A stretch of DNA of 64,000 nucleotides from an uncultured Fidelibacterota bacterium (GTDB taxonomy: Bacteria; Fidelibacterota; Marinisomatia; Marinisomatales; Marinisomataceae): positions 114,813 to 178,812 of the forward strand of contig CABZHT010000001.1 in assembly GCA_902525615.1 (NCBI GenBank). The letters run 5' to 3'. The notes beneath the pieces were generated by a model. The model was not told the DNA's origin and did not search any database. It saw only the letters and a list, made by a program, of their open reading frames with translations. A program made the translations under genes and the position numbers. Of this stretch, positions 1-64,000 are shown in pieces; position 1 is the stretch's first letter, and each line of letters begins with the position of its first letter.

Positions 1-1662
1 TCATTTGTTTCTTCTGAAATATCAAGATCTGATGGAAGAAATGGAGAAACACTTACTGATGATCAAAAAGAATTCATTAGAGCTATTGTTTGGGAAAGAA
101 TAATTAATGATCTCATTATCCAAGAACAAATTGAGGAAAATAAAATAACAGTAAGCGACAGTGAAGTACTTTTCCACCTTCAAAATAATCCTCCACCTTT
201 TCTTAAATCTAATGCAATGTTTCAATCTGAAGGCATATTCGATTTTGAAAAATATCTTGAAGCGGTTCTTACACCAATTTCAATTGATTGGAGGCCCATA
301 GAAAATTTTATGAAAGAAGTATATTTACCTAATTATAAACTTCAACAATATATTGTGAATTCTGCAAGTATCTCTTCTGAATCTGTGAAAAATGATTTTA
401 GAAAAAGATTTGTTGATTATGAATTAGAGATTCTTCACATAACAGATAAAGTTATTAACAATTCTAAATTTGACGAAAAAATATCAAGTAAAATTAACGA
501 ATCTGTTGTCCAAAAGTTTTATTCTGATAATTTGGAAAATTACAAACAGCAAGAAAAGAGGTTTTTGAGGTTTGTTAAATGGCCCATTTTATCTACCCAA
601 AATGATTCATTGAGAACTAAGCTTGAAGCTGAAGATATAGTTTTTAGATTAAAAAATGGTGCAGATTTTGCATCCTTGGCAAATAGTTTTTCGGAAGATC
701 CTGGAAATTTCATTGATCCAAGTAACCCTAGCGGTGGCAGATTAGGTTGGTTTTCAGATGAACAAATGAATCCAGAATTTAGTAGAGCTGCATTTTCAGC
801 AGAGGTTGGAGATATTGTTGGCCCTATTCTTACAGAATTTGGTTATCACATAATAAAAATAAATGACAAAAATAATAAAGATGAAAAGAATCAAGTAAAT
901 GCTTCTCACATTTTATTGACTATAAAACCTGGTGACACCACTAAAGAATTAATTTATAATGATGCAAGATTATTTTCTTTAGATGCAATTGAAAATGGTT
1001 TTGAAAATCAGGCTAATATTGAAAATCTCGAAATTTTTAGTTCTAACGAAATAGTCAAAGAGTCGGTTTTCATAAATGAAAATGATGGACCTGTAAGAAG
1101 CGCTGTGAATTTTGCATTTAAAAATGAAGTTGGTGCGATATCAGACGCTTTTGATAATGATGATTTTATCTTTGTTTTCTACCTTGATTCTATTTTAGAT
1201 GAATCGTATTTACAGTTTGATGATGTAAAATTGGAAATTGAAAGTAAATTAAAAACTAAATTTAAAAATGAAGAAATCAAAAGTATCGCCAAATTACTTG
1301 AAATTAATTCAGAATCAGACTTAGCTGATATTGCAAGAGAAAATCAATCATTTGAGTATATAAAGAGCACAAAATCGAAATTAAATGGCAGTTTTCTGTC
1401 AATTGGAAAAAGTAATTTTGTTGTTGGCGCATTATTAGAATCAAACATTGGTGAATTAGTTGGTCCTATTCCAACAATCAGAGGTCAAGCATTTATAAAA
1501 ATTTTAAATATTGATGAAATAAACCAAAAAGATTTTGATGAAATGAGTGACTCAATCAAATTTAGTTTATTAATTAATAGACAAAACTTAATTTGGGATA
1601 ATTGGTTATTAGCGCTAAGAAAAAATTCAGATATTAAAGATTATAGATACGATTTTTATTAA
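1..1662 (+). CDS. Peptidylprolyl isomerase, SurA/PpiC (parvulin) type, 5' truncated by window edge
   Basis: Frame 1 is open from base 1 (SFVSSEISRSDGRNGETLTDDQKEFIRAIVWERIIND...) into the 217..1662 ORF; parvulin-like segment ADFASLANSFSEDPGN...GGRLGWFSDEQMNPEFSRAAFSAEVGDIVGPILTEFGYHIIKI. Confidence 0.85.
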   Translation, partial: SFVSSEISRSDGRNGETLTDDQKEFIRAIVWERIINDLIIQEQIEENKITVSDSEVLFHLQNNPPPFLKSNAMFQSEGIFDFEKYLEAVLTPISIDWRPIENFMKEVYLPNYKLQQYIVNSASISSESVKNDFRKRFVDYELEILHITDKVINNSKFDEKISSKINESVVQKFYSDNLENYKQQEKRFLRFVKWPILSTQNDSLRTKLEAEDIVFRLKNGADFASLANSFSEDPGNFIDPSNPSGGRLGWFSDEQMNPEFSRAAFSAEVGDIVGPILTEFGYHIIKINDKNNKDEKNQVNASHILLTIKPGDTTKELIYNDARLFSLDAIENGFENQANIENLEIFSSNEIVKESVFINENDGPVRSAVNFAFKNEVGAISDAFDNDDFIFVFYLDSILDESYLQFDDVKLEIESKLKTKFKNEEIKSIAKLLEINSESDLADIARENQSFEYIKSTKSKLNGSFLSIGKSNFVVGALLESNIGELVGPIPTIRGQAFIKILNIDEINQKDFDEMSDSIKFSLLINRQNLIWDNWLLALRKNSDIKDYRYDFY

Positions 1663-2603
1663 TCTTCTCTAAAAACACCAAGCTTATCATATCTTAAAAC
1701 TCTTGATTCTAAAAAATCACTACTCAAGTTATTTTGCAATTCTTTTATTTCACTTAAAATTGTTTCCTTAAGAATATCTGCAGTAGCATCAAAATGTCTA
1801 TGTGCACCTCCAGAAGGCTCGTAAACAATCATATTACAAATATTATGTTCCATCAAATCTTTAGGGGTAAGTTTTAAGGATTTAGCAGCTTCTGGTGCTT
1901 TTGAAGAATCTTTCCATAAAATAGATGCACAACCCTCGGGACTGATAACAGAAAACCAAGTATTCTCAAGCATAATCATCTTATCGCAAAGTCCAATGCC
2001 TAATGCGCCACCGCTAGCTCCTTCTCCAATCACAATTGATAAAATTTGAGTTGTAATTGAAGCCATTTCAAAAAGATTATTTGCTATAGCATACCCTTGT
2101 CCCCTTTCTTCGGCTCCAATACCTGGGTCAGCTCCAGGGGTGTCAATCAATGTAATTATAGGCAATTTAAATTTCTCAGCTAACTTCATCACTCTTAATG
2201 CTTTTCTATAACCTTCAGGTTTCATCATTCCAAAATTTCTAAAAATATTATCTTTAGTGTTTCTTCCTTTTTGTTGACCAATAATAGCAACCTTTACTTC
2301 GTCGATGATTCCAATTCCTGCAACAACTGCGTTGTCATCTGAAAAAGCTTTATCTCCATGCAATTCTATGAAATTATCACACCAGGCATTGATGTAATCA
2401 AGGGTATAAGGCCTATTTGGATGTCTAGCTAGTTGGACAGTCTCCCAAGGAGATAAATCTGAAAAAATTTCTTTTTCCAAATTTTCCCTTTGAATAATTA
2501 AATCTTTTAATTGTTTTAAATCAGATTCGGATGTTGACAATTTTTCAATTTCAAAATCTAAATCTTTTAACGATTTTTCAAATGGTAAATAATATCTTTT
2601 CAT
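1659..2603 (-). CDS. accA: Acetyl-CoA carboxylase carboxyltransferase subunit alpha
   Basis: ARHPNRPYTLDYI, GRNTKDNIFRNFGMMKPEGYRKALR, TPGADPGIGAEERGQ, GEGASGGALGIG; likely start MKRYYLPF, 4-nt overlap with upstream gene. Confidence 0.95.
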   Translation of the reverse strand: MKRYYLPFEKSLKDLDFEIEKLSTSESDLKQLKDLIIQRENLEKEIFSDLSPWETVQLARHPNRPYTLDYINAWCDNFIELHGDKAFSDDNAVVAGIGIIDEVKVAIIGQQKGRNTKDNIFRNFGMMKPEGYRKALRVMKLAEKFKLPIITLIDTPGADPGIGAEERGQGYAIANNLFEMASITTQILSIVIGEGASGGALGIGLCDKMIMLENTWFSVISPEGCASILWKDSSKAPEAAKSLKLTPKDLMEHNICNMIVYEPSGGAHRHFDATADILKETILSEIKELQNNLSSDFLESRVLRYDKLGVFRED

Positions 2604-3310
2604 TTTTTTAACCTTAGCAATCTCCATAAACCAAACAACCAAACTTTAAATACAGCCTCTATCATTACAACCTTACTCATTTTTGATTCTCCAACAGTTC
2701 TATCAGTAAAAACTATAGGATGCTCAATCAACTTACAACCTTTTTGAAATGCTCTAAAAGAAGTCTCAATTTGAAAACAATATCCCTGAGAAGAACATTC
2801 CTGAAAATTAATTCTATGTAAAGTATCTTTTGTCCAACCCTTGAATCCAGCTGTCAAGTCTTTAACAGGAGTACCTGTAATTATTCTTGCATAAATATTA
2901 GCAAAATAACTGATGTACAACCTTCTGATAGGCCAATTAATTACTCTTAAACCTCCTTCATACCTACTACCAATTACTAGGTCATTACTTTCCAATAAAT
3001 TCAACATAGGATTAATTTCTTTTGGATCATGAGATAAGTCTGCATCCATTTGAATTATTTTTTGATAGTTATTTTTTAAAGACCATGAAAAGCCTTCAAC
3101 ATATGCTGAGCCTAAACCTTTTTTTGATTCACGCTCAATTATGAAAATTTTTTCATTATTTAAATCTTTAACAATTTTTGCAGTACCATCAGGAGAATTA
3201 TCGTCAATGATAAGAATATTTAAGTCGTCTCTTTGGGCTAAAACTAAATTGATAGTTTTAACAATATTTTTTGATTCATTGTACGTTGGCAGGATAACTA
3301 AGTTTTTCAT
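2600..3310 (-). CDS. Polyprenol monophosphomannose synthase-like GT2 glycosyltransferase
   Basis: LVILPTYNESKNI, IIDDNSPDGTA, QMDADLSHDP, LVIGSRYEGG: Dpm1-like. Confidence 0.9.
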   Translation of the reverse strand: MKNLVILPTYNESKNIVKTINLVLAQRDDLNILIIDDNSPDGTAKIVKDLNNEKIFIIERESKKGLGSAYVEGFSWSLKNNYQKIIQMDADLSHDPKEINPMLNLLESNDLVIGSRYEGGLRVINWPIRRLYISYFANIYARIITGTPVKDLTAGFKGWTKDTLHRINFQECSSQGYCFQIETSFRAFQKGCKLIEHPIVFTDRTVGESKMSKVVMIEAVFKVWLFGLWRLLRLKK

Positions 3311-4300
3311 CTAATTGATATCTATTGTTTTAGCAATCATTTCCATTTGGCGCATATAGAATGCTTTTTTCCCTCCAGGATTAAAAACTATATAACTTAT
3401 ATAAAAGGTTCTATCATTTTCATAATCATAAAAGATATATCCTTGAAAAGGACCGCCTTTAGCATCATCAATTGATTCCCATAAACCAAAAATTCTATAA
3501 GCTGATTCATCATTGAAATCATCAAATTCAATATTCAAATAATCTTGATTATATCTAACAGAACTAAAATACTCTTGAGGAAAGTCTGAAAGATATTCTA
3601 AAGCATCTTCCTTGCTAAAATGATTTCCATTTCTCCAATGAACAGCAATCCATCTAAATGGAAGTTCTTGTCCAATCCAAAAAAATGATTTATCACTATC
3701 ATTTCTTATCAATTCCCATCCCCATGGAATTTTCATTGTCCAATCATATGAGCTATATATTTCAGACTCTAATTCTTCCTGTCTTTCATTTTCTAAAAAA
3801 TATTGAGCTTGTTTTTTGAAAAAATTTTCATCGAATTGCTGTTTTATAAAAGTGCTATTCTGAAGCAGGTAATCGTTTATCTGCTCATAATCATTACCAC
3901 TTATAATCATAAATAATTGATTTTTAGCAAATTGATTTCTTGATAAAATTAAAGGAGTATCATTTAGTGTTTTTTTAAATGCGCTTTCTCCTAATAAATC
4001 TTTGGTTAGCTTAGTTGCAGGATTTAGCTCATAATCACCAATAGATGCAATTACAAGATTTGTTTGAGTTTTAAGTGCTGAAAAACTCTCTGGTTCAGCA
4101 AATTTAATATTATAGAATGATTCAGGAGATGGGGTTAAAAGAGTGTCATTGAAAACAATGTATAATAAAGAACTTATTTTTTCTCTATCTTCTTTTGCAG
4201 CAAGTACAACAATATCATCGTTTCCACCAATAGCATCTCGTTTATAGTCACAGGCTTGTGATGTAAATGAAAATATTAAAATAATTAATATTCTATGCAT
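3311..4300 (-). CDS. DUF4837-family lipoprotein
   Basis: Lipobox-like start MHRILIILIFSFTSQAC; body resembles DUF4837 proteins of the FCB group. Confidence 0.65.
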   Translation of the reverse strand: MHRILIILIFSFTSQACDYKRDAIGGNDDIVVLAAKEDREKISSLLYIVFNDTLLTPSPESFYNIKFAEPESFSALKTQTNLVIASIGDYELNPATKLTKDLLGESAFKKTLNDTPLILSRNQFAKNQLFMIISGNDYEQINDYLLQNSTFIKQQFDENFFKKQAQYFLENERQEELESEIYSSYDWTMKIPWGWELIRNDSDKSFFWIGQELPFRWIAVHWRNGNHFSKEDALEYLSDFPQEYFSSVRYNQDYLNIEFDDFNDESAYRIFGLWESIDDAKGGPFQGYIFYDYENDRTFYISYIVFNPGGKKAFYMRQMEMIAKTIDIN

Positions 4301-5015
4301 CTCTAATCCTTTGAAACTCATAGATAACAACTAAAATAATTGATAATAGCAAAAAGGCTATCATTGGCTCCCAAGTAATAAAAGGATATCTAACAAATCT
4401 ATCGCTTGCAGTTGGTGGTGGCTGAACCACAGAATCTTGGGTGCTTATATTTGCAGCATATTCAATTGACGTATTTCCATGTGGATTATAATAACTTAAA
4501 TTAATCTCTGATGATGATTCTGAAAAATTATTAATAATTCCCTGGAAAAATGTTAGACCATTTTGATCTCTAACTCTTTCAAGAGAAAAACCTTCAGCGT
4601 TAACCGTAAAATCTTCTGAAGCAAAAGGTATTTGAACCCCAAGAATAAAAGTTTTAATTATTTGGTTAGACTCAAAATCATATGAAAATCTTCTTGGGCC
4701 CGGATCTTTGATAAATCTATCTAGAAATAAATAAATAGTGTGATTTCCATCCTGATTGATAGCTTGCAAAGAATTTTCATTTGTTTTCAAAATTTGTTCA
4801 AATTCTAACCCTTCTCCTGAAACTGTATAAAGCACAGAATCTATATCTGAAGATACAGGGAATTCTATCTCATCATTTCCAAATTTATCGAACTTATATT
4901 CTATTGCTACCCCAGGATAAGAGAATTCAGGATAAATTGTTACTGACAACGTATCAATAGTTGTTTGAGCAAAAATTTGGCTTATCACCATTAAATAAAA
5001 ACATATTTTTTTCAT
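4293..5015 (-). CDS. Exported hypothetical protein with C-terminal TM anchor
   Basis: Signal peptide MKKICFYLMVISQIFAQ; C-terminal MIAFLLLSIILVVIYEFQ. Confidence 0.6.
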   Translation of the reverse strand: MKKICFYLMVISQIFAQTTIDTLSVTIYPEFSYPGVAIEYKFDKFGNDEIEFPVSSDIDSVLYTVSGEGLEFEQILKTNENSLQAINQDGNHTIYLFLDRFIKDPGPRRFSYDFESNQIIKTFILGVQIPFASEDFTVNAEGFSLERVRDQNGLTFFQGIINNFSESSSEINLSYYNPHGNTSIEYAANISTQDSVVQPPPTASDRFVRYPFITWEPMIAFLLLSIILVVIYEFQRIRDA

Positions 5016-5018
5016 AGG

Positions 5019-5714
5019 CTAAGTTAATTGAAAAATAACAAATAAATCATAAAATGCATGAGTTAAAGCAACAATGCCGAAACCACGATTTATGTATATT
5101 AACGATAAATAAACACCGGCAATAAATCTCAAAGCAAATGATAATGGAGTAAATGACTCAATTCCAATATAATGAAATGATGAAAACAGAATTGAACTAA
5201 AAATAATCGATAGAATTAGGGAAGAAGATTCATTGGTTTTGAAAATGAATGAAAATGATTTTGTTAAAATAAATAATAATAAAAAACGGAAAATAAGCTC
5301 TTCATACAACCCTGCACCAATAGATAAAATGATATTATTTATTACATTAGTTGTTAAACCTTGAATTAGATAGATATTTTGAAGAACTAACAATAAAACA
5401 CCTGCATAAAGCAAAGATTCTATAATCATGATTGAAATATATTTAATAGATATATCAAACGTTTTAAAATTTTTTCTTTGACTGAAAAGAACAAAAAAAA
5501 GTACAATTATAAAAATAGAACTAGCTACATAGTATCCATTCAATCCTAGCATTTTTATAAATTCTTCAACTAAAACATCTGCTCCATTTTTATAGAACAC
5601 TATATCTGCTTGTAACAAAAAGAAAATCCCGATTTCATAAATTATAAAGAGAGGTAAAGTGACAAGTAAACTATAAAATAAAGATTTAGATTTAAAAAAA
5701 TATTCAGAAAACAT
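5019..5714 (-). CDS. CPBP-family intramembrane metalloprotease
   Basis: GAGLYEELIFRFLLL (EExxxR), SSFHYIG, ALTHAFYD motifs; start taken at MFSEYFF just after lepA. Confidence 0.8.
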   Translation of the reverse strand: MFSEYFFKSKSLFYSLLVTLPLFIIYEIGIFFLLQADIVFYKNGADVLVEEFIKMLGLNGYYVASSIFIIVLFFVLFSQRKNFKTFDISIKYISIMIIESLLYAGVLLLVLQNIYLIQGLTTNVINNIILSIGAGLYEELIFRFLLLFILTKSFSFIFKTNESSSLILSIIFSSILFSSFHYIGIESFTPLSFALRFIAGVYLSLIYINRGFGIVALTHAFYDLFVIFQLT

Positions 5715-5715
5715 A

Positions 5716-7500
5716 CTATATTTTAAGAACTGCCAATAGGGCTTCCTGTGGAACTTCAACCCTTCCAATCATTCGCATTCTTTTTTTACCCTTTTTCTGC
5801 TTTTGAAGTAATTTATTTTTTCTAGTAACATCTCCACCGTAGAGTTTTTCAGTAACATTTTTTCTAAATGGAGCAATATTAGTTCTTGCAATAACCCTTG
5901 ATCCAATTGAAGCTTGAATAGGGATCTGAATTTGATGCCTTGGAATTAACTCCTTTAATTTCTGACATAAGGCTAAACCTCTATGGTAAGAGTCTTTCTT
6001 GGCACATATCATTGATAATGCATCAACGGGTTCTTTATTTATTAAAATATCCAGCTTATCGAGCTTGCTAGTTTGATATTCTTTAAATGTGTAGTCAAAT
6101 GAAGCGTAACCTTTTGAGCCTGATTTCATTTTATCATAGAAATCAAAAAGAATTTCACCTAAAGGTAGTTCATATATAAGTTGCACTTTTGATTTAGATA
6201 AATATTGAGTGGATTTGTATTTCCCTCTTTTCTCTTCACATATCTTCATTACATTGCCTATATAATCAACAGGAGTAAGAATTTCTGCTGTAACAATAGG
6301 CTCCATTAAACTTTCAAGGAATTTTGGCTCAGGTAATAAAGCAGGACGTTGAACCTCAACTTGAGAACCGTCTTTTAGATTAGCCAGATATTTTACATTT
6401 GGACTGGTGGTAACAATTGAAAGGTCAAATTCCCTTTCTAATCTTTCTTGAATGATTTCCATATGAAGCAACCCAAGGAATCCACATCTATAACCAAAAC
6501 CAAGCGCATCACTTACCTCTGGTTCAAAAGATAGCGAAGCATCATTTAGCTTAAGTTTTTCAAGTGCAGTTCGTAAATCGTCATAATCTCCAGCATCCGA
6601 TGGAAAAAGACCTGAAAAAACCATAGGTTTTATCTTTTGAAATCCAGGTAAAGGGTTTTTACAAGGCTTGTTAAAATTTGTAACTGTGTCTCCAGCTAAA
6701 ACATGTTCAATATCTCTGACATTCGCTATTATATATCCTACTTCTCCAGCTTTAATGGAATCTGCTTTTTTTCTTTCAATAACAAAGTGACCTACTTCAT
6801 CTACATCATAATGTGTATTATGCGCAAAAAACTTAATTCTACTACCTTTTTTCAATGAACCTTCGTATACCCTTACATAAGCAACAACTCCTCGATATCT
6901 ATCATATATTGAGTCAAAAATTAAACCTTTAAATTCTTCATTTTTTGGTTCGTCTGGAGGAGGAATTTTATCAATGATTGTAGTTAAAATATCTTCAATT
7001 CCTTCTCCTGTTTTAGCGCTTGCTAGTAAAATATCATCCTTTGAACAACCAACTAATTCAATAATTTGAGATGTAACATTTTCTATATCGGCATTAGGTA
7101 AATCAACTTTATTTATAACAGGTATAATTTCTAAATCATTATCAATAGCTAGTAAATAATTTGTGACAGTTTGAGCTTCTATTCCTTGAGCTGCATCTAC
7201 AATTAACAATGCACCTTCACTCGCAGATAGTGTTCTTGAAACTTCATAAGTAAAATCAACATGACCAGGCGTATCAATTAAATTTAAAATATGTCCATTA
7301 TAATCAATTCGAATCGAATGACTTTTAATAGTAATACCTCTTTCTCTTTCCAGTTCCATATTATCTAAAACTTGATCTTGCATCTTCTTCTTTGAAATGG
7401 TTCCAGTATACTCAAGAAGTCTGTCAGCAAGGGTGGACTTACCGTGATCTATATGTGCAATAATGCAGAAATTTCTTATAGGTTTTGTCGTACTACTCAT
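5716..7500 (-). CDS. lepA: Elongation factor 4 (LepA)
   Basis: IAHIDHGKSTLADRLLE, DTPGHVDF, GLLHMEIIQERLEREF, KKMRMIGRVEVPQEA-like C-terminus. Confidence 0.97.
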   Translation of the reverse strand: MSSTTKPIRNFCIIAHIDHGKSTLADRLLEYTGTISKKKMQDQVLDNMELERERGITIKSHSIRIDYNGHILNLIDTPGHVDFTYEVSRTLSASEGALLIVDAAQGIEAQTVTNYLLAIDNDLEIIPVINKVDLPNADIENVTSQIIELVGCSKDDILLASAKTGEGIEDILTTIIDKIPPPDEPKNEEFKGLIFDSIYDRYRGVVAYVRVYEGSLKKGSRIKFFAHNTHYDVDEVGHFVIERKKADSIKAGEVGYIIANVRDIEHVLAGDTVTNFNKPCKNPLPGFQKIKPMVFSGLFPSDAGDYDDLRTALEKLKLNDASLSFEPEVSDALGFGYRCGFLGLLHMEIIQERLEREFDLSIVTTSPNVKYLANLKDGSQVEVQRPALLPEPKFLESLMEPIVTAEILTPVDYIGNVMKICEEKRGKYKSTQYLSKSKVQLIYELPLGEILFDFYDKMKSGSKGYASFDYTFKEYQTSKLDKLDILINKEPVDALSMICAKKDSYHRGLALCQKLKELIPRHQIQIPIQASIGSRVIARTNIAPFRKNVTEKLYGGDVTRKNKLLQKQKKGKKRMRMIGRVEVPQEALLAVLKI

Positions 7501-9076
7501 GAAAATGATTTACAATTGGAATTCTTCTTCCAATACCGAAAGCTTTTTTACTTACTCTAAGAACGGGAGCAGCTTGTCTTCTTTTATGTTCATTAATATT
7601 TATCTTCTTTTTTAGACTTAAATATTGTTCATTTTGCTCATTTCCATCTCCGAAAACAATTTTATCTACAATTGGACTAATTAAATCATAATCAAATGGA
7701 TCAACCTGATTGGGAGCAAGCTCTGCTGATGGTTCTTTATCTATAATATTTTTAGGAATAGTTTCATTATCTTGATTAATCCACTTTGAAAGCTGATATA
7801 CTTCGGTTTTATTTAAATCTCCAATAGCTGATAACCCTCCACTCATATCTCCGTATAAAGTACAATATCCAAGCGCCAATTCTGTTTTATTTCCTGTAGA
7901 TAAAACTAAAGAGCCAAACTTGTTTGAAAATGCCATTAAAATATTTCCTCTTATTCTTGATTGAATATTTTCTTCAGCTACATTTGGATTTGACCCATCA
8001 AAATGTACATTCATAACATCTAAATAAGCTTGAAATAAGCTATCAATGTCTACTGTTTTAAAATTTGTATCAAGATTTTCAGCTAATTGTTTCGCATCAC
8101 TTTTACTGTGATAACTTGAAAACCTTGAAGGCATTGAAATCAAAGATACATTTTCTGAACCAAGAGCATCTACAGCAAGACAAGCTACCAACGCTGAATC
8201 AATACCTCCACTTAGTCCAATAACAGCTTTTTCATGTCCTGTTTTAATGAAATAATCCTTTATTCCTAAAGATAATGCCTTAAATAACTGCTCATTCGGA
8301 GATATATTTTCAATTGATTCTTTTGTTTTGAGATCAGTTATTAGAATTTGTTCTTCAAAACCATTAGCAATATCAATTAATTCTGATTCGCTGTTAAAAA
8401 CCATCGAGAAACCATCAAAAATCAATTCATCTTGGCCACCAACAAGATTGCAATAAATAAATGGACAATTTGCATCCTTGTATTTGTTTTGAATTAATTT
8501 CATCCTGTCATTTTTTCTATCTTTTGCAAATGGAGAAGCTGAAATATTAATAATCAAATCAGGGCTATTTTCAATAATCTCTCCTGATATTTTTCGTTCA
8601 TATTCATCTTCCCATAAATCTTCACAAATTTGTAACGCAATTTTGTAATCAGAATTATTTACTTTTAAATCAAATATTCCAACTGAATCACCGCTATGAA
8701 AATATCTTCTTTCATCAAATACATCATAATTTGGTAAATGAATTTTGTGATATTTATAAACTATTTCTCCATCTTGGCACACAGCAGCTGCATTGAATTT
8801 TTTATTATCCTCAAAATCAGTATAACCCAAAATACATGGAATAGTTATTAATTTAGCAAGCTTATTCAAGCAGGAAATATTTTGACTAATAAATTCTTTA
8901 TTATTGAGTAAATCTTGAGGTGGATAACCTGTTATAGACATTTCTGGAAAGACCACTAAGTCTGCACCTTTTTCTACTGCGTATTTATAGTTTTTAGAAA
9001 TTATATCAATATTTTTTTGAAAATTTCCTAATGTAGGGTTTATTTGACAAACTGCAACATTTAATGCTTTAGACAC
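7493..9076 (-). CDS. nadE: Glutamine-dependent NAD+ synthetase
   Basis: N-terminal nitrilase-type domain (VFPEMSITGYPPQDL) plus synthetase GLSGGIDSALVACLAVDALG; GTG start with GAGG upstream. Confidence 0.95.
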   Translation of the reverse strand: MSKALNVAVCQINPTLGNFQKNIDIISKNYKYAVEKGADLVVFPEMSITGYPPQDLLNNKEFISQNISCLNKLAKLITIPCILGYTDFEDNKKFNAAAVCQDGEIVYKYHKIHLPNYDVFDERRYFHSGDSVGIFDLKVNNSDYKIALQICEDLWEDEYERKISGEIIENSPDLIINISASPFAKDRKNDRMKLIQNKYKDANCPFIYCNLVGGQDELIFDGFSMVFNSESELIDIANGFEEQILITDLKTKESIENISPNEQLFKALSLGIKDYFIKTGHEKAVIGLSGGIDSALVACLAVDALGSENVSLISMPSRFSSYHSKSDAKQLAENLDTNFKTVDIDSLFQAYLDVMNVHFDGSNPNVAEENIQSRIRGNILMAFSNKFGSLVLSTGNKTELALGYCTLYGDMSGGLSAIGDLNKTEVYQLSKWINQDNETIPKNIIDKEPSAELAPNQVDPFDYDLISPIVDKIVFGDGNEQNEQYLSLKKKININEHKRRQAAPVLRVSKKAFGIGRRIPIVNHFHE

Positions 9077-9519
9077 TTATCTACTTCCTCAATTAAAGAA
9101 TCTATAGTTTTAACTTGAATTGATTTTGGAATATCCCAACTATTATAAGCAATTAACTGCTTTTCTTGAGCTAATGTAAAGGCTATTTCACTAAGAGTTC
9201 CATAGGCTCCAGAAATTGCAACGCCTAAATCGCAATTATAACTAATTAAGGCATTTCTAGTTATATCCAATCCAGTTGAAATTGGAATACTGAGATATTC
9301 ATTTCCAGTTTTAAAATCTTTGTCTTTTAAAATTCCGATACATGTTCCACCACGAAGTGATACGCCTTTAGCAATAGCTTCCATTACACCTTCACCGCCA
9401 CCGCAGAAAACTAACCAATTTTTTTCGGCCATTCGTTTCCCAATTTCTACTGAATCGTTATAAATTTCTTCTGTAATAAACCTTCCTCCAAAAACAGCAA
9501 TTCTTCCATCAAATTTCAT
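9061..9519 (-). CDS. LOG/TIGR00725-family (lysine decarboxylase-like) protein
   Basis: WLVFCGGGEGVMEAIAKGVSLRGGTCIGIL, GAYGTLSEIAFTL. Confidence 0.8.
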   Translation of the reverse strand: MKFDGRIAVFGGRFITEEIYNDSVEIGKRMAEKNWLVFCGGGEGVMEAIAKGVSLRGGTCIGILKDKDFKTGNEYLSIPISTGLDITRNALISYNCDLGVAISGAYGTLSEIAFTLAQEKQLIAYNSWDIPKSIQVKTIDSLIEEVDKCLKH

Positions 9520-10808
9520 TATGGCTCCAATCTTCCCATTGTTCTTGGAAAAGGAATTGTTTGTCTTACATGATCTATTCCACATATCCATGAAACTGTT
9601 CTTTCAAGCCCCAATCCAAATCCAGAATGAGTAACTGAACCATATTTTCTTAAATCTAAATACCACTTAAATGCGCTTATAGGCAGTCCATGATTTTCTA
9701 TTCTCTCAACCAAAGTGTCGTGATCATCTTCTCTTTGTCCCCCACCAACTATTTCACCGTAACCTTCTGGAGCAATAACATCTACCCCTAAAGCAAGTTT
9801 GTCAGAATCATCTCTTTTCATATAAAAAGCTTTAGTTTCATGAGGCCAGCTATGTATCATCACAGGGCTATCAAACTTTGAGGCAATCAATTCTTCATCC
9901 GGTGCTCCAAAATCACTACCGTACTTAAATTTTTGACCATTATCATGTAAGAGCTTAACAGCTTCATCATAGGTTATTCGAGGAAATGGAGATTTTACTT
10001 TCTCGAGCAATGTAATATCTCTTTCCAAAATTTTTAACTCTTCTTTACAATTTTTAATACTTTGAGAAACGATATGAACAATAAATTCCTCAATCAAATC
10101 CATATTATCTTTTAAATCATAAAATGCCATCTCTGGTTCTACCATCCAAAATTCTGTTAAATGTTTTCTCGTTTTTGATTTTTCAGCCCTAAAACATGGA
10201 CCAAAACAATATGATTTTCCAAAGGCCATTGCCCCAGCTTCCTGATATAGCTGTCCACTTTGAGTTAAATAAGCTGATCTATTAAAATATTCAGTTTCAA
10301 ATAATGTAGTAGTGCCTTCAACAGCATTTCCAGTAAACATAGGTGAGTCTATTAACACAAAATCTCTTGTATCAAAAAAATCTCTAATTGATTTAATTAC
10401 ATTTTGACGAACTTTCATTATAGCGTACTGTTTCTTTGATCGTAACCAAAGATGTCTATTATCCATTAAAAAGCTTACTCCGTGCTCTTTCAAAGCAATC
10501 GGATATTCTTCAGCAATATGAATTACATCCATATCTTTTACGAGAATCTCAACTCCCAAATCAGAACGAGAATCCTCTTGAACAATTCCTGTCACAGTAA
10601 CAGATGATTCTTGAGTAAGAGCGGATTCAAGTTCAAAAACATCAGTTGAAACATCATTGCTTGTAACAACGCATTGGACAAAACCTGTACCGTCTCTAAC
10701 GATTGCAAACCAAATTTTTCCAACGGATCTGAGATTGTAAATCCATCCATTTAGCTGAACTTCTTTTCCTATAAAATCTTTTAATTTATTTATTGATATA
10801 TTTTTCAT
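9519..10808 (-). CDS. asnS: Asparaginyl-tRNA synthetase
   Basis: Class II motifs: LTQSGQLYQEAGAMAFGKSYCFGPCFRAEKSKTRKHLTEFWMVEPE, GFGLGLERTVSWI...RTMGRLEP. Confidence 0.95.
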   Translation of the reverse strand: MKNISINKLKDFIGKEVQLNGWIYNLRSVGKIWFAIVRDGTGFVQCVVTSNDVSTDVFELESALTQESSVTVTGIVQEDSRSDLGVEILVKDMDVIHIAEEYPIALKEHGVSFLMDNRHLWLRSKKQYAIMKVRQNVIKSIRDFFDTRDFVLIDSPMFTGNAVEGTTTLFETEYFNRSAYLTQSGQLYQEAGAMAFGKSYCFGPCFRAEKSKTRKHLTEFWMVEPEMAFYDLKDNMDLIEEFIVHIVSQSIKNCKEELKILERDITLLEKVKSPFPRITYDEAVKLLHDNGQKFKYGSDFGAPDEELIASKFDSPVMIHSWPHETKAFYMKRDDSDKLALGVDVIAPEGYGEIVGGGQREDDHDTLVERIENHGLPISAFKWYLDLRKYGSVTHSGFGLGLERTVSWICGIDHVRQTIPFPRTMGRLEP

Positions 10809-10813
10809 TTTCT

Positions 10814-11389
10814 TTACCATGTAGAAAGGATTGAATTTACAACATCTGATGCAATTTTGTTAATGGCAATATTAATTGCCAACTCTCTTGAATCTCCAAA
10901 TTCATCATCATCATTTTCATCAAGAATTCCATCGTTATCATTATCTATTCCGTCCGAAGAAGGATTATTATTTATACTATAATTTCCGAAACCTGTAAAA
11001 GTTTTTTCAATTAAATTTTTTTCATTTTCATTATCAACCCATAAAATTTTTATAGAAATTGAAAATCGATACTCATCTACCTGCTCGTTACTATCAAAAG
11101 TAAAAGGTCCATCAGTAGCACTGGTTATTACTCCCAGAATAGTACTATCACTATTACTATTATCTGTAATTTTTAAAATATTTTGAATAGCAATTTCTTG
11201 CGTTATTTTTGAAGTTAAATTTTCAGAAATCTCGAATTCCGCAGTATCATTTTCAATTAATGGTATATAAACGTTATTGATATTGGCTGGAATTGATCCT
11301 GCCATAGAATAATAACTACATCCAACAATCAGGAAAATTGATATAGAATTAACTATCTTTTTTAATTTTCTTTTCAATATCAAAATCAT
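10814..11389 (-). CDS. lptE: LPS-assembly lipoprotein LptE-like, with acidic insert
   Basis: Lipobox VGCSYYS, SIPANINNVYIPLIENDT...ISENLTSKITQEI typical of FCB-group LptE. Confidence 0.7.
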   Translation of the reverse strand: MILILKRKLKKIVNSISIFLIVGCSYYSMAGSIPANINNVYIPLIENDTAEFEISENLTSKITQEIAIQNILKITDNSNSDSTILGVITSATDGPFTFDSNEQVDEYRFSISIKILWVDNENEKNLIEKTFTGFGNYSINNNPSSDGIDNDNDGILDENDDDEFGDSRELAINIAINKIASDVVNSILSTW

Positions 11390-12551
11390 TTATTTTTCTA
11401 TAAAGAGTTCTTTCACTCATACCAAGTGATTTAGCTGCGGCTCTTCTATTATTATTAAAATGCTCTAAAGTTCTTATAATCATTTCTTTTTCAAGATCCT
11501 TAGTATTAAAAGCTCCAATCATCTTACCTTTAATTAGATTTTCATTCTCATCAAATATTTCATTATCCTGAATTTCTGAACCAAATGATTGATCAATGCT
11601 TCTCGATGAATTTAATTCAGAAAAACTAGATTCTTTCATCATTAATTTTAAATCTTCAATGTCTTGTCTTAAGAAAAGTAGTTGACGTAGAATTAGTTCT
11701 CTTTCTGCTTGATCAGGATCTCTGTTTACAACTAAAGGTAGAGAGGTATTATTTTCCATAGGCTCAATTTTATCTCCAATCAACTGAGTAGCAACCATAT
11801 CTGCAGTAATTCTTTCACCTTTCTGCAAAATTAAAATACTTTCTACAAAGTTTCTCAATTCTCTTACATTTCCTGGCCAATGATAGTCCTGCATTTCTTT
11901 AATTGATTCAGGCGTAAAGCCTTTATACTTAATATCATTTGTTCTGCTAAATTGTAATGCAAACCTATCCACTAGAAGCCTAATATCATTTGCTCTTTTC
12001 CTCAATGGTGGAATGTTGATTGTTACGGTTTTCAATCTATAATACAAATCTTGCCTAAACTTCCCTTCTTGGACTAGCTTTGCCAAATCCTTGTTCGTTG
12101 CAGCAATAACTCTTACATCTGTTTTCTTTGTTACAGAGTCACCTACTCTCATAAACTCACCTGATTCTAAGACTCGAAGAACTTTAACCTGAGTCTCCAA
12201 TGGCATATCACCAATTTCATCTAAAAAAATTGTACCCTTATTAGCTGTTTCAAAGTATCCTTTTCTGGAATCTGCAGCATCTGTATAAGCCCCTTTTTTA
12301 TGTCCAAAAAGCTCGCTTTCTATGATTCCTTCTGGAATAGCTCCACAATTAACAATTACAAGCTCGCTTGATACACGCTTACTGCCTAAATGCAATGCTT
12401 TGCTTACTAATTCTTTTCCAGTTCCTGATTCTCCATTAATTAAAACTGAAATATCTACATTTGCTACTTGGGCAACCATTTCTAAAACCTGATTAATAGC
12501 ATTGCTTTCTCCAATAATACCTGCTTTTTGTTTAATTAAATCTATATTCAT
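11349..12551 (-). CDS. Sigma-54-type AAA+ transcriptional activator without receiver domain, Fis-type HTH
   Basis: GESGTGKELVSKALH, ELFGHKKGAYTDA, GTIFLDEIGDMPLETQVKVLRVLE, C-terminal RRAAAKSLGMSERTLYRKI. Confidence 0.92.
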   Translation of the reverse strand: MNIDLIKQKAGIIGESNAINQVLEMVAQVANVDISVLINGESGTGKELVSKALHLGSKRVSSELVIVNCGAIPEGIIESELFGHKKGAYTDAADSRKGYFETANKGTIFLDEIGDMPLETQVKVLRVLESGEFMRVGDSVTKKTDVRVIAATNKDLAKLVQEGKFRQDLYYRLKTVTINIPPLRKRANDIRLLVDRFALQFSRTNDIKYKGFTPESIKEMQDYHWPGNVRELRNFVESILILQKGERITADMVATQLIGDKIEPMENNTSLPLVVNRDPDQAERELILRQLLFLRQDIEDLKLMMKESSFSELNSSRSIDQSFGSEIQDNEIFDENENLIKGKMIGAFNTKDLEKEMIIRTLEHFNNNRRAAAKSLGMSERTLYRKINDFDIEKKIKKDS

Positions 12552-12565
12552 AATATCTCCGTTGA

Positions 12566-14560
12566 TTATAACTTAATTTCTTTTTCTAGTTTGTTCATTT
12601 CATCTCTTAGCTTGGCTGCTTTTTCAAATTCTAAATTTTCAGCTGCATCAAGCATCTCTTCTCTGATCATTTCTACAACAATTTTTTTATCCTCCAGTAA
12701 AAACTTGTCCGTCGCAACATCTCTTTTAACTTCAATTTCACTATCTCTGTAAGATTCAGCGACTCTAGTTGATTGCATAATTTCCTCAACTGATTTTTTA
12801 ACAGTTTTTGGAGTAATGTTGTTTTCTTTATTGTATTTCATTTGAATTTTTCTTCTTCGATCAGTTTCATCAATCAAATACTTCATCGAATCCGTTATTT
12901 TATCAGCGTACAAAATTACTTTACCTTGCTCATGTCGAGCTGCCCTTCCTGCTGTTTGAACCAATGAACTTTTAGATCTAAGAAATCCTTCCTTATCAGC
13001 ATCTAAAATTGCAACTAAAGATACTTCAGGAAGATCTAAACCTTCTCTTAATAGATTGATTCCAACTAAAACATCAAAATCACCTAATCTTAAATCTCTT
13101 AAAATTTTAACTCTTTCAATGGTTTTTACTTCTGAGTGAAGATATCGAACTCTTAAACCAACAGAACTTAAATACTCAGATAAATCTTCAGCCATTTTCT
13201 TGGTTAATGTAGTAACTAAACATCGTTCATCTTTTGATGATCTAATCTTTATCTCTGAAATAAGATCATCAATTTGACCAGCAGATGTTCTTATGGTTAA
13301 CTCAGGATCTACCAGTCCAGTAGGTCTATTAATTAATTCAGTGACTGCTCCCTGCGACAATTCTAGTTCTCTATGTGACGGAGTTGCTGATGCATAAATA
13401 ACTTGATTTTGAAGTGTTGAAAATTCACCTGATTTTAGTGGTCTATTATCATATGCTGAGGGTAATCTAAACCCATAATCAATCAAATTATCTTTACGCT
13501 TTCTATCTCCACCATACATAGCCTGGATTTGAGGTAAAGTAACATGAGACTCATCAATTACAGTTAAAAAGTCTTCAGGGAAAAAATCAATTAATGTAAA
13601 AGGTCTTTCACCTTCTTTTCTGCCATCGAAATATCTTGAATAATTTTCAATGCCAGAACAATACCCAATCTCTTGAATCATTTCAATATCAAAATTGGTT
13701 CTTTGACTAATTCTTTGTTCTTCTAAAAACTTTTCGTTTTCATTAAAGAACTTAGTCCTCTCAATCAAGTCTCTTTTTATCTCTTTAATAACCGAATCAT
13801 TTTTATCTTTATCAGAAATGAAATGTCTTGCTGGATATAGATAAAATTCATCATGTTCAGAATGTTCTTCTCCTGTTAAAGGGTCAAATGAAACTATTGA
13901 TTGAATAATATTGTCAAAAATATCAACTCTGATAGCCTTATCCTCATACGCTGGAAAGATTTCAAAAATATCTCCTAAAATTCTAAAATTACATCTCTCT
14001 AAAACTTGATCATTTCTTTGATAATAAATATCGACAAGGTATTCAGTTAAGCTAGACCTGCTAATAGAATCATCAAGCTTTAAATGAACCACTTGCTTCT
14101 TCCATTCTTTTGGATTACCTAAACCATATATACATGAAACAGAGCTGACGACAATGACATCTTTCCTTTGAAGTAAAGAGCTGGTTGCTTTTAATCTTAA
14201 ACGATCTATTTCTTCATTCATTGAAAAGTCTTTTTCTATAAATGTATCAGTTACTGGCATATATGATTCAGGCTGATAATAATCGTAATAGCTAATAAAG
14301 TATTCAACAGCATTATTTGGAAATAAGTTTTTGAATTCTCCGTAAAGCTGAGCTGCTAAAGTTTTATTATGAGAAATAACTAAAGTCGGCTTTTGAACTT
14401 CCTCAATTACCTTTGCAATTGTATATGTTTTTCCTGAACCTGTTACACCAAGTAAAGTCTGATGAGAAGCATTTTCCTTCAATCCATCTGACAGTTCAGA
14501 TATAGCTGATGGCTGGTCTCCCGCTGGAGAAAATTTTGATTCTACTTTAAAGTCTGCCAT
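12566..14560 (-). CDS. uvrB: Excinuclease ABC subunit B
   Basis: GVTGSGKTYTIAKV, ISYYDYYQPESYMP, INLLREGLDLPEVSLVAILDADKEGFLRS, C-terminal UVR motif. Confidence 0.98.
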   Translation of the reverse strand: MADFKVESKFSPAGDQPSAISELSDGLKENASHQTLLGVTGSGKTYTIAKVIEEVQKPTLVISHNKTLAAQLYGEFKNLFPNNAVEYFISYYDYYQPESYMPVTDTFIEKDFSMNEEIDRLRLKATSSLLQRKDVIVVSSVSCIYGLGNPKEWKKQVVHLKLDDSISRSSLTEYLVDIYYQRNDQVLERCNFRILGDIFEIFPAYEDKAIRVDIFDNIIQSIVSFDPLTGEEHSEHDEFYLYPARHFISDKDKNDSVIKEIKRDLIERTKFFNENEKFLEEQRISQRTNFDIEMIQEIGYCSGIENYSRYFDGRKEGERPFTLIDFFPEDFLTVIDESHVTLPQIQAMYGGDRKRKDNLIDYGFRLPSAYDNRPLKSGEFSTLQNQVIYASATPSHRELELSQGAVTELINRPTGLVDPELTIRTSAGQIDDLISEIKIRSSKDERCLVTTLTKKMAEDLSEYLSSVGLRVRYLHSEVKTIERVKILRDLRLGDFDVLVGINLLREGLDLPEVSLVAILDADKEGFLRSKSSLVQTAGRAARHEQGKVILYADKITDSMKYLIDETDRRRKIQMKYNKENNITPKTVKKSVEEIMQSTRVAESYRDSEIEVKRDVATDKFLLEDKKIVVEMIREEMLDAAENLEFEKAAKLRDEMNKLEKEIKL

Positions 14561-14628
14561 AATGACCAATAATTTAAATATTATTAACGATAAAGTAAAA
14601 TAATATGTATGACAATTATGTAGAAGTT

Positions 14629-15171
14629 TTATTTTATTTTAAGGAAAAATCTTAGATAATCAAGAAGACTAATAAATAGTAAAATAGCGGCAATGTTTAA
14701 TAACACAGGCGTAATATAATATATACTCTGAACCTTAAATGCAAAAATGCATAATGCAGCTCCTAAAAAACATACTCCTGTTTTGCCTAAAATATTGGAG
14801 CCATAAACTGTTTTTAATTTTGGTAAAAACCAAAGTGAAAATATTAAAATTGTTAATTGACGTAAAAAATAAAAAATCATAAACCAAGTTGAGATTAGAC
14901 CTTCTTGATTAAAAAGGATAATAAAAGCAAAGAGGGTAATTCCATCTGCTATCGGATCAAGTGTCTTGCCAAGCTCTGATTTTTGGTCAAGAATTCTAGC
15001 AGCAATTCCATCTAGAAAATCTGATAATAATGATACAAAGAGTATTATTAAGAAATACGATTGCATTCCATTCTTGTAAGTTATAATCATTGGAGCAATA
15101 AGAAAAAATCTCAGAATTGTAATTAGATTAGGGACAAGAAATATATCGCTAACTTTGAACAATTTACTCAT
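14629..15171 (-). CDS. pgsA: CDP-diacylglycerol-glycerol-3-phosphate 3-phosphatidyltransferase
   Basis: VPNLITILR, SDFLDGIAARILDQKSELGKTLDPIAD. Confidence 0.88.
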   Translation of the reverse strand: MSKLFKVSDIFLVPNLITILRFFLIAPMIITYKNGMQSYFLIILFVSLLSDFLDGIAARILDQKSELGKTLDPIADGITLFAFIILFNQEGLISTWFMIFYFLRQLTILIFSLWFLPKLKTVYGSNILGKTGVCFLGAALCIFAFKVQSIYYITPVLLNIAAILLFISLLDYLRFFLKIK

Positions 15172-16399
15172 ATAATTCCTTTAAAGTTTTTTCAGTGGAG
15201 CCAGAATTTTTAGTAACAAAAGATTTACAATTTTTTGATGAATTATTATAATTATTTTTATCTAAAAGCCAATTTATTTTATCAGTAAATATCTCATAGG
15301 AATCGATTGAAAAACCACCTGAAACATCTATTAAACCTTCAGCGTCAGATTTATTAGAATTCAGAAAATTAGAACCAAAAATAACTGGATTTGAAGCAGC
15401 TGCGGGCTCAATAATATTATGTATTCCCGATTTTGAAAAGCCTCCTCCAATATAGGCAATAGTACTTTGGGCGTATAATTTTGAAAGAAAACCTACTTTA
15501 TTTACAATAATATACTTTTCTTCAAATTTGTTAAAATTTTGATATTGATTTATTTTTTTGAATGAAAAATCATTATCCGCGATAACAGAACAATAGTAAT
15601 TCAAATAGGAATCAGTTACTTCATGAGGAACAATTATCACTTTTTCAAAATGATTAACTAATGGTGAATTAATAAACTTTTCAAAAATAATTTTATTGTC
15701 TTCATGCCACATACTTGCAAAAATCAATATATTACTTTCATCCTTTCTAGAAGAATAAAGTTTGTATTCAACATTTTCTAAATTATTTAATATTCTATCA
15801 TATCGAGGATTTCCAACTTTATAAATTTTATCATTTGAAATATTCATTTTTATTTGATGATAATCATTATCACTTACACAAAATATCTTATTAAACATTT
15901 TCAAAAATATGTTATATGATTTTCTATATCTTGCTGATGTTAAAACTGTTGTAATATTTAACTGATTTGCAGCAAATAAAAAACTTGGCCAAAAATCACT
16001 TGAAGTAAAGAATATTTTACTAGGTTTTACTATCCTTAAAACCCTAAATGATGAAAAAATAAAATCAAATGGTAAATAAATTTTAAGATCAATATTTCTA
16101 TCATTTACATTTTCAAATCCTGACGGTGAAAAAAAAGAGGTTATAATTCCTATACCTTGATCTCTTTTTTTTATTTGCTCAATCAATGTCTCAACTTGTT
16201 GATATTCTCCAAAAGATGCGCAATGAAACCAATAAATCTTTGAAAACTTGTTCGTTGGGAATGATTTGAGTGCTGAAAAAGAATTAAATCTCCCAATTAA
16301 TCCTCTTCTTACTTTTTTGTTAAAAATTGAAAAAATAATTGATAAAAGCAAAATTATTGGAAGAGCTACAAGGTTGTATAAAAATATTAGAACTATCAT
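15164..16399 (-). CDS. waaA: 3-deoxy-D-manno-octulosonic acid transferase
   Basis: WFHCASFGEYQQVETLIEQI, YIGGGFSKSGIHNIIEPAAASNPVIFG. Confidence 0.88.
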   Translation of the reverse strand: MIVLIFLYNLVALPIILLLSIIFSIFNKKVRRGLIGRFNSFSALKSFPTNKFSKIYWFHCASFGEYQQVETLIEQIKKRDQGIGIITSFFSPSGFENVNDRNIDLKIYLPFDFIFSSFRVLRIVKPSKIFFTSSDFWPSFLFAANQLNITTVLTSARYRKSYNIFLKMFNKIFCVSDNDYHQIKMNISNDKIYKVGNPRYDRILNNLENVEYKLYSSRKDESNILIFASMWHEDNKIIFEKFINSPLVNHFEKVIIVPHEVTDSYLNYYCSVIADNDFSFKKINQYQNFNKFEEKYIIVNKVGFLSKLYAQSTIAYIGGGFSKSGIHNIIEPAAASNPVIFGSNFLNSNKSDAEGLIDVSGGFSIDSYEIFTDKINWLLDKNNYNNSSKNCKSFVTKNSGSTEKTLKELYE

Positions 16400-17397
16400 A
16401 ATGTTAGAGCCCTACTTACATTGCTATACACTTTTTCGCTGTCTATTGCAGTCATACAGTACTGTTCTTTTCTATAACAAGGTCTACTACCATTTTGTGA
16501 GCACGGTCTGCACCATAAATCTTTATTTTCAATGACTCTTGAGTCACTTAATGTAACTCTAGCACCTGTTTCTTTAGATGTAGGACCTAAAATCATTGTT
16601 ACTGGTGTCCCCATTGCTTCAGAAACATGTAAAAGACCAGTATCACTTCCTAAAGTATGCTTTGCATATTTAACTACACCCATTGCCATTCTTAAAGATG
16701 TTTTATCTTTTAAGTTTATGATTTTGTCATGTTTAATAATTTTATCACAAATAAAATCATTTGTAGATCCAAGAATAACAATTGTTGAATTAAAAGAACG
16801 AATTAACTTTTTTATTAAATTATTATAATTGTCAATCGACCATTGCTTTTGACTCCACGCAGCACCTGGGACAATAGCTATATAATTATTTCCAATGTTA
16901 TTTTCTCTTAAAAACTGTTTAGTTTTATGTTCCTCAAGTTGATCAATATACAAGTTTGTTTGAGGAAAAGTTTTATCTTGTCCTAATAAGGTATGATACA
17001 TTTTTATATGACTGAAACTTTCTTCAAAATAATTTTTATAACCGTAAAACAATAGGAATCTTCTTAATCTTGGTTTTTTTATCTTCTTAAATAAATTCTT
17101 TCTTAAAAAAAGTGATAAAACTCTTGTTCTAAAAACGCTATGGATATCAAAAATTATGTCATAATTATTACTCCTTAAAAATCTTCCCAATCGAAATAGC
17201 TCATTTAATCCTAATTTTTTATCAAAAGATATAAGTTTATCAATAATTGGATGTTTTTTTACAAGATCAGAGAATTCCTTCTTGATAAGAAAATGTATCT
17301 CACTATCAGGGTATTTTTGTTTTACTGATTCTAGAAATGATGTTGCAAGAACAATATCACCAATTGCACTCATTCTGATGACTAAAATCTTTTTCAT
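16396..17397 (-). CDS. Glycosyltransferase family 9 (heptosyltransferase-like)
   Basis: ILVIRMSAIGDIVLATSFLESVKQKYP, VPGAAWSQKQW, LGSDTGLLHVSEAMGTPVTMILGPT. Confidence 0.88.
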   Translation of the reverse strand: MKKILVIRMSAIGDIVLATSFLESVKQKYPDSEIHFLIKKEFSDLVKKHPIIDKLISFDKKLGLNELFRLGRFLRSNNYDIIFDIHSVFRTRVLSLFLRKNLFKKIKKPRLRRFLLFYGYKNYFEESFSHIKMYHTLLGQDKTFPQTNLYIDQLEEHKTKQFLRENNIGNNYIAIVPGAAWSQKQWSIDNYNNLIKKLIRSFNSTIVILGSTNDFICDKIIKHDKIINLKDKTSLRMAMGVVKYAKHTLGSDTGLLHVSEAMGTPVTMILGPTSKETGARVTLSDSRVIENKDLWCRPCSQNGSRPCYRKEQYCMTAIDSEKVYSNVSRALTL

Positions 17398-18122
17398 GTC
17401 TCATTATTAAAAAGTTTATTAGCAAACCAGGAGACGACTATACTTATCTCGTACAAGATTAACATTGGAATAGACATTATAATCAGACTAATTGGGTCTG
17501 GAGGCGTAATTATTGCAGAAAGAACAACTGTTATAGCAATAGCCTCTCTTCTGTATGTTTTTAAAAATTCTGGATTAATTAATCCAATTGAAGAAAATAA
17601 GAAAGATGCGACAGGCAATTCGAAAATTAATCCTGCTCCAATCATCAAAGATAATACAAAACTAAAATAATAATTTATTGAGAAATTGTTTTGGATATCT
17701 GCTGTTATCATTGATGCAAAAAAATCTAAAGAAAAAGGTAAGATTACCTTATAAGCAAAAACACCTCCCAAAATAAAACAAATAAATGCGGTAAGGATAA
17801 GCGGAATTAGTATCTTCTTTTCTTTATCATAAAGGCCTGGAGATAAAAATTTCCAAACTTGAACTGTTATAACTGGAAGAGATAAAATAATTCCTCCAAT
17901 GATAGCCAAGTTCCATTTTAAAAGAAACATACCTTGAATTGTTAAAACCTGAAGGTTTAAATCTGAATTAATTTGAGAAGCAGGTTTTATGAGGATATCT
18001 ACAAGAAAATTTGCAAAATTGAATGTTAAAACTGACATTAAAAGTATCGAACCTAGCGACTTTAAAATTCTCCATCTTAATTCTTCAAGATGATCTACTA
18101 TCGACATATCATTATTATTCAT
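17394..18122 (-). CDS. tatC: Twin-arginine translocase subunit TatC
   Basis: MSIVDHLEELRWRILKSL and six-TM pattern with FELPVASFLFSSIGLI. Confidence 0.93.
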   Translation of the reverse strand: MNNNDMSIVDHLEELRWRILKSLGSILLMSVLTFNFANFLVDILIKPASQINSDLNLQVLTIQGMFLLKWNLAIIGGIILSLPVITVQVWKFLSPGLYDKEKKILIPLILTAFICFILGGVFAYKVILPFSLDFFASMITADIQNNFSINYYFSFVLSLMIGAGLIFELPVASFLFSSIGLINPEFLKTYRREAIAITVVLSAIITPPDPISLIIMSIPMLILYEISIVVSWFANKLFNNET

Positions 18123-19059
18123 TTTTTCCCTTAATTTCATTAACAAGCTCGTATGGTGACTTTGTTTTTATTGAGGCTTTATCAATACCATCTAACAGAG
18201 CTGTTCTTTCCTCATTCCAAAACTGACTTAAAATATCTTTTTCAATTATTGATTTTATTCTTCGATTATATCTTAAAACTTGCTTCTCTTGTATATCTTT
18301 ATTGTCTTTCATGGATTTGAAGTATGAAGTAATAGCTTGTGAAAAATCTTCAATACCCTCATCCGTTTTACAGCTTGTTTTGAAAATTGGAATTTTCTTT
18401 GAGTCTTTTTTTGTTGATGATAAAATATTATTTATAGATTTTACTAATAGATTAGAATCTTTTCTATCAGACTTATTAACAACAAATACATCGGCTAGTT
18501 CTAAAATCCCAGCTTTTAGAAGTTGGATTTCATCTCCAGATTCAGGAACGAAAACTAAAGTAGTCAGATCAGTAATTTCGGACACACTGTACTCAGATTG
18601 TCCTACTCCAACAGTTTCTATAAAAATTATATCTTTTCCACTAAATGCCAAAATATCACTAAAATCTTCTGCTAACTCAGTTACTCCACCAAGCTCTGCT
18701 CTAGATCCCATACTTCTTACAAAAACATTATCATCATTTACAGCATTATTAATTCTTACTCTATCTCCCAGAAAAGAACCTCCAGTAATTGGGCTTGAAG
18801 GATCAATTGCAATTACTCCTACCGATAAATTTTCTTTCCTTATTAAAGGAATAAGCTTGTTCATTAGTGAACTTTTTCCTGCACCAGGAGGACCTGTAAT
18901 TCCAATCTTCAATGATTTATGAGACTCCTTGAAGATTAGTTGGGACACTTCTTTTCTTGAAAAAACTCTATTCTCAATACCAGTCATTAACTCAGAAATG
19001 GAAATAAAATCATTTTTTCTGGCTTTATCTGCTATTTCTTTCAAATTCTTTGACGACAT
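18115..19059 (-). CDS. meaB: MeaB/ArgK-family GTPase (methylmalonyl-CoA mutase chaperone type)
   Basis: IGITGPPGAGKSSLMNKLIP, AIDPSSPITGGSFLGDRVRI, FIETVGVGQSE. Confidence 0.92.
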   Translation of the reverse strand: MSSKNLKEIADKARKNDFISISELMTGIENRVFSRKEVSQLIFKESHKSLKIGITGPPGAGKSSLMNKLIPLIRKENLSVGVIAIDPSSPITGGSFLGDRVRINNAVNDDNVFVRSMGSRAELGGVTELAEDFSDILAFSGKDIIFIETVGVGQSEYSVSEITDLTTLVFVPESGDEIQLLKAGILELADVFVVNKSDRKDSNLLVKSINNILSSTKKDSKKIPIFKTSCKTDEGIEDFSQAITSYFKSMKDNKDIQEKQVLRYNRRIKSIIEKDILSQFWNEERTALLDGIDKASIKTKSPYELVNEIKGKNE

Positions 19060-19109
19060 AGCGTAATTTAAAGGATAAAAATTAAAACCATAATCAAATT
19101 AGAAAATTA

Positions 19110-19138
19110 TTGACATCTATTTCTGAATAGAATAAGTT
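19110..19138 (+). promoter_or_regulatory. Putative sigma-70-type promoter for rpsT
   Basis: TTGACA (19110-19115), 17-bp spacer, TAAGTT (19133-19138). Confidence 0.5.
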
Positions 19139-19151
19139 GCAACCACATTTT

Positions 19152-19406
19152 ATGGATAGACATAAACAACAAATTAAAAGAGATAGACAAGACTTAAAGA
19201 GAAGAGCTATCAACTCTCAAAACAAGTCAAGAATGCGTACACTTATTAAAAATGTATTATCTTCTGACTCTAAAAAAGCTGCTGATGAATATTATTCAAG
19301 TGCAGTTTCATTCATTGATAAAATGGCTAGCAAAAATATTATTCATAAAAATAACGCTGCTAGACAAAAATCTAAGATTACTAATCATTTAAATTCTTTA
19401 AAATAA
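19152..19406 (+). CDS. rpsT: 30S ribosomal protein S20
   Basis: MDRHKQQIKRDRQDLKRRAINSQNKSRMRTLIK matches the S20 N-terminus; ATG at 19152 preferred over the TTG at 19137. Confidence 0.9.
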   Translation: MDRHKQQIKRDRQDLKRRAINSQNKSRMRTLIKNVLSSDSKKAADEYYSSAVSFIDKMASKNIIHKNNAARQKSKITNHLNSLK

Positions 19407-19410
19407 AGAA

Positions 19411-20874
19411 TTACTTATCGTGACCCTGATAGTTTGGGGCTTCCTTGATAATACTTACTTCGTGAGGGTGACTTTCTTTAACTCCTGCAGATGAAATTTC
19501 AATAAATTTTTTGTTTTCATATAATGACTTTAGATTTTTGGCGCCACAATAGCCCATTGAAGATTTTAAACCTCCAATTAGTTGGAAAATTGTATTATTA
19601 ACTGGACCTCTAAATGGAACCATTCCCTCGATTCCTTCTGGAACCAATTTTAATTCATCTTTTTCTTGTTGAAAATATCTTTCACCGCCCCCTTCTTTCA
19701 TTGCAGCTAGTGAACCCATTCCTCTGTAAGACTTATATCTTCTTCCTTCATAAACAATAGTTTCTCCTGGGCTTTCATCCATACCAGCAAGCATACCTCC
19801 AAGCATTACTACATTTGCACCAGCAGCCAAAGATTTTGCAATATCTCCACTATACCTAATACCACCGTCTGCAATAATAGGTATTTTGTGCTTTATTCCA
19901 ACCTGAGCACAGTCCATAACAGCTGATAACTGAGGTACTCCAACTCCAGCAATGATTCTTGTAGTGCAACTAGAGCCTGCGCCAATGCCAATTTTTACAC
20001 AATCTGCACCAGCTTTTATCAAATCTTCCGTTGCTTCAGGGGTTGCTACATTTCCCGCAATTAAATCTAAATTTGGAAATTCTTTTTTTACTTCTTTAAC
20101 TAATTTTAAAACAAATTCAGAGTGACCATGTGCTGTATCAACAACAATTGCATCTACTCCTACTTTTATGAGTGCTTTTATCCTTTCTTGCCAATCTTCT
20201 CTGACACTTATGGCAGCTGCAACTCTCAATCTTCCATTTTTATCTTTAGTAGAAAAAGGAAATTCCTCTTTCTTGGTTAAATCTTTAACAGTAATTAAAC
20301 CATCAAGATTATTTTGCTTATCAACTACTAACAATCTTTCAATTCTGTGTTTTTGAAGAATCTTTTTAGCATCTTCGTTGCTTGTATCAGAGTTAACTGT
20401 AATTAAATTTTTTGAAGTCATTCTATCTTTAACAAGAGTATTAAGATCTGATTCAAAACGAATATCTCTTTTTGTAATAATTCCTACTAATTTATCTTTT
20501 GATAAAACAGGCAAACCTCCAATAGAATATTGTTCCATTAGTTGTTTTGCATATCGTACAGTCTTTTCTTCATCTAAAGTAATAGGATTTCTAATCATAC
20601 CACTTTCATATCTTTTCACCTTATCTACCATTAAAGCTTGATCTTCAATACTTAAATTTTTGTGAATAACACCGATACCTCCTTGTCTTGCCAAGGCAAT
20701 TGCCATATCAGATTCAGTGACTGTATCCATAGCTGCACTCATTATAGGAATATTTAAAGTAATATTTCTTGTAAGATTAGTAGCACAATCCACTTCTTTC
20801 GGTAAAACAGAGGATCTTCTAGGAACTAATAAAACATCATCAAATGTTAATTTCTTTTCAACGTTATTTGACAT
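19411..20874 (-). CDS. guaB: IMP dehydrogenase with CBS domains
   Basis: [47 protein letters not shown]. Confidence 0.98.
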
Positions 20875-20994
20875 AAATATCTCCGGGCGTAATTAGTGGA
20901 ATGGCTTGTGTAACCAACTTTTTAGAACAAAAAGCTTTGAATAAGGTCAACATTGGACAATTTAACAAAAAAGATAAAAAAAACCAGGATATTA

Positions 20995-21756
20995 TTAAGC
21001 CTGATCAAACCTTAAAAAATCATACTTTCTTTTTGAGGAAAAATAATAATACATATTAAAAAAGAGGAAGTATAAAAGTCCAATAAATCCAAACCATAAT
21101 TCTTTAGAAGAAATGAAGATAAAAATAATTAAGGGAAGATATTTTTGAGCATAAACAATTTGAATCCTTGATTTAAATAATAAAGAAGAAACTAAAAAAG
21201 GTATATATATGGCTGCGCTAGTAGCAAGTACTGGTTCATTAAATCTTAGAGATAAAAATAAAGTAAGAGTGCTTAAAAATAGTCCTAGAGAAATACTAAA
21301 ATAACTGTATGATCTATAAATTACATATAGAACAACATTCAATAAAAATAACCCTATCATCAACTTTCCATGGATAAAAATATTTATTAAACTAAAAAGT
21401 GAAACAAACAATAGAAAATTTGTTTGGAAATCCGATTTAACTGTTCTAAATGGACCAAAATAATCAAATTTTTTCATTAAGTATAAAAGAAAAATGGTAT
21501 GTAAAACGATACTAATTATACCAAACCAATCATAGCTGTTAAGAGAAAAAATATATTTTTCATTATTTTCAATATCAATGGGATTGAAAATAACATAAAT
21601 ATCATATGACTTGATTAAATAATGTTTAAAAGATAATACGCACCACATTGGAAAAAGCATTTCTAATCTGTCGATAAATTCTTTATCAAAAGATTTAAAA
21701 ATGTTTTGCAGAAAATTAAACTGATTTGAATCTTCTGGAAAAAGTCTTCTTATCAT
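20995..21756 (-). CDS. Hypothetical multi-pass membrane protein
   Basis: Long ORF with repeated hydrophobic segments; no family recognised. Confidence 0.55.
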   Translation of the reverse strand: MIRRLFPEDSNQFNFLQNIFKSFDKEFIDRLEMLFPMWCVLSFKHYLIKSYDIYVIFNPIDIENNEKYIFSLNSYDWFGIISIVLHTIFLLYLMKKFDYFGPFRTVKSDFQTNFLLFVSLFSLINIFIHGKLMIGLFLLNVVLYVIYRSYSYFSISLGLFLSTLTLFLSLRFNEPVLATSAAIYIPFLVSSLLFKSRIQIVYAQKYLPLIIFIFISSKELWFGFIGLLYFLFFNMYYYFSSKRKYDFLRFDQA

Positions 21757-21761
21757 TTAAT

Positions 21762-23159
21762 TTATATCCATCCAATTGAGTAAAGGAAAACAAGGAAAAT
21801 AAGTACTGGACAAATATATCTTACAGTGAAACTAAATGCAGACTTAAATCCTTTTGATTTCACAATTCCATTACCAAAATATATCGAATTTGATTCACCA
21901 ATTAATAAATTTCTAATAACCTCATCAATACCCCATACATATCCAGCAAAAACTGCTAAGAAAAATCCTCCAAAAGGCAATAGAAGATTTGACGCTAAAT
22001 AATCAGCAATATCAAAAAATGTAAAGGCTTTATCTTGAAAGTTAAAAGTATAGTCAGAAAGAACATTAAATGACAATGCGCATGGAATAGCTGCCAAATA
22101 TACTAAACCAGCCATAAGTAATACTGCTTTCTTTCTAGACATTTTCCTCTCATCAACTAAATAAGCAACGCTTACCTCTAAAATTGAAATTCCAGATGTA
22201 ACTGCAGCGATAGAGAGCAATAAAAAGAATAAGAATGCAAATATATATCCTCCAGCTAAGTTTGATAATAATGGTGGTAGTACATGAAACACTAGACCTG
22301 GTCCAGCTGTAGGATCATAACCTGATGAAAATACTACAGTGAATATTGCTACACCTGCTAAAATAGCAATGACAGTATCTAAAAATGCAACTAAATACGA
22401 TGCATTAACAATATCGTCTTTGTCAGATAAATAACTTCCGTATGTCATCATTGCTCCCATACCTAAACTCAAAGTAAAAAAAGCATGTCCTAATGCTAGG
22501 AGGAATGTCTGGCCATTAATCTTGGACCAATCTGGCTGAAATAAGAATGATACACCTTTATTTGCATCTGGAAGAATTAATCCTTGAACAACCAATATCA
22601 TCAAAATAAATAGCAATATTGGCATAAGAAACTTACTCGCTTTTTCAAGACCTGCCCTTACTCCAGATAAAAGAATGAAAACAACAATAGATAAAAATAA
22701 AGTATGGTACCCTAACACCCATAAAGGACTACTATTTCTAAAATTAAAGAAATCTCCTGCAGTTGAAGGATTTGTAAATGCTGGAGTATTAAAAGTCCCT
22801 ACTAACGCTTCATATGTATAAGCCAAAGACCATCCACCAACAACACTATAAAATGATAAAATGGTAAAACTTGCTAAAACACCCAACGCTCCTACATATT
22901 TCCAAAAAGGATTATTTGTAAGCGTTTTAAATGCTCCTACAGGATTTTTTTTAGTAGTTCTTCCTAACAATATTTCAATGTTAAGAATTGGTAAACCAAT
23001 TAGAGCAATACAAATTAAATAAATAAATAGGAACGCAGCTCCCCCATTTTCTCCAGCTATATATGGAAATTTCCAAATATTTCCAAGACCAACAGCTGAT
23101 CCTGCAGCTGCTAAAATGAAACTAGCTTTTGAACTCCATTGCTCTCTATTATTTTCCAT
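21762..23159 (-). CDS. Sodium-dependent transporter, neurotransmitter:sodium symporter (SNF) family
   Basis: REQWSSKASFILAAAGSAVGLGNIWKFPYIAGENGGAAFLFIY. Confidence 0.93.
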   Translation of the reverse strand: MENNREQWSSKASFILAAAGSAVGLGNIWKFPYIAGENGGAAFLFIYLICIALIGLPILNIEILLGRTTKKNPVGAFKTLTNNPFWKYVGALGVLASFTILSFYSVVGGWSLAYTYEALVGTFNTPAFTNPSTAGDFFNFRNSSPLWVLGYHTLFLSIVVFILLSGVRAGLEKASKFLMPILLFILMILVVQGLILPDANKGVSFLFQPDWSKINGQTFLLALGHAFFTLSLGMGAMMTYGSYLSDKDDIVNASYLVAFLDTVIAILAGVAIFTVVFSSGYDPTAGPGLVFHVLPPLLSNLAGGYIFAFLFFLLLSIAAVTSGISILEVSVAYLVDERKMSRKKAVLLMAGLVYLAAIPCALSFNVLSDYTFNFQDKAFTFFDIADYLASNLLLPFGGFFLAVFAGYVWGIDEVIRNLLIGESNSIYFGNGIVKSKGFKSAFSFTVRYICPVLIFLVFLYSIGWI

Positions 23160-23586
23160 CAATATCTCCTGTCTCTGATTGTGGATCATTTTCTTTAACT
23201 ATTTTATCAAAATTATCTAGATGTGCCTCAACAACAGAATCTAGAATTCCATAAAAATACAATCCAATTGCTATCCAAGCAAAACGATTTCTCTCTCTTA
23301 AATAATAATCTTGAGATTTTTCATAACTCTCATTGTAGTTTTTGTATTTTTTTCTATTTTCATTAAAACTATATAAAGAAAAAAGTTCTGCAGCAATTAA
23401 TGTATATCCTTTGATTTTTTGATCATTGTATAATTGTCCTGCACCTGGAAAAATCAAAGATTTTTTTAAAGCTATATTAGGATCTTTTGCTTGTTCTTCT
23501 GCAGTTCTAAAATCAATCCTCTGCTGAGTAAAACATAGAGAAATTAGAATCATCCCTATAAAAATATTTTTTATTACCCTAAGCAT
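23149..23586 (-). CDS. DUF5683-like membrane protein
   Basis: KSLIFPGAGQLYNDQKIKGYTLIAAE motif. Confidence 0.65.
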   Translation of the reverse strand: MLRVIKNIFIGMILISLCFTQQRIDFRTAEEQAKDPNIALKKSLIFPGAGQLYNDQKIKGYTLIAAELFSLYSFNENRKKYKNYNESYEKSQDYYLRERNRFAWIAIGLYFYGILDSVVEAHLDNFDKIVKENDPQSETGDIDGK

Positions 23587-23936
23587 TCTACTTCAACATT
23601 TGCTCCCATTGGTAAACCTGCAACTTGAATTGTTGACCGAGCAGGAAATGGCTCATTAAGTCTCTTTTCAATTTCAGCATTCACTAAAGGAGTAATTGAT
23701 AAGTCTGTTAAAAAAACTAAGAATTTTTTAACATCATTTAAAGATTTTCCATTATCTGATAAAACAGCTTCAAGATTATCAAAAACTTGTACAACCTCTT
23801 CTTCAATGCTATCATTGTTCAAAGTACCATTATCAGGGTCGATGGGGATCTGTCCTGAGGTTATCCAACCTCCAGAAGATAATTTTCTAAACATTGAGTA
23901 TGGCCCAACAGGATTTGGTGATTTAAATTTTGACAT
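23574..23936 (-). CDS. RidA-family protein
   Basis: NPVGPYS, GQIPIDPDNGTL, FPARSTIQVAGLPMGANVEVE. Confidence 0.88.
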   Translation of the reverse strand: MSKFKSPNPVGPYSMFRKLSSGGWITSGQIPIDPDNGTLNNDSIEEEVVQVFDNLEAVLSDNGKSLNDVKKFLVFLTDLSITPLVNAEIEKRLNEPFPARSTIQVAGLPMGANVEVECLG

Positions 23937-23938
23937 AA

Positions 23939-24373
23939 TTACTCCTCGAGTTTACATAAACTTAATGTTGCAAGTCCTATCTCATCATTCATTTTTCGAT
24001 GAGTTTCATCTCTAAAATCATGAATAATGAATTCTCCAACTGCAGCTACTTCCATTTCAAATAAATGCCCCCCAAAAACCTCCATATCATGGGTTCCTAG
24101 GGTAATGTGAGCATGTAAGAATGGTTTACCATCTTTCAATGCTACATTTCCTTGAAATGATAATAACTCTAATATTTCATCAAATTTTCTATGAATATAA
24201 TCTTTTGTATTAATATCGTATGCTCCTATATCAATATTTTTGACTGCACCAATACCTGCTAATTGTCCTGAATGAATATTATTTTCAATACAAAAGTTGG
24301 TTAATGTTTCCATAACTTTTTCACCCTTTTCAACATAAACGATGAATGAATTATTTAATTTTTGAAATTGCAT
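23939..24373 (-). CDS. PPC/DUF296 domain protein
   Basis: SGQLAGIGAVKNIDIGAYD, LHAHITLGTHDMEVFGGHLFE. Confidence 0.85.
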   Translation of the reverse strand: MQFQKLNNSFIVYVEKGEKVMETLTNFCIENNIHSGQLAGIGAVKNIDIGAYDINTKDYIHRKFDEILELLSFQGNVALKDGKPFLHAHITLGTHDMEVFGGHLFEMEVAAVGEFIIHDFRDETHRKMNDEIGLATLSLCKLEE

Positions 24374-26910
24374 TATTTTTCCTCCAAAATACTTAAAATT
24401 ATTTTTTCAACAACTGCTTTTAAATCATCTGCATTCGTATGAGGTATTCCAGCCATAGCAAAATCCTTTCTACCTCCGCCTCCACCTTCAAGTTCTAATG
24501 CAATAGATTTTACCAAATCTCCAGCATTTAAATTTTTAGCAATTAAGTCATCTGAGATGCCAACAGATATTGTTGTTTTATTTTCAATTTCAGTAAATAA
24601 AAATATTATTCCTGAGTCTATCTTATTTTTAATTTTTTTATTCAAGCTTTTTAAATCTGAAGCGATTCCTAGCTCAACTTTACTAAAAAATAAATCAGTT
24701 CCATTAATTTCCTTTATTGGTTTACTTACTATTAAATCAACATTAATACTATCAAGTAAAATGGATTGACTTTGCTTTTCTTCTGCTTTCTTCTGCTCTG
24801 CTTGTTTTTGTAATCCTAGTTCTTTTGATTTTTCCTTTAAATACAAATCAACTTGATTATCAGTGACAGCATTTATTCTTCGAATTCCAGATGAGATTGC
24901 TTTATCATACTTAATTTTAAATTTATTAATTTTACCTGTACTTGAAACATGGGTTCCTCCACATAATTCTTTCGAAAACTCTCCCATTGTAACTACCCTT
25001 ACTTGATCTCCATATTTTTCACCAAACAATGCAGTAGCGCCCTCTTTTTTTGCCTCTTCCAAACTTTTGATACTTGTTTCAACTGTGATATCTTCACCTA
25101 TTTTCTGGTTTACTATTAACTCGATAGCTTCTAATTCCTTTGAAGAAATTTTATTTGGATGGGTAATATCAAACCTTAAATATTCTGGATGAACTAAAGA
25201 TCCTGCCTGGTTTACTTGGCTACCTAAAACATCTTTTAAAGATTGATGAAGTAAATGGGTTGCTGTATGATTCACTTTAATATTATTTCTTTTATCGACG
25301 TCTATCATGCAATCTACAGAAAGATTGTCCCCAATATTGCCATGTGTTAGTGTGCATATATGTAAAACATAATCTCCATTTTTCTGCGTATCATTGACTC
25401 TAGCTGAAAAGTCATCATTACTTATAATACCTGTATCGCCAATTTGACCTCCAGACTCGGAATAAAAAGGTGTATTTTCTAGAATGATTATTATGTCGTC
25501 TCCGCTTTCAGCGTGATTTATAATTTTCGAAGAAATACTTTCATTTTCATAACCAACAAAAATCGAATGGCTGCTTTTAGTTTCTAAGTTCCATTTTAAA
25601 TCAAGATTATACATTTCAAATTTTTGACCAGATTTAGCTAACTCTTTTTGATTTTTCATTTCAACATCAAAACCATCTATATTAACAGTCATCTTTCTTT
25701 CTTCAGCCATAAGCTGAGTTAAATCAAGTGGAAATCCATAAGTATCATATAGCTTAAATGCATCTTTACCATGTATTTCTGATCCAGATGTACTGCTTAC
25801 AATTTTTTCAAATTGAATAACTCCATTTTCAAGCGTTCGCAAGAATGACTGTTCTTCTGAAAGAATAGTTTGCTCAATATATTCTTTTTTTTCTTTTAGC
25901 TCTGGATAATGAGAAGACATAGTCGAAACCACTGAATCAACTAATTTGTATAGAATCGGTTCTTTAATTTCTAAATTCATAGCAAATTTTGAACCTCTTC
26001 TCAGAACTCTTCTCAAAACATAACCTCTACCATCATTTGATGGAACAACTCCATCAGCAATTGCAAATGACAGCATTCTTATATGATCGCAAATAACATT
26101 ATATGAAACCTCAAAATCTTGATATTTTGTGTTAGAAAAATTTTCTAAATCTTCAATAGTTTTTAAAAACAAATCAGTTTTATAATTTGAATCTTTGTTT
26201 TGCAATACTGAACAAATTCTTTCAAGTCCTGCACCAGTGTCTACATGTTTTTTTGGCAAATCCTCCATAGTTCCATCTTCGAGGCGATTAAATTGAATAA
26301 ATACAAGATTCCATAATTCCCAATACTCTGAAGAATTATTAACCAGTTCAGCTTGTTGATCTGCTGGATTATTTCCAACATAGTAATGAATTTCAGAACA
26401 TGGACCACATGGTCCAGTTTCAGCCATTTCCCAAAAATTATCCTTTGCACCAGAACGAATTATTCGATTTGGATCTATATCTGTTTGATTTTTCCATAAG
26501 TCGAAAGCTTCGTCGTCTTCTTCATAAACGGTAACCCACAATCTGGATTTATCTAGTTTCCAAACTTTTGTAAACAATTCCCATGACCATTCAATTGCTT
26601 CTTTTTTATAATAATCACCGAATGACCAATTGCCAAGCATTTCAAAAAAAGTATGGTGGAATCCATCTCTTCCAACTTCTTCCAAATCATTATGCTTTCC
26701 GCTAACTCTAATGCATTTTTGACTATTTGCTACTCGTAAATCTTTAGGTTCTTCTGTATTCAAGAAAATTGCTTTGAACTGATTCATTCCAGCATTTGTA
26801 AATAGCAAGGACTTATCTCCAATTGGAAGAACCGGCGCACTTGGTACACGAGCATGACTTTTACTTTCAAAAAAACTGATAAATGATTCTCTAATTTGTG
26901 AACTTTTCAT
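24373..26910 (-). CDS. alaS: Alanyl-tRNA synthetase
   Basis: SFISFFESKSHARVPSAPVLP, VNHTATHLLHQSLKDVLG, ELCGGTHV, GGGGGRKDFAMAG. Confidence 0.97.
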   Translation of the reverse strand: MKSSQIRESFISFFESKSHARVPSAPVLPIGDKSLLFTNAGMNQFKAIFLNTEEPKDLRVANSQKCIRVSGKHNDLEEVGRDGFHHTFFEMLGNWSFGDYYKKEAIEWSWELFTKVWKLDKSRLWVTVYEEDDEAFDLWKNQTDIDPNRIIRSGAKDNFWEMAETGPCGPCSEIHYYVGNNPADQQAELVNNSSEYWELWNLVFIQFNRLEDGTMEDLPKKHVDTGAGLERICSVLQNKDSNYKTDLFLKTIEDLENFSNTKYQDFEVSYNVICDHIRMLSFAIADGVVPSNDGRGYVLRRVLRRGSKFAMNLEIKEPILYKLVDSVVSTMSSHYPELKEKKEYIEQTILSEEQSFLRTLENGVIQFEKIVSSTSGSEIHGKDAFKLYDTYGFPLDLTQLMAEERKMTVNIDGFDVEMKNQKELAKSGQKFEMYNLDLKWNLETKSSHSIFVGYENESISSKIINHAESGDDIIIILENTPFYSESGGQIGDTGIISNDDFSARVNDTQKNGDYVLHICTLTHGNIGDNLSVDCMIDVDKRNNIKVNHTATHLLHQSLKDVLGSQVNQAGSLVHPEYLRFDITHPNKISSKELEAIELIVNQKIGEDITVETSIKSLEEAKKEGATALFGEKYGDQVRVVTMGEFSKELCGGTHVSSTGKINKFKIKYDKAISSGIRRINAVTDNQVDLYLKEKSKELGLQKQAEQKKAEEKQSQSILLDSINVDLIVSKPIKEINGTDLFFSKVELGIASDLKSLNKKIKNKIDSGIIFLFTEIENKTTISVGISDDLIAKNLNAGDLVKSIALELEGGGGGRKDFAMAGIPHTNADDLKAVVEKIILSILEEK

Positions 26911-26957
26911 CGATAAAATAGTTTCATATGAATCTAAACAAATAATATATTCAATGG

Positions 26958-27560
26958 ATGAGAAATAATCTATTAGTAACTATTTTATTTTTAGCTTCCA
27001 GTTCTATTCTTCTATCTCAAGATTTAAAAATTAAAAATTTGCAAATTGAATCAAAAAATAACGGTACAGTTATCCAGCTTGATTCAAACAAGAAAGTAAA
27101 TCTTGAAAATGTTACTGCTTGGTATTCCTCAGAATGGTTCTACATGACGATATATGATGCTAATGCAGATAGCTTATCTTTAGCTAATTACAAAAATGAT
27201 TCTTTAAAAAATATTGAAGTTTCAAATAGCGATGAATCTACTCAAATTGCTGTTCAATTATTTTCAGAGATTGAATCTTTTGAAATAAATACTCCGAACA
27301 GAAAAACTTTGCAATTTTTCTTGAGAAACAGTCAATCAGTTGCCAAAAATAGTATTTCTCTGGAAGATGAAATTGATATTGTTCAAACAGAAGAAAAAAC
27401 TCCAAAAGAGAAAGATATTATCTATGAAAAAGAGCAACCAAGAAATGCTAATAATAAATTGATAGTCATTGCTGGCTTGATTGTTTCTGCTGTAGATATT
27501 ACAAACTCAACATCTTTTTTAGCTGGAGCATTAATAGCAATAATTGCGAATTTCATATAA
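26958..27560 (+). CDS. Exported hypothetical protein with AMIN-like beta-rich region and C-terminal TM segment
   Basis: Signal peptide MRNNLLVTILFLASSSILLSQ; C-terminal hydrophobic KLIVIAGLIVSAV...GALIAIIANFI; AMIN assignment is tentative. Confidence 0.5.
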   Translation: MRNNLLVTILFLASSSILLSQDLKIKNLQIESKNNGTVIQLDSNKKVNLENVTAWYSSEWFYMTIYDANADSLSLANYKNDSLKNIEVSNSDESTQIAVQLFSEIESFEINTPNRKTLQFFLRNSQSVAKNSISLEDEIDIVQTEEKTPKEKDIIYEKEQPRNANNKLIVIAGLIVSAVDITNSTSFLAGALIAIIANFI

Positions 27561-27561
27561 A

Positions 27562-28506
27562 CTAAAGCTTAAGAAATTTGTCAGTATATTCAAGTAGTTT
27601 ATTTTTAATACCTTCTTCATAAATTGAATGTCCTGCATCAGGAATAATATGTAAATCTGCTTCCGGCCATGCTTTATGTAAATCCCAAGCTTGAACAACA
27701 GGACAAATTATATCATATCTTCCATGAACTATTACTGCTGGAATATGTCTTATTTTATCAACATTCTCGATTAAATAATTTTCAGTTGGAAGCCAACAAT
27801 TGTTCATAAAATAATGGCATTCAATTCTAGCAAACGCTTCAGCAAATTTTGCATCACCAAAATCAGATATAAAATCATCATCTAAGATGAGCCTAACAGA
27901 ACTTCCCTCCCATGTGCTCCAGGCTTTTGCTGCTTCAATTTTCTTTTTATGATCATCGCCAGTTAAAATTTCATAATATGCACTTAATAAATTATCTCTT
28001 TTATTTTCGGGAATTGGTGCTAAATAAGATTCCCATTTATCTGGATAGATGTTGCTTGCACCATATTGATAAAACCAATCAATTTCTTTCTTACGAACTA
28101 AAAAAATACCTCTTAAAATTAGACCTTTGCACGCATTAGGATGTTTTTGACTATATGCCAAAGACAAAGTACTTCCCCAACTTCCCCCAAAGACTACCCA
28201 TTGATCAATTTGAAGATGACCTCTTATCTTTTCTATGTCTGCCACCAAATCCCATGTAGTATTCTCTTCAAGTTCTGCAAAAGGCGCGCTTTTACCGCAA
28301 CCTCTTTGGTCAAACATAATTATTCTCCACTCATCTGGATTAAAATATTGTCTGTAAGTAGAACTAATTCCACCTCCAGGTCCTCCGTGAAGAAAAATTA
28401 CCGGTTTTCCATTTTTATTACCTGACTCTTCAACAAAAATTGTATGTAATTCAGATACTTTTAGCTTGAAAGAATTGAAGACTTTTGCTTTGGGATATAA
28501 TTGCAT
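27562..28506 (-). CDS. pip: Prolyl iminopeptidase (alpha/beta hydrolase)
   Basis: FLHGGPGGGISSTYRQYFNPDEWRIIMFDQRGCGKS, VFGGSWGSTLSLAY, HGRYDIICPV. Confidence 0.93.
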   Translation of the reverse strand: MQLYPKAKVFNSFKLKVSELHTIFVEESGNKNGKPVIFLHGGPGGGISSTYRQYFNPDEWRIIMFDQRGCGKSAPFAELEENTTWDLVADIEKIRGHLQIDQWVVFGGSWGSTLSLAYSQKHPNACKGLILRGIFLVRKKEIDWFYQYGASNIYPDKWESYLAPIPENKRDNLLSAYYEILTGDDHKKKIEAAKAWSTWEGSSVRLILDDDFISDFGDAKFAEAFARIECHYFMNNCWLPTENYLIENVDKIRHIPAVIVHGRYDIICPVVQAWDLHKAWPEADLHIIPDAGHSIYEEGIKNKLLEYTDKFLKL

Positions 28507-28595
28507 TTTCTAATTTAATAAAAAAAAATTTTTAATATGAATAAAGTTCTTGATGAATGTTCTAAAATGCGTAATTTTACCTCGATATAACTGCT

Positions 28596-29717
28596 ATGAA
28601 AATTGGAATTTTAAAAGAAAACAAATCTGGAGAAAAAAGAGTAGCTATCGTGCCATCTACTGTTTCTGCATTATCTAAAAAAGGATATGAATTTTTTCTG
28701 GTATCCGGTTCAGGACTATTATCAAACTATTCGGATAATGACTATAAAGAAGCTGGAGCTAAAGTTGTAAACCAAAACGAAGTTTTCGATTGTGACATTG
28801 TTTGTAAAGTAAATGCTCCATCAGATGAGGAGGTTTCACTTCTCAAATCAGGAACACTCTTTATCTCTTTATTACAGACAATTAAAGAAATTGATTGTGT
28901 GAAAAAATTAGTAGATAAAAAAGTGTCTGCATTTTCTTTAAACCTGCTTCCAAGAACTACTTTGGCACAAAAAATGGATGTACTTAGCTCTCAAGCTAAC
29001 ATTGCAGGTTATAAAGCAGTTTTAATTGCTTCAAATCATATTGGAAAATATATGCCACTTTTAATGACTGCTGCTGGAACAATTTCTCCTGCAAAAACTT
29101 TAGTAATTGGTGCTGGAGTTGCTGGATTACAAGCGATTGCAACTGCCAAAAGATTGGGATCTCAAGTAGAAGCATTTGATGTAAGACCTGAAGTAAAAGA
29201 ACAGGTTGAAAGCTTAGGTGCAAAATTCGTCGAAGTTGAAAGCAATTCAGATGATGGTGTTGGTTCTGGCGGTTACGCATCAGAAACCAGCGATGAATAC
29301 AAAGCAAAACAACAAGAATTAATGAAAGAAAGAGTTGGAAAGTCAGATATCGTTATTACAACTGCATTGATACCAAATAGACCTGCACCGATGTTAATAC
29401 CAAAAAGCATGGTTGAAACTATGGCGCCTGGTTCAGTTATTATGGATTTAGCTTCTGAAAATGGTGGTAACTGTGAATTAACTCAAGAAAATGAAATAGT
29501 TAATCACAATGGTGTTCTAATAGATGGTAATTCAAACTTACCAAGCACAATGGCATATCACTCTAGCCAGCTTTTCTCAAAAAATATTGAAGCTATCATT
29601 GATCACTGCCATTCAGAAGAAGGATTTAAACTTGATATAGAAGATGAGATAATTGATGGAATGCTATTTATTGAAAATGGTGAAGTTCGACATCAACCAA
29701 CTAAGGAGTCAATGTAA
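28596..29717 (+). CDS. pntAA: NAD(P) transhydrogenase subunit alpha part 1
   Basis: MKIGILKENKSGEKRVAIVPSTV, ASNHIGKYMPLLMTAAGTI, VIGAGVAGLQAIATAKRLGSQVEAFDVR. Confidence 0.94.
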   Translation: MKIGILKENKSGEKRVAIVPSTVSALSKKGYEFFLVSGSGLLSNYSDNDYKEAGAKVVNQNEVFDCDIVCKVNAPSDEEVSLLKSGTLFISLLQTIKEIDCVKKLVDKKVSAFSLNLLPRTTLAQKMDVLSSQANIAGYKAVLIASNHIGKYMPLLMTAAGTISPAKTLVIGAGVAGLQAIATAKRLGSQVEAFDVRPEVKEQVESLGAKFVEVESNSDDGVGSGGYASETSDEYKAKQQELMKERVGKSDIVITTALIPNRPAPMLIPKSMVETMAPGSVIMDLASENGGNCELTQENEIVNHNGVLIDGNSNLPSTMAYHSSQLFSKNIEAIIDHCHSEEGFKLDIEDEIIDGMLFIENGEVRHQPTKESM

Positions 29718-29998
29718 TGCAAATTGATATTGTTAGCTTGATTACTATTTTTATTCTCGCAGTATTTGTTGGAAATGAAATTATAAACAAAGTTCCACCT
29801 ACATTGCACACACCTTTAATGTCTGGTTCAAATGCTATTTCAGGAATTGCTATTGTTGGTGCAATTCTAGCAATATTAGTAGATGCAGGTGATGCAAGTA
29901 AATATATCGGTTTAGCTGCTTTAATTTGTGCAACTATTAATGTTGTTGGCGGCTTTCTTGTTACAGATAGAATGTTAAAAATGTTTAAAAAGAAGTAA
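29717..29998 (+). CDS. pntAB: NAD(P) transhydrogenase subunit alpha part 2 (membrane)
   Basis: FVGNEIINKVPPTLHTPLMSGSNAISGI. Confidence 0.94.
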   Translation: MQIDIVSLITIFILAVFVGNEIINKVPPTLHTPLMSGSNAISGIAIVGAILAILVDAGDASKYIGLAALICATINVVGGFLVTDRMLKMFKKK

Positions 29999-30004
29999 AA
30001 AAAA

Positions 30005-31393
30005 ATGGAAGCTATTCAAATAACAAACATCCTTTATTTAATTTCTGCAGTAGCCTTTATTTTAGGTATTAAAAGATTGTCGCATCCTAAAACTGCTAGA
30101 AGTGGAAACTTATTATCTTCATTAGGAATGTTAATAGCTATTATAGCGACATTAACATATCCAGGAAAAGAATTTGACTTTACCTTGATACTTGCAGGAG
30201 TAGGAATCGGAGCAGTTATTGGAGCAATCTTTGCAACAAGAGTTCAAATGACTGAAATGCCTCAAATGGTTGCAATTTTCAATGGTCTTGGTGGAGCAGC
30301 ATCTGCTTTTGTTGCTTCTTCAGAATTTTTATCATCACCAAATAGTCCATTTATCATTGTATGTTTAAGTGTTTTTATTGGATCATTGACTTTTACTGGC
30401 AGTTTTGTTGCATTTGGAAAACTTCAAGGATTTATATCAGGAAGAGCTATTACATTTAAAGGTCAACAAGCCATTAATGCTGTGATTGCTCTGCTTTCAG
30501 TTTCTCTAATACTTGCACCTGGTTTATTTTTTGATTCATCAATGTATAGTGGTTATTTAAATGCATTCTTTGTTATTATTGTTCTTGCATTAATTCTTGG
30601 TGTTGGTCTTACAATACCAATTGGTGGTGCTGATATGCCAGTTGTGATCTCGCTTCTTAACTCATATTCTGGAATTGCTGCGGCAGTTACAGGATTTTTA
30701 ATTAGTAATAATGCACTTATTATCAGTGGATCTCTTGTTGGAGCTTCAGGACTGATTTTAACAAACATTATGTGTAAAGGAATGAATCGTTCTCTTGCAA
30801 ACGTAATATTTGGTGCAGTTGGAGCTGAGTCTGAAGGCGGAAGCTCAGATGGAAAAGAAATGAATATTAAGAGCTATTCAACAACTGAAGCGGCTATGAT
30901 TTTAGATGCTGCAGAAAAAATTATTATTGTTCCAGGATATGGACTTGCAGTTGCTCAAGCACAACACGTTGCCAGAGAAGTAGCAGAATCTCTTGAAGCT
31001 ATGGGTAAAACAGTATTGTATGCAATTCACCCAGTTGCTGGAAGAATGCCTGGACACATGAATGTTTTGCTAGCTGAGGCAAATGTTTCTTATGACGTTT
31101 TAAAAGATTTAGATGAAATTAATCCAGAATTTGAGGATTGTGATGTTGCACTTATTCTTGGTGCAAATGATGTAGTAAACCCTGCTGCTAGACATGATCA
31201 ATCTAGTCCTATCTATGGTATGCCTATTTTAAATGTAGACAAATCAAGAACGGTAATTATTAATAAAAGAAGTATGAATCCAGGTTTTGCTGGAGTGCAA
31301 AATGAATTATTTGGATATGACAATTCTATTATGGTTTTTGGTGATGCAAAAGACATGCTAAATGATTTACTTAAAGAAATAAAAGAATTATAA
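30005..31393 (+). CDS. pntB: NAD(P) transhydrogenase subunit beta
   Basis: GIGAVIGAIFATRVQMTEMPQMVAIFNGLGGAASAFVA, VPGYGLAVAQAQHVAREVAE, GANDVVNPAAR. Confidence 0.96.
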   Translation: MEAIQITNILYLISAVAFILGIKRLSHPKTARSGNLLSSLGMLIAIIATLTYPGKEFDFTLILAGVGIGAVIGAIFATRVQMTEMPQMVAIFNGLGGAASAFVASSEFLSSPNSPFIIVCLSVFIGSLTFTGSFVAFGKLQGFISGRAITFKGQQAINAVIALLSVSLILAPGLFFDSSMYSGYLNAFFVIIVLALILGVGLTIPIGGADMPVVISLLNSYSGIAAAVTGFLISNNALIISGSLVGASGLILTNIMCKGMNRSLANVIFGAVGAESEGGSSDGKEMNIKSYSTTEAAMILDAAEKIIIVPGYGLAVAQAQHVAREVAESLEAMGKTVLYAIHPVAGRMPGHMNVLLAEANVSYDVLKDLDEINPEFEDCDVALILGANDVVNPAARHDQSSPIYGMPILNVDKSRTVIINKRSMNPGFAGVQNELFGYDNSIMVFGDAKDMLNDLLKEIKEL

Positions 31394-31424
31394 ACTTCTT
31401 TTATTTTTTTTTCTATATTAAATC

Positions 31425-31916
31425 ATGTCAAAATCAACTCTCTATGATATCGCAAATGAATTTGAAAAATCTTTAGATAATTTATTAGATCATGATGATT
31501 CAGATTTAATAAAAGAAATAGAATCAATTGAGGGTGAATTCAAATCAAAATCAGCTAACGTAGCTAAATATATCCGAAATCTTGAACATTTGGCTTTAGG
31601 TATTAAAGATATAGAAAGTAATCAAAAACATCGTAGAAACTCTTTGGAAAAGAAAGTTGCAAGATTAAAAGATTATCTTCGAATTAATTTCGAAAAAACT
31701 AATACTGAGAAGATTGAAAGTGATGACATAGTAATTGCTATGTATAAAAATCCTGTAAAAGTACATATTGTTGATGAAGAAAAAATACCTGACGAATTCT
31801 TTCAAGTAAAAGAAACCAAATTATTGAACAAAGATAAAATAAAAGAATCATTAAAGAATGGTGAGGATATCCCGGGATGCGAACTAATTCAAGAAAAGAG
31901 AATAAGCATTAAATAA
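31425..31916 (+). CDS. Siphovirus Gp157-like family protein
   Basis: LYDIANEFEKSLDNL..., coiled helical region, C-terminal VKETKLLNKDKIKESLKNGEDIPGCELIQEKRISIK. Confidence 0.7.
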   Translation: MSKSTLYDIANEFEKSLDNLLDHDDSDLIKEIESIEGEFKSKSANVAKYIRNLEHLALGIKDIESNQKHRRNSLEKKVARLKDYLRINFEKTNTEKIESDDIVIAMYKNPVKVHIVDEEKIPDEFFQVKETKLLNKDKIKESLKNGEDIPGCELIQEKRISIK

Positions 31917-31922
31917 ATTATT

Positions 31923-32513
31923 ATGAAATTTTTAGCAAAATATAGGATGTATTTTTTAAGAGTCTGTATTTTACTTCTTATAGTTTTATCAGTTATAAAT
32001 AATGACTTCAGAGCCTACACTCTTGAAATAACCACTATCGAATCTTTACAAATGAGTATTTTAGGCTTTGTATTGGTTGTTTTTGGTTCATTTGGTAGAA
32101 TTTGGGCTTCATTATATATTGAAGGTAATAAAACAAAAAATCTTATTACTGCTGGACCTTTTTCAATGGTAAGAAATCCATTATACTTTTTCAGCTTAAT
32201 AATGTTAATAGGTTTTAGTTTAGCATTAAAAGCTATTTATCTCCCTTTGGCTCTCCTATTGATTTTTGTATTATTTCATGTTCCAACTATTGCTAATGAA
32301 GAAAAAAAGCTTCAAGATATTCACGGAGAAAAATTTAACAGCTATGTTAAATCTACTCCAAGATTAATACCAAATATTTTTAAGTATAAAAAAACAAAAA
32401 CTGGGGAAAAAGTATTAGTTAAAATTAGCAGAATAAATGGTGTACTTATTGAAGTAATTGGATATTTATTTCTTTATACTCTTATTGATATAATATATTT
32501 TATTTTAGATTAA
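31923..32513 (+). CDS. Isoprenylcysteine carboxyl methyltransferase-like membrane protein
   Basis: LITAGPFSMVRNPLYFFSLIMLIGFSLAL ... EEKKLQDIHGEKFNSYVKSTPRLIP. Confidence 0.8.
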   Translation: MKFLAKYRMYFLRVCILLLIVLSVINNDFRAYTLEITTIESLQMSILGFVLVVFGSFGRIWASLYIEGNKTKNLITAGPFSMVRNPLYFFSLIMLIGFSLALKAIYLPLALLLIFVLFHVPTIANEEKKLQDIHGEKFNSYVKSTPRLIPNIFKYKKTKTGEKVLVKISRINGVLIEVIGYLFLYTLIDIIYFILD

Positions 32514-33221
32514 TTCTTTTTCACGAAGCATATTTATTAAATCTTCGCTTTTGTACTCTACGTTAAAAATTTCATAGGTATCATTTTCTTTTAAATGAAA
32601 TAAAGTTTGGCTACCCACCTCTAACCCATAGTATCGTTCAAGAATATATCTATAAAATGATAGTTGTAAAGAATAATGCATAAAATTACAATCATCTAAA
32701 TGTTTTGATGATGAAAGTATTCCTTTCTTTTTCCTAAATGAATTTTTATCAATTCTTTTATTAGTTTTCCAATCAACTAAATGATACATATTTTGTTCAC
32801 TATTGTAGACAAGCAAGTCAATTGTTCCTGCTATTCCTAATTCTTTTGAATAGACTATAACTTCTGAAAAAAATGAGTTGTGCTCATTCTTTTGCTTCTC
32901 TTTTAACCATCTAACACCTGTAATTGACATTTGATGTTTTGGATCAATATTTTCTTTTACATACATCTCTAATTCATTATGAACTATTGTACCTCTTTTT
33001 GCGCCTTTACCCCACTCTTTAAGTACTTCATTTAACGTTTTGCCGCTATACTTTGGGTTAGTATTGATCAACTTGGTAGCTACTTTTTCTTGATTAAACT
33101 TTTCAAAGAAAAAATGGATGAACTCTGTAACGCTTGAAAATTTAAATTCAGGACTACTATTAAGAATATATTTATGATTTTCTTGATCTAAAGTAATATC
33201 GTTTTTGAATAATTCATTCAT
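32505..33221 (-). CDS. Stand-alone PD-(D/E)XK nuclease, RecB/AddB/Cas4-type motifs
   Basis: GTIVHNELEMYV (motif I His), GIAGTIDLLV, HLVDWKTNKR (DxK), LQLSFYRYIL (QxxxY). Confidence 0.75.
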   Translation of the reverse strand: MNELFKNDITLDQENHKYILNSSPEFKFSSVTEFIHFFFEKFNQEKVATKLINTNPKYSGKTLNEVLKEWGKGAKRGTIVHNELEMYVKENIDPKHQMSITGVRWLKEKQKNEHNSFFSEVIVYSKELGIAGTIDLLVYNSEQNMYHLVDWKTNKRIDKNSFRKKKGILSSSKHLDDCNFMHYSLQLSFYRYILERYYGLEVGSQTLFHLKENDTYEIFNVEYKSEDLINMLREKELI

Positions 33222-33223
33222 TC

Positions 33224-33448
33224 TTAACCTTCATGTAAAACATCTTTATTCTTAGAACCTCGTAGCTTATTAACTCTTCTTCTAGTAACTCTTCTCTGAT
33301 AAAAACCAAGCGACCACCCTAAAAGCAATAAAATTGGAATTATAGCTCGATCAGGAGTATCAGATTTTAATGTAAAGTATAAAAGTAGCAATGCAGTTAT
33401 CAATTGTATTGAAAACTGAACTGAATTAATCGCTTTCAGTTTATTCAT
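33224..33448 (-). CDS. Small two-TM membrane protein
   Basis: 74 aa ORF with two hydrophobic segments, start abuts pepA stop. Confidence 0.55.
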   Translation of the reverse strand: MNKLKAINSVQFSIQLITALLLLYFTLKSDTPDRAIIPILLLLGWSLGFYQRRVTRRRVNKLRGSKNKDVLHEG

Positions 33449-34887
33449 TAAGCCCCGAGCATATCAAGCACTAATCTAATCACTTGTCCAGAAGCACTAT
33501 TTTTTTGAATATAGCTTCTGTTTTCTACATGATATGAAGTTCCTGCAACGTCGAAATGAGCCCATGGAATATCTTTGCTAACAAATGCTTTAAGGAATGC
33601 TCCTCCAGCAATAGTTCCTGCTTGACCTGGTGATCCTAAGTTCTTTACATCGGCAACCTCGGATTTGACTTGATCACAATATTCATCCCATAATGGTAGT
33701 TGCCATACATGTTCTCCGGTATTATCAGAAGAAACTTTAATGTTTTCTACTAATGTTTCATTATTACTCATTATTCCTGTGGCTATATGACCAAGAGTAA
33801 TAACCACAGCGCCAGTCAATGTTGCAAAATCAAGCATATACTCTGGGTCGTAATGCTTACTTGCATATGCTAAAGCATCAGCAAGAATTAGTCTACCTTC
33901 TGCATCAGTATTTAAAACTTCAATAGTTTTTCCATTGTATGCGGTTAGAATATCTCCAGGTTTATAAGCTGAGCCACCTAACATATTATGCGTTGAAGGA
34001 ACAATAGCTACAACGTTCATCTTAGGTTGTAATTCAGCTATAGCATTCATTACACCAAATACAACCGCAGAACCGCACATATCAAATTTCATTTGGTCCA
34101 TATTTAAACCAGGTTTAAGTGAAACTCCTCCTGTATCAAAAGTTAAACCTTTTCCTACAAGCAATACTGGCTTTTCACTTTTCTTCCCTCCAAAATATTC
34201 CATAATGATAAACTTTGGAGGTTCATTTGTGCCTTGAGCTACTCCGGCAAATGATCCCATGCCCATCTTTGTAAATTCTTCTCTATCAAAAACAGTAACT
34301 TTCATATTACCTTTTTTACCAACTTCTTTTGCAAAATTTGCTAACCTTGTTGGAGTAGTCACATTTCCAGGATGATTGCCAAGATCTCTTGAATCACAAA
34401 CAGCACTTGCAATAATTGCACCTTTTTTTGCTGCATCTTGATTACAAGCATCAACCATGGTAATGCTCTTCAAATGATACTTTCCTCTTTCATCAGTGAA
34501 ATAATCTAAAAATCTATAACTTGAAAGGATTAAACCTTCTGCAAATGCCTGACAAAAATATTCACCCTCATCTGTTACAGGACACTCAACTGCAATATCG
34601 CTGTATTTATGCTGTAATGTATAACCCACAACTTCCCCAGCTGCTCTTCTAAAATTTTCTGCTGTTTTATCAGATGAGTCACCTAATCCATAATATACAA
34701 TTCTTGAATTATTATCGATTTCAAAAACAAGATCTCCAACTTTTCCTGTTTTATTTTGAGATTTGAACAATTCTGCTAAATCATTGTCCATTTTATCTGA
34801 AAATGTTGGTACCGCAACCATGCCATAATTTTCATCTACTAAATCTTTATGATTTTTTAAAAAGTTTAATTTTTTTATGTGTGCCAT
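33448..34887 (-). CDS. pepA: Leucyl aminopeptidase (M17)
   Basis: LVGKGLTFDTGGVSLKPGLNMDQMKFDM, NTDAEGRLILADALAYA. Confidence 0.95.
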   Translation of the reverse strand: MAHIKKLNFLKNHKDLVDENYGMVAVPTFSDKMDNDLAELFKSQNKTGKVGDLVFEIDNNSRIVYYGLGDSSDKTAENFRRAAGEVVGYTLQHKYSDIAVECPVTDEGEYFCQAFAEGLILSSYRFLDYFTDERGKYHLKSITMVDACNQDAAKKGAIIASAVCDSRDLGNHPGNVTTPTRLANFAKEVGKKGNMKVTVFDREEFTKMGMGSFAGVAQGTNEPPKFIIMEYFGGKKSEKPVLLVGKGLTFDTGGVSLKPGLNMDQMKFDMCGSAVVFGVMNAIAELQPKMNVVAIVPSTHNMLGGSAYKPGDILTAYNGKTIEVLNTDAEGRLILADALAYASKHYDPEYMLDFATLTGAVVITLGHIATGIMSNNETLVENIKVSSDNTGEHVWQLPLWDEYCDQVKSEVADVKNLGSPGQAGTIAGGAFLKAFVSKDIPWAHFDVAGTSYHVENRSYIQKNSASGQVIRLVLDMLGA

Positions 34888-34896
34888 TTTTTTTCC

Positions 34897-35289
34897 CTAC
34901 AAACTTAGATTATGTTTAAAACTTACTAGCTTACCATGCTCATCTTTAATTACTGCAACAAATGTAATATCAGCTGTACATGCTAGTCTTTTTCCGTGAT
35001 CTTTACTTTCTGCGAATGCTTTAACTTGAACTTTGACTGATGTATTTCCAGCATCGATAATTGTTGATTTACATTTTACCCAATCACCAAGGTAAACTGG
35101 TTCTTTAAATTCTACTTTGTCCAAAGCCCTAGTCACAGAGCCCCAAGCGTCGGTTTCTTCTAGAAATTCAGACGCTGCTTTGGCAGCAGCTAAGTCAAGC
35201 CATGAAAGCATATATCCACCGAAAAGCGTACCTGCAGTATTGATATGAGTAGGTTGTACTAATTCTGAAAATTCTGAAACTTTATTCAC
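34897..35289 (-). CDS. Acyl-CoA thioesterase (YciA-like hotdog)
   Basis: VQPTHINTAGTLFGGYMLSWLDLAAAKAA, VKCKSTIIDAGNTSVKVQVKA. Confidence 0.82.
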   Translation of the reverse strand: MNKVSEFSELVQPTHINTAGTLFGGYMLSWLDLAAAKAASEFLEETDAWGSVTRALDKVEFKEPVYLGDWVKCKSTIIDAGNTSVKVQVKAFAESKDHGKRLACTADITFVAVIKDEHGKLVSFKHNLSL

Positions 35290-35341
35290 GAGGATAATTT
35301 ATAAAAAATTGTGACTTTTTCAGTACTTTATTTCAAAAAAA

Positions 35342-36619
35342 TTAAAACTGTTCTTCTTCTGTTGAGCCATCCATGGCGCTCGTTGAAGGTTCTCCAACAA
35401 TACAATTATTCACTGCATCAAAGTAGCCTGTACCAACCTCTTGCTGATGTGCAGAAAAAGTATATCCCTTATCATGATCTGCAAATTCTTTTTCTTGTAA
35501 TTCTACATAAGCAGTCATGCCAGATTTGACATAATTTTTTGTCAAATCAAACATACCATGCCACATTGAGTGAATTCCCGCAAGAGTTATAAATTGGAAT
35601 TTATAACCCATTGCACCAAGTTCTCTTTGGAACTTAGCTATTGTAGCATCATCAAGATTCTTTCTCCAATTAAATGATGGAGAACAATTATAAGCTAACA
35701 TCAATTCAGGATGATCTTTCTTGATTGATTCTGCAAAAAGTTTTGCTTCTTCAAGATTAGGCTTTCCTGTTTCACACCATAATAAATCAGAATATGGAGC
35801 ATATGAAAGTCCTCTAGAAATTGCTTGATTAATACCCGCTTTGACTCTATAAAATCCTTCAGATGTTCTTTCTCCAGTAACAAACTCAGCATCTCTATCA
35901 TCGATGTCAGAAGTAAGAAGCTCAGCTGCATTTGCATCTGTTCTAGCAACTAGAAGCGTTGGGACATTTGAGACATCTGCAGCTAACCTTGCTGCAACAA
36001 GCTTGTTTATTGCTTCTTGTGTTGGTACAAGGACTTTTCCACCCATATGACCACATTTTTTCACACTTGCTAGTTGATCTTCAAAATGTACTCCAGCAGC
36101 TCCAGCTTTAATCATAGCTTTCATAAGTTCAAAAGCGTTTAACACTCCACCAAAACCAGCTTCTGCATCAGCTACTATAGGTGTAAAAAAGTCAAATTTT
36201 GGGTCGCCATTAGAGCTCATCCATTCAATTTGGTCTGCTCTTTTAAAAGAACTGTTTATTCTTTTTACTAAAGAAGGAACTGAATCAACTGGATATAGAG
36301 ATTGATCAGGATACATTGCTTCAGCACTATTATTATCTGCTGCTACTTGCCATCCAGATACATAAATTGCTTTTGCACCAGCCTTCACTCCCTGCACTGC
36401 CTGTCCCCCAGTTAAAGTACCTAGGCAATGAACATAATCTTCTTTATGAAGCATATTCCAAAGCTTCTCAGCTCCAACTCTTGCTAAAGTGTATTCAGGC
36501 TGAAGAGAACCTCTTAGTTTAACAACCTCCTCTGCTGAATATGGTCTTTTTACATAAGCCCACCTTTCATTCATCTCCCAGTCATTTTTTAATTCTATTA
36601 CTTGTTCATTTAAATTCAT
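35342..36619 (-). CDS. aceA: Isocitrate lyase
   Basis: [57 protein letters not shown]. Confidence 0.96.
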
Positions 36620-38190
36620 TATAACTCCTCGTACGCTTTAGTGGTTAAAAATTCTTCTACATTATCAGACAAAGTGATTTCTTCAAAAATTGATTTCGCT
36701 AAATTGAATTTTCCATTTTCAAACTTTTCGATACCAACTTCATTTTTGACATTCAATAATTCTTCTTCTAAATATTGCTTAAATAATTGTTTATCAACTA
36801 TTTTTCCATTATCAAGCCTATTTTTATGCTTAATCCATTGCCAGATTGAGGTTCTAGAAATCTCTGCAGTTGCAGCATCTTCCATTAAACCATAAATGGC
36901 TACGCAACCCAAACCATTAATCCAAGCTTCAATATATTTAAGTGAAATTCTTATGTTTGATCTAAGACATTCTTCTGAACTAACTCCATTACATCCTTGC
37001 AATAATTGTTCAGCAATAATTTTTTTATCTGAAATAAAATCTAATTGGTTAGTTTGAAAAGTATCAAATTTATCTTTAAAAATTTCGTTTACATAATCAG
37101 CTAACCCAGGGTGGGCAATCCATGTTCCATCGTGCCCATTATTTATTTCAAATAATTTGTCTTCATTAACTTTCTGTAAAATCTTTCTATTCTCATCATG
37201 ATCTTTTGACGGAACAAAAGCTGCCATTCCCCCCATAGCAAAAGCACCTCTTTTGTGACAAGTATTCACCAGCAATGTAGAATAGCTGGTTAAAAATGGT
37301 TGATTCATTGTAATAATGCTTCTGTCCGGTAATAATTTTTCAGGATAAGATTGTAATGTCTTAATAAAACTGAAGATATAATCCCACCTTCCACAATTCA
37401 AACCAATTATATGGTCTTTAAGGTAATATAATATTTCTTCCATTTGAAAAACTGCTGGCAAAGTTTCAATTAGACATGTCACTCTAACTGTTCCCCTATT
37501 TAATCTTAGTTCGTCCTCACAATATGAGATGATATCATTCCACAATTTAGCCTCATGATAGGACTGCAATTTTGGAATGTAAAAATATGGACCTGATCCA
37601 AATGTTTCTAAAGCCTTGTGATTGTGATATAAGTACATTACAAAATCAACTAAAGCCCCATATAATGATACTCCATTGCATGAAATATGCTTTTCTTTAA
37701 GATGCAATCCCCTGACTCTGCACATAAGAATTGCAGGATTTGAACGTAAATTATATTTTTTTAAAGTTACCCTATGCTGGAAAGAAATTGTCCTGTGAGC
37801 AGCATCTCGCATGTTAATTAGCCCATTTTGAATATTTTCCCAAGTAGGAGAAAGAGAATCTTCAAAATCTGCCATGAAAACATTAACATTAGAATTAAGA
37901 GCATTGATAATCATTTTGCGATCAACAGGGCCAGTAATTTCAACTCTTCTATCTTTAAGATTATTTGGAATAGGTCTCACAAACCATTCAGAGCTTCTGA
38001 TATCTTCTGTTTTTTGGTCAAAACTTGGTAAAATTCCTCCGTTAACACTATTTTGATATTCAGCTCTATCATCAATAAGATTATCAATTCTATCGTTGAA
38101 TTTGAGATGAACTTTTTCTAAAAAATTGAGTGCATCTTCAGAAAAAATTTCAGAACCTGAACTAGAAATTTCTTTTGAAAAGTTTAAAAT
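36619..38190 (-). CDS. aceB: Malate synthase A; extended 5' relative to ORF track, apparent ATT start
   Basis: [49 protein letters not shown]. Upstream in-frame sequence encodes conserved N-terminus ([65 protein letters not shown]) with no ATG/GTG/TTG before a stop. Confidence 0.85.
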
Positions 38191-38253
38191 GATTTTCCCC
38201 CTTAAAAATGAAATTAAACCTAGTGATATTTATAAAAAATTACAATTTATAAA

Positions 38254-39540
38254 TCAAAGATTTTTAGCTATTGCTTCGCCTTCTTTGATATCTACTTTAG
38301 AAAATACATAAGCACCTAAAATAAATAATATCATAATTGATAATAATCCAAATCTAGCAGCCTTAATTTCATCTTCAACTACATTGCTTAACACTAGAGT
38401 AACTGAACCCATAAGAACCGGACCAAATACTGCAGCAAATTTTCCTAACATATTGTAGAAGCCATAAAACTCAGCAGATTTTTTCTGAGGGATAATTCTT
38501 GAATACAAACTTCTACTAATTGTTTGAATTCCTCCTTGAAAACAACCAATCAATAATGCCACAATATAAAAGTGAGTAATACTTTCAACAAAATATCCAG
38601 CAAATAGAATGATACAATAACCAAGAATTCCTAAATAGATACCATTCTTCAAGCCTATGAAATTTGCGATTTTGATATAAATTAATGTTGCAAAAAAAGC
38701 TACAAGCTGAATCATTACCAGCGCGCCCATAATAGATGCTTGATCAAACCCTAAAGTAAAAGCAAAATTTGCTGCCATTCGTACTACAGTGTCAACTCCA
38801 TCAATATATAACCAATAAGCTAAAAGGAATGTAGCAACTACTTTAAGTTTTTTTAAATCATTGAACGTATTTCTAAATTGTATTAAACCATTTATTATAG
38901 AATCAGATACACTTTCGCTTTCATGATATTTTGGTTCATCAACAAAGAGAATTAAAGGAAGTGAGAAAAGTGCCCACCAAACTCCAACAGAAATAAATGC
39001 ATATTTTGTTGCTTCAACTGCATCAACCAAACCAAAAGAAGCAGGATAAGATATCATTAAAAAATTAATAATAATTAAAACACCACCTCCAAGATATCCT
39101 AATGAAAAACCTAACGCAGAAACATCATCTACATTTTCTTCATTTGAAACAGATGGAAGTAGAGAGTCGTAAAAAATATTTGCCCCTGAAAATCCAATTG
39201 TAGAAAAGATGTAAACCATTAAAGCGATTTGCCACATTCCTTGAGCAATAAATCCCAGGCCTAAAGTCATTACAATACCTAAAAAAGCAAAGAAAATTAG
39301 AAATTTTTTCTTAAAACTACCTCTATCAGCAATTGCACCTAAAATTGGTGCAAGCAAAGCAACTATTAAAGAAGCAACTGAATTACCTAACCCTAAATAA
39401 AATGTACTAACAGATAAGTTGTCTGGATTTGACCAGTATTGTGCAAAGAAAATTGGAAAAAAACCAGCCATAACTGTGGTTGCAAAAGCTGAATTTGCCC
39501 AATCGTAAAGAGCCCAACTATAAATTTGTTTTTTATTCAT
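38254..39540 (-). CDS. MFS transporter, UMF1/Atg22-like
   Basis: IYSWALYDWANSAFATTVMAGFFPIFF and 12-TM hydrophobicity; IGCFQGGIQTISRSLYSRIIP. Confidence 0.85.
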   Translation of the reverse strand: MNKKQIYSWALYDWANSAFATTVMAGFFPIFFAQYWSNPDNLSVSTFYLGLGNSVASLIVALLAPILGAIADRGSFKKKFLIFFAFLGIVMTLGLGFIAQGMWQIALMVYIFSTIGFSGANIFYDSLLPSVSNEENVDDVSALGFSLGYLGGGVLIIINFLMISYPASFGLVDAVEATKYAFISVGVWWALFSLPLILFVDEPKYHESESVSDSIINGLIQFRNTFNDLKKLKVVATFLLAYWLYIDGVDTVVRMAANFAFTLGFDQASIMGALVMIQLVAFFATLIYIKIANFIGLKNGIYLGILGYCIILFAGYFVESITHFYIVALLIGCFQGGIQTISRSLYSRIIPQKKSAEFYGFYNMLGKFAAVFGPVLMGSVTLVLSNVVEDEIKAARFGLLSIMILFILGAYVFSKVDIKEGEAIAKNL

Positions 39541-40856
39541 TAGCCTTTTCTTAATGAAAACTTAATGGTTATCCCTTTTAAATCAAATGATTCCCTTAGC
39601 TGATTATGTAGATATCTTAAGTATTGAATAGATATTAGCTTAGGATAATTGCTAAATAGTGCAAAAATTAGAGGAGATTGTTGTACTTGTTCAACAAATT
39701 TAATTTTAATTGATTTACCTTGCGTAGCTGGAGGAGGATAATTTCTTACAGCTTTTTCTATCCAAACATTTAATTCCTTTGTGGATAGCTTATCTCTCTG
39801 TTTTGTAAAAATTTCCCATGCAATTTCTAAAATATTTGAAACTCTTCTTTTAGTTAACGCAGAAACAAAAAGTATAGGATAATGCTGGAGATCTTTGAAC
39901 TCCATATACATGTCTTCTTTATATAGCTCAGCAGAAACATTTGTTCCGGAAGCTAAATCCCATTTATTAACAAGAATAACCATCCTCTTACCTTTTTTAA
40001 TAACCTCTTTGGCAATAGTTTTTTCTTGTTTAGTAAATCCTTTTTCAGCGTCAACTACAAGCAAAACAAGATCAGATCTTAAAAGTGAATCCATAGCTCT
40101 CAAGGAACTATAAAATTCAATATCTGAATCAACTTTACTTTTCTTCCTAAGACCAGCTGTATCAACAATTTTAATATCCTTTCCATGCCATTTAATGATT
40201 GTATCAACTGAATCTCTGGTAGTTCCTGCTATATCAGACACAATTGCCTGTTCTCTCTGAATTAAAGCATTTAATAGTGAAGATTTACCAACATTCGGCA
40301 TTCCTACTATAGTGATAGAACAATCAGTATTATCATCAGATGGTGAGATAGAATTAAAATCAATTAATTCAAACAAATTATCAAGCATATCTCCAACCCC
40401 AGCACCATTCAAGGCTGATATTGGAATTGGATTTTCAAAACCAATATCAAAGAATTGGTCTTTTCTTAAATTATGTTCTGGAGTATCACATTTATTGACT
40501 CCCATAACAAATTTTTTTCCAGATTTTCTCACAAGCTTAGATAAAAATTGATCGTTTGGATTAAGACCATCTTTTCCATCAACAAGAAAAATAATTCCAT
40601 CACACTCATTTAATGCAGCTGAAATTTGTTCTTTAATTTTTGTATTAAATACATCTTCATTTGAGCTAACATATCCTCCTGTATCGATAATATTGAACTC
40701 CTGTGATAACCATTCTGCAGAAGAATAAACTCGGTCTCGAGTTACACCTTCCATTTGGTCAACAATAGATGTTCTTTTTCCTGAAAGCTTATTAAAAAGT
40801 GTTGATTTACCAACATTCGGCCTTCCTACAATTGCAATTTTTGGTTTTTTTGCCAT
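39540..40856 (-). CDS. der: Ribosome biogenesis GTPase Der (EngA)
   Basis: Two GTPase domains: IVGRPNVGKSTLFNKL and IVGMPNVGKSSLLNAL; C-terminal KH-like domain. Confidence 0.96.
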   Translation of the reverse strand: MAKKPKIAIVGRPNVGKSTLFNKLSGKRTSIVDQMEGVTRDRVYSSAEWLSQEFNIIDTGGYVSSNEDVFNTKIKEQISAALNECDGIIFLVDGKDGLNPNDQFLSKLVRKSGKKFVMGVNKCDTPEHNLRKDQFFDIGFENPIPISALNGAGVGDMLDNLFELIDFNSISPSDDNTDCSITIVGMPNVGKSSLLNALIQREQAIVSDIAGTTRDSVDTIIKWHGKDIKIVDTAGLRKKSKVDSDIEFYSSLRAMDSLLRSDLVLLVVDAEKGFTKQEKTIAKEVIKKGKRMVILVNKWDLASGTNVSAELYKEDMYMEFKDLQHYPILFVSALTKRRVSNILEIAWEIFTKQRDKLSTKELNVWIEKAVRNYPPPATQGKSIKIKFVEQVQQSPLIFALFSNYPKLISIQYLRYLHNQLRESFDLKGITIKFSLRKG

Positions 40857-40898
40857 TTGAGAAGATTATACGACTTCGAAAACTGTTCTGCTATAAAA

Positions 40899-41333
40899 TT
40901 ATTTAACTAAAAAAATAAATAATTCTGTCCAGAGAATGAATGTAACAATTAACGAATATTGGAAAGGAACTCTTCTTTTTGAAATTTTTGGATTAGACAT
41001 TCGAACAAAATAATGCCAAAGTCTGAAAGCAACATAAAGCCATGCTAAAACAAGATTAAACATTGTAACATGACCTACGGTATAACTGAATAAACAATAT
41101 ACTAGAAAAGGCAAAGGAGCTTCAAAAAGATTTTTATATAACTCTCTTGAAGCTTGAATATTTAAAGGAATTTCTTGCCATCCTGGCATGTACTTCAACC
41201 ATCTAGAGTCAAGTTCTTTATTCATAATAGATTTTCTAAGCTGAAATGCATTAACAACAGTATGGACATGCATAATCAAAATTATGGGGAAAATTGGAAA
41301 TAAGATGAGGACTGGATTCAAACTATTGTCCAA
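40899..41333 (-). CDS. MAPEG-like membrane protein
   Basis: NPVLILFPIFPIILIM..., NLFEAPLPFLVYCLF, YVAFRLWHYFVRMSNP; TTG start overlapping rpoD. Confidence 0.7.
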   Translation of the reverse strand: MDNSLNPVLILFPIFPIILIMHVHTVVNAFQLRKSIMNKELDSRWLKYMPGWQEIPLNIQASRELYKNLFEAPLPFLVYCLFSYTVGHVTMFNLVLAWLYVAFRLWHYFVRMSNPKISKRRVPFQYSLIVTFILWTELFIFLVK

Positions 41334-42315
41334 GATAAACTCTTAGAGGTTCACTTCTTGTTTTGTGAGCTAATCTTCGAATAGCTTTTTCTTTAATCTG
41401 TCTAACACGTTCTCTAGTTAAACTAAATTGTTCTCCAATTTCATTTAATGTAAAAGATCTATCGCGATTAATTCCAAAATACATTTCGATTACAGAACGC
41501 TCTCTTTCAGTTAAGGTACTAAGCGCGGAAGCAATTTCTTCTTTCATAGAAGTGTCCATTACATTGTTGTCTGGATCTTTTTCCTGCTCATCTTCAATAA
41601 CATTAATTAAAGAACTATCTTCTCCTTCCGCAAAAGGAGCATCTAGCGAACTATGTCTTCTAGAATATTGAAGCGCATTAAATACTTCTTCGGTTTTTAC
41701 ATCAAGTTGGTGACTTATTTCTTCAACTTTTGGAGGGCGACCCATTTCAGCTTCAAGCTTTTCAGCAGCTTTGGTAATTTTAGTGATTGTACCCACCCTA
41801 TTTAAAGGTAACCTAATTAGCCTACCCTGTTCTGCTAATGCCTGAAGAATAGCCTGTCTAATCCACCAAACAGCATACGAAATGAATTTAAAACCTCTTG
41901 AAGGGTCGAATCTTTTAGCAGCTTTAATAAGTCCTAGATTTCCTTCATTGATAATATCTGATAAAGACAAACCATTACCTTGATATTTCTTTGCAACTGA
42001 AACTACAAATCTCAAGTTTGCTTCTACCAATTCTTTCATTGCTTTTTTATCGCCCTTCGCAATTAAAACTGCTAGCTCAACTTCTTTGTCAGGCGATAAT
42101 GGTTCGTATTGCGAAATTTCAGACAAATACATACTGATTGTTCCACTAGACACCTTTGATCTTTTAATTCTTTCATCTGCTCTACCTAAAGCGTTTTTTC
42201 TTTTTTCCTCAGCGTCCAACTCCTTCTGTACTTCAACAGCATGTGCGTCAGGACCCATATTCTCTAAATTCTGAAGTTCTTTAGATAATTTTTTTGAGAT
42301 TTTTTTAGCAGTCAA
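41323..42315 (-). CDS. rpoD: RNA polymerase primary sigma factor (RpoD/SigA type, no long region 1.1)
   Basis: DIINEGNLGLIKAAKRFDPSRGFKFISYAVWWIRQAI, GEQFSLTRERVRQIKEKAIRRLAHK; TTG start with upstream AAAGGA. Confidence 0.93.
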   Translation of the reverse strand: MTAKKISKKLSKELQNLENMGPDAHAVEVQKELDAEEKRKNALGRADERIKRSKVSSGTISMYLSEISQYEPLSPDKEVELAVLIAKGDKKAMKELVEANLRFVVSVAKKYQGNGLSLSDIINEGNLGLIKAAKRFDPSRGFKFISYAVWWIRQAILQALAEQGRLIRLPLNRVGTITKITKAAEKLEAEMGRPPKVEEISHQLDVKTEEVFNALQYSRRHSSLDAPFAEGEDSSLINVIEDEQEKDPDNNVMDTSMKEEIASALSTLTERERSVIEMYFGINRDRSFTLNEIGEQFSLTRERVRQIKEKAIRRLAHKTRSEPLRVYLGQ

Positions 42316-42393
42316 TTGAGTAATCCTTTTGATAAAATATTAAAGTATTTCACAGCACAAAATTTACCAAATTTTAAAAATTTTCCAAGGTAT

Positions 42394-43296
42394 TTATTCA
42401 GACAACTTTAATAAGGCTTCTTGCAAAGAAGAATATTTGAACTGATAATTACTTTCTAAGGTTCTAGCAGGATTAGTTTTTGGACCATAAAGAAACATTT
42501 CACTCATATTTCCAAAAATAAATTTTATTAGGAATTTGGGTAGGAAAATTACCCATGAAATAATACTTTTTTTATGCTTTAAAATTGATTTAAAAAATGT
42601 ATCATGTGTTGTGAGTTCTGATCCAACTAAATTAAAGGCTCCAATTAAATTATTGTCTAAAGAATGATTAATAAATCCAACAATATCATCAGCATGTACC
42701 CAAGGAAAATAATGATTTTTATTGCCTGGAACAGGTAAGGAGAGCAACAAATTTAATGATAACAAATTGATTATTTTCTTTTGAAGAACAACTCCAATTC
42801 TTAACTGAATAATATCAATATCTTCAAAAACTTTAAATATATCTGAATTTCTTTCATTTTCAACACATACCTTTGCTAAAAAGGTATTACCTAATTCGGA
42901 ATTTTCATCAACAGAAAAATTATAATTAGCACTTTCTTTGGCATAAATCCCAACTGCAGATGCATTAATAAATTTTTGTGGGATTATTTCATTTTTTACG
43001 CAAAAATCAAAGAGCATTTTAGTTGAATCGATTCTACTATTTAAAATTTTACTTTTAACTGATTTGGTCCATAATTGGTCAACTTTTTCTCCATTAAGCT
43101 TTATCAAAATATTTGTATCACTTAAAAAAGAAGGATTAATTGTTGACCAATCAATCACAGTAACATTATTTGAGAATGTATTTTTATGTTTGTGCAGACT
43201 TCTAGTTAAAACACAAACACTATGACCTTTGTCAGCTAATGAAGAGACAATCTTTTTACCAAGAAAACCCGTTCCGCCCGCAACAATTATTTTCAT
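42394..43296 (-). CDS. TIGR01777-family epimerase (SDR39U1-like)
   Basis: IIVAGGTGFLGKKIVSSL, INASAVGIYAKES, FPWVHADDIVGFI. Confidence 0.85.
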   Translation of the reverse strand: MKIIVAGGTGFLGKKIVSSLADKGHSVCVLTRSLHKHKNTFSNNVTVIDWSTINPSFLSDTNILIKLNGEKVDQLWTKSVKSKILNSRIDSTKMLFDFCVKNEIIPQKFINASAVGIYAKESANYNFSVDENSELGNTFLAKVCVENERNSDIFKVFEDIDIIQLRIGVVLQKKIINLLSLNLLLSLPVPGNKNHYFPWVHADDIVGFINHSLDNNLIGAFNLVGSELTTHDTFFKSILKHKKSIISWVIFLPKFLIKFIFGNMSEMFLYGPKTNPARTLESNYQFKYSSLQEALLKLSE

Positions 43297-44036
43297 TTTT
43301 TATTGAGAGACGACATAACAGATTTTACTTTAGCTTGTGTTGATGGACTAAACCAGTTATCAATTAAGATTTGATAGTCAAAATCTGTTTCACGCATTAA
43401 CGATTGTTTTAACCTAACAAAAGGTTCCCCAGCGCTGATATAAAATTCTGCTAATTTTTTTGCTTTGACTAATGCCTGAGATGTGGCCTTCTTTTTTCCA
43501 GAAAATCTGTTTCCAACCATTTCATTTATTAACCCTTTATTTAAGGCTTCTTTGGGTGCATACATTTTACATTGAGTTGCAACTTCAAAGAGATTATCTC
43601 TACTGATAGAGTGAGATATAATTGAAAGCATATCTGGAGGGAGATCTATTCCAATTGCCATTTCATTTAAACCCATCCTATGCATTCCATGCATTCCATA
43701 CCTATAATCTGATGCAAGAGCTAGCAAACATCCCCCTGCAATAGCATGACCACCTACAATACTTATAACTGGCCCTGGAAAATCCCTGCAAGCCCTTAAA
43801 AGCTTTCCAAGAGTATTGAAAATTAAAGCAACCTCATTAGGTTCTTTAGCATTCGATAAATCTTTAAGATTTAGTCCTGCACTAAAAACCTTATCATTTC
43901 CTAAAATAATTACTGCTTTACAATCACTATAATCAAGTTCTTTTATGAGTTTCTTTGCTCTTTCAACGCTTAGGAGATTTGGACCTTTTTCTCCCATTTC
44001 TATAATTTTAATATCATTTTCAACAGATATATTCAT
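43293..44036 (-). CDS. Enoyl-CoA hydratase/isomerase family protein
   Basis: VIILGNDKVFSAGLNLKDL, GHAIAGGCLLALASDYRYG. Confidence 0.87.
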   Translation of the reverse strand: MNISVENDIKIIEMGEKGPNLLSVERAKKLIKELDYSDCKAVIILGNDKVFSAGLNLKDLSNAKEPNEVALIFNTLGKLLRACRDFPGPVISIVGGHAIAGGCLLALASDYRYGMHGMHRMGLNEMAIGIDLPPDMLSIISHSISRDNLFEVATQCKMYAPKEALNKGLINEMVGNRFSGKKKATSQALVKAKKLAEFYISAGEPFVRLKQSLMRETDFDYQILIDNWFSPSTQAKVKSVMSSLNKK

Positions 44037-44039
44037 TTT

Positions 44040-44450
44040 TCATTCCCCCTGAAACTCTTTTTTAATTTCATCAAATACTTGTACACTTTTTTGGTTTGCA
44101 AAGTCAAAGCAAACCATTGTCATATTACATGATATGGCACATTCTTCATCATTTTCCATAAATAGACCATACTCATAATCAAAACTTTTACCACCAATTC
44201 GAGAAATTTTTAACCCAACAGTTAAATTTTTTGGGTGTTTAATTTGCTTTAAAAAGTTAAAAGTCATTGATGCGACAATGAATGGAAATTTATCAGTATC
44301 ATATGGAAAAAGACCAATATCGTGAGCGTGCCTAACTCTTGCATCTTCGAAATATGCAACGGCTGTACCATGATTAATATGACCCAGCATATCCTCATCA
44401 TACCATCTGGTTTCCATGTCATAAAATCTAGAAAATTGCTCTTTTTTCAT
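44040..44450 (-). CDS. Acyl-CoA thioesterase (4HBT/FcbC-like)
   Basis: TRWYDEDMLGHINHGTAVAYFEDAR. Confidence 0.85.
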   Translation of the reverse strand: MKKEQFSRFYDMETRWYDEDMLGHINHGTAVAYFEDARVRHAHDIGLFPYDTDKFPFIVASMTFNFLKQIKHPKNLTVGLKISRIGGKSFDYEYGLFMENDEECAISCNMTMVCFDFANQKSVQVFDEIKKEFQGE

Positions 44451-44836
44451 TAATCAATTAAAAATTTTGGATTGTCTATAGGAAAAATACATTCTTCTTT
44501 TTTTCCAAACCAGCTATATCTTCTTTTTGCTATCAAGTTATAAATGAAATCTGCAAAAAAAGTTGGGACCAAATAAAATAAATATCTTAAAGGACTTTTG
44601 AGCTCTCTTAAAATTACAAAAGCTGCATACGATTTAGAAAAAACCTCTTCATCTTTTTTAACAATTACAGAATTCATGTCCTTCAAAAACTTTTTATTGA
44701 TAGTAGATCTTGCATAATTTGATTGCAAAGGACTAAAATACAAAATATCACTTTTGTCCATTTTGATTAAGGCATTAATTGCAGACGAACAAACAAAACA
44801 AACTCCGTCATAATATATTACTATTTTGGATTTCAT
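44450..44836 (-). CDS. DCC/DUF393 thiol-disulfide oxidoreductase-like protein
   Basis: IYYDGVCFVCSSAINALIKMDKSDILYFSPLQS. Confidence 0.85.
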   Translation of the reverse strand: MKSKIVIYYDGVCFVCSSAINALIKMDKSDILYFSPLQSNYARSTINKKFLKDMNSVIVKKDEEVFSKSYAAFVILRELKSPLRYLFYLVPTFFADFIYNLIAKRRYSWFGKKEECIFPIDNPKFLID

Positions 44837-45471
44837 TATAAAATATAGGGTATGATAAAAGCTGTTTTTTCTTTGTAAGATTTATGCTCTTCAAACCTCG
44901 AAAGAGATTTATCAATTTTAATCATATTAGGAATCCAAACAGCTATTATAAATAATGTCAAAATCACTGTTGGCAACCACCATAAAGGTGTTTCAAATAT
45001 CATTATAACAAAACTTAGATATATTAATAATTCTCCAAAATAATTTGGATGTCTACATTGTTTCCAAAAACCATCAGTTATTAGACCAGATTGATATTTT
45101 AAAAAAATGAATTTTTGCATATCCGAAGCAAAATGATAGAACACTCCAATTGAAAAAGTACATATAGCTAAAACAATAATTTCTAAAGAAGCTTGATGTC
45201 CTGAAGAAGTAATTATGTACGCAGGTGCCCAATATAAAACCAAACCAATTAAAATCAATAAAGCGTAAGGAATTCCAACTTTACTTTCCCAAGTTTTATC
45301 AGGAAAAATATAACTTTTTAAAACCCACATAATACCATAAGAACCATGCAAGCAAAAATAAACCCATGCAGTAAGATTATCAGCCTGGTTATAATAGTAA
45401 ATTAGATAGAGTACCAAAAGCCATGTCACGCCCTTGGCAAAATCAATCATGTATTTCTGTTTAATTCGCAT
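44836..45471 (-). CDS. DUF1295/isoprenylcysteine methyltransferase-like membrane protein
   Basis: SGLITDGFWKQCRHPNYFGELLIYLSF. Confidence 0.75.
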   Translation of the reverse strand: MRIKQKYMIDFAKGVTWLLVLYLIYYYNQADNLTAWVYFCLHGSYGIMWVLKSYIFPDKTWESKVGIPYALLILIGLVLYWAPAYIITSSGHQASLEIIVLAICTFSIGVFYHFASDMQKFIFLKYQSGLITDGFWKQCRHPNYFGELLIYLSFVIMIFETPLWWLPTVILTLFIIAVWIPNMIKIDKSLSRFEEHKSYKEKTAFIIPYIL

Positions 45472-45565
45472 AGAAAAAAAATGGAATGAATAAAATAATC
45501 AACATTATTATAATTGTTAGCAAAGACTTCCTGTAATACAAAGCTAATTCTTTTTTATCTTTCAT
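45461..45565 (-). CDS. Unlisted 34-aa putative single-TM protein
   Basis: MKDKKELALYYRKSLLTIIIMLIILFIPFFFYAN*; start overlaps the rhodanese stop by 11 nt and stop overlaps the DUF1295 start by 11 nt. Confidence 0.6.
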   Translation of the reverse strand: MKDKKELALYYRKSLLTIIIMLIILFIPFFFYAN

Positions 45566-45935
45566 TCTTATCTGTCTTCCAATCAAGCATACCGCCATCT
45601 ACATTAACTGCAGTAAAATTATTTTCATTTAAAATGTTTTTTCCAAACCCTGATCTGTTTCCACTTCTGCATACAACATAAATAGTATTTTCTTTATAAT
45701 CGTTTAACTCATCAAGCCTTTCTTCCAACTCATTTATTGGAATTAAAATGGAGCCATTAATATGTCCAAGTGGACCATAATACTCTTCTTCTGTTCTTAC
45801 ATCCAACACAACAGTTTTATTATCAAGAATTTTATTTTGAAATTCATGCATGCTTATAACATCAACTTTTTTTGAGCAACAATTCATAGAAAAAGTTACT
45901 ACAAAAAATAATAGGATTAGTTTACTTTTCTTCAT
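45555..45935 (-). CDS. Rhodanese-domain (lipo)protein
   Basis: Signal plus Cys cluster MNCCSKK; VVLDVRTEEEYYGPLGHINGSILIPINEL, YVVCRSGNRSG. Confidence 0.87.
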   Translation of the reverse strand: MKKSKLILLFFVVTFSMNCCSKKVDVISMHEFQNKILDNKTVVLDVRTEEEYYGPLGHINGSILIPINELEERLDELNDYKENTIYVVCRSGNRSGFGKNILNENNFTAVNVDGGMLDWKTDKNER

Positions 45936-46029
45936 CTTGCTTTTTCCTCAAATATCTTTTAATAGTTAAAAAATTAAAGATCGTTCCAAAAATGACAAGT
46001 AATGTCATTAATATGATTGTTCCTTTCAT
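45922..46029 (-). CDS. Unlisted 35-aa putative single-TM protein
   Basis: MKGTIILMTLLVIFGTIFNFLTIKRYLRKKQDEEK*; begins 1 nt after the PNPOx-like stop, overlaps rhodanese start by 14 nt. Confidence 0.6.
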   Translation of the reverse strand: MKGTIILMTLLVIFGTIFNFLTIKRYLRKKQDEEK

Positions 46030-46030
46030 G

Positions 46031-46627
46031 TTACGGAGCAATCCAACTTACATTAATTTTTTCTTTATTGAAAATGAACTTGCATCTCTGATGTCCACTA
46101 TACATCAGCTTTAAAAAGTCAATTTCATAAAAATGACATCTAATTATTACAAAGTTATTATATCCTGATAAGGAGTCTTGGTCAGTTGGATCTTTGAATT
46201 GAACATTCTCTGGAATATTAGGATGATATTCTTCTAACATATCTGAAGGATTATAAGGTCCCATGTAACATCTTTTGGATGAAGGAGTTACACTGTCCCA
46301 TCTTTGCTTTGTAATAGAATTTTTATGAAAAATTTCCACAGTTCCTTTAAACCTTAATTGAATCTTTTTTTCAGATGAATAGAATAAAGCTGAGAATTCA
46401 TTATTTTTTTCTAACTGTTTAATCTTTGGACTTCTTAAATCTGAATGACAATCAAAGTAATTTTCTTGTAATGAAAAATCTCTTAATACTACGGTTCTCA
46501 AACTAGGCATTTTCTCGTCAATAGTAGCTAGAGAGAATGTTCTATATGGATGTGCAGAGTCTTTAAGAGCTTCAGACATCAATTTCTCAACTTTTTCGTA
46601 AATCTCTTTGAATTCCTTTTTTAACAT
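46031..46627 (-). CDS. Pyridoxamine 5'-phosphate oxidase-family FMN-binding protein
   Basis: PYRTFSLATIDEKMPSLRTVVLRDFS, RSPKIKQLEKNNEFSALFYSSEKKIQLRFKGTVEI. Confidence 0.8.
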   Translation of the reverse strand: MLKKEFKEIYEKVEKLMSEALKDSAHPYRTFSLATIDEKMPSLRTVVLRDFSLQENYFDCHSDLRSPKIKQLEKNNEFSALFYSSEKKIQLRFKGTVEIFHKNSITKQRWDSVTPSSKRCYMGPYNPSDMLEEYHPNIPENVQFKDPTDQDSLSGYNNFVIIRCHFYEIDFLKLMYSGHQRCKFIFNKEKINVSWIAP

Positions 46628-46641
46628 ATTTTTAAAATAAT

Positions 46642-46670
46642 TTGAGTTTTAAATAATTTTTGCTTTATAT
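46642..46670 (+). promoter_or_regulatory. Putative promoter of proteorhodopsin gene
   Basis: TTGAGT (46642-46647), 17-bp spacer, TTATAT (46665-46670); GAGGT ribosome binding site upstream of ATG 46704. Confidence 0.5.
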
Positions 46671-46703
46671 TCATTTGAATTTAACAAAAAAGAGGTATAA
46701 TAC

Positions 46704-47375
46704 ATGGACTTTACAACGTTTACATTTTTTGTAACAAACATGGCTTTACTAGCAGCCGGTCTTTTTCTTTGGTTAGAAAGAGATAATGTAAACCCTAAAT
46801 GGAAAACTGCATTATCAGTTTCAGGTATGGTTTGCTTTATTGCTGCTGTTCATTACTATTATATGAGAGGTAACATGGACATGACTGATGTTGTATCAAT
46901 TAGATACATTGATTGGTTAATTACTGTTCCTCTTCAAATGGTAGAATTCTACATCGTACTTGCAGCTGTAACTGCTGTTAGTGCAGGTGTACTTCACAGA
47001 CTTTTAGGATTTTCTGCTTTAATGTTAACTTTTGGTTATTTAGGGGAAACAGGTCACGTAGCTGCTATTAATTCAACTACAGGTTTTGTTGGCGGAATGC
47101 TCTTCTGGGGACTAATGTTAAGAGAAATCTGGTCAGGTGAAGCTGCTGAAGTTAATGCAGGTTCTAAGAACGCTGCTGCTGCTTACGCATTCGACGGAAT
47201 GAAGAAAATTGTAACATTTGGATGGTTAATTTATCCACTTGGATACGCATTAGGCTACTTCGGTGGTGGTGTAGATCCAGACTTAACTAACCAAGTATAC
47301 AATTTAGCTGATTTTGTAAATAAAATTCTTATCGGTATGATTGTTTATGCTGCTGCTAAGATGGATACAAAATAA
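46704..47375 (+). CDS. Proteorhodopsin (light-driven proton pump type)
   Basis: RYIDWLITVPLQMVEFYIVL (helix C; D70, T74, Q78, E81 here), AVHYYYMRG (H50), GYLGETG, NLADFVNKILIG (retinal Lys207). Confidence 0.97.
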   Translation: MDFTTFTFFVTNMALLAAGLFLWLERDNVNPKWKTALSVSGMVCFIAAVHYYYMRGNMDMTDVVSIRYIDWLITVPLQMVEFYIVLAAVTAVSAGVLHRLLGFSALMLTFGYLGETGHVAAINSTTGFVGGMLFWGLMLREIWSGEAAEVNAGSKNAAAAYAFDGMKKIVTFGWLIYPLGYALGYFGGGVDPDLTNQVYNLADFVNKILIGMIVYAAAKMDTK

Positions 47376-47391
47376 TCAATTCATTTTAATT

Positions 47392-47425
47392 AAAAAAAAG
47401 GTCTTCTTTTGAAGGCCTTTTTTTT
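47392..47425. terminator. Bidirectional intrinsic terminator between convergent proteorhodopsin and APH-type kinase genes
   Basis: AAAAAAAAGGTCTTC-TTTT-GAAGGCCTTTTTTTT, 15-bp stem with one G-T wobble. Confidence 0.85.
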
Positions 47426-48572
47426 ATTCAAACAAATCACTTAATCTATTTTTAACTATTGCTTGCTTAGCCATTATTGACAATGACATTACTGCTAAGT
47501 TCAGTAAACTAAATCTTCTATCTTTTGTATAACCTTTTTTATATCTAAAATAAATTTGTTGTGCTATGACTGCTATTTTAAATAATCCAAAGACATAATA
47601 AAACACTGGATTGCTAATACTTTTTCCAGATTCCTTTTCATACAATTCTAATATGCCTTCTCTTGAAGGATTGCCATCAAGAGTTGTTGCACTTAATTGA
47701 AACAACTTGAGCTCTGGTAAATCATTTTTATCTACCCAGTAGCCAAGAGTAGTTCCCAAATCCATGAAAGGATCACCTATAGTGGCCATCTCCCAATCAA
47801 GAACTGCGGCTATTTTTGAATGATTATCTTTATCTAATACAAGGTTATCATATTTAAAATCATTGTGCACAATAGACCCTTGAACTTCTAAGGGTTGGTT
47901 TTCATGAAGCCAGGATGCTATAAATTCCATATTTGCTATAGAATCAGTTTTTGAATGATTATATCTCTTTATCCAACCTTCAACCTGTCTTTTAACATAG
48001 CCCTTAATATTTCCAAGCTCATTTAAATTAGCTTGATCTATATCAACATTATGTAGCTCTACTAATGTAGAAACTAAAGATTTAGATACATTTTGAATTA
48101 CCTCTTTACCTGGAGAATCCTTTTGCTGGAGATTTGGCCTAATTATATAACCCTCCACTCGTTCCATTAAATAAAAAGGTGCTCCAATTATTTCATTATT
48201 ATCACAATAAAGATATACATCTGGAACTTTTAAAAATTGAGATTTTAGATTTTTTAATACATTGTACTCTCTAAACATATCATGGCCACCCTGTAAGCTC
48301 TTTGCACCAAATGGCGGTCTTCGTAGAACGAACACCTGTGATGATGATTTAAGAAAATAAGTTAAATTGGAATATCCGCTAGGAAACTGTTTAATTGATA
48401 AATCATCAGAATTAATATTATTTTCTGATAAGTAAGTTTTAAGTGTTTCTAGTGCAAATTCTTCTCCATGTCGTATTTCTCTTGGAGTATCCATTGAAAA
48501 ATTTGGGGTCTTATTTTTTTGAATGAATCGTGATAGCAAATAGTAGAATTTAAGCTTTAGAGGAACTCTCAA
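47424..48572 (-). CDS. Phosphotransferase family (APH/ACAD10-like kinase)
   Basis: QGSIVHNDFKYDNLVLD, AAVLDWEMATIGDPFMDLGTTLGYW; TTG start with AGGA overlapping upstream stop. Confidence 0.88.
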   Translation of the reverse strand: MRVPLKLKFYYLLSRFIQKNKTPNFSMDTPREIRHGEEFALETLKTYLSENNINSDDLSIKQFPSGYSNLTYFLKSSSQVFVLRRPPFGAKSLQGGHDMFREYNVLKNLKSQFLKVPDVYLYCDNNEIIGAPFYLMERVEGYIIRPNLQQKDSPGKEVIQNVSKSLVSTLVELHNVDIDQANLNELGNIKGYVKRQVEGWIKRYNHSKTDSIANMEFIASWLHENQPLEVQGSIVHNDFKYDNLVLDKDNHSKIAAVLDWEMATIGDPFMDLGTTLGYWVDKNDLPELKLFQLSATTLDGNPSREGILELYEKESGKSISNPVFYYVFGLFKIAVIAQQIYFRYKKGYTKDRRFSLLNLAVMSLSIMAKQAIVKNRLSDLFE

Positions 48573-48584
48573 AACTTTCGAATC

Positions 48585-49781
48585 CTATTTAAGATATTTT
48601 TTCATTATTTCTTTGGCTACTCTTGACTTATGAACTTCGTCAGCACCGTCATAAATTCTAGCTGACCTTTCATGCCTATACAACGAAGCAAGTGGAGTAT
48701 CATCAGTCATACCAAGAGCACCATGTACCTGAACAGCTCTATCAAGAACATTTTGAAGAACTTGTGCTACATAAAATTTAATCGTTGAAATTTCAACCTT
48801 AGAAGCATAAGCACCTTCATTATCAATTTTTTTAGCAGCATCAAGAACCAATAAACGCGAAGCATTAATTTCTGCTCTTGATTCTGCAATCCAATTTTGA
48901 ATAGTTTGCTTCATCGCTAAAGGTTTTCCAGGAGCAAGCTCCCTTGAAGCTGCTCTTTGACACATCATATCAAAAGCTTTTTCACACTCTCCAATCCATC
49001 TCATACAATGATGAATTCTTCCAGGCCCAAGTCTTTCCTGAGCAATTTTAAAGCCAGCTCCAACAGGACCTAAAACATTCTCTTCAGGAACAATGCAATT
49101 ATCGTAAATGATTTCCGCATGTGCATTCCAACCATCTCCCTCATCTCCCATTACTGAAATATTTCTAATGAAATTGAAACCCTTTGTTTTTGTTGGAACA
49201 ATAATTTGAGATGCTCTCATGTAAGGATTTTCATGATCTGGATCTGTAATTACCATTACAATAGCAAAATCAGCACCATCTGCAGAAGATGTAAACCATT
49301 TATGTCCGTTTATAACATAGTTAGAACCATCTTTTACTGCAGTTGTACCCATTATTACTGGATTAGAACCTGCAAATTCAGGTTCGGTCATTGAAAAACA
49401 ACTTCTTACTTTTCCCTCAACTAAAGGTTTTAAAAATGTTTCTTTTTGATAATCAGTGCCATGCTCTATAAGAATTTCCATATTCCCAGCATCAGGCGCT
49501 TGACAATTGAATACATAAAGACCATAAAATGTTTTACCAAGAATTTCATAGATTTGACCCAACTGATGTAGGCTTAATCCCAATCCTCCATGCTCTTTTG
49601 AAATTTGAGGAGCAAATAATCCCATCTCCCTTACCTTATTTCGTTTTTCTTCTAGGAATGGTAAATGATCTGCAAATTTATGATTGATATTAAAATCGTC
49701 TTCATGAACAACCATTTCTTTATCAATGAAGTTTTGAATTTTTGATTTTATTTCTTCAAATTTTTCGTTTGGTAAAGCCAT
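48585..49781 (-). CDS. Acyl-CoA dehydrogenase (ACAD10/11-like)
   Basis: CFSMTEPEFAGSNPVIMGTTAV, YVINGHKWFTSSADGADFAIVM, QVHGALGMTDDTPLA...RIYDGADEVHKSRVAKEIMKKY. Confidence 0.93.
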   Translation of the reverse strand: MALPNEKFEEIKSKIQNFIDKEMVVHEDDFNINHKFADHLPFLEEKRNKVREMGLFAPQISKEHGGLGLSLHQLGQIYEILGKTFYGLYVFNCQAPDAGNMEILIEHGTDYQKETFLKPLVEGKVRSCFSMTEPEFAGSNPVIMGTTAVKDGSNYVINGHKWFTSSADGADFAIVMVITDPDHENPYMRASQIIVPTKTKGFNFIRNISVMGDEGDGWNAHAEIIYDNCIVPEENVLGPVGAGFKIAQERLGPGRIHHCMRWIGECEKAFDMMCQRAASRELAPGKPLAMKQTIQNWIAESRAEINASRLLVLDAAKKIDNEGAYASKVEISTIKFYVAQVLQNVLDRAVQVHGALGMTDDTPLASLYRHERSARIYDGADEVHKSRVAKEIMKKYLK

Positions 49782-49788
49782 AATTTCC

Positions 49789-50487
49789 CTAAATGTATGT
49801 TTCCAAATATCTTGGTATTAAACTACGATTAAAAGCATCCAATGTAAAAGTATCATTTTCTTTCTTAAACAATGTAATAGAGGCATTTTTAATCTTAAAA
49901 TTTAATTTTATGATTTCATCGACTGTCAATGGATGGCATTCAGCATAAACACTAGTGATAGCACCTCCAGATGACACAACCATTGTATTCCTATTTTCAT
50001 TCATTAATGAGGATACTTTACTTTTTGCCATTCGAACTCTTTCTCGGAATTCATCGTAACTTTCAAAACCTTTTTCAGATAAATCAAGTTCATTATGAAT
50101 CCATTTTTTTGCAATAATGTTAAAATACTCTAAAAATTTTCGTTTACGCTTCCAAAAAGGAACCGCATTAAAAATTTCCTTAATATTTTTATCTGTGCTT
50201 AACATTTGAGGAATGAAATGCTGAGCAATTTCCATCAACTGATTTTCAGCAAACTCATCAAGAATTAATGGGTTACTTAAATCTCCCCCATATCCTTTAT
50301 TTATGCCATCAAAAGTTTGTTGATGTCTTTTCAATGGACCAATAATTGTTTGATCAAAAAATATATTATTTTTCAATAATTTTTGTCCAAGAGCAATTGA
50401 TTGCTTAATCCCTTTTTTACTCAAATTATCATAGTTTTTTTCACCAAAGGACGCTTGTCCATGTCTAATTAAATATAAATTAGTAAT
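49789..50487 (-). CDS. Histidine phosphatase family protein; apparent ATT start
   Basis: Extending the track ORF upstream in frame gives (I/M)TNLYLIRHGQASFGEKNYDNLSKKGIKQS: the catalytic RHG lies upstream of the listed start; AAGGAGG 5' of ATT at 50487. Confidence 0.82.
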   Translation of the reverse strand: MTNLYLIRHGQASFGEKNYDNLSKKGIKQSIALGQKLLKNNIFFDQTIIGPLKRHQQTFDGINKGYGGDLSNPLILDEFAENQLMEIAQHFIPQMLSTDKNIKEIFNAVPFWKRKRKFLEYFNIIAKKWIHNELDLSEKGFESYDEFRERVRMAKSKVSSLMNENRNTMVVSSGGAITSVYAECHPLTVDEIIKLNFKIKNASITLFKKENDTFTLDAFNRSLIPRYLETYI

Positions 50488-50503
50488 ATTCCCCTCCTTG
50501 ATA

Positions 50504-50959
50504 CTACTCGTAGATTAAAAATACCTGCTCTGCTACACAGGCTGACTTTTCATTATCTTTAAGCTCTACCGTAACTTCAACGGTCAATTTTGCACCATTT
50601 TTAATCTCTTTAAATTCTTTTAAAACAACCCTTCCTCTCACAAAGCTTTTTACAGGAACAGGCGCAGTAAATCGGACACGATTTAGTCCATAGTTTACAC
50701 CCATTTTGGCTGATTTGATAGCATAGGTTTCCTCTAAAAACTTTGGAAATAAAGATAGAACTAAGAAACCATGAGCGATTGTAGATTTGAAAGGAGATAA
50801 TAATTTAGCTCTTACTGGAGCAGTATGAATCCACTGTTCATCTCCTGTTACTTTTCCAAATTTAGATATTTGAGATTGTGAAATTTGATGCCATTTACTA
50901 ACTCCTAGCTCCGATCCAACAAAACTTTTTACTTCTTCTAGGTTTTTTAAAGTTTTCAT
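50504..50959 (-). CDS. MaoC-family dehydratase
   Basis: GSELGVSKWHQISQSQISKFGKVTGDEQWIHTAP...TIAHGFLVLSLFP. Confidence 0.9.
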   Translation of the reverse strand: MKTLKNLEEVKSFVGSELGVSKWHQISQSQISKFGKVTGDEQWIHTAPVRAKLLSPFKSTIAHGFLVLSLFPKFLEETYAIKSAKMGVNYGLNRVRFTAPVPVKSFVRGRVVLKEFKEIKNGAKLTVEVTVELKDNEKSACVAEQVFLIYE

Positions 50960-50980
50960 TAAGAAAAGTTAGCAGAATGA

Positions 50981-52330
50981 CTAGTTTCTAACAATATTAA
51001 ACTTTTTAAAATAAAAACGCATCCAAGCAAAAGAAATAATTGCAGCAATTAAAATTGCTAATATTTGAGAAAACCAAACCCACTCAATTGGCTTTCCTAT
51101 GAAATAAAAGTAATAAGATAAAGGAGCTGTTAAAATAATAACTCGAGTAATTGTTGTTATAAGAAGTGGCATTCCTTGACCTAAAGCTTGACATACTCTT
51201 GAACAAATAACACTTATTCCAACAGCTGGATAAGCTAATATAATAATTTTTAAATAGGTTACTCCAATATCGATAACTAAGGGGTTTGAACTAAAAATAG
51301 GTAAAATATTGCTAGATAAAACAAAAAAGAATATTACACTAATTGTTGTAATCAACACTGCTCTATTTATTCCATAATAAACCACTGATAAAAGTTTGTC
51401 AAATTCTTTTGCGCCATAAAACATTCCTACTATGGTTGTTAAACTAATGGCTATTCCTAAAATTGGCATGAATAATAACATATCAAGTCTTGAAACTATT
51501 TGATAGGCAGCTACAGCTTCTGTTGAATAATTTACAAGAATCTTATTCATCACTACTTGTCCGAAGGAAATAATAAGCATGGAAATTGAAGATGGAATCC
51601 CAATTTGAAAGATTTTTGACATTATATGATTATTAAGGCTTAAATACCTTACATGAAATGATATGAAAGTTGATTTTTTTACAAAAATGATAAATAAGTA
51701 CGCCAAAACCATTACAATCTGACTTATAATTGTTGCAAAAGCTGCTCCTCTTACACCATACTCAAAAGTAAAAATTAGAATTGGATCAAGAATTAGGTTT
51801 AAAACAGTACCAATTAACCCGATAATCATTGGAATTTTTGTTTCGCCTTCTCCAGCTAAAATAGCTCTAAAAAACATTGAAAAGATAACTAATCCAAGAC
51901 CAAATGTTAGAATTCTTAAATAAGAATAAGCTATTGTCAAAATTTCTCCCTCAGCACCTAGAATAGACAGTAATCCTTCTCCATAAATCACTCCAAGAAT
52001 AGTTAAGACAATAGTACTTAAAAAACCGATTAATAATGTCTGCGAAGCAGTTTTTTCAGCATTATTTTTATCTTTTTGACCAATATATTGAGCTATTGTA
52101 GCAGTCGCTCCAGTTCCGATTCCCACTCCAAGACCTATTATAATAAAAAATAAAGGGCTAACAAATGCTACTGCTGTGACCTCATCTGCACCAAGCCATC
52201 CAATAAACATAATATCTATCACATTAAATAATGTTTGCACCATCATTCCTGCGATGATTGGCAAAGCCATATCCCACATAGATTTATAAGGATTTGCTAA
52301 AAAATCCTTTAGGCGAGATTCTTTTTCCAT
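50981..52330 (-). CDS. MATE-family efflux transporter
   Basis: MALPIIAGMMVQTLFNVIDIMFIGWLGADEVTAVAFVSPL and 12-TM profile. Confidence 0.92.
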   Translation of the reverse strand: MEKESRLKDFLANPYKSMWDMALPIIAGMMVQTLFNVIDIMFIGWLGADEVTAVAFVSPLFFIIIGLGVGIGTGATATIAQYIGQKDKNNAEKTASQTLLIGFLSTIVLTILGVIYGEGLLSILGAEGEILTIAYSYLRILTFGLGLVIFSMFFRAILAGEGETKIPMIIGLIGTVLNLILDPILIFTFEYGVRGAAFATIISQIVMVLAYLFIIFVKKSTFISFHVRYLSLNNHIMSKIFQIGIPSSISMLIISFGQVVMNKILVNYSTEAVAAYQIVSRLDMLLFMPILGIAISLTTIVGMFYGAKEFDKLLSVVYYGINRAVLITTISVIFFFVLSSNILPIFSSNPLVIDIGVTYLKIIILAYPAVGISVICSRVCQALGQGMPLLITTITRVIILTAPLSYYFYFIGKPIEWVWFSQILAILIAAIISFAWMRFYFKKFNIVRN

Positions 52331-52827
52331 TAAGTCTCAAAAAGATATAAATACTTCTTATATCCTTTTTCTTCCATTTCTTTAACGGGAATGAATTTTA
52401 AGGCAGCAGAATTAATACAGTAGCGCAATCCTGTGGGATTTGGTCCATCATTAAAAACATGACCTAGATGAGAATCTCCCTGATTACTTTTTACCTCTGT
52501 TCTAGGAAGAATTAATTCATAATCCTGCTCAAATTTTACATTTTTTTCCTCTATAGGTTGATAAAAAGAAGGCCATCCAGAATTTGAGTCATATTTATGA
52601 ATTGAGGCAAATAAAGCTTCTCCAGATACGATATCAACATATATTCCAGGTTCTTTATTATCCCAATATTCATTATCAAAAGCAGGTTCTGTTCCACAAT
52701 CTTGGGTGACATAGTACTGCATATCGGTTAATTTTGATTTTTTCTCTTCCATAAGCTCTTCCATTGTTTGCGCATTAATGCTAATAGATAATAATAGTAT
52801 AAATATGATTTTTTTTGTCATTTTCAT
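52330..52827 (-). CDS. msrB: Exported peptide-methionine (R)-S-oxide reductase MsrB
   Basis: Signal peptide MKMTKKIIFILLLSISINAQ; SNSGWPSFYQPI, GDSHLGHVFNDGPNPTGLRYCINSAALKF. Confidence 0.9.
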   Translation of the reverse strand: MKMTKKIIFILLLSISINAQTMEELMEEKKSKLTDMQYYVTQDCGTEPAFDNEYWDNKEPGIYVDIVSGEALFASIHKYDSNSGWPSFYQPIEEKNVKFEQDYELILPRTEVKSNQGDSHLGHVFNDGPNPTGLRYCINSAALKFIPVKEMEEKGYKKYLYLFET

Positions 52828-52966
52828 CGAAAAGTAAGTTAATAATAGTAAAGATTTTTTGTTTGGTTTTTTTCATTTATAGTGATACTTTGGAAATAAT
52901 TGATATTTTCGCGTCAAAAAGACACGGAAAAACTAACTGATAATAAATAATAAAGAGGTATAAATA

Positions 52967-55900
52967 ATGGAACTTAATAAATCAAGTTTTCAATATATGT
53001 TTGCCCTACTTTTATCTGTTACTATGCTTTTTGCACAGAATATTACTGGAACCGTTAGCGGTGATGACGGTAGTGCTCTTGCAGGTGCAAATGTTTCAGT
53101 TGAAGGTACTGATATGGGAAGTGCATCTAATACAGATGGATCTTTCACAATATCAGGCTTAAGTGATGGTACTTACACCATAACAGCATCTTATATAGGC
53201 TATCAAGATGCAAGTGCTGTAGTTACTATAAGTGGAGGCCAAGCATCAAGTGCAAATCTAACTCTTGAAAAAAGCAATTTATTGCTTGATCAAGTAGTTG
53301 TATCTGCATCTTTTAAAAAAGAATTAGTTGTTGATTCTCCTGCTAGTGTTGAAGTATTCAGTGGCGAAGAACTTGCCGCTCGTGGTGCTGCAACAGTAGT
53401 GGATGTATTAGCAAACAAGGCTGGTGTTGAAACAATGAAGATGGGTGTTGAATCCTCAAACATGACTGTTCGTGGATTTAACGGTGTTTTCTCAGGCGCT
53501 ATACATGCTGTCGTTGATAACAGATGGACAAGAGCTCCTGTTGTAAATGCTCAACTTCTTCAATTCTTTTCACCAGATGAATCAGAAATCGACAGACTAG
53601 AACTTGTTAAAGGTCCGGCAACACCAATGTATGGTCCTGATACTCAGCAAGGAGTTATTGCAATCTATACCAAATCACCATTTAATACTGGTAATAGAGT
53701 AGCATTAACAACTGGAGATAGAGATTACATGAAAGTTTATGCTCGATACTCTCATCAATGGGGTCCTAGAGCAGCTACGCGTGTTAGTTTCAAACACACA
53801 ACTTTTACTGACTGGGAAAGCAATATGCCTTTAACAGCAGCAGAAGCTTCTGCAGCTGGGCATACTTACTTTGAACCTTCTACTATTCGTAGAGGTCTTC
53901 AATCAACTGTTTACCCTTTTGTTGATTTTAACACTTCGTACAACGATCCTGTTGGCGGAGTAACAAATACCGCTAGAGATGGTTTTAAACCAGAATCTAC
54001 AATGTTAGATATGCAGACTGAACTTCGTTTAGATCTGAAATCTACAATGAAAATTAATGCTAGAATGGCAAACTTATCTGCTATTGAAATGACAGCGGTT
54101 GGAAGACAGTTTGCAGATGATGCAACCCTTAATCAGTTTCAAGTTTCATATTCTAGACAAGATTTTCTTGGCGGAGATTTATTTGTTAATTTCTTTACTA
54201 ATACCAATAAACAAGAAACAACTTATAATGTTGCTACAGGTTTAATTGTTTATGATACGTCATCAAACAGAGCATTCCAATTGCAACACAATATACCTTT
54301 AAAGAATGGACAATCTGTTGTTTGGGGTGTTGATTTCTTGGACAGAACACCTGAAACTAAAGGTACTATAAATGGTCAACATGAAGACATGGACGACTTC
54401 CAAAATGTTGGTGCTTACTATTCATATGAAAAGAAATGGGGCGATACATTTAAGTTCGTAGGAACTGGAAGACTTGATTCTAGTAACTTTACAAGAGATA
54501 TTGGCGAAGATACATTATTTGCTCCAAAAATGGCTCTTGTATGGTCTCCTGAGTCTATTAGAGGTAGTTTCCGTTTAACTTATGGTGAAAACATTGACCT
54601 ACCTGGTAACTTTACAAAAAATCTTGATATTGGTGTTGCATCAGATTTTATTTATGGTGGACTAAATATTGATTTCCAAGATCCTGCATTTGGTGGATTA
54701 CCTTTCAATCCTGATTTTCAGGTAAAAACTATGGGTTCATCAAATGTTGGGTATACATATCACAGAGATGAGACTGGATTACAAACGTTCCGTTCAAACT
54801 GGTCTCCAGCTCTTGGATTAGGTGTTAATACAAATTATGGAATGAATAATAATACTATTAATGCTGCTGCACATGGTGTCTTTGCACCACTATTTACTGG
54901 TCAGTTCTTACAGAGTGATCAAGGTGCTGCTTACTTACAAGGTGTAGGTGCAGGATTTGGTGCTAACATGGCAGCTGGTCTTGGTGCAGGTCTTACTTTA
55001 GCTCAAATGGGCTTTAACGCTACTGTTCAAGGTGCATTTAATCAAGCATTAGCTGGCGGAGCTGATGTAACAACTGCTGTTACAACTGCTGCTTCTGTTG
55101 CTGCTGCTATTGGAGCTCAAGACTTGATGGCTTTAGCTGCAACTGCAATGCCAACAAGCTTTGTTAATCCAGTGCTTAATTTCTCTTTAGAGCAAATTAA
55201 TCCTTTAATTGATCTTCCTGATTCTCCAGTAGTTAAACAAACTACATGGACTCAAACTGAAGTTGGTTATAAAGGACAAGTTTCTGATAATATGACTTTA
55301 ACTGTGGATGCTTACAGACTAAATGTTGAAGGTTATGTAACAAGTCCTCAAAGTGTATCAGGAATTGTTACTTCAATGGGTGATGCTGCTAGTTATGTTT
55401 CAGCTATTCAAACTGCGATGGCAGGTAATACCGAACTTACTGCTTTTGTAAGTGGATGGGATGCTGCTGCTGCTGGTGGTAATGAAAATGGAACAGGTGC
55501 AGATGAATATGCTGCATTAATTCTAGGAAATATGGCTCAAACACCAATGGGTGCTATAGCTCCTGTTAATTCACCTTATGGAGGTAATCTAATTGCTGGT
55601 TATAAACAATTAAGTGAAGATTTAATTCTACATGGACTTGAAACTACACTTAACTACTTTCCTAACAATAATTGGAATTTCTTCATGAATATGACTTTCT
55701 TAAGCGATCAAATTCTTGAAGCAGACTTTGAAGGCGCAGAAACTCAAGTTGAAATGAACACTCCAGAATTTAAACTTGGAGCGGGTTTTCAGTTTAGTGA
55801 GCCTGGAAAAGCTTTTGGTATGAATCTAAGATATCAAGAAGGTTTCGATTCTAATACTGGTTTTGCTACAGGTAGTGTTGCTCCTTTCTATACACTTGGT

Positions 55901-56047
55901 TTTAATGCTAAATTTGATGTAGATGCTGTAGATGGCATGTCAGTTGGATTATCAATTGATAATGTTACAGACGTTAAACATAGAGAGATGTACTTAGGTC
56001 CTGAAATGGGTAGATTTACAACTCTTAGTATTGGATACGACCTGTAA
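52967..56047 (+). CDS. TonB-dependent receptor with N-terminal CarbopepD_reg-like domain
   Basis: ITGTVSGDDGSALAGANVSVEGTDMGSASNTDGSFTISGL; plug DVLANKAGVETMKMGVESSNMTVRGFNG..., IDRLELVKGPATPMYGPDTQQGVI; beta-barrel end FTTLSIGYDL. Confidence 0.93.
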   Translation: MELNKSSFQYMFALLLSVTMLFAQNITGTVSGDDGSALAGANVSVEGTDMGSASNTDGSFTISGLSDGTYTITASYIGYQDASAVVTISGGQASSANLTLEKSNLLLDQVVVSASFKKELVVDSPASVEVFSGEELAARGAATVVDVLANKAGVETMKMGVESSNMTVRGFNGVFSGAIHAVVDNRWTRAPVVNAQLLQFFSPDESEIDRLELVKGPATPMYGPDTQQGVIAIYTKSPFNTGNRVALTTGDRDYMKVYARYSHQWGPRAATRVSFKHTTFTDWESNMPLTAAEASAAGHTYFEPSTIRRGLQSTVYPFVDFNTSYNDPVGGVTNTARDGFKPESTMLDMQTELRLDLKSTMKINARMANLSAIEMTAVGRQFADDATLNQFQVSYSRQDFLGGDLFVNFFTNTNKQETTYNVATGLIVYDTSSNRAFQLQHNIPLKNGQSVVWGVDFLDRTPETKGTINGQHEDMDDFQNVGAYYSYEKKWGDTFKFVGTGRLDSSNFTRDIGEDTLFAPKMALVWSPESIRGSFRLTYGENIDLPGNFTKNLDIGVASDFIYGGLNIDFQDPAFGGLPFNPDFQVKTMGSSNVGYTYHRDETGLQTFRSNWSPALGLGVNTNYGMNNNTINAAAHGVFAPLFTGQFLQSDQGAAYLQGVGAGFGANMAAGLGAGLTLAQMGFNATVQGAFNQALAGGADVTTAVTTAASVAAAIGAQDLMALAATAMPTSFVNPVLNFSLEQINPLIDLPDSPVVKQTTWTQTEVGYKGQVSDNMTLTVDAYRLNVEGYVTSPQSVSGIVTSMGDAASYVSAIQTAMAGNTELTAFVSGWDAAAAGGNENGTGADEYAALILGNMAQTPMGAIAPVNSPYGGNLIAGYKQLSEDLILHGLETTLNYFPNNNWNFFMNMTFLSDQILEADFEGAETQVEMNTPEFKLGAGFQFSEPGKAFGMNLRYQEGFDSNTGFATGSVAPFYTLGFNAKFDVDAVDGMSVGLSIDNVTDVKHREMYLGPEMGRFTTLSIGYDL

Positions 56048-56066
56048 AATGTCATACTTCTTTTAT

Positions 56067-56099
56067 AAAAAAAGCCCTCAAATAATGAGGGCTTTTTTT
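56067..56099. terminator. Bidirectional intrinsic terminator between convergent TonB receptor and threonine dehydratase genes
   Basis: AAAAAAAGCCCTCA-AATAA-TGAGGGCTTTTTTT perfect stem. Confidence 0.88.
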
Positions 56100-56121
56100 A
56101 TATAGTCTAAAAATTAAATAA

Positions 56122-57087
56122 CTAATCTTTACCTACCTTTAACCATGGCAAAGATACTAAATCAACATTTCCACCTGTAATAACTAAAACAACTTTTTGA
56201 CCCTTAAATTTATCTTTATTTCTTATCAAACTAGCTAAAACTAATGCACAGGAAGGCTCAATAATAATCTTCATCCTTTCCCAAATAAGCTTTGTTGTAT
56301 CAATAATTTCTTGTTCTGTAGCCAAAATAATATCATCAATATTTTTTTGGATTATTGGAAGAGTTAATTCACCAACAATAGCCATTAATCCATCTGCGAC
56401 TGACAATCTATGGTCCATTTCAATACGTTTATTAGCATTAAACATTTGATAAGTATCATCAACACTTTCTGGTTCACATCCAATGATTTTTGAAGAAATA
56501 TTCATTTCTTTCAGAGCAATTGAAATACCACTAATTAATCCACCTCCTCCAATGGGAACTAAAATTGAATCAAATTCAGGTACCTGCTCAACTATTTCAA
56601 GTGCAATAGTACCTTGACCTGCAATAACGTCATAATTATCATAAGGGTGAATAGAAATTCTATTATTTTCCTTAACTGTTTTTAGAAAGAGATCATCTCT
56701 TTGTCCCATAGTATCACAAAAAATCATGTTTCCATTATAAGTTTTTACATTATGTATCTTAGCTTTTGATACACTCTTAGCCATTACAATATCAGCATGA
56801 ATACCTTTCAGATGTGCTGCGCATGCGATAGCTCCTCCATGATTACCTGAAGATTGACAAGCAACTCCTTGAAGAGACTTAGCTTTTGATAATGAAAAAA
56901 TTGCGTTTGATGCTCCTCTAATTTTAAATGAGCCCGTTTTTTGAAAATTTTCACATTTGAAATATAGTTCCATATCAAGCAGGTCATTGAAATATTCAGA
57001 TATCAAAATCGGAGTGTTTCTAACGATAGAATTGGTTAGTGCGCGTGCACCTTCAATATCGGATAAAGATGGTTCTCTATTAAGCAT
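56122..57087 (-). CDS. PLP-dependent threonine/serine dehydratase (or serine racemase)
   Basis: KCENFQKTGSFKIRGASNAI, SSGNHGGAIACAAH, PIGGGGLISGIS, VITGGNVD. Confidence 0.9.
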   Translation of the reverse strand: MLNREPSLSDIEGARALTNSIVRNTPILISEYFNDLLDMELYFKCENFQKTGSFKIRGASNAIFSLSKAKSLQGVACQSSGNHGGAIACAAHLKGIHADIVMAKSVSKAKIHNVKTYNGNMIFCDTMGQRDDLFLKTVKENNRISIHPYDNYDVIAGQGTIALEIVEQVPEFDSILVPIGGGGLISGISIALKEMNISSKIIGCEPESVDDTYQMFNANKRIEMDHRLSVADGLMAIVGELTLPIIQKNIDDIILATEQEIIDTTKLIWERMKIIIEPSCALVLASLIRNKDKFKGQKVVLVITGGNVDLVSLPWLKVGKD

Positions 57088-57105
57088 TTAATTACCAGAA
57101 ATGGT

Positions 57106-59664
57106 TTATCTTAAGAAAACAAGTTTACCAGCTTCAGTAAAGCTTGATGACCTAATTTGATAAAAGTATACTCCGCTACTTACTACGTCACCATCATCAT
57201 TTTTACCATCCCAAACAACAGATTGGAAACCAAATCGCTCTTGGCCATCAATTAGATTTCTTACAACTCTTCCACGTATATCAACAATGACCATTGATAT
57301 ATTCTGAGCTGAAGGCAAATCGAACTCAATAGTTGTTCCAGGTAAATTAAATGGATTAGGATAACTTTGAGCTAATCTGTAGTTATCTGGGGCAGTTGAT
57401 AAAAATTCGTATCCTTGTGAAACAATTTCACCATACGAATTATAAGAGGAATAATAAACTCTTAAGTCTTCTGATATAAAAGCAGGATTACCAAAATCAA
57501 AAGTTACTTGGTCATTTCCAGAAGATGGATTCAAATTAGACATCTCAAGATGAAGAATACCATTGGCTTTATCAACAGCATTTATTAATGAGTAGTCATT
57601 AAAGTTTAAACCCTTCAAATCAATATCATAATTTGTAGGATTATACTCTAAATATAACTGTGATGAAACAGCACCTGTTGGTAAAGATACAGTTAAAATA
57701 TCGTTAATAAGCTTGAAGCTTGGAACTGAACCTTGAGCAGATTGATAATCAGGTATTGATCTACCATTTATGTCAAAAGAATAATTCCATAAAGACTCCA
57801 TCATAGCTAAATCTTGACTATCCGAAACTCCATCAAAATCTGGGAAATAATATGGAGCACTTCCAGTAACAGGTGCAATATCTTCCCCAGGATAATTTGC
57901 AATAAATGCCGCATAATCTTTAAAGTCAATTTCCCAATTATTATCATAGTCTCCTAATAAAGAACCAAAATAATAAAAATCTAAAGATGAAACATCTGAC
58001 GATAATCCGACCTGATCAATACAGAAAACTTCGATATAATATCTTTGATAGTCTTCTAAAGGTAAATCATTCAAATCTACTCTAGTAGATGTATATCTTG
58101 TAGAACTGTATATGTCGCTATTTCCAGGTGTTGTACCAACACTTACAAAATAGGCTTCAACCCCACTTGTAGCATCTGTAAAATCTTCTAAATTTATTGT
58201 TATGTTTGGAGTTCTAGGTAAATAAAATTGTTGGTCTAAGTCTGTTGAAGAAACATTACCTGCAAGAGGAGCTACTCTATCAACTTTAATTATAATTTCG
58301 TCAGTTTCATTATTATCAAATCCCGAAGAAGTTCCAACGGCTCCCCCAGCTGCAACGTAGACACTTACATCGCCATCCGCTTGAGGAGTTACTTCAAAAT
58401 CAAATGAAGTTCCTGTTCCACCGCTAAAATTAGTTACATCACCATTTGTTACAACAATATCATCTGCTGAGAAGCCAGAAACTTCTTCCGCAAATGTAGC
58501 ATTAAACGAAAGTACGCTTTCAGCTGTTAAGAGAGATGTAGTTGTAGAAAGTGCAGTATTTACATAATTAAATTCTATCCAACCAACATTTTGCTGATGG
58601 TCTAAAGCCCACGCTTCACCTTGAATTACTTGCTGGTTAGAAAACATGACCATGTTATAATCATATACATAATCCATATAATTCATGAATTGGTCACCTT
58701 TATTTGTGGTACCAATACATTCGTTTGAGCCACCACTACCATACCAATTTCCATTTGAATCCTGAACTAATTCAGCTGAATAATTGGGAGCAGTTTTAAC
58801 GGGAACATCTGACCAAATTGGAGATGAACAAGATGAAGCTGCGAAAGGATGTGGATAAGTAAAATTATGTCCTAATTCATGAGTAAGAGTTCTGCCTCTT
58901 CCATAAGTAGATAATTCGCCTGGGTTTTCAACAGATCCAACGGACTCATTTAAAACAACTGCATGAGGGTAGGTATAATATGCTTGACCCAATAATCCAC
59001 TACCTAAAGAAGCAATGTATACACTCATATATTGTTCATTATAAACATATCCCGTTTCTCCAGGACAAGGTCTTCCAACAGCATTCATAGCATCACATAC
59101 GCCCCCAATACTAGAACTAACCTGAATTCGAACAATAGATTCGCCTTCAATTAATTCTGCTCCTGTGGTTTCTCCCTTATATCCAACAAATCTTATATCA
59201 TGGGTACCTCTAGCATTATAATGAGCATAATCAATATTTGCGTCAGTACCTGTAGAAGGGTTTGGATTCTGAGGAACATGCTCTCCATCAGGATTTAAAT
59301 TTTTGAAGTCTAAATTTATTTGGTCAAAATTGGCTGCAATTTTGTCAAATGCAAGATTATCTACATTATCATTTGCATTACTATATAAAACGTAAAATCT
59401 AATAGGAATATCTATGGTTGGTCTTTTACCAATCGGTTTTTGCATTTCGATATTTGAACCAGATTTCAATCTACTTTGTCTTAATTTTTCAATATGAGCG
59501 AAAGTTTGTTCAACAAATTCTGGATTTGTTTCCTTTAATTGCTCATAAAGCTGATCTGTTCCACACATTGCATGGTCGTGATCATGGTCATGACCATGCA
59601 TGCTTTTATTTTGTGAATAAATAAATCCTAATAATAAAAATGTTATTATAATGCTTTTTTTCAT
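57106..59664 (-). CDS. Secreted pappalysin/M43-like zinc metalloprotease with Ig-like, dockerin-like and C-terminal sorting domains
   Basis: Signal peptide; TLTHELGHNFTYPH zinc motif; FMNYMDYVYDYNMVMFSNQQ Met-turn; YPNPFNLPGTTIEFDLP...GKNDDGDVVSSGVYFYQI...AGKLVFLR T9SS/FlgD-type C-terminus. Confidence 0.85.
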   Translation of the reverse strand: MKKSIIITFLLLGFIYSQNKSMHGHDHDHDHAMCGTDQLYEQLKETNPEFVEQTFAHIEKLRQSRLKSGSNIEMQKPIGKRPTIDIPIRFYVLYSNANDNVDNLAFDKIAANFDQINLDFKNLNPDGEHVPQNPNPSTGTDANIDYAHYNARGTHDIRFVGYKGETTGAELIEGESIVRIQVSSSIGGVCDAMNAVGRPCPGETGYVYNEQYMSVYIASLGSGLLGQAYYTYPHAVVLNESVGSVENPGELSTYGRGRTLTHELGHNFTYPHPFAASSCSSPIWSDVPVKTAPNYSAELVQDSNGNWYGSGGSNECIGTTNKGDQFMNYMDYVYDYNMVMFSNQQVIQGEAWALDHQQNVGWIEFNYVNTALSTTTSLLTAESVLSFNATFAEEVSGFSADDIVVTNGDVTNFSGGTGTSFDFEVTPQADGDVSVYVAAGGAVGTSSGFDNNETDEIIIKVDRVAPLAGNVSSTDLDQQFYLPRTPNITINLEDFTDATSGVEAYFVSVGTTPGNSDIYSSTRYTSTRVDLNDLPLEDYQRYYIEVFCIDQVGLSSDVSSLDFYYFGSLLGDYDNNWEIDFKDYAAFIANYPGEDIAPVTGSAPYYFPDFDGVSDSQDLAMMESLWNYSFDINGRSIPDYQSAQGSVPSFKLINDILTVSLPTGAVSSQLYLEYNPTNYDIDLKGLNFNDYSLINAVDKANGILHLEMSNLNPSSGNDQVTFDFGNPAFISEDLRVYYSSYNSYGEIVSQGYEFLSTAPDNYRLAQSYPNPFNLPGTTIEFDLPSAQNISMVIVDIRGRVVRNLIDGQERFGFQSVVWDGKNDDGDVVSSGVYFYQIRSSSFTEAGKLVFLR

Positions 59665-59728
59665 GTTTTTTTCCTATAAAATTTTGGTTTTTAATAATAT
59701 AGTTTCTAAAAGGAAAAAAATAAATGAT

Positions 59729-62700
59729 TTATTTTGAAAAAAGGGATTCAGCTTTTTTGAAATATTTGTCCATAGATTCTAATCTTACCTCTTCATATCC
59801 TCTGATAGTATCTGGTAAAACAGAAAAATCTTTTAGATCTTGGTATTTACCGTTTCCTATTTCATCAATGTTTTCAGAAAGAATAGATTTATAGTGATTA
59901 AGTGCATTTCTATCTGCTTTTCTAACATCATTGCTAAACCATGCCATAAAGTCGAAAGGGGTTCCCCTTAAAAATTTCATATTTTTCAGCATAACATAGA
60001 AGACTTTAAACCATGATCCCAAAGCTAATTTTGATTTTACTCCAGGTAACATGTTTAAAATAGGAATATTTTCCATTGCTTTTAAAAAAGGAGGATGAAG
60101 CATATAACTAATTTTTGCGGAATTACCAAACTCCTTATTTATTGCAGAATCAAGCTCAGTTTTGAGCGAAAGCCTAGCTACTTCATATTCATCTTTTGTA
60201 GCCATTAATTTGAATAAATATTTTGCAACATTTTGAGATAGTTCAGAGCTTGATCTAGTTTTTTGCTCTTTTTCAAAAATATTTCCAACAAAACTCATAT
60301 ACTCTTTTGCATAAGAAAGGTTTTGATATTCAATTAATTCCTGAGTTCTATGTTCAAGAATTTTTCTTAATTCTTCATCAGGTGAAATTGAATCAATAAG
60401 ACTAACAGCTTCTGATGAAAGAATTGGTTTTGAGGCTAAACTACCAGATCTGTATAAATCAATAGTATCAACCCAATGAGGATCTGAAACCACTTTTCTT
60501 CCAATATTAAACGCATTAGTATTTTGTGTAACAGCTACCCCATTCATGTCGATAGCTTTTTCAATTGATTCACAAGAAATTGGAATACAACCAGATTGGT
60601 AAGCAGCACCAATCACAATAAAATTAGCCTGCATATTGCTACCAAAGAAATGTTCTGAAAGCTCAGTTGCGTTCAATAAAGTATTATTTTTAGAGTATTC
60701 TTTAATTAAATCAATCATAAAAGATGCTTCAGGATATTCTTCAGCAGTAGATCTTACCATATCCCCTGTTGGTATTTCAGATGTTGAAATAACTGAAGTT
60801 GAATTTTTCGAACTTAATTTTGCCATATTTTTTGGATTTACACCTGTTAGTAAATCAAAAACTAAGTAAGCATCAGATTCACCGTTTGCAACTCTACTGG
60901 AATATTCTTTATCGTTATTAACAATTTTCAAATGAGAAACAACAGAACCACCTTTTTGACTTAATCCGGTTTGATCAAGAGAAATCACCTTTTTATCTTC
61001 AATAAATGCTGCAGTGGAAATAATCTGATTTACAGTTACAACTCCTGTTCCCCCAATACCAAGCATAAATACATTAGCTACATCTTTTTGAATCTTTTTT
61101 GGATTTGGTAACATTGATGGATCAAATCCAATATCAGGTAATTTTCTTTTATCATCCTTATCAGATGGAATAACCTGTATAAATGATGGACAATTACCTT
61201 CAACACAGGAGTAATCTTTATTACAGGAAGGTTGGTCGATTTGAGTTTTTCTTCCAAACTCAGTCTTAATTGGTTGCACACTTAGACAATTAGATTTAAC
61301 CCCACAATCTCCACACCCTTCGCATACAGCTTCATTAATAAATATGCGCTTCTTTGGTTCATGCACCAAACCACGTTTTCTCAATCTTCTTAAATTTGCA
61401 GCACAAGACTGATCATGAACTAAAACGGTTACACCTTTTATAGCTTTTAATTTTTTCTGAGCATCAACAATTTCATCTCTGTGCAATATCTCAATATCTT
61501 TATCCCATCTAGATTTATCAATTGATTTATATGCACCAGTATCATCAGTAGTTATGATAACTTTTTTTACACCTTGTGATTTAAGGTATTTGGTTAATTC
61601 AGGTAAGTCTAACGCACCGTCTGGATCTTGAGCTCCTGTCATTGCTACTGCTCTATTATACAAGATTTTGTAAGTAATATGAGAATTAGCTGCTATAGCT
61701 TGTCTCAAGGCTAACGAACCGGAATGGAAAAAAGTACCATCACCAATATTTTGAAACATGTGTTCTTTTTCAATGAAAGGCTCCATACCTGCCCATTGAG
61801 CACCTTCACCTCCCATATGCGTTGTTCCAAACGCTTTACCGTCATCCACAAACATTGCCATTAAATGACAACCAATTCCTCCAAAAGCTGAATCACCCTC
61901 CGGTAATTTAACTGTTGAAGTATTATGAGGACACCCAGAACAGAAATACATTGATCTTGAAGTTAGAGACTCGCCGTAAACTCTATTATCAACCTCTGAT
62001 ATAATATTTATTTTATTATTATCTGATTCAACGCCCAATCTAGAAGCATATCGATTGAAAATAATTTTTGATAAGTCATCAGCTGTTAATTCACCATATC
62101 CAGGAATTAATGGATTATTATGCTCATCAATTTTACCGATAATAAGTGGCTTATTAGAATAATTGTATACTTCTTCTTTAATCAACATCTCAATAAATGA
62201 TCTTTTTTCTTCAATAACAAAAACTTCATTTAAGTTTTCAGTGAATTGCTTTATGATATTATTATCAACTGGGAAAGTTGCTCCAAGTTTTAATATTCTT
62301 ATCCCTTTTTCATTCAAAAATGCTTCATTCCATCCAAGAGAATCTAAAGCTTCAACGATATCATAATAAGTCTTTCCAGCAGTAATAATTCCTATTGAAT
62401 CATTATCTGATTTAACTGTGATTTTGTTGATTTTATTTGATGCCAAGAAATGTTTAGCAGCTTCAATTCTTCCTAAGTGGATTTCTTTTTCAGTTGGTAA
62501 ACTATGATGTCCAACTAATTTAGCATTTTGAGTATGTTTCCATGGCTGACCATTATATTGGAAATCAGGAATGTTAATGTTAATTCTTTCAGGATGAACA
62601 ATAGCGCTTCCAAAAGCATCGGCGATATCAGTTACAATTTTAAAACCAGACCACAAACCAGAATACCTGGACATCTCATATGCATATCTACCTAAATCTA

Positions 62701-63250
62701 AAATTTCTTGAACATTACCAGGATAAAAAATTGGCATCATAGCATCGAATAATGCTGGTTCAGACTGTGATGGAAGAGTTGACGATTTACAAGAAGGGTC
62801 ATCTCCAGCGACTGCTAATACACCTCCATTTTTACCAACTCCTAAAAAATTTGCATGTCTAAAAATATCTCCAGAACGATCCACTCCAGGTGCTTTTCCA
62901 TACCACATACCAAGAACACCGTCATACTTAACGTTTGATACCATTCCGGCCATCTGACTTCCGTAAATAAGTGTCGCACCTAAATCTTCATTTACCCCAG
63001 GAATGAAATTGATATTGTGCTGATCCAATAACTTTTTGTTTCTTACTAAATTGATGTCTAGCACTCCTACAGGAGAACCTCTGTAACCTGAAACTAAAGT
63101 ACCTGTATTTATTCCTTTGATTAAATCAGCTCTATTTTGGTCAAGTAATAAACGTACGAGCGCTTGTATTCCAGATAGGATGATTCTACCTTCGAGTAAT
63201 GTATATTTATCGTTTAATGTGAATTTTTTATTCAATTTTACTTCTGTCAT
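59729..63250 (-). CDS. Indolepyruvate ferredoxin oxidoreductase, fused alpha-beta-gamma
   Basis: YRGSPVGVLDINL, FCSGCPHNTST, GGEGAQWAGMEPF, FINEAVCEGCGDCGVKSNCLSVQP, GIGGTGVVTVNQII; start taken at MTEVKLNKKF. Confidence 0.93.
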   Translation of the reverse strand: MTEVKLNKKFTLNDKYTLLEGRIILSGIQALVRLLLDQNRADLIKGINTGTLVSGYRGSPVGVLDINLVRNKKLLDQHNINFIPGVNEDLGATLIYGSQMAGMVSNVKYDGVLGMWYGKAPGVDRSGDIFRHANFLGVGKNGGVLAVAGDDPSCKSSTLPSQSEPALFDAMMPIFYPGNVQEILDLGRYAYEMSRYSGLWSGFKIVTDIADAFGSAIVHPERININIPDFQYNGQPWKHTQNAKLVGHHSLPTEKEIHLGRIEAAKHFLASNKINKITVKSDNDSIGIITAGKTYYDIVEALDSLGWNEAFLNEKGIRILKLGATFPVDNNIIKQFTENLNEVFVIEEKRSFIEMLIKEEVYNYSNKPLIIGKIDEHNNPLIPGYGELTADDLSKIIFNRYASRLGVESDNNKINIISEVDNRVYGESLTSRSMYFCSGCPHNTSTVKLPEGDSAFGGIGCHLMAMFVDDGKAFGTTHMGGEGAQWAGMEPFIEKEHMFQNIGDGTFFHSGSLALRQAIAANSHITYKILYNRAVAMTGAQDPDGALDLPELTKYLKSQGVKKVIITTDDTGAYKSIDKSRWDKDIEILHRDEIVDAQKKLKAIKGVTVLVHDQSCAANLRRLRKRGLVHEPKKRIFINEAVCEGCGDCGVKSNCLSVQPIKTEFGRKTQIDQPSCNKDYSCVEGNCPSFIQVIPSDKDDKRKLPDIGFDPSMLPNPKKIQKDVANVFMLGIGGTGVVTVNQIISTAAFIEDKKVISLDQTGLSQKGGSVVSHLKIVNNDKEYSSRVANGESDAYLVFDLLTGVNPKNMAKLSSKNSTSVISTSEIPTGDMVRSTAEEYPEASFMIDLIKEYSKNNTLLNATELSEHFFGSNMQANFIVIGAAYQSGCIPISCESIEKAIDMNGVAVTQNTNAFNIGRKVVSDPHWVDTIDLYRSGSLASKPILSSEAVSLIDSISPDEELRKILEHRTQELIEYQNLSYAKEYMSFVGNIFEKEQKTRSSSELSQNVAKYLFKLMATKDEYEVARLSLKTELDSAINKEFGNSAKISYMLHPPFLKAMENIPILNMLPGVKSKLALGSWFKVFYVMLKNMKFLRGTPFDFMAWFSNDVRKADRNALNHYKSILSENIDEIGNGKYQDLKDFSVLPDTIRGYEEVRLESMDKYFKKAESLFSK

Positions 63251-63490
63251 ATATGCGTTGTCGCTACAAATATTAATACAGAAAATGATGCAAAACAAGT
63301 AGGCAAAATTATGTAACTAATGGGCCTTTTTTTGTAATAATCCTGAACTAAATCAAAAAAATATTATTTTTTACATTTTTAAACTTGACTCAAATAAAAA
63401 AAAATAAATAAGTTGCTTAGCCAGCCAATTAGCTTTTCGAAAGCTATGTATTTGCAATAAAAATAATCTCTTTTAGAGAAACAGTGTCGT

Positions 63491-63517
63491 TTGACGCGTA
63501 AAATATTAACATATAAA
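63491..63517 (+). promoter_or_regulatory. Putative promoter of class II RNR gene
   Basis: TTGACG (63491-63496), 15-bp spacer, TATAAA (63512-63517). Confidence 0.3.
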
Positions 63518-63534
63518 GGGCGGAATTAAGAATT

Positions 63535-64000
63535 ATGGCGGAAGCAATTGAAATAAACTTTCCAACAGAATCGGATAAAAATCCAAAGATAGATTCAGAG
63601 TTAAAAAACCAAATCCTTGGCTTTAATGTAAAAGAGTCAATGGATCAAGATAAAGAAAGTTGTCCAGAAGAATACACAATAGATAATTATTATAAAGAAG
63701 ACGATCTTGGTCGAAGCGTTCTTGAAATGAAATACCTAGCACCCGGAGAGAAAAATCCTTGGGAACTATGGAAACGTCAAGCCAAAGCTTTGGCAAGTGT
63801 TGAAAAAACACCAGAACTTCAAGATAAATGGGAAGCTGCTTTTTTTGAAGCACTTAAGAATTTTAAATTTGTACCTGGCGGCAGAATTATGCATGGAGCT
63901 GGACGTGAAGATATCACAACTACCCTAAATAATTGTTACGTCGTTGGAATTAAAGACGACTCTATCAAATCAATATATGATTGCGTAATACAAGAAGCCA
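63535..64000 (+). CDS. nrdJ: Adenosylcobalamin-dependent (class II) ribonucleoside-diphosphate reductase, 3' truncated by window edge
   Basis: Not in ORF track because no stop is in the window: MAEAIEINFPTESDKN...LGRSVLEMKYLAPGEKNPWELWKRQAKALASVEKTPELQDKWEAAFFEALKNFKFVPGGRIMHGAGREDITTTLNNCYVVGIKDDSIKSIYDCV. Confidence 0.88.
   Translation, partial: MAEAIEINFPTESDKNPKIDSELKNQILGFNVKESMDQDKESCPEEYTIDNYYKEDDLGRSVLEMKYLAPGEKNPWELWKRQAKALASVEKTPELQDKWEAAFFEALKNFKFVPGGRIMHGAGREDITTTLNNCYVVGIKDDSIKSIYDCVIQEA

Follow-up and report, generated by a model that had tools for sequence, protein, structure and literature searches.

A probable AUU start codon behind a strong Shine-Dalgarno sequence in a histidine-phosphatase-like gene of Fidelibacterota, and other non-NUG starts in the lineage

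The locus and its start site

The window, a 64,000-nucleotide stretch from a 919-kb draft genome in five contigs, carries on its minus strand a histidine-phosphatase-like gene flanked by genes for a MaoC-like hydratase, an acyl-CoA dehydrogenase, a kinase and a transporter. The features discussed here are as follows, in the direction of reading for the gene cluster.

50981-52330, minus strand: MATE transporter, upstream neighbour
50504-50959, minus strand: MaoC-like hydratase gene, upstream; its stop TAG (50506-50504) lies in another frame
50515-50517, minus strand: in-frame stop TAA, the upstream bound of the open phosphatase-like frame
50493-50499, minus strand: Shine-Dalgarno (SD) sequence AAGGAGG, facing the 16S tail CCUCCUU; duplex energy -11.7 kcal/mol
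50485-50487, minus strand: putative AUU start codon (ATT); of 21 congeneric orthologues, 13 have ATT here and 3 have ATG
49789-50487, minus strand: histidine-phosphatase-like coding sequence, 232 amino acids when read from the AUU; stop codon at 49791-49789
48585-49781, minus strand: acyl-CoA dehydrogenase, downstream, like the ACAD11 dehydrogenase domain
47424-48572, minus strand: APH-family kinase, like the ACAD11 kinase domain
36619-38190, minus strand: malate synthase A (aceB), with ATT at 38190-38188 and the SD-like AAGGGGG at 38203-38197

The phosphatase-like frame is open from TCT at 50514 to its stop, and the codons 3' of the TAA read TCT ACG AGT AGT ATC AAG GAG GGG AAT ATT ACT AAT TTA TAT TTA ATT AGA CAT GGA. 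A preliminary description of this DNA had stated that no ATG, GTG or TTG lies between the in-frame stop and the catalytic RHG motif, and that the listed start leaves the motif out. Reading the codons bears out both points: the first canonical codon is that listed start, TTG at 50424, which lies 3' of RHG. The description also placed an AUU five nucleotides behind AAGGAGG, and the coordinates agree, with the SD at 50499-50493, the spacer GGAAT at 50492-50488 and the ATT at 50487-50485. This SD is a 7-nt perfect match to the genome's own 16S 3' end, GGATCACCTCCTTTC. RNA folding of the start region was unremarkable (z 0.80). The gene almost certainly begins at the AUU at 50487; the sequence evidence for this is the open frame together with its SD and ATT, the conservation of all three and the exclusion of other in-frame starts.

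The encoded protein matches Pfam His_Phos_1 (PF00300) at 65.2 bits, against a cut-off of 21.7, over profile positions 1-192 of 194. A single-sequence search for solved relatives found none; a profile search matched phosphoglycerate mutases and CobC-type phosphatases. The RHG motif (R8 H9 G10) is invariant in 21 orthologues. The preliminary label of histidine phosphatase stands in part: the branch 1 domain and the RHG support homology to branch 1 of the superfamily, but the description overlooked that the position of the second catalytic histidine, aligned to GHGG of 9mmh, is a serine in all 21 orthologues (S173 G174 G175 here). Because of this replacement, phosphatase activity is uncertain, and the activity may be altered relative to the superfamily. 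Across the 21 orthologues the motif at this position reads SSGG or TSGG.

With TTG 50424 as the earliest canonical codon, a truncated protein might begin there, or the 5' end of the gene might have decayed. Yet across 21 uninterrupted orthologues RHG and the other residues before the TTG show little or no variation, and the Pfam match spans the full domain from residue 4. Decay, which the preliminary description had named as a way to be wrong, is further opposed by the conserved operon; we rejected the pseudogene on the strength of the uninterrupted orthologues and regard decay or truncation as very improbable.

The gene order MATE, MaoC, phosphatase, acyl-CoA dehydrogenase, APH kinase is kept among the 21 orthologues wherever the fetched DNA extends far enough to show it; within the same limits, the MATE neighbour is present in all species. 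For the downstream kinase and dehydrogenase, the ACAD11 entries 2wbi, 8v3u and 8v3v were among the best matches, and the genes from 47424 to 50959 (minus strand) make up a conserved operon resembling a split ACAD11 module. A predicted seven-helix rhodopsin-like protein, read from sequence and with no NCBIfam match, is encoded at 46704-47375 on the plus strand. Its gene is convergent to the operon in species whose fetched DNA extends there.

Orthologues and changes of start type

The genus was compared across 24 genomes, the source genome and 23 congeneric ones, and the phosphatase-like gene is present in 21 of them. The named close matches are single-cell genomes and metagenome-assembled genomes of Candidatus Marinimicrobia/Neomarinimicrobiota. 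ATT stands behind an SD in 13 of the 21 orthologues, comprising ten in the window's clade and three (L031-L033) at about 45% identity. Upstream of the conserved protein, 11 of these 13 have no canonical in-frame start. The exceptions, L032 and L033, have an additional in-frame ATG farther upstream, inside MaoC, so their start is less certain and the clean AUU count is 11. Three orthologues (L026-L028) have ATG at the position of the AUU, and the remaining five (L021, L024, L025, L029 and L030) have lost the SD and instead have, a few codons upstream at the MaoC stop, an ATG with no SD. SD duplex energies follow this division: they are -6.9 to -11.7 kcal/mol in the AUU orthologues, and the homologous site of the five AUG-overlap orthologues gives +0.1 to -3.1; these counts come from related species and hence are not independent.

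The comparison of start positions that the preliminary description had proposed yields 12 further species with ATT and three with ATG at the site. The description had named ATG in orthologues as an outcome that would refute its reading; the close orthologues do not show it. Since the source genome is a five-contig draft, an error in sequencing or assembly that hid a true ATG might be suspected, but SD and ATT recur in those 12 species, whose genomes were assembled independently from single cells and metagenomes. We rejected this explanation on the orthologues and consider it the least probable of all those weighed.

A protein made as a fusion to MaoC, by frameshift or stop read-through, was also considered, as the MaoC gene ends 16 nt upstream, with an overlap of a few codons between the two frames. 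Read-through of MaoC, however, meets a TAA in MaoC's own frame, and a fusion would give the SD and ATT no reason for retention. Two orthologues, L022 and L023, refute a fusion for their own genes: downstream of the MaoC stop they carry a TAG in frame directly before GAG GGG AAT ATT, through which no fusion is readable. As this TAG abuts the SD, initiation in the two species is confined to the next few codons, among which ATT, a near-AUG codon at SD distance, is the sole plausible start. Overall, we hold a MaoC fusion to be highly unlikely.

How one arrangement can give way to the other is visible in the sister species L019, with AUU and SD, and L021, with AUG and no SD. The upstream ATG of L021 also exists in L019, though in another frame; in L021, which has lost the SD, a change in length puts it in frame with the gene. 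On the tree of the 21 species the start type has changed at least three to four times, so the AUU is not indispensable.

Two frequency comparisons set limits on this evidence. The invariance of the third base of ATT is not significant on its own, as 6 of 13 invariant isoleucine columns in the same species are also all ATT. When the motif alone was searched for, ATH following a strong SD (7/179) was neither rarer than expected nor clearly enriched over other codons (38/1,321). The case for the AUU start rests on the comparison between species.

Other non-NUG starts and the strength of their SD sequences

A start census compared about 459 kb of the source genome with three relatives, covering 430 genes with homologues. 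It was built on non-overlapping open reading frames and on synonymous and non-synonymous counts, as raw homology was swamped by shadow frames and conserved leaders. It gives a lower bound, both because it covered only those stretches of the genome and in that AUH starts near a canonical codon would escape it. Four genes had convincing non-NUG starts: infC, aceB, lpxA and the phosphatase-like gene. A further candidate, prfB, was set aside, as its N-terminus leads us to regard it as a case of the known programmed frameshift.

The classical AUU gene infC served as the positive control of the census. It has ATT behind AAAGGAG (L034-L049, with L038 from the source genome), and in 11 of the 16 species no canonical codon lies upstream in frame; in the other five such a codon, ATG or TTG, does occur farther up in frame, and one of these, L042, has ATC at the start site, its upstream codon being ATG. 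The second AUU-started gene in the window is aceB, which has no canonical start before its conserved N-terminus. All 12 congeneric orthologues have ATT there, and the codon before it varies among ATC, AAC and GTT. Outside the genus canonical codons are available, so the AUU of aceB seems to be genus-specific.

The start of lpxA can be followed farthest. Within the genus (L149, L150-L167), AUU, AUC, AUG or, once, AUA occupies one aligned site. In the rest of the order (L191-L212, L221, L222), as read from the listed contexts, 17 of 24 sequences have AUU and 5 of 24 AUC; of the other two, L211 has AUG and L195 is ambiguous. In other orders of the phylum (L223-L243) the same IHPT motif is preceded, 3-4 codons earlier, by ATG in 17 of 18 scorable sequences, while the eighteenth has TTG; three further sequences were unscored. 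That lpxA in this order uses AUU or AUC at a place held by AUG in other orders is the best general comparative evidence for genuine AUH starts in the lineage. Our literature search found no report of AUU starts for lpxA or from Marinimicrobia.

SD duplex energies were computed for 379 genes of the source genome whose start codon is shared with relatives. The medians were -2.2 kcal/mol for ATG, -2.9 for TTG and -4.3 for GTG. At -11.7 kcal/mol, the SD of the phosphatase-like gene is stronger than that of 99% of these 379 canonical starts. The other three genes reach -12.1 (infC), -10.2 (aceB) and -8.4 kcal/mol (lpxA), and the four SDs are individually stronger than 94-99% of canonical starts. 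The initiation site proposed in the preliminary description is supported by the 12 further species with ATT, the uninterrupted orthologues, the in-frame TAG of L022 and L023, and the same kind of start in infC, aceB and lpxA.

Decoding, dose and known counterparts

We consider it very probable that the AUU at 50487 is translated, read by the ordinary initiator fMet-tRNA with the strong SD compensating. The tRNA would decode AUU despite the mismatch at the third codon position, and the 7-nt SD at good spacing would offset the weak codon. No altered initiator tRNA was found in 20 genomes, and nothing in the usual GGG/CCC anticodon stem points to a modified decoding apparatus; an altered 16S tail was likewise considered and not found, the 3' end in the source genome being ordinary. 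Genes with AUU or AUA starts elsewhere suggest that initiation here would be inefficient, IF3 discriminating against the codon. In vitro, raising IF3 reduces initiation on AUU by the CAU anticodon (PMC10158994). In Staphylococcus aureus, AUU and AUA starts come with extended SDs and, in poor medium, give about 10% of what AUG gives (PMC13009471), and genes with weak starts show a tendency towards compensating SDs (PMC5622118). By analogy, the AUU would keep expression low and IF3-sensitive, with less protein made than from the neighbouring genes of the operon. The arrangement is conserved and probably limits expression.

The operon suggests a possible reason for a low dose. ACAD11 handles 4-hydroxyacyl-CoA by way of a phosphorylated intermediate, and the two downstream genes match its kinase and dehydrogenase domains; the nearest known systems are ACAD10/ACAD11 and the Pseudomonas putida lva operon with its LvaA kinase and LvaC dehydrogenase (PMC12440821). 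The present system differs in having two separate genes, with MaoC and the phosphatase-like protein alongside, and is known from its sequence. The dehydrogenase, kinase and MaoC might form a split ACAD11-type module working through phosphorylated 4-hydroxyacyl-CoA, beside which a phosphatase-like protein would need to be scarce. A low-dose protein acting on the phosphorylated intermediate is then a possible reason for weak initiation.

The main rival concerns the role of the AUU and not its use as a start. It holds that the codon is a near-neutral accident with no regulatory role, in a lineage that tolerates weak codons behind strong SDs. Its chances are considerable, if somewhat below even. 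The repeated changes of start type among the 21 species, the switching of lpxA among four codons at one site and the AT-richness of the genome all speak for it. Against it stand the constancy of the aceB AUU within the genus and of AUU or AUC in lpxA across the order, as well as the retention of strong SDs where AUU is used. Switches from AUG to AUU are otherwise very rare: a survey across 36 groups of genomes counted 1 among 61,358 ancestral AUG starts (PMC5622118).

If the AUU does limit expression, a more ambitious joint reading, which we regard as speculative and rather unlikely, is a start-codon regulon in which AUU-started IF3, through its discrimination against AUH codons, would set the output of the glyoxylate shunt, of lipid A synthesis and of a side pathway involving acyl-CoA. 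As part of the same improbable proposal, its members would be infC, lpxA (throughout the order) and, within the genus, aceB and the phosphatase-like gene.

Ordinary chromosomal genes with an AUU start are familiar from Escherichia coli infC and pcnB. The infC of the present lineage likewise has ATT behind an SD; the phosphatase-like gene differs from both E. coli examples in being another gene, known here from comparison of genomes. Of the two, pcnB is described as translationally limited by its AUU (Binns and Masters 2002, as cited in PMC13009471). In S. aureus, cvfC1 (AUU), ccpN (AUA), citZ (AUA) and infC (AUA) resemble the present cases in combining a non-NUG start with a strong, extended SD, in numbering few per genome and in including metabolic genes, and cvfC1 and ccpN are conserved across species (PMC13009471). 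They belong to another phylum and are other genes, and they were established by initiation profiling and reporters, whereas the present ones come from comparative sequence analysis. A single AUU start is thus of a known kind, and the interesting part is the multi-gene, deeply conserved set.

With a set of AUH-started genes, one of them conserved throughout an order at a place where other orders keep AUG, and natural switches between AUU and AUG tied to the gain or loss of an SD, selection of weak starts becomes testable. This opens the question of whether weak start codons are a selected means of setting protein dose, tied to IF3. Gene callers that assume ATG, GTG or TTG truncate or lose such genes; in the phosphatase-like gene, the part removed includes the catalytic motif.
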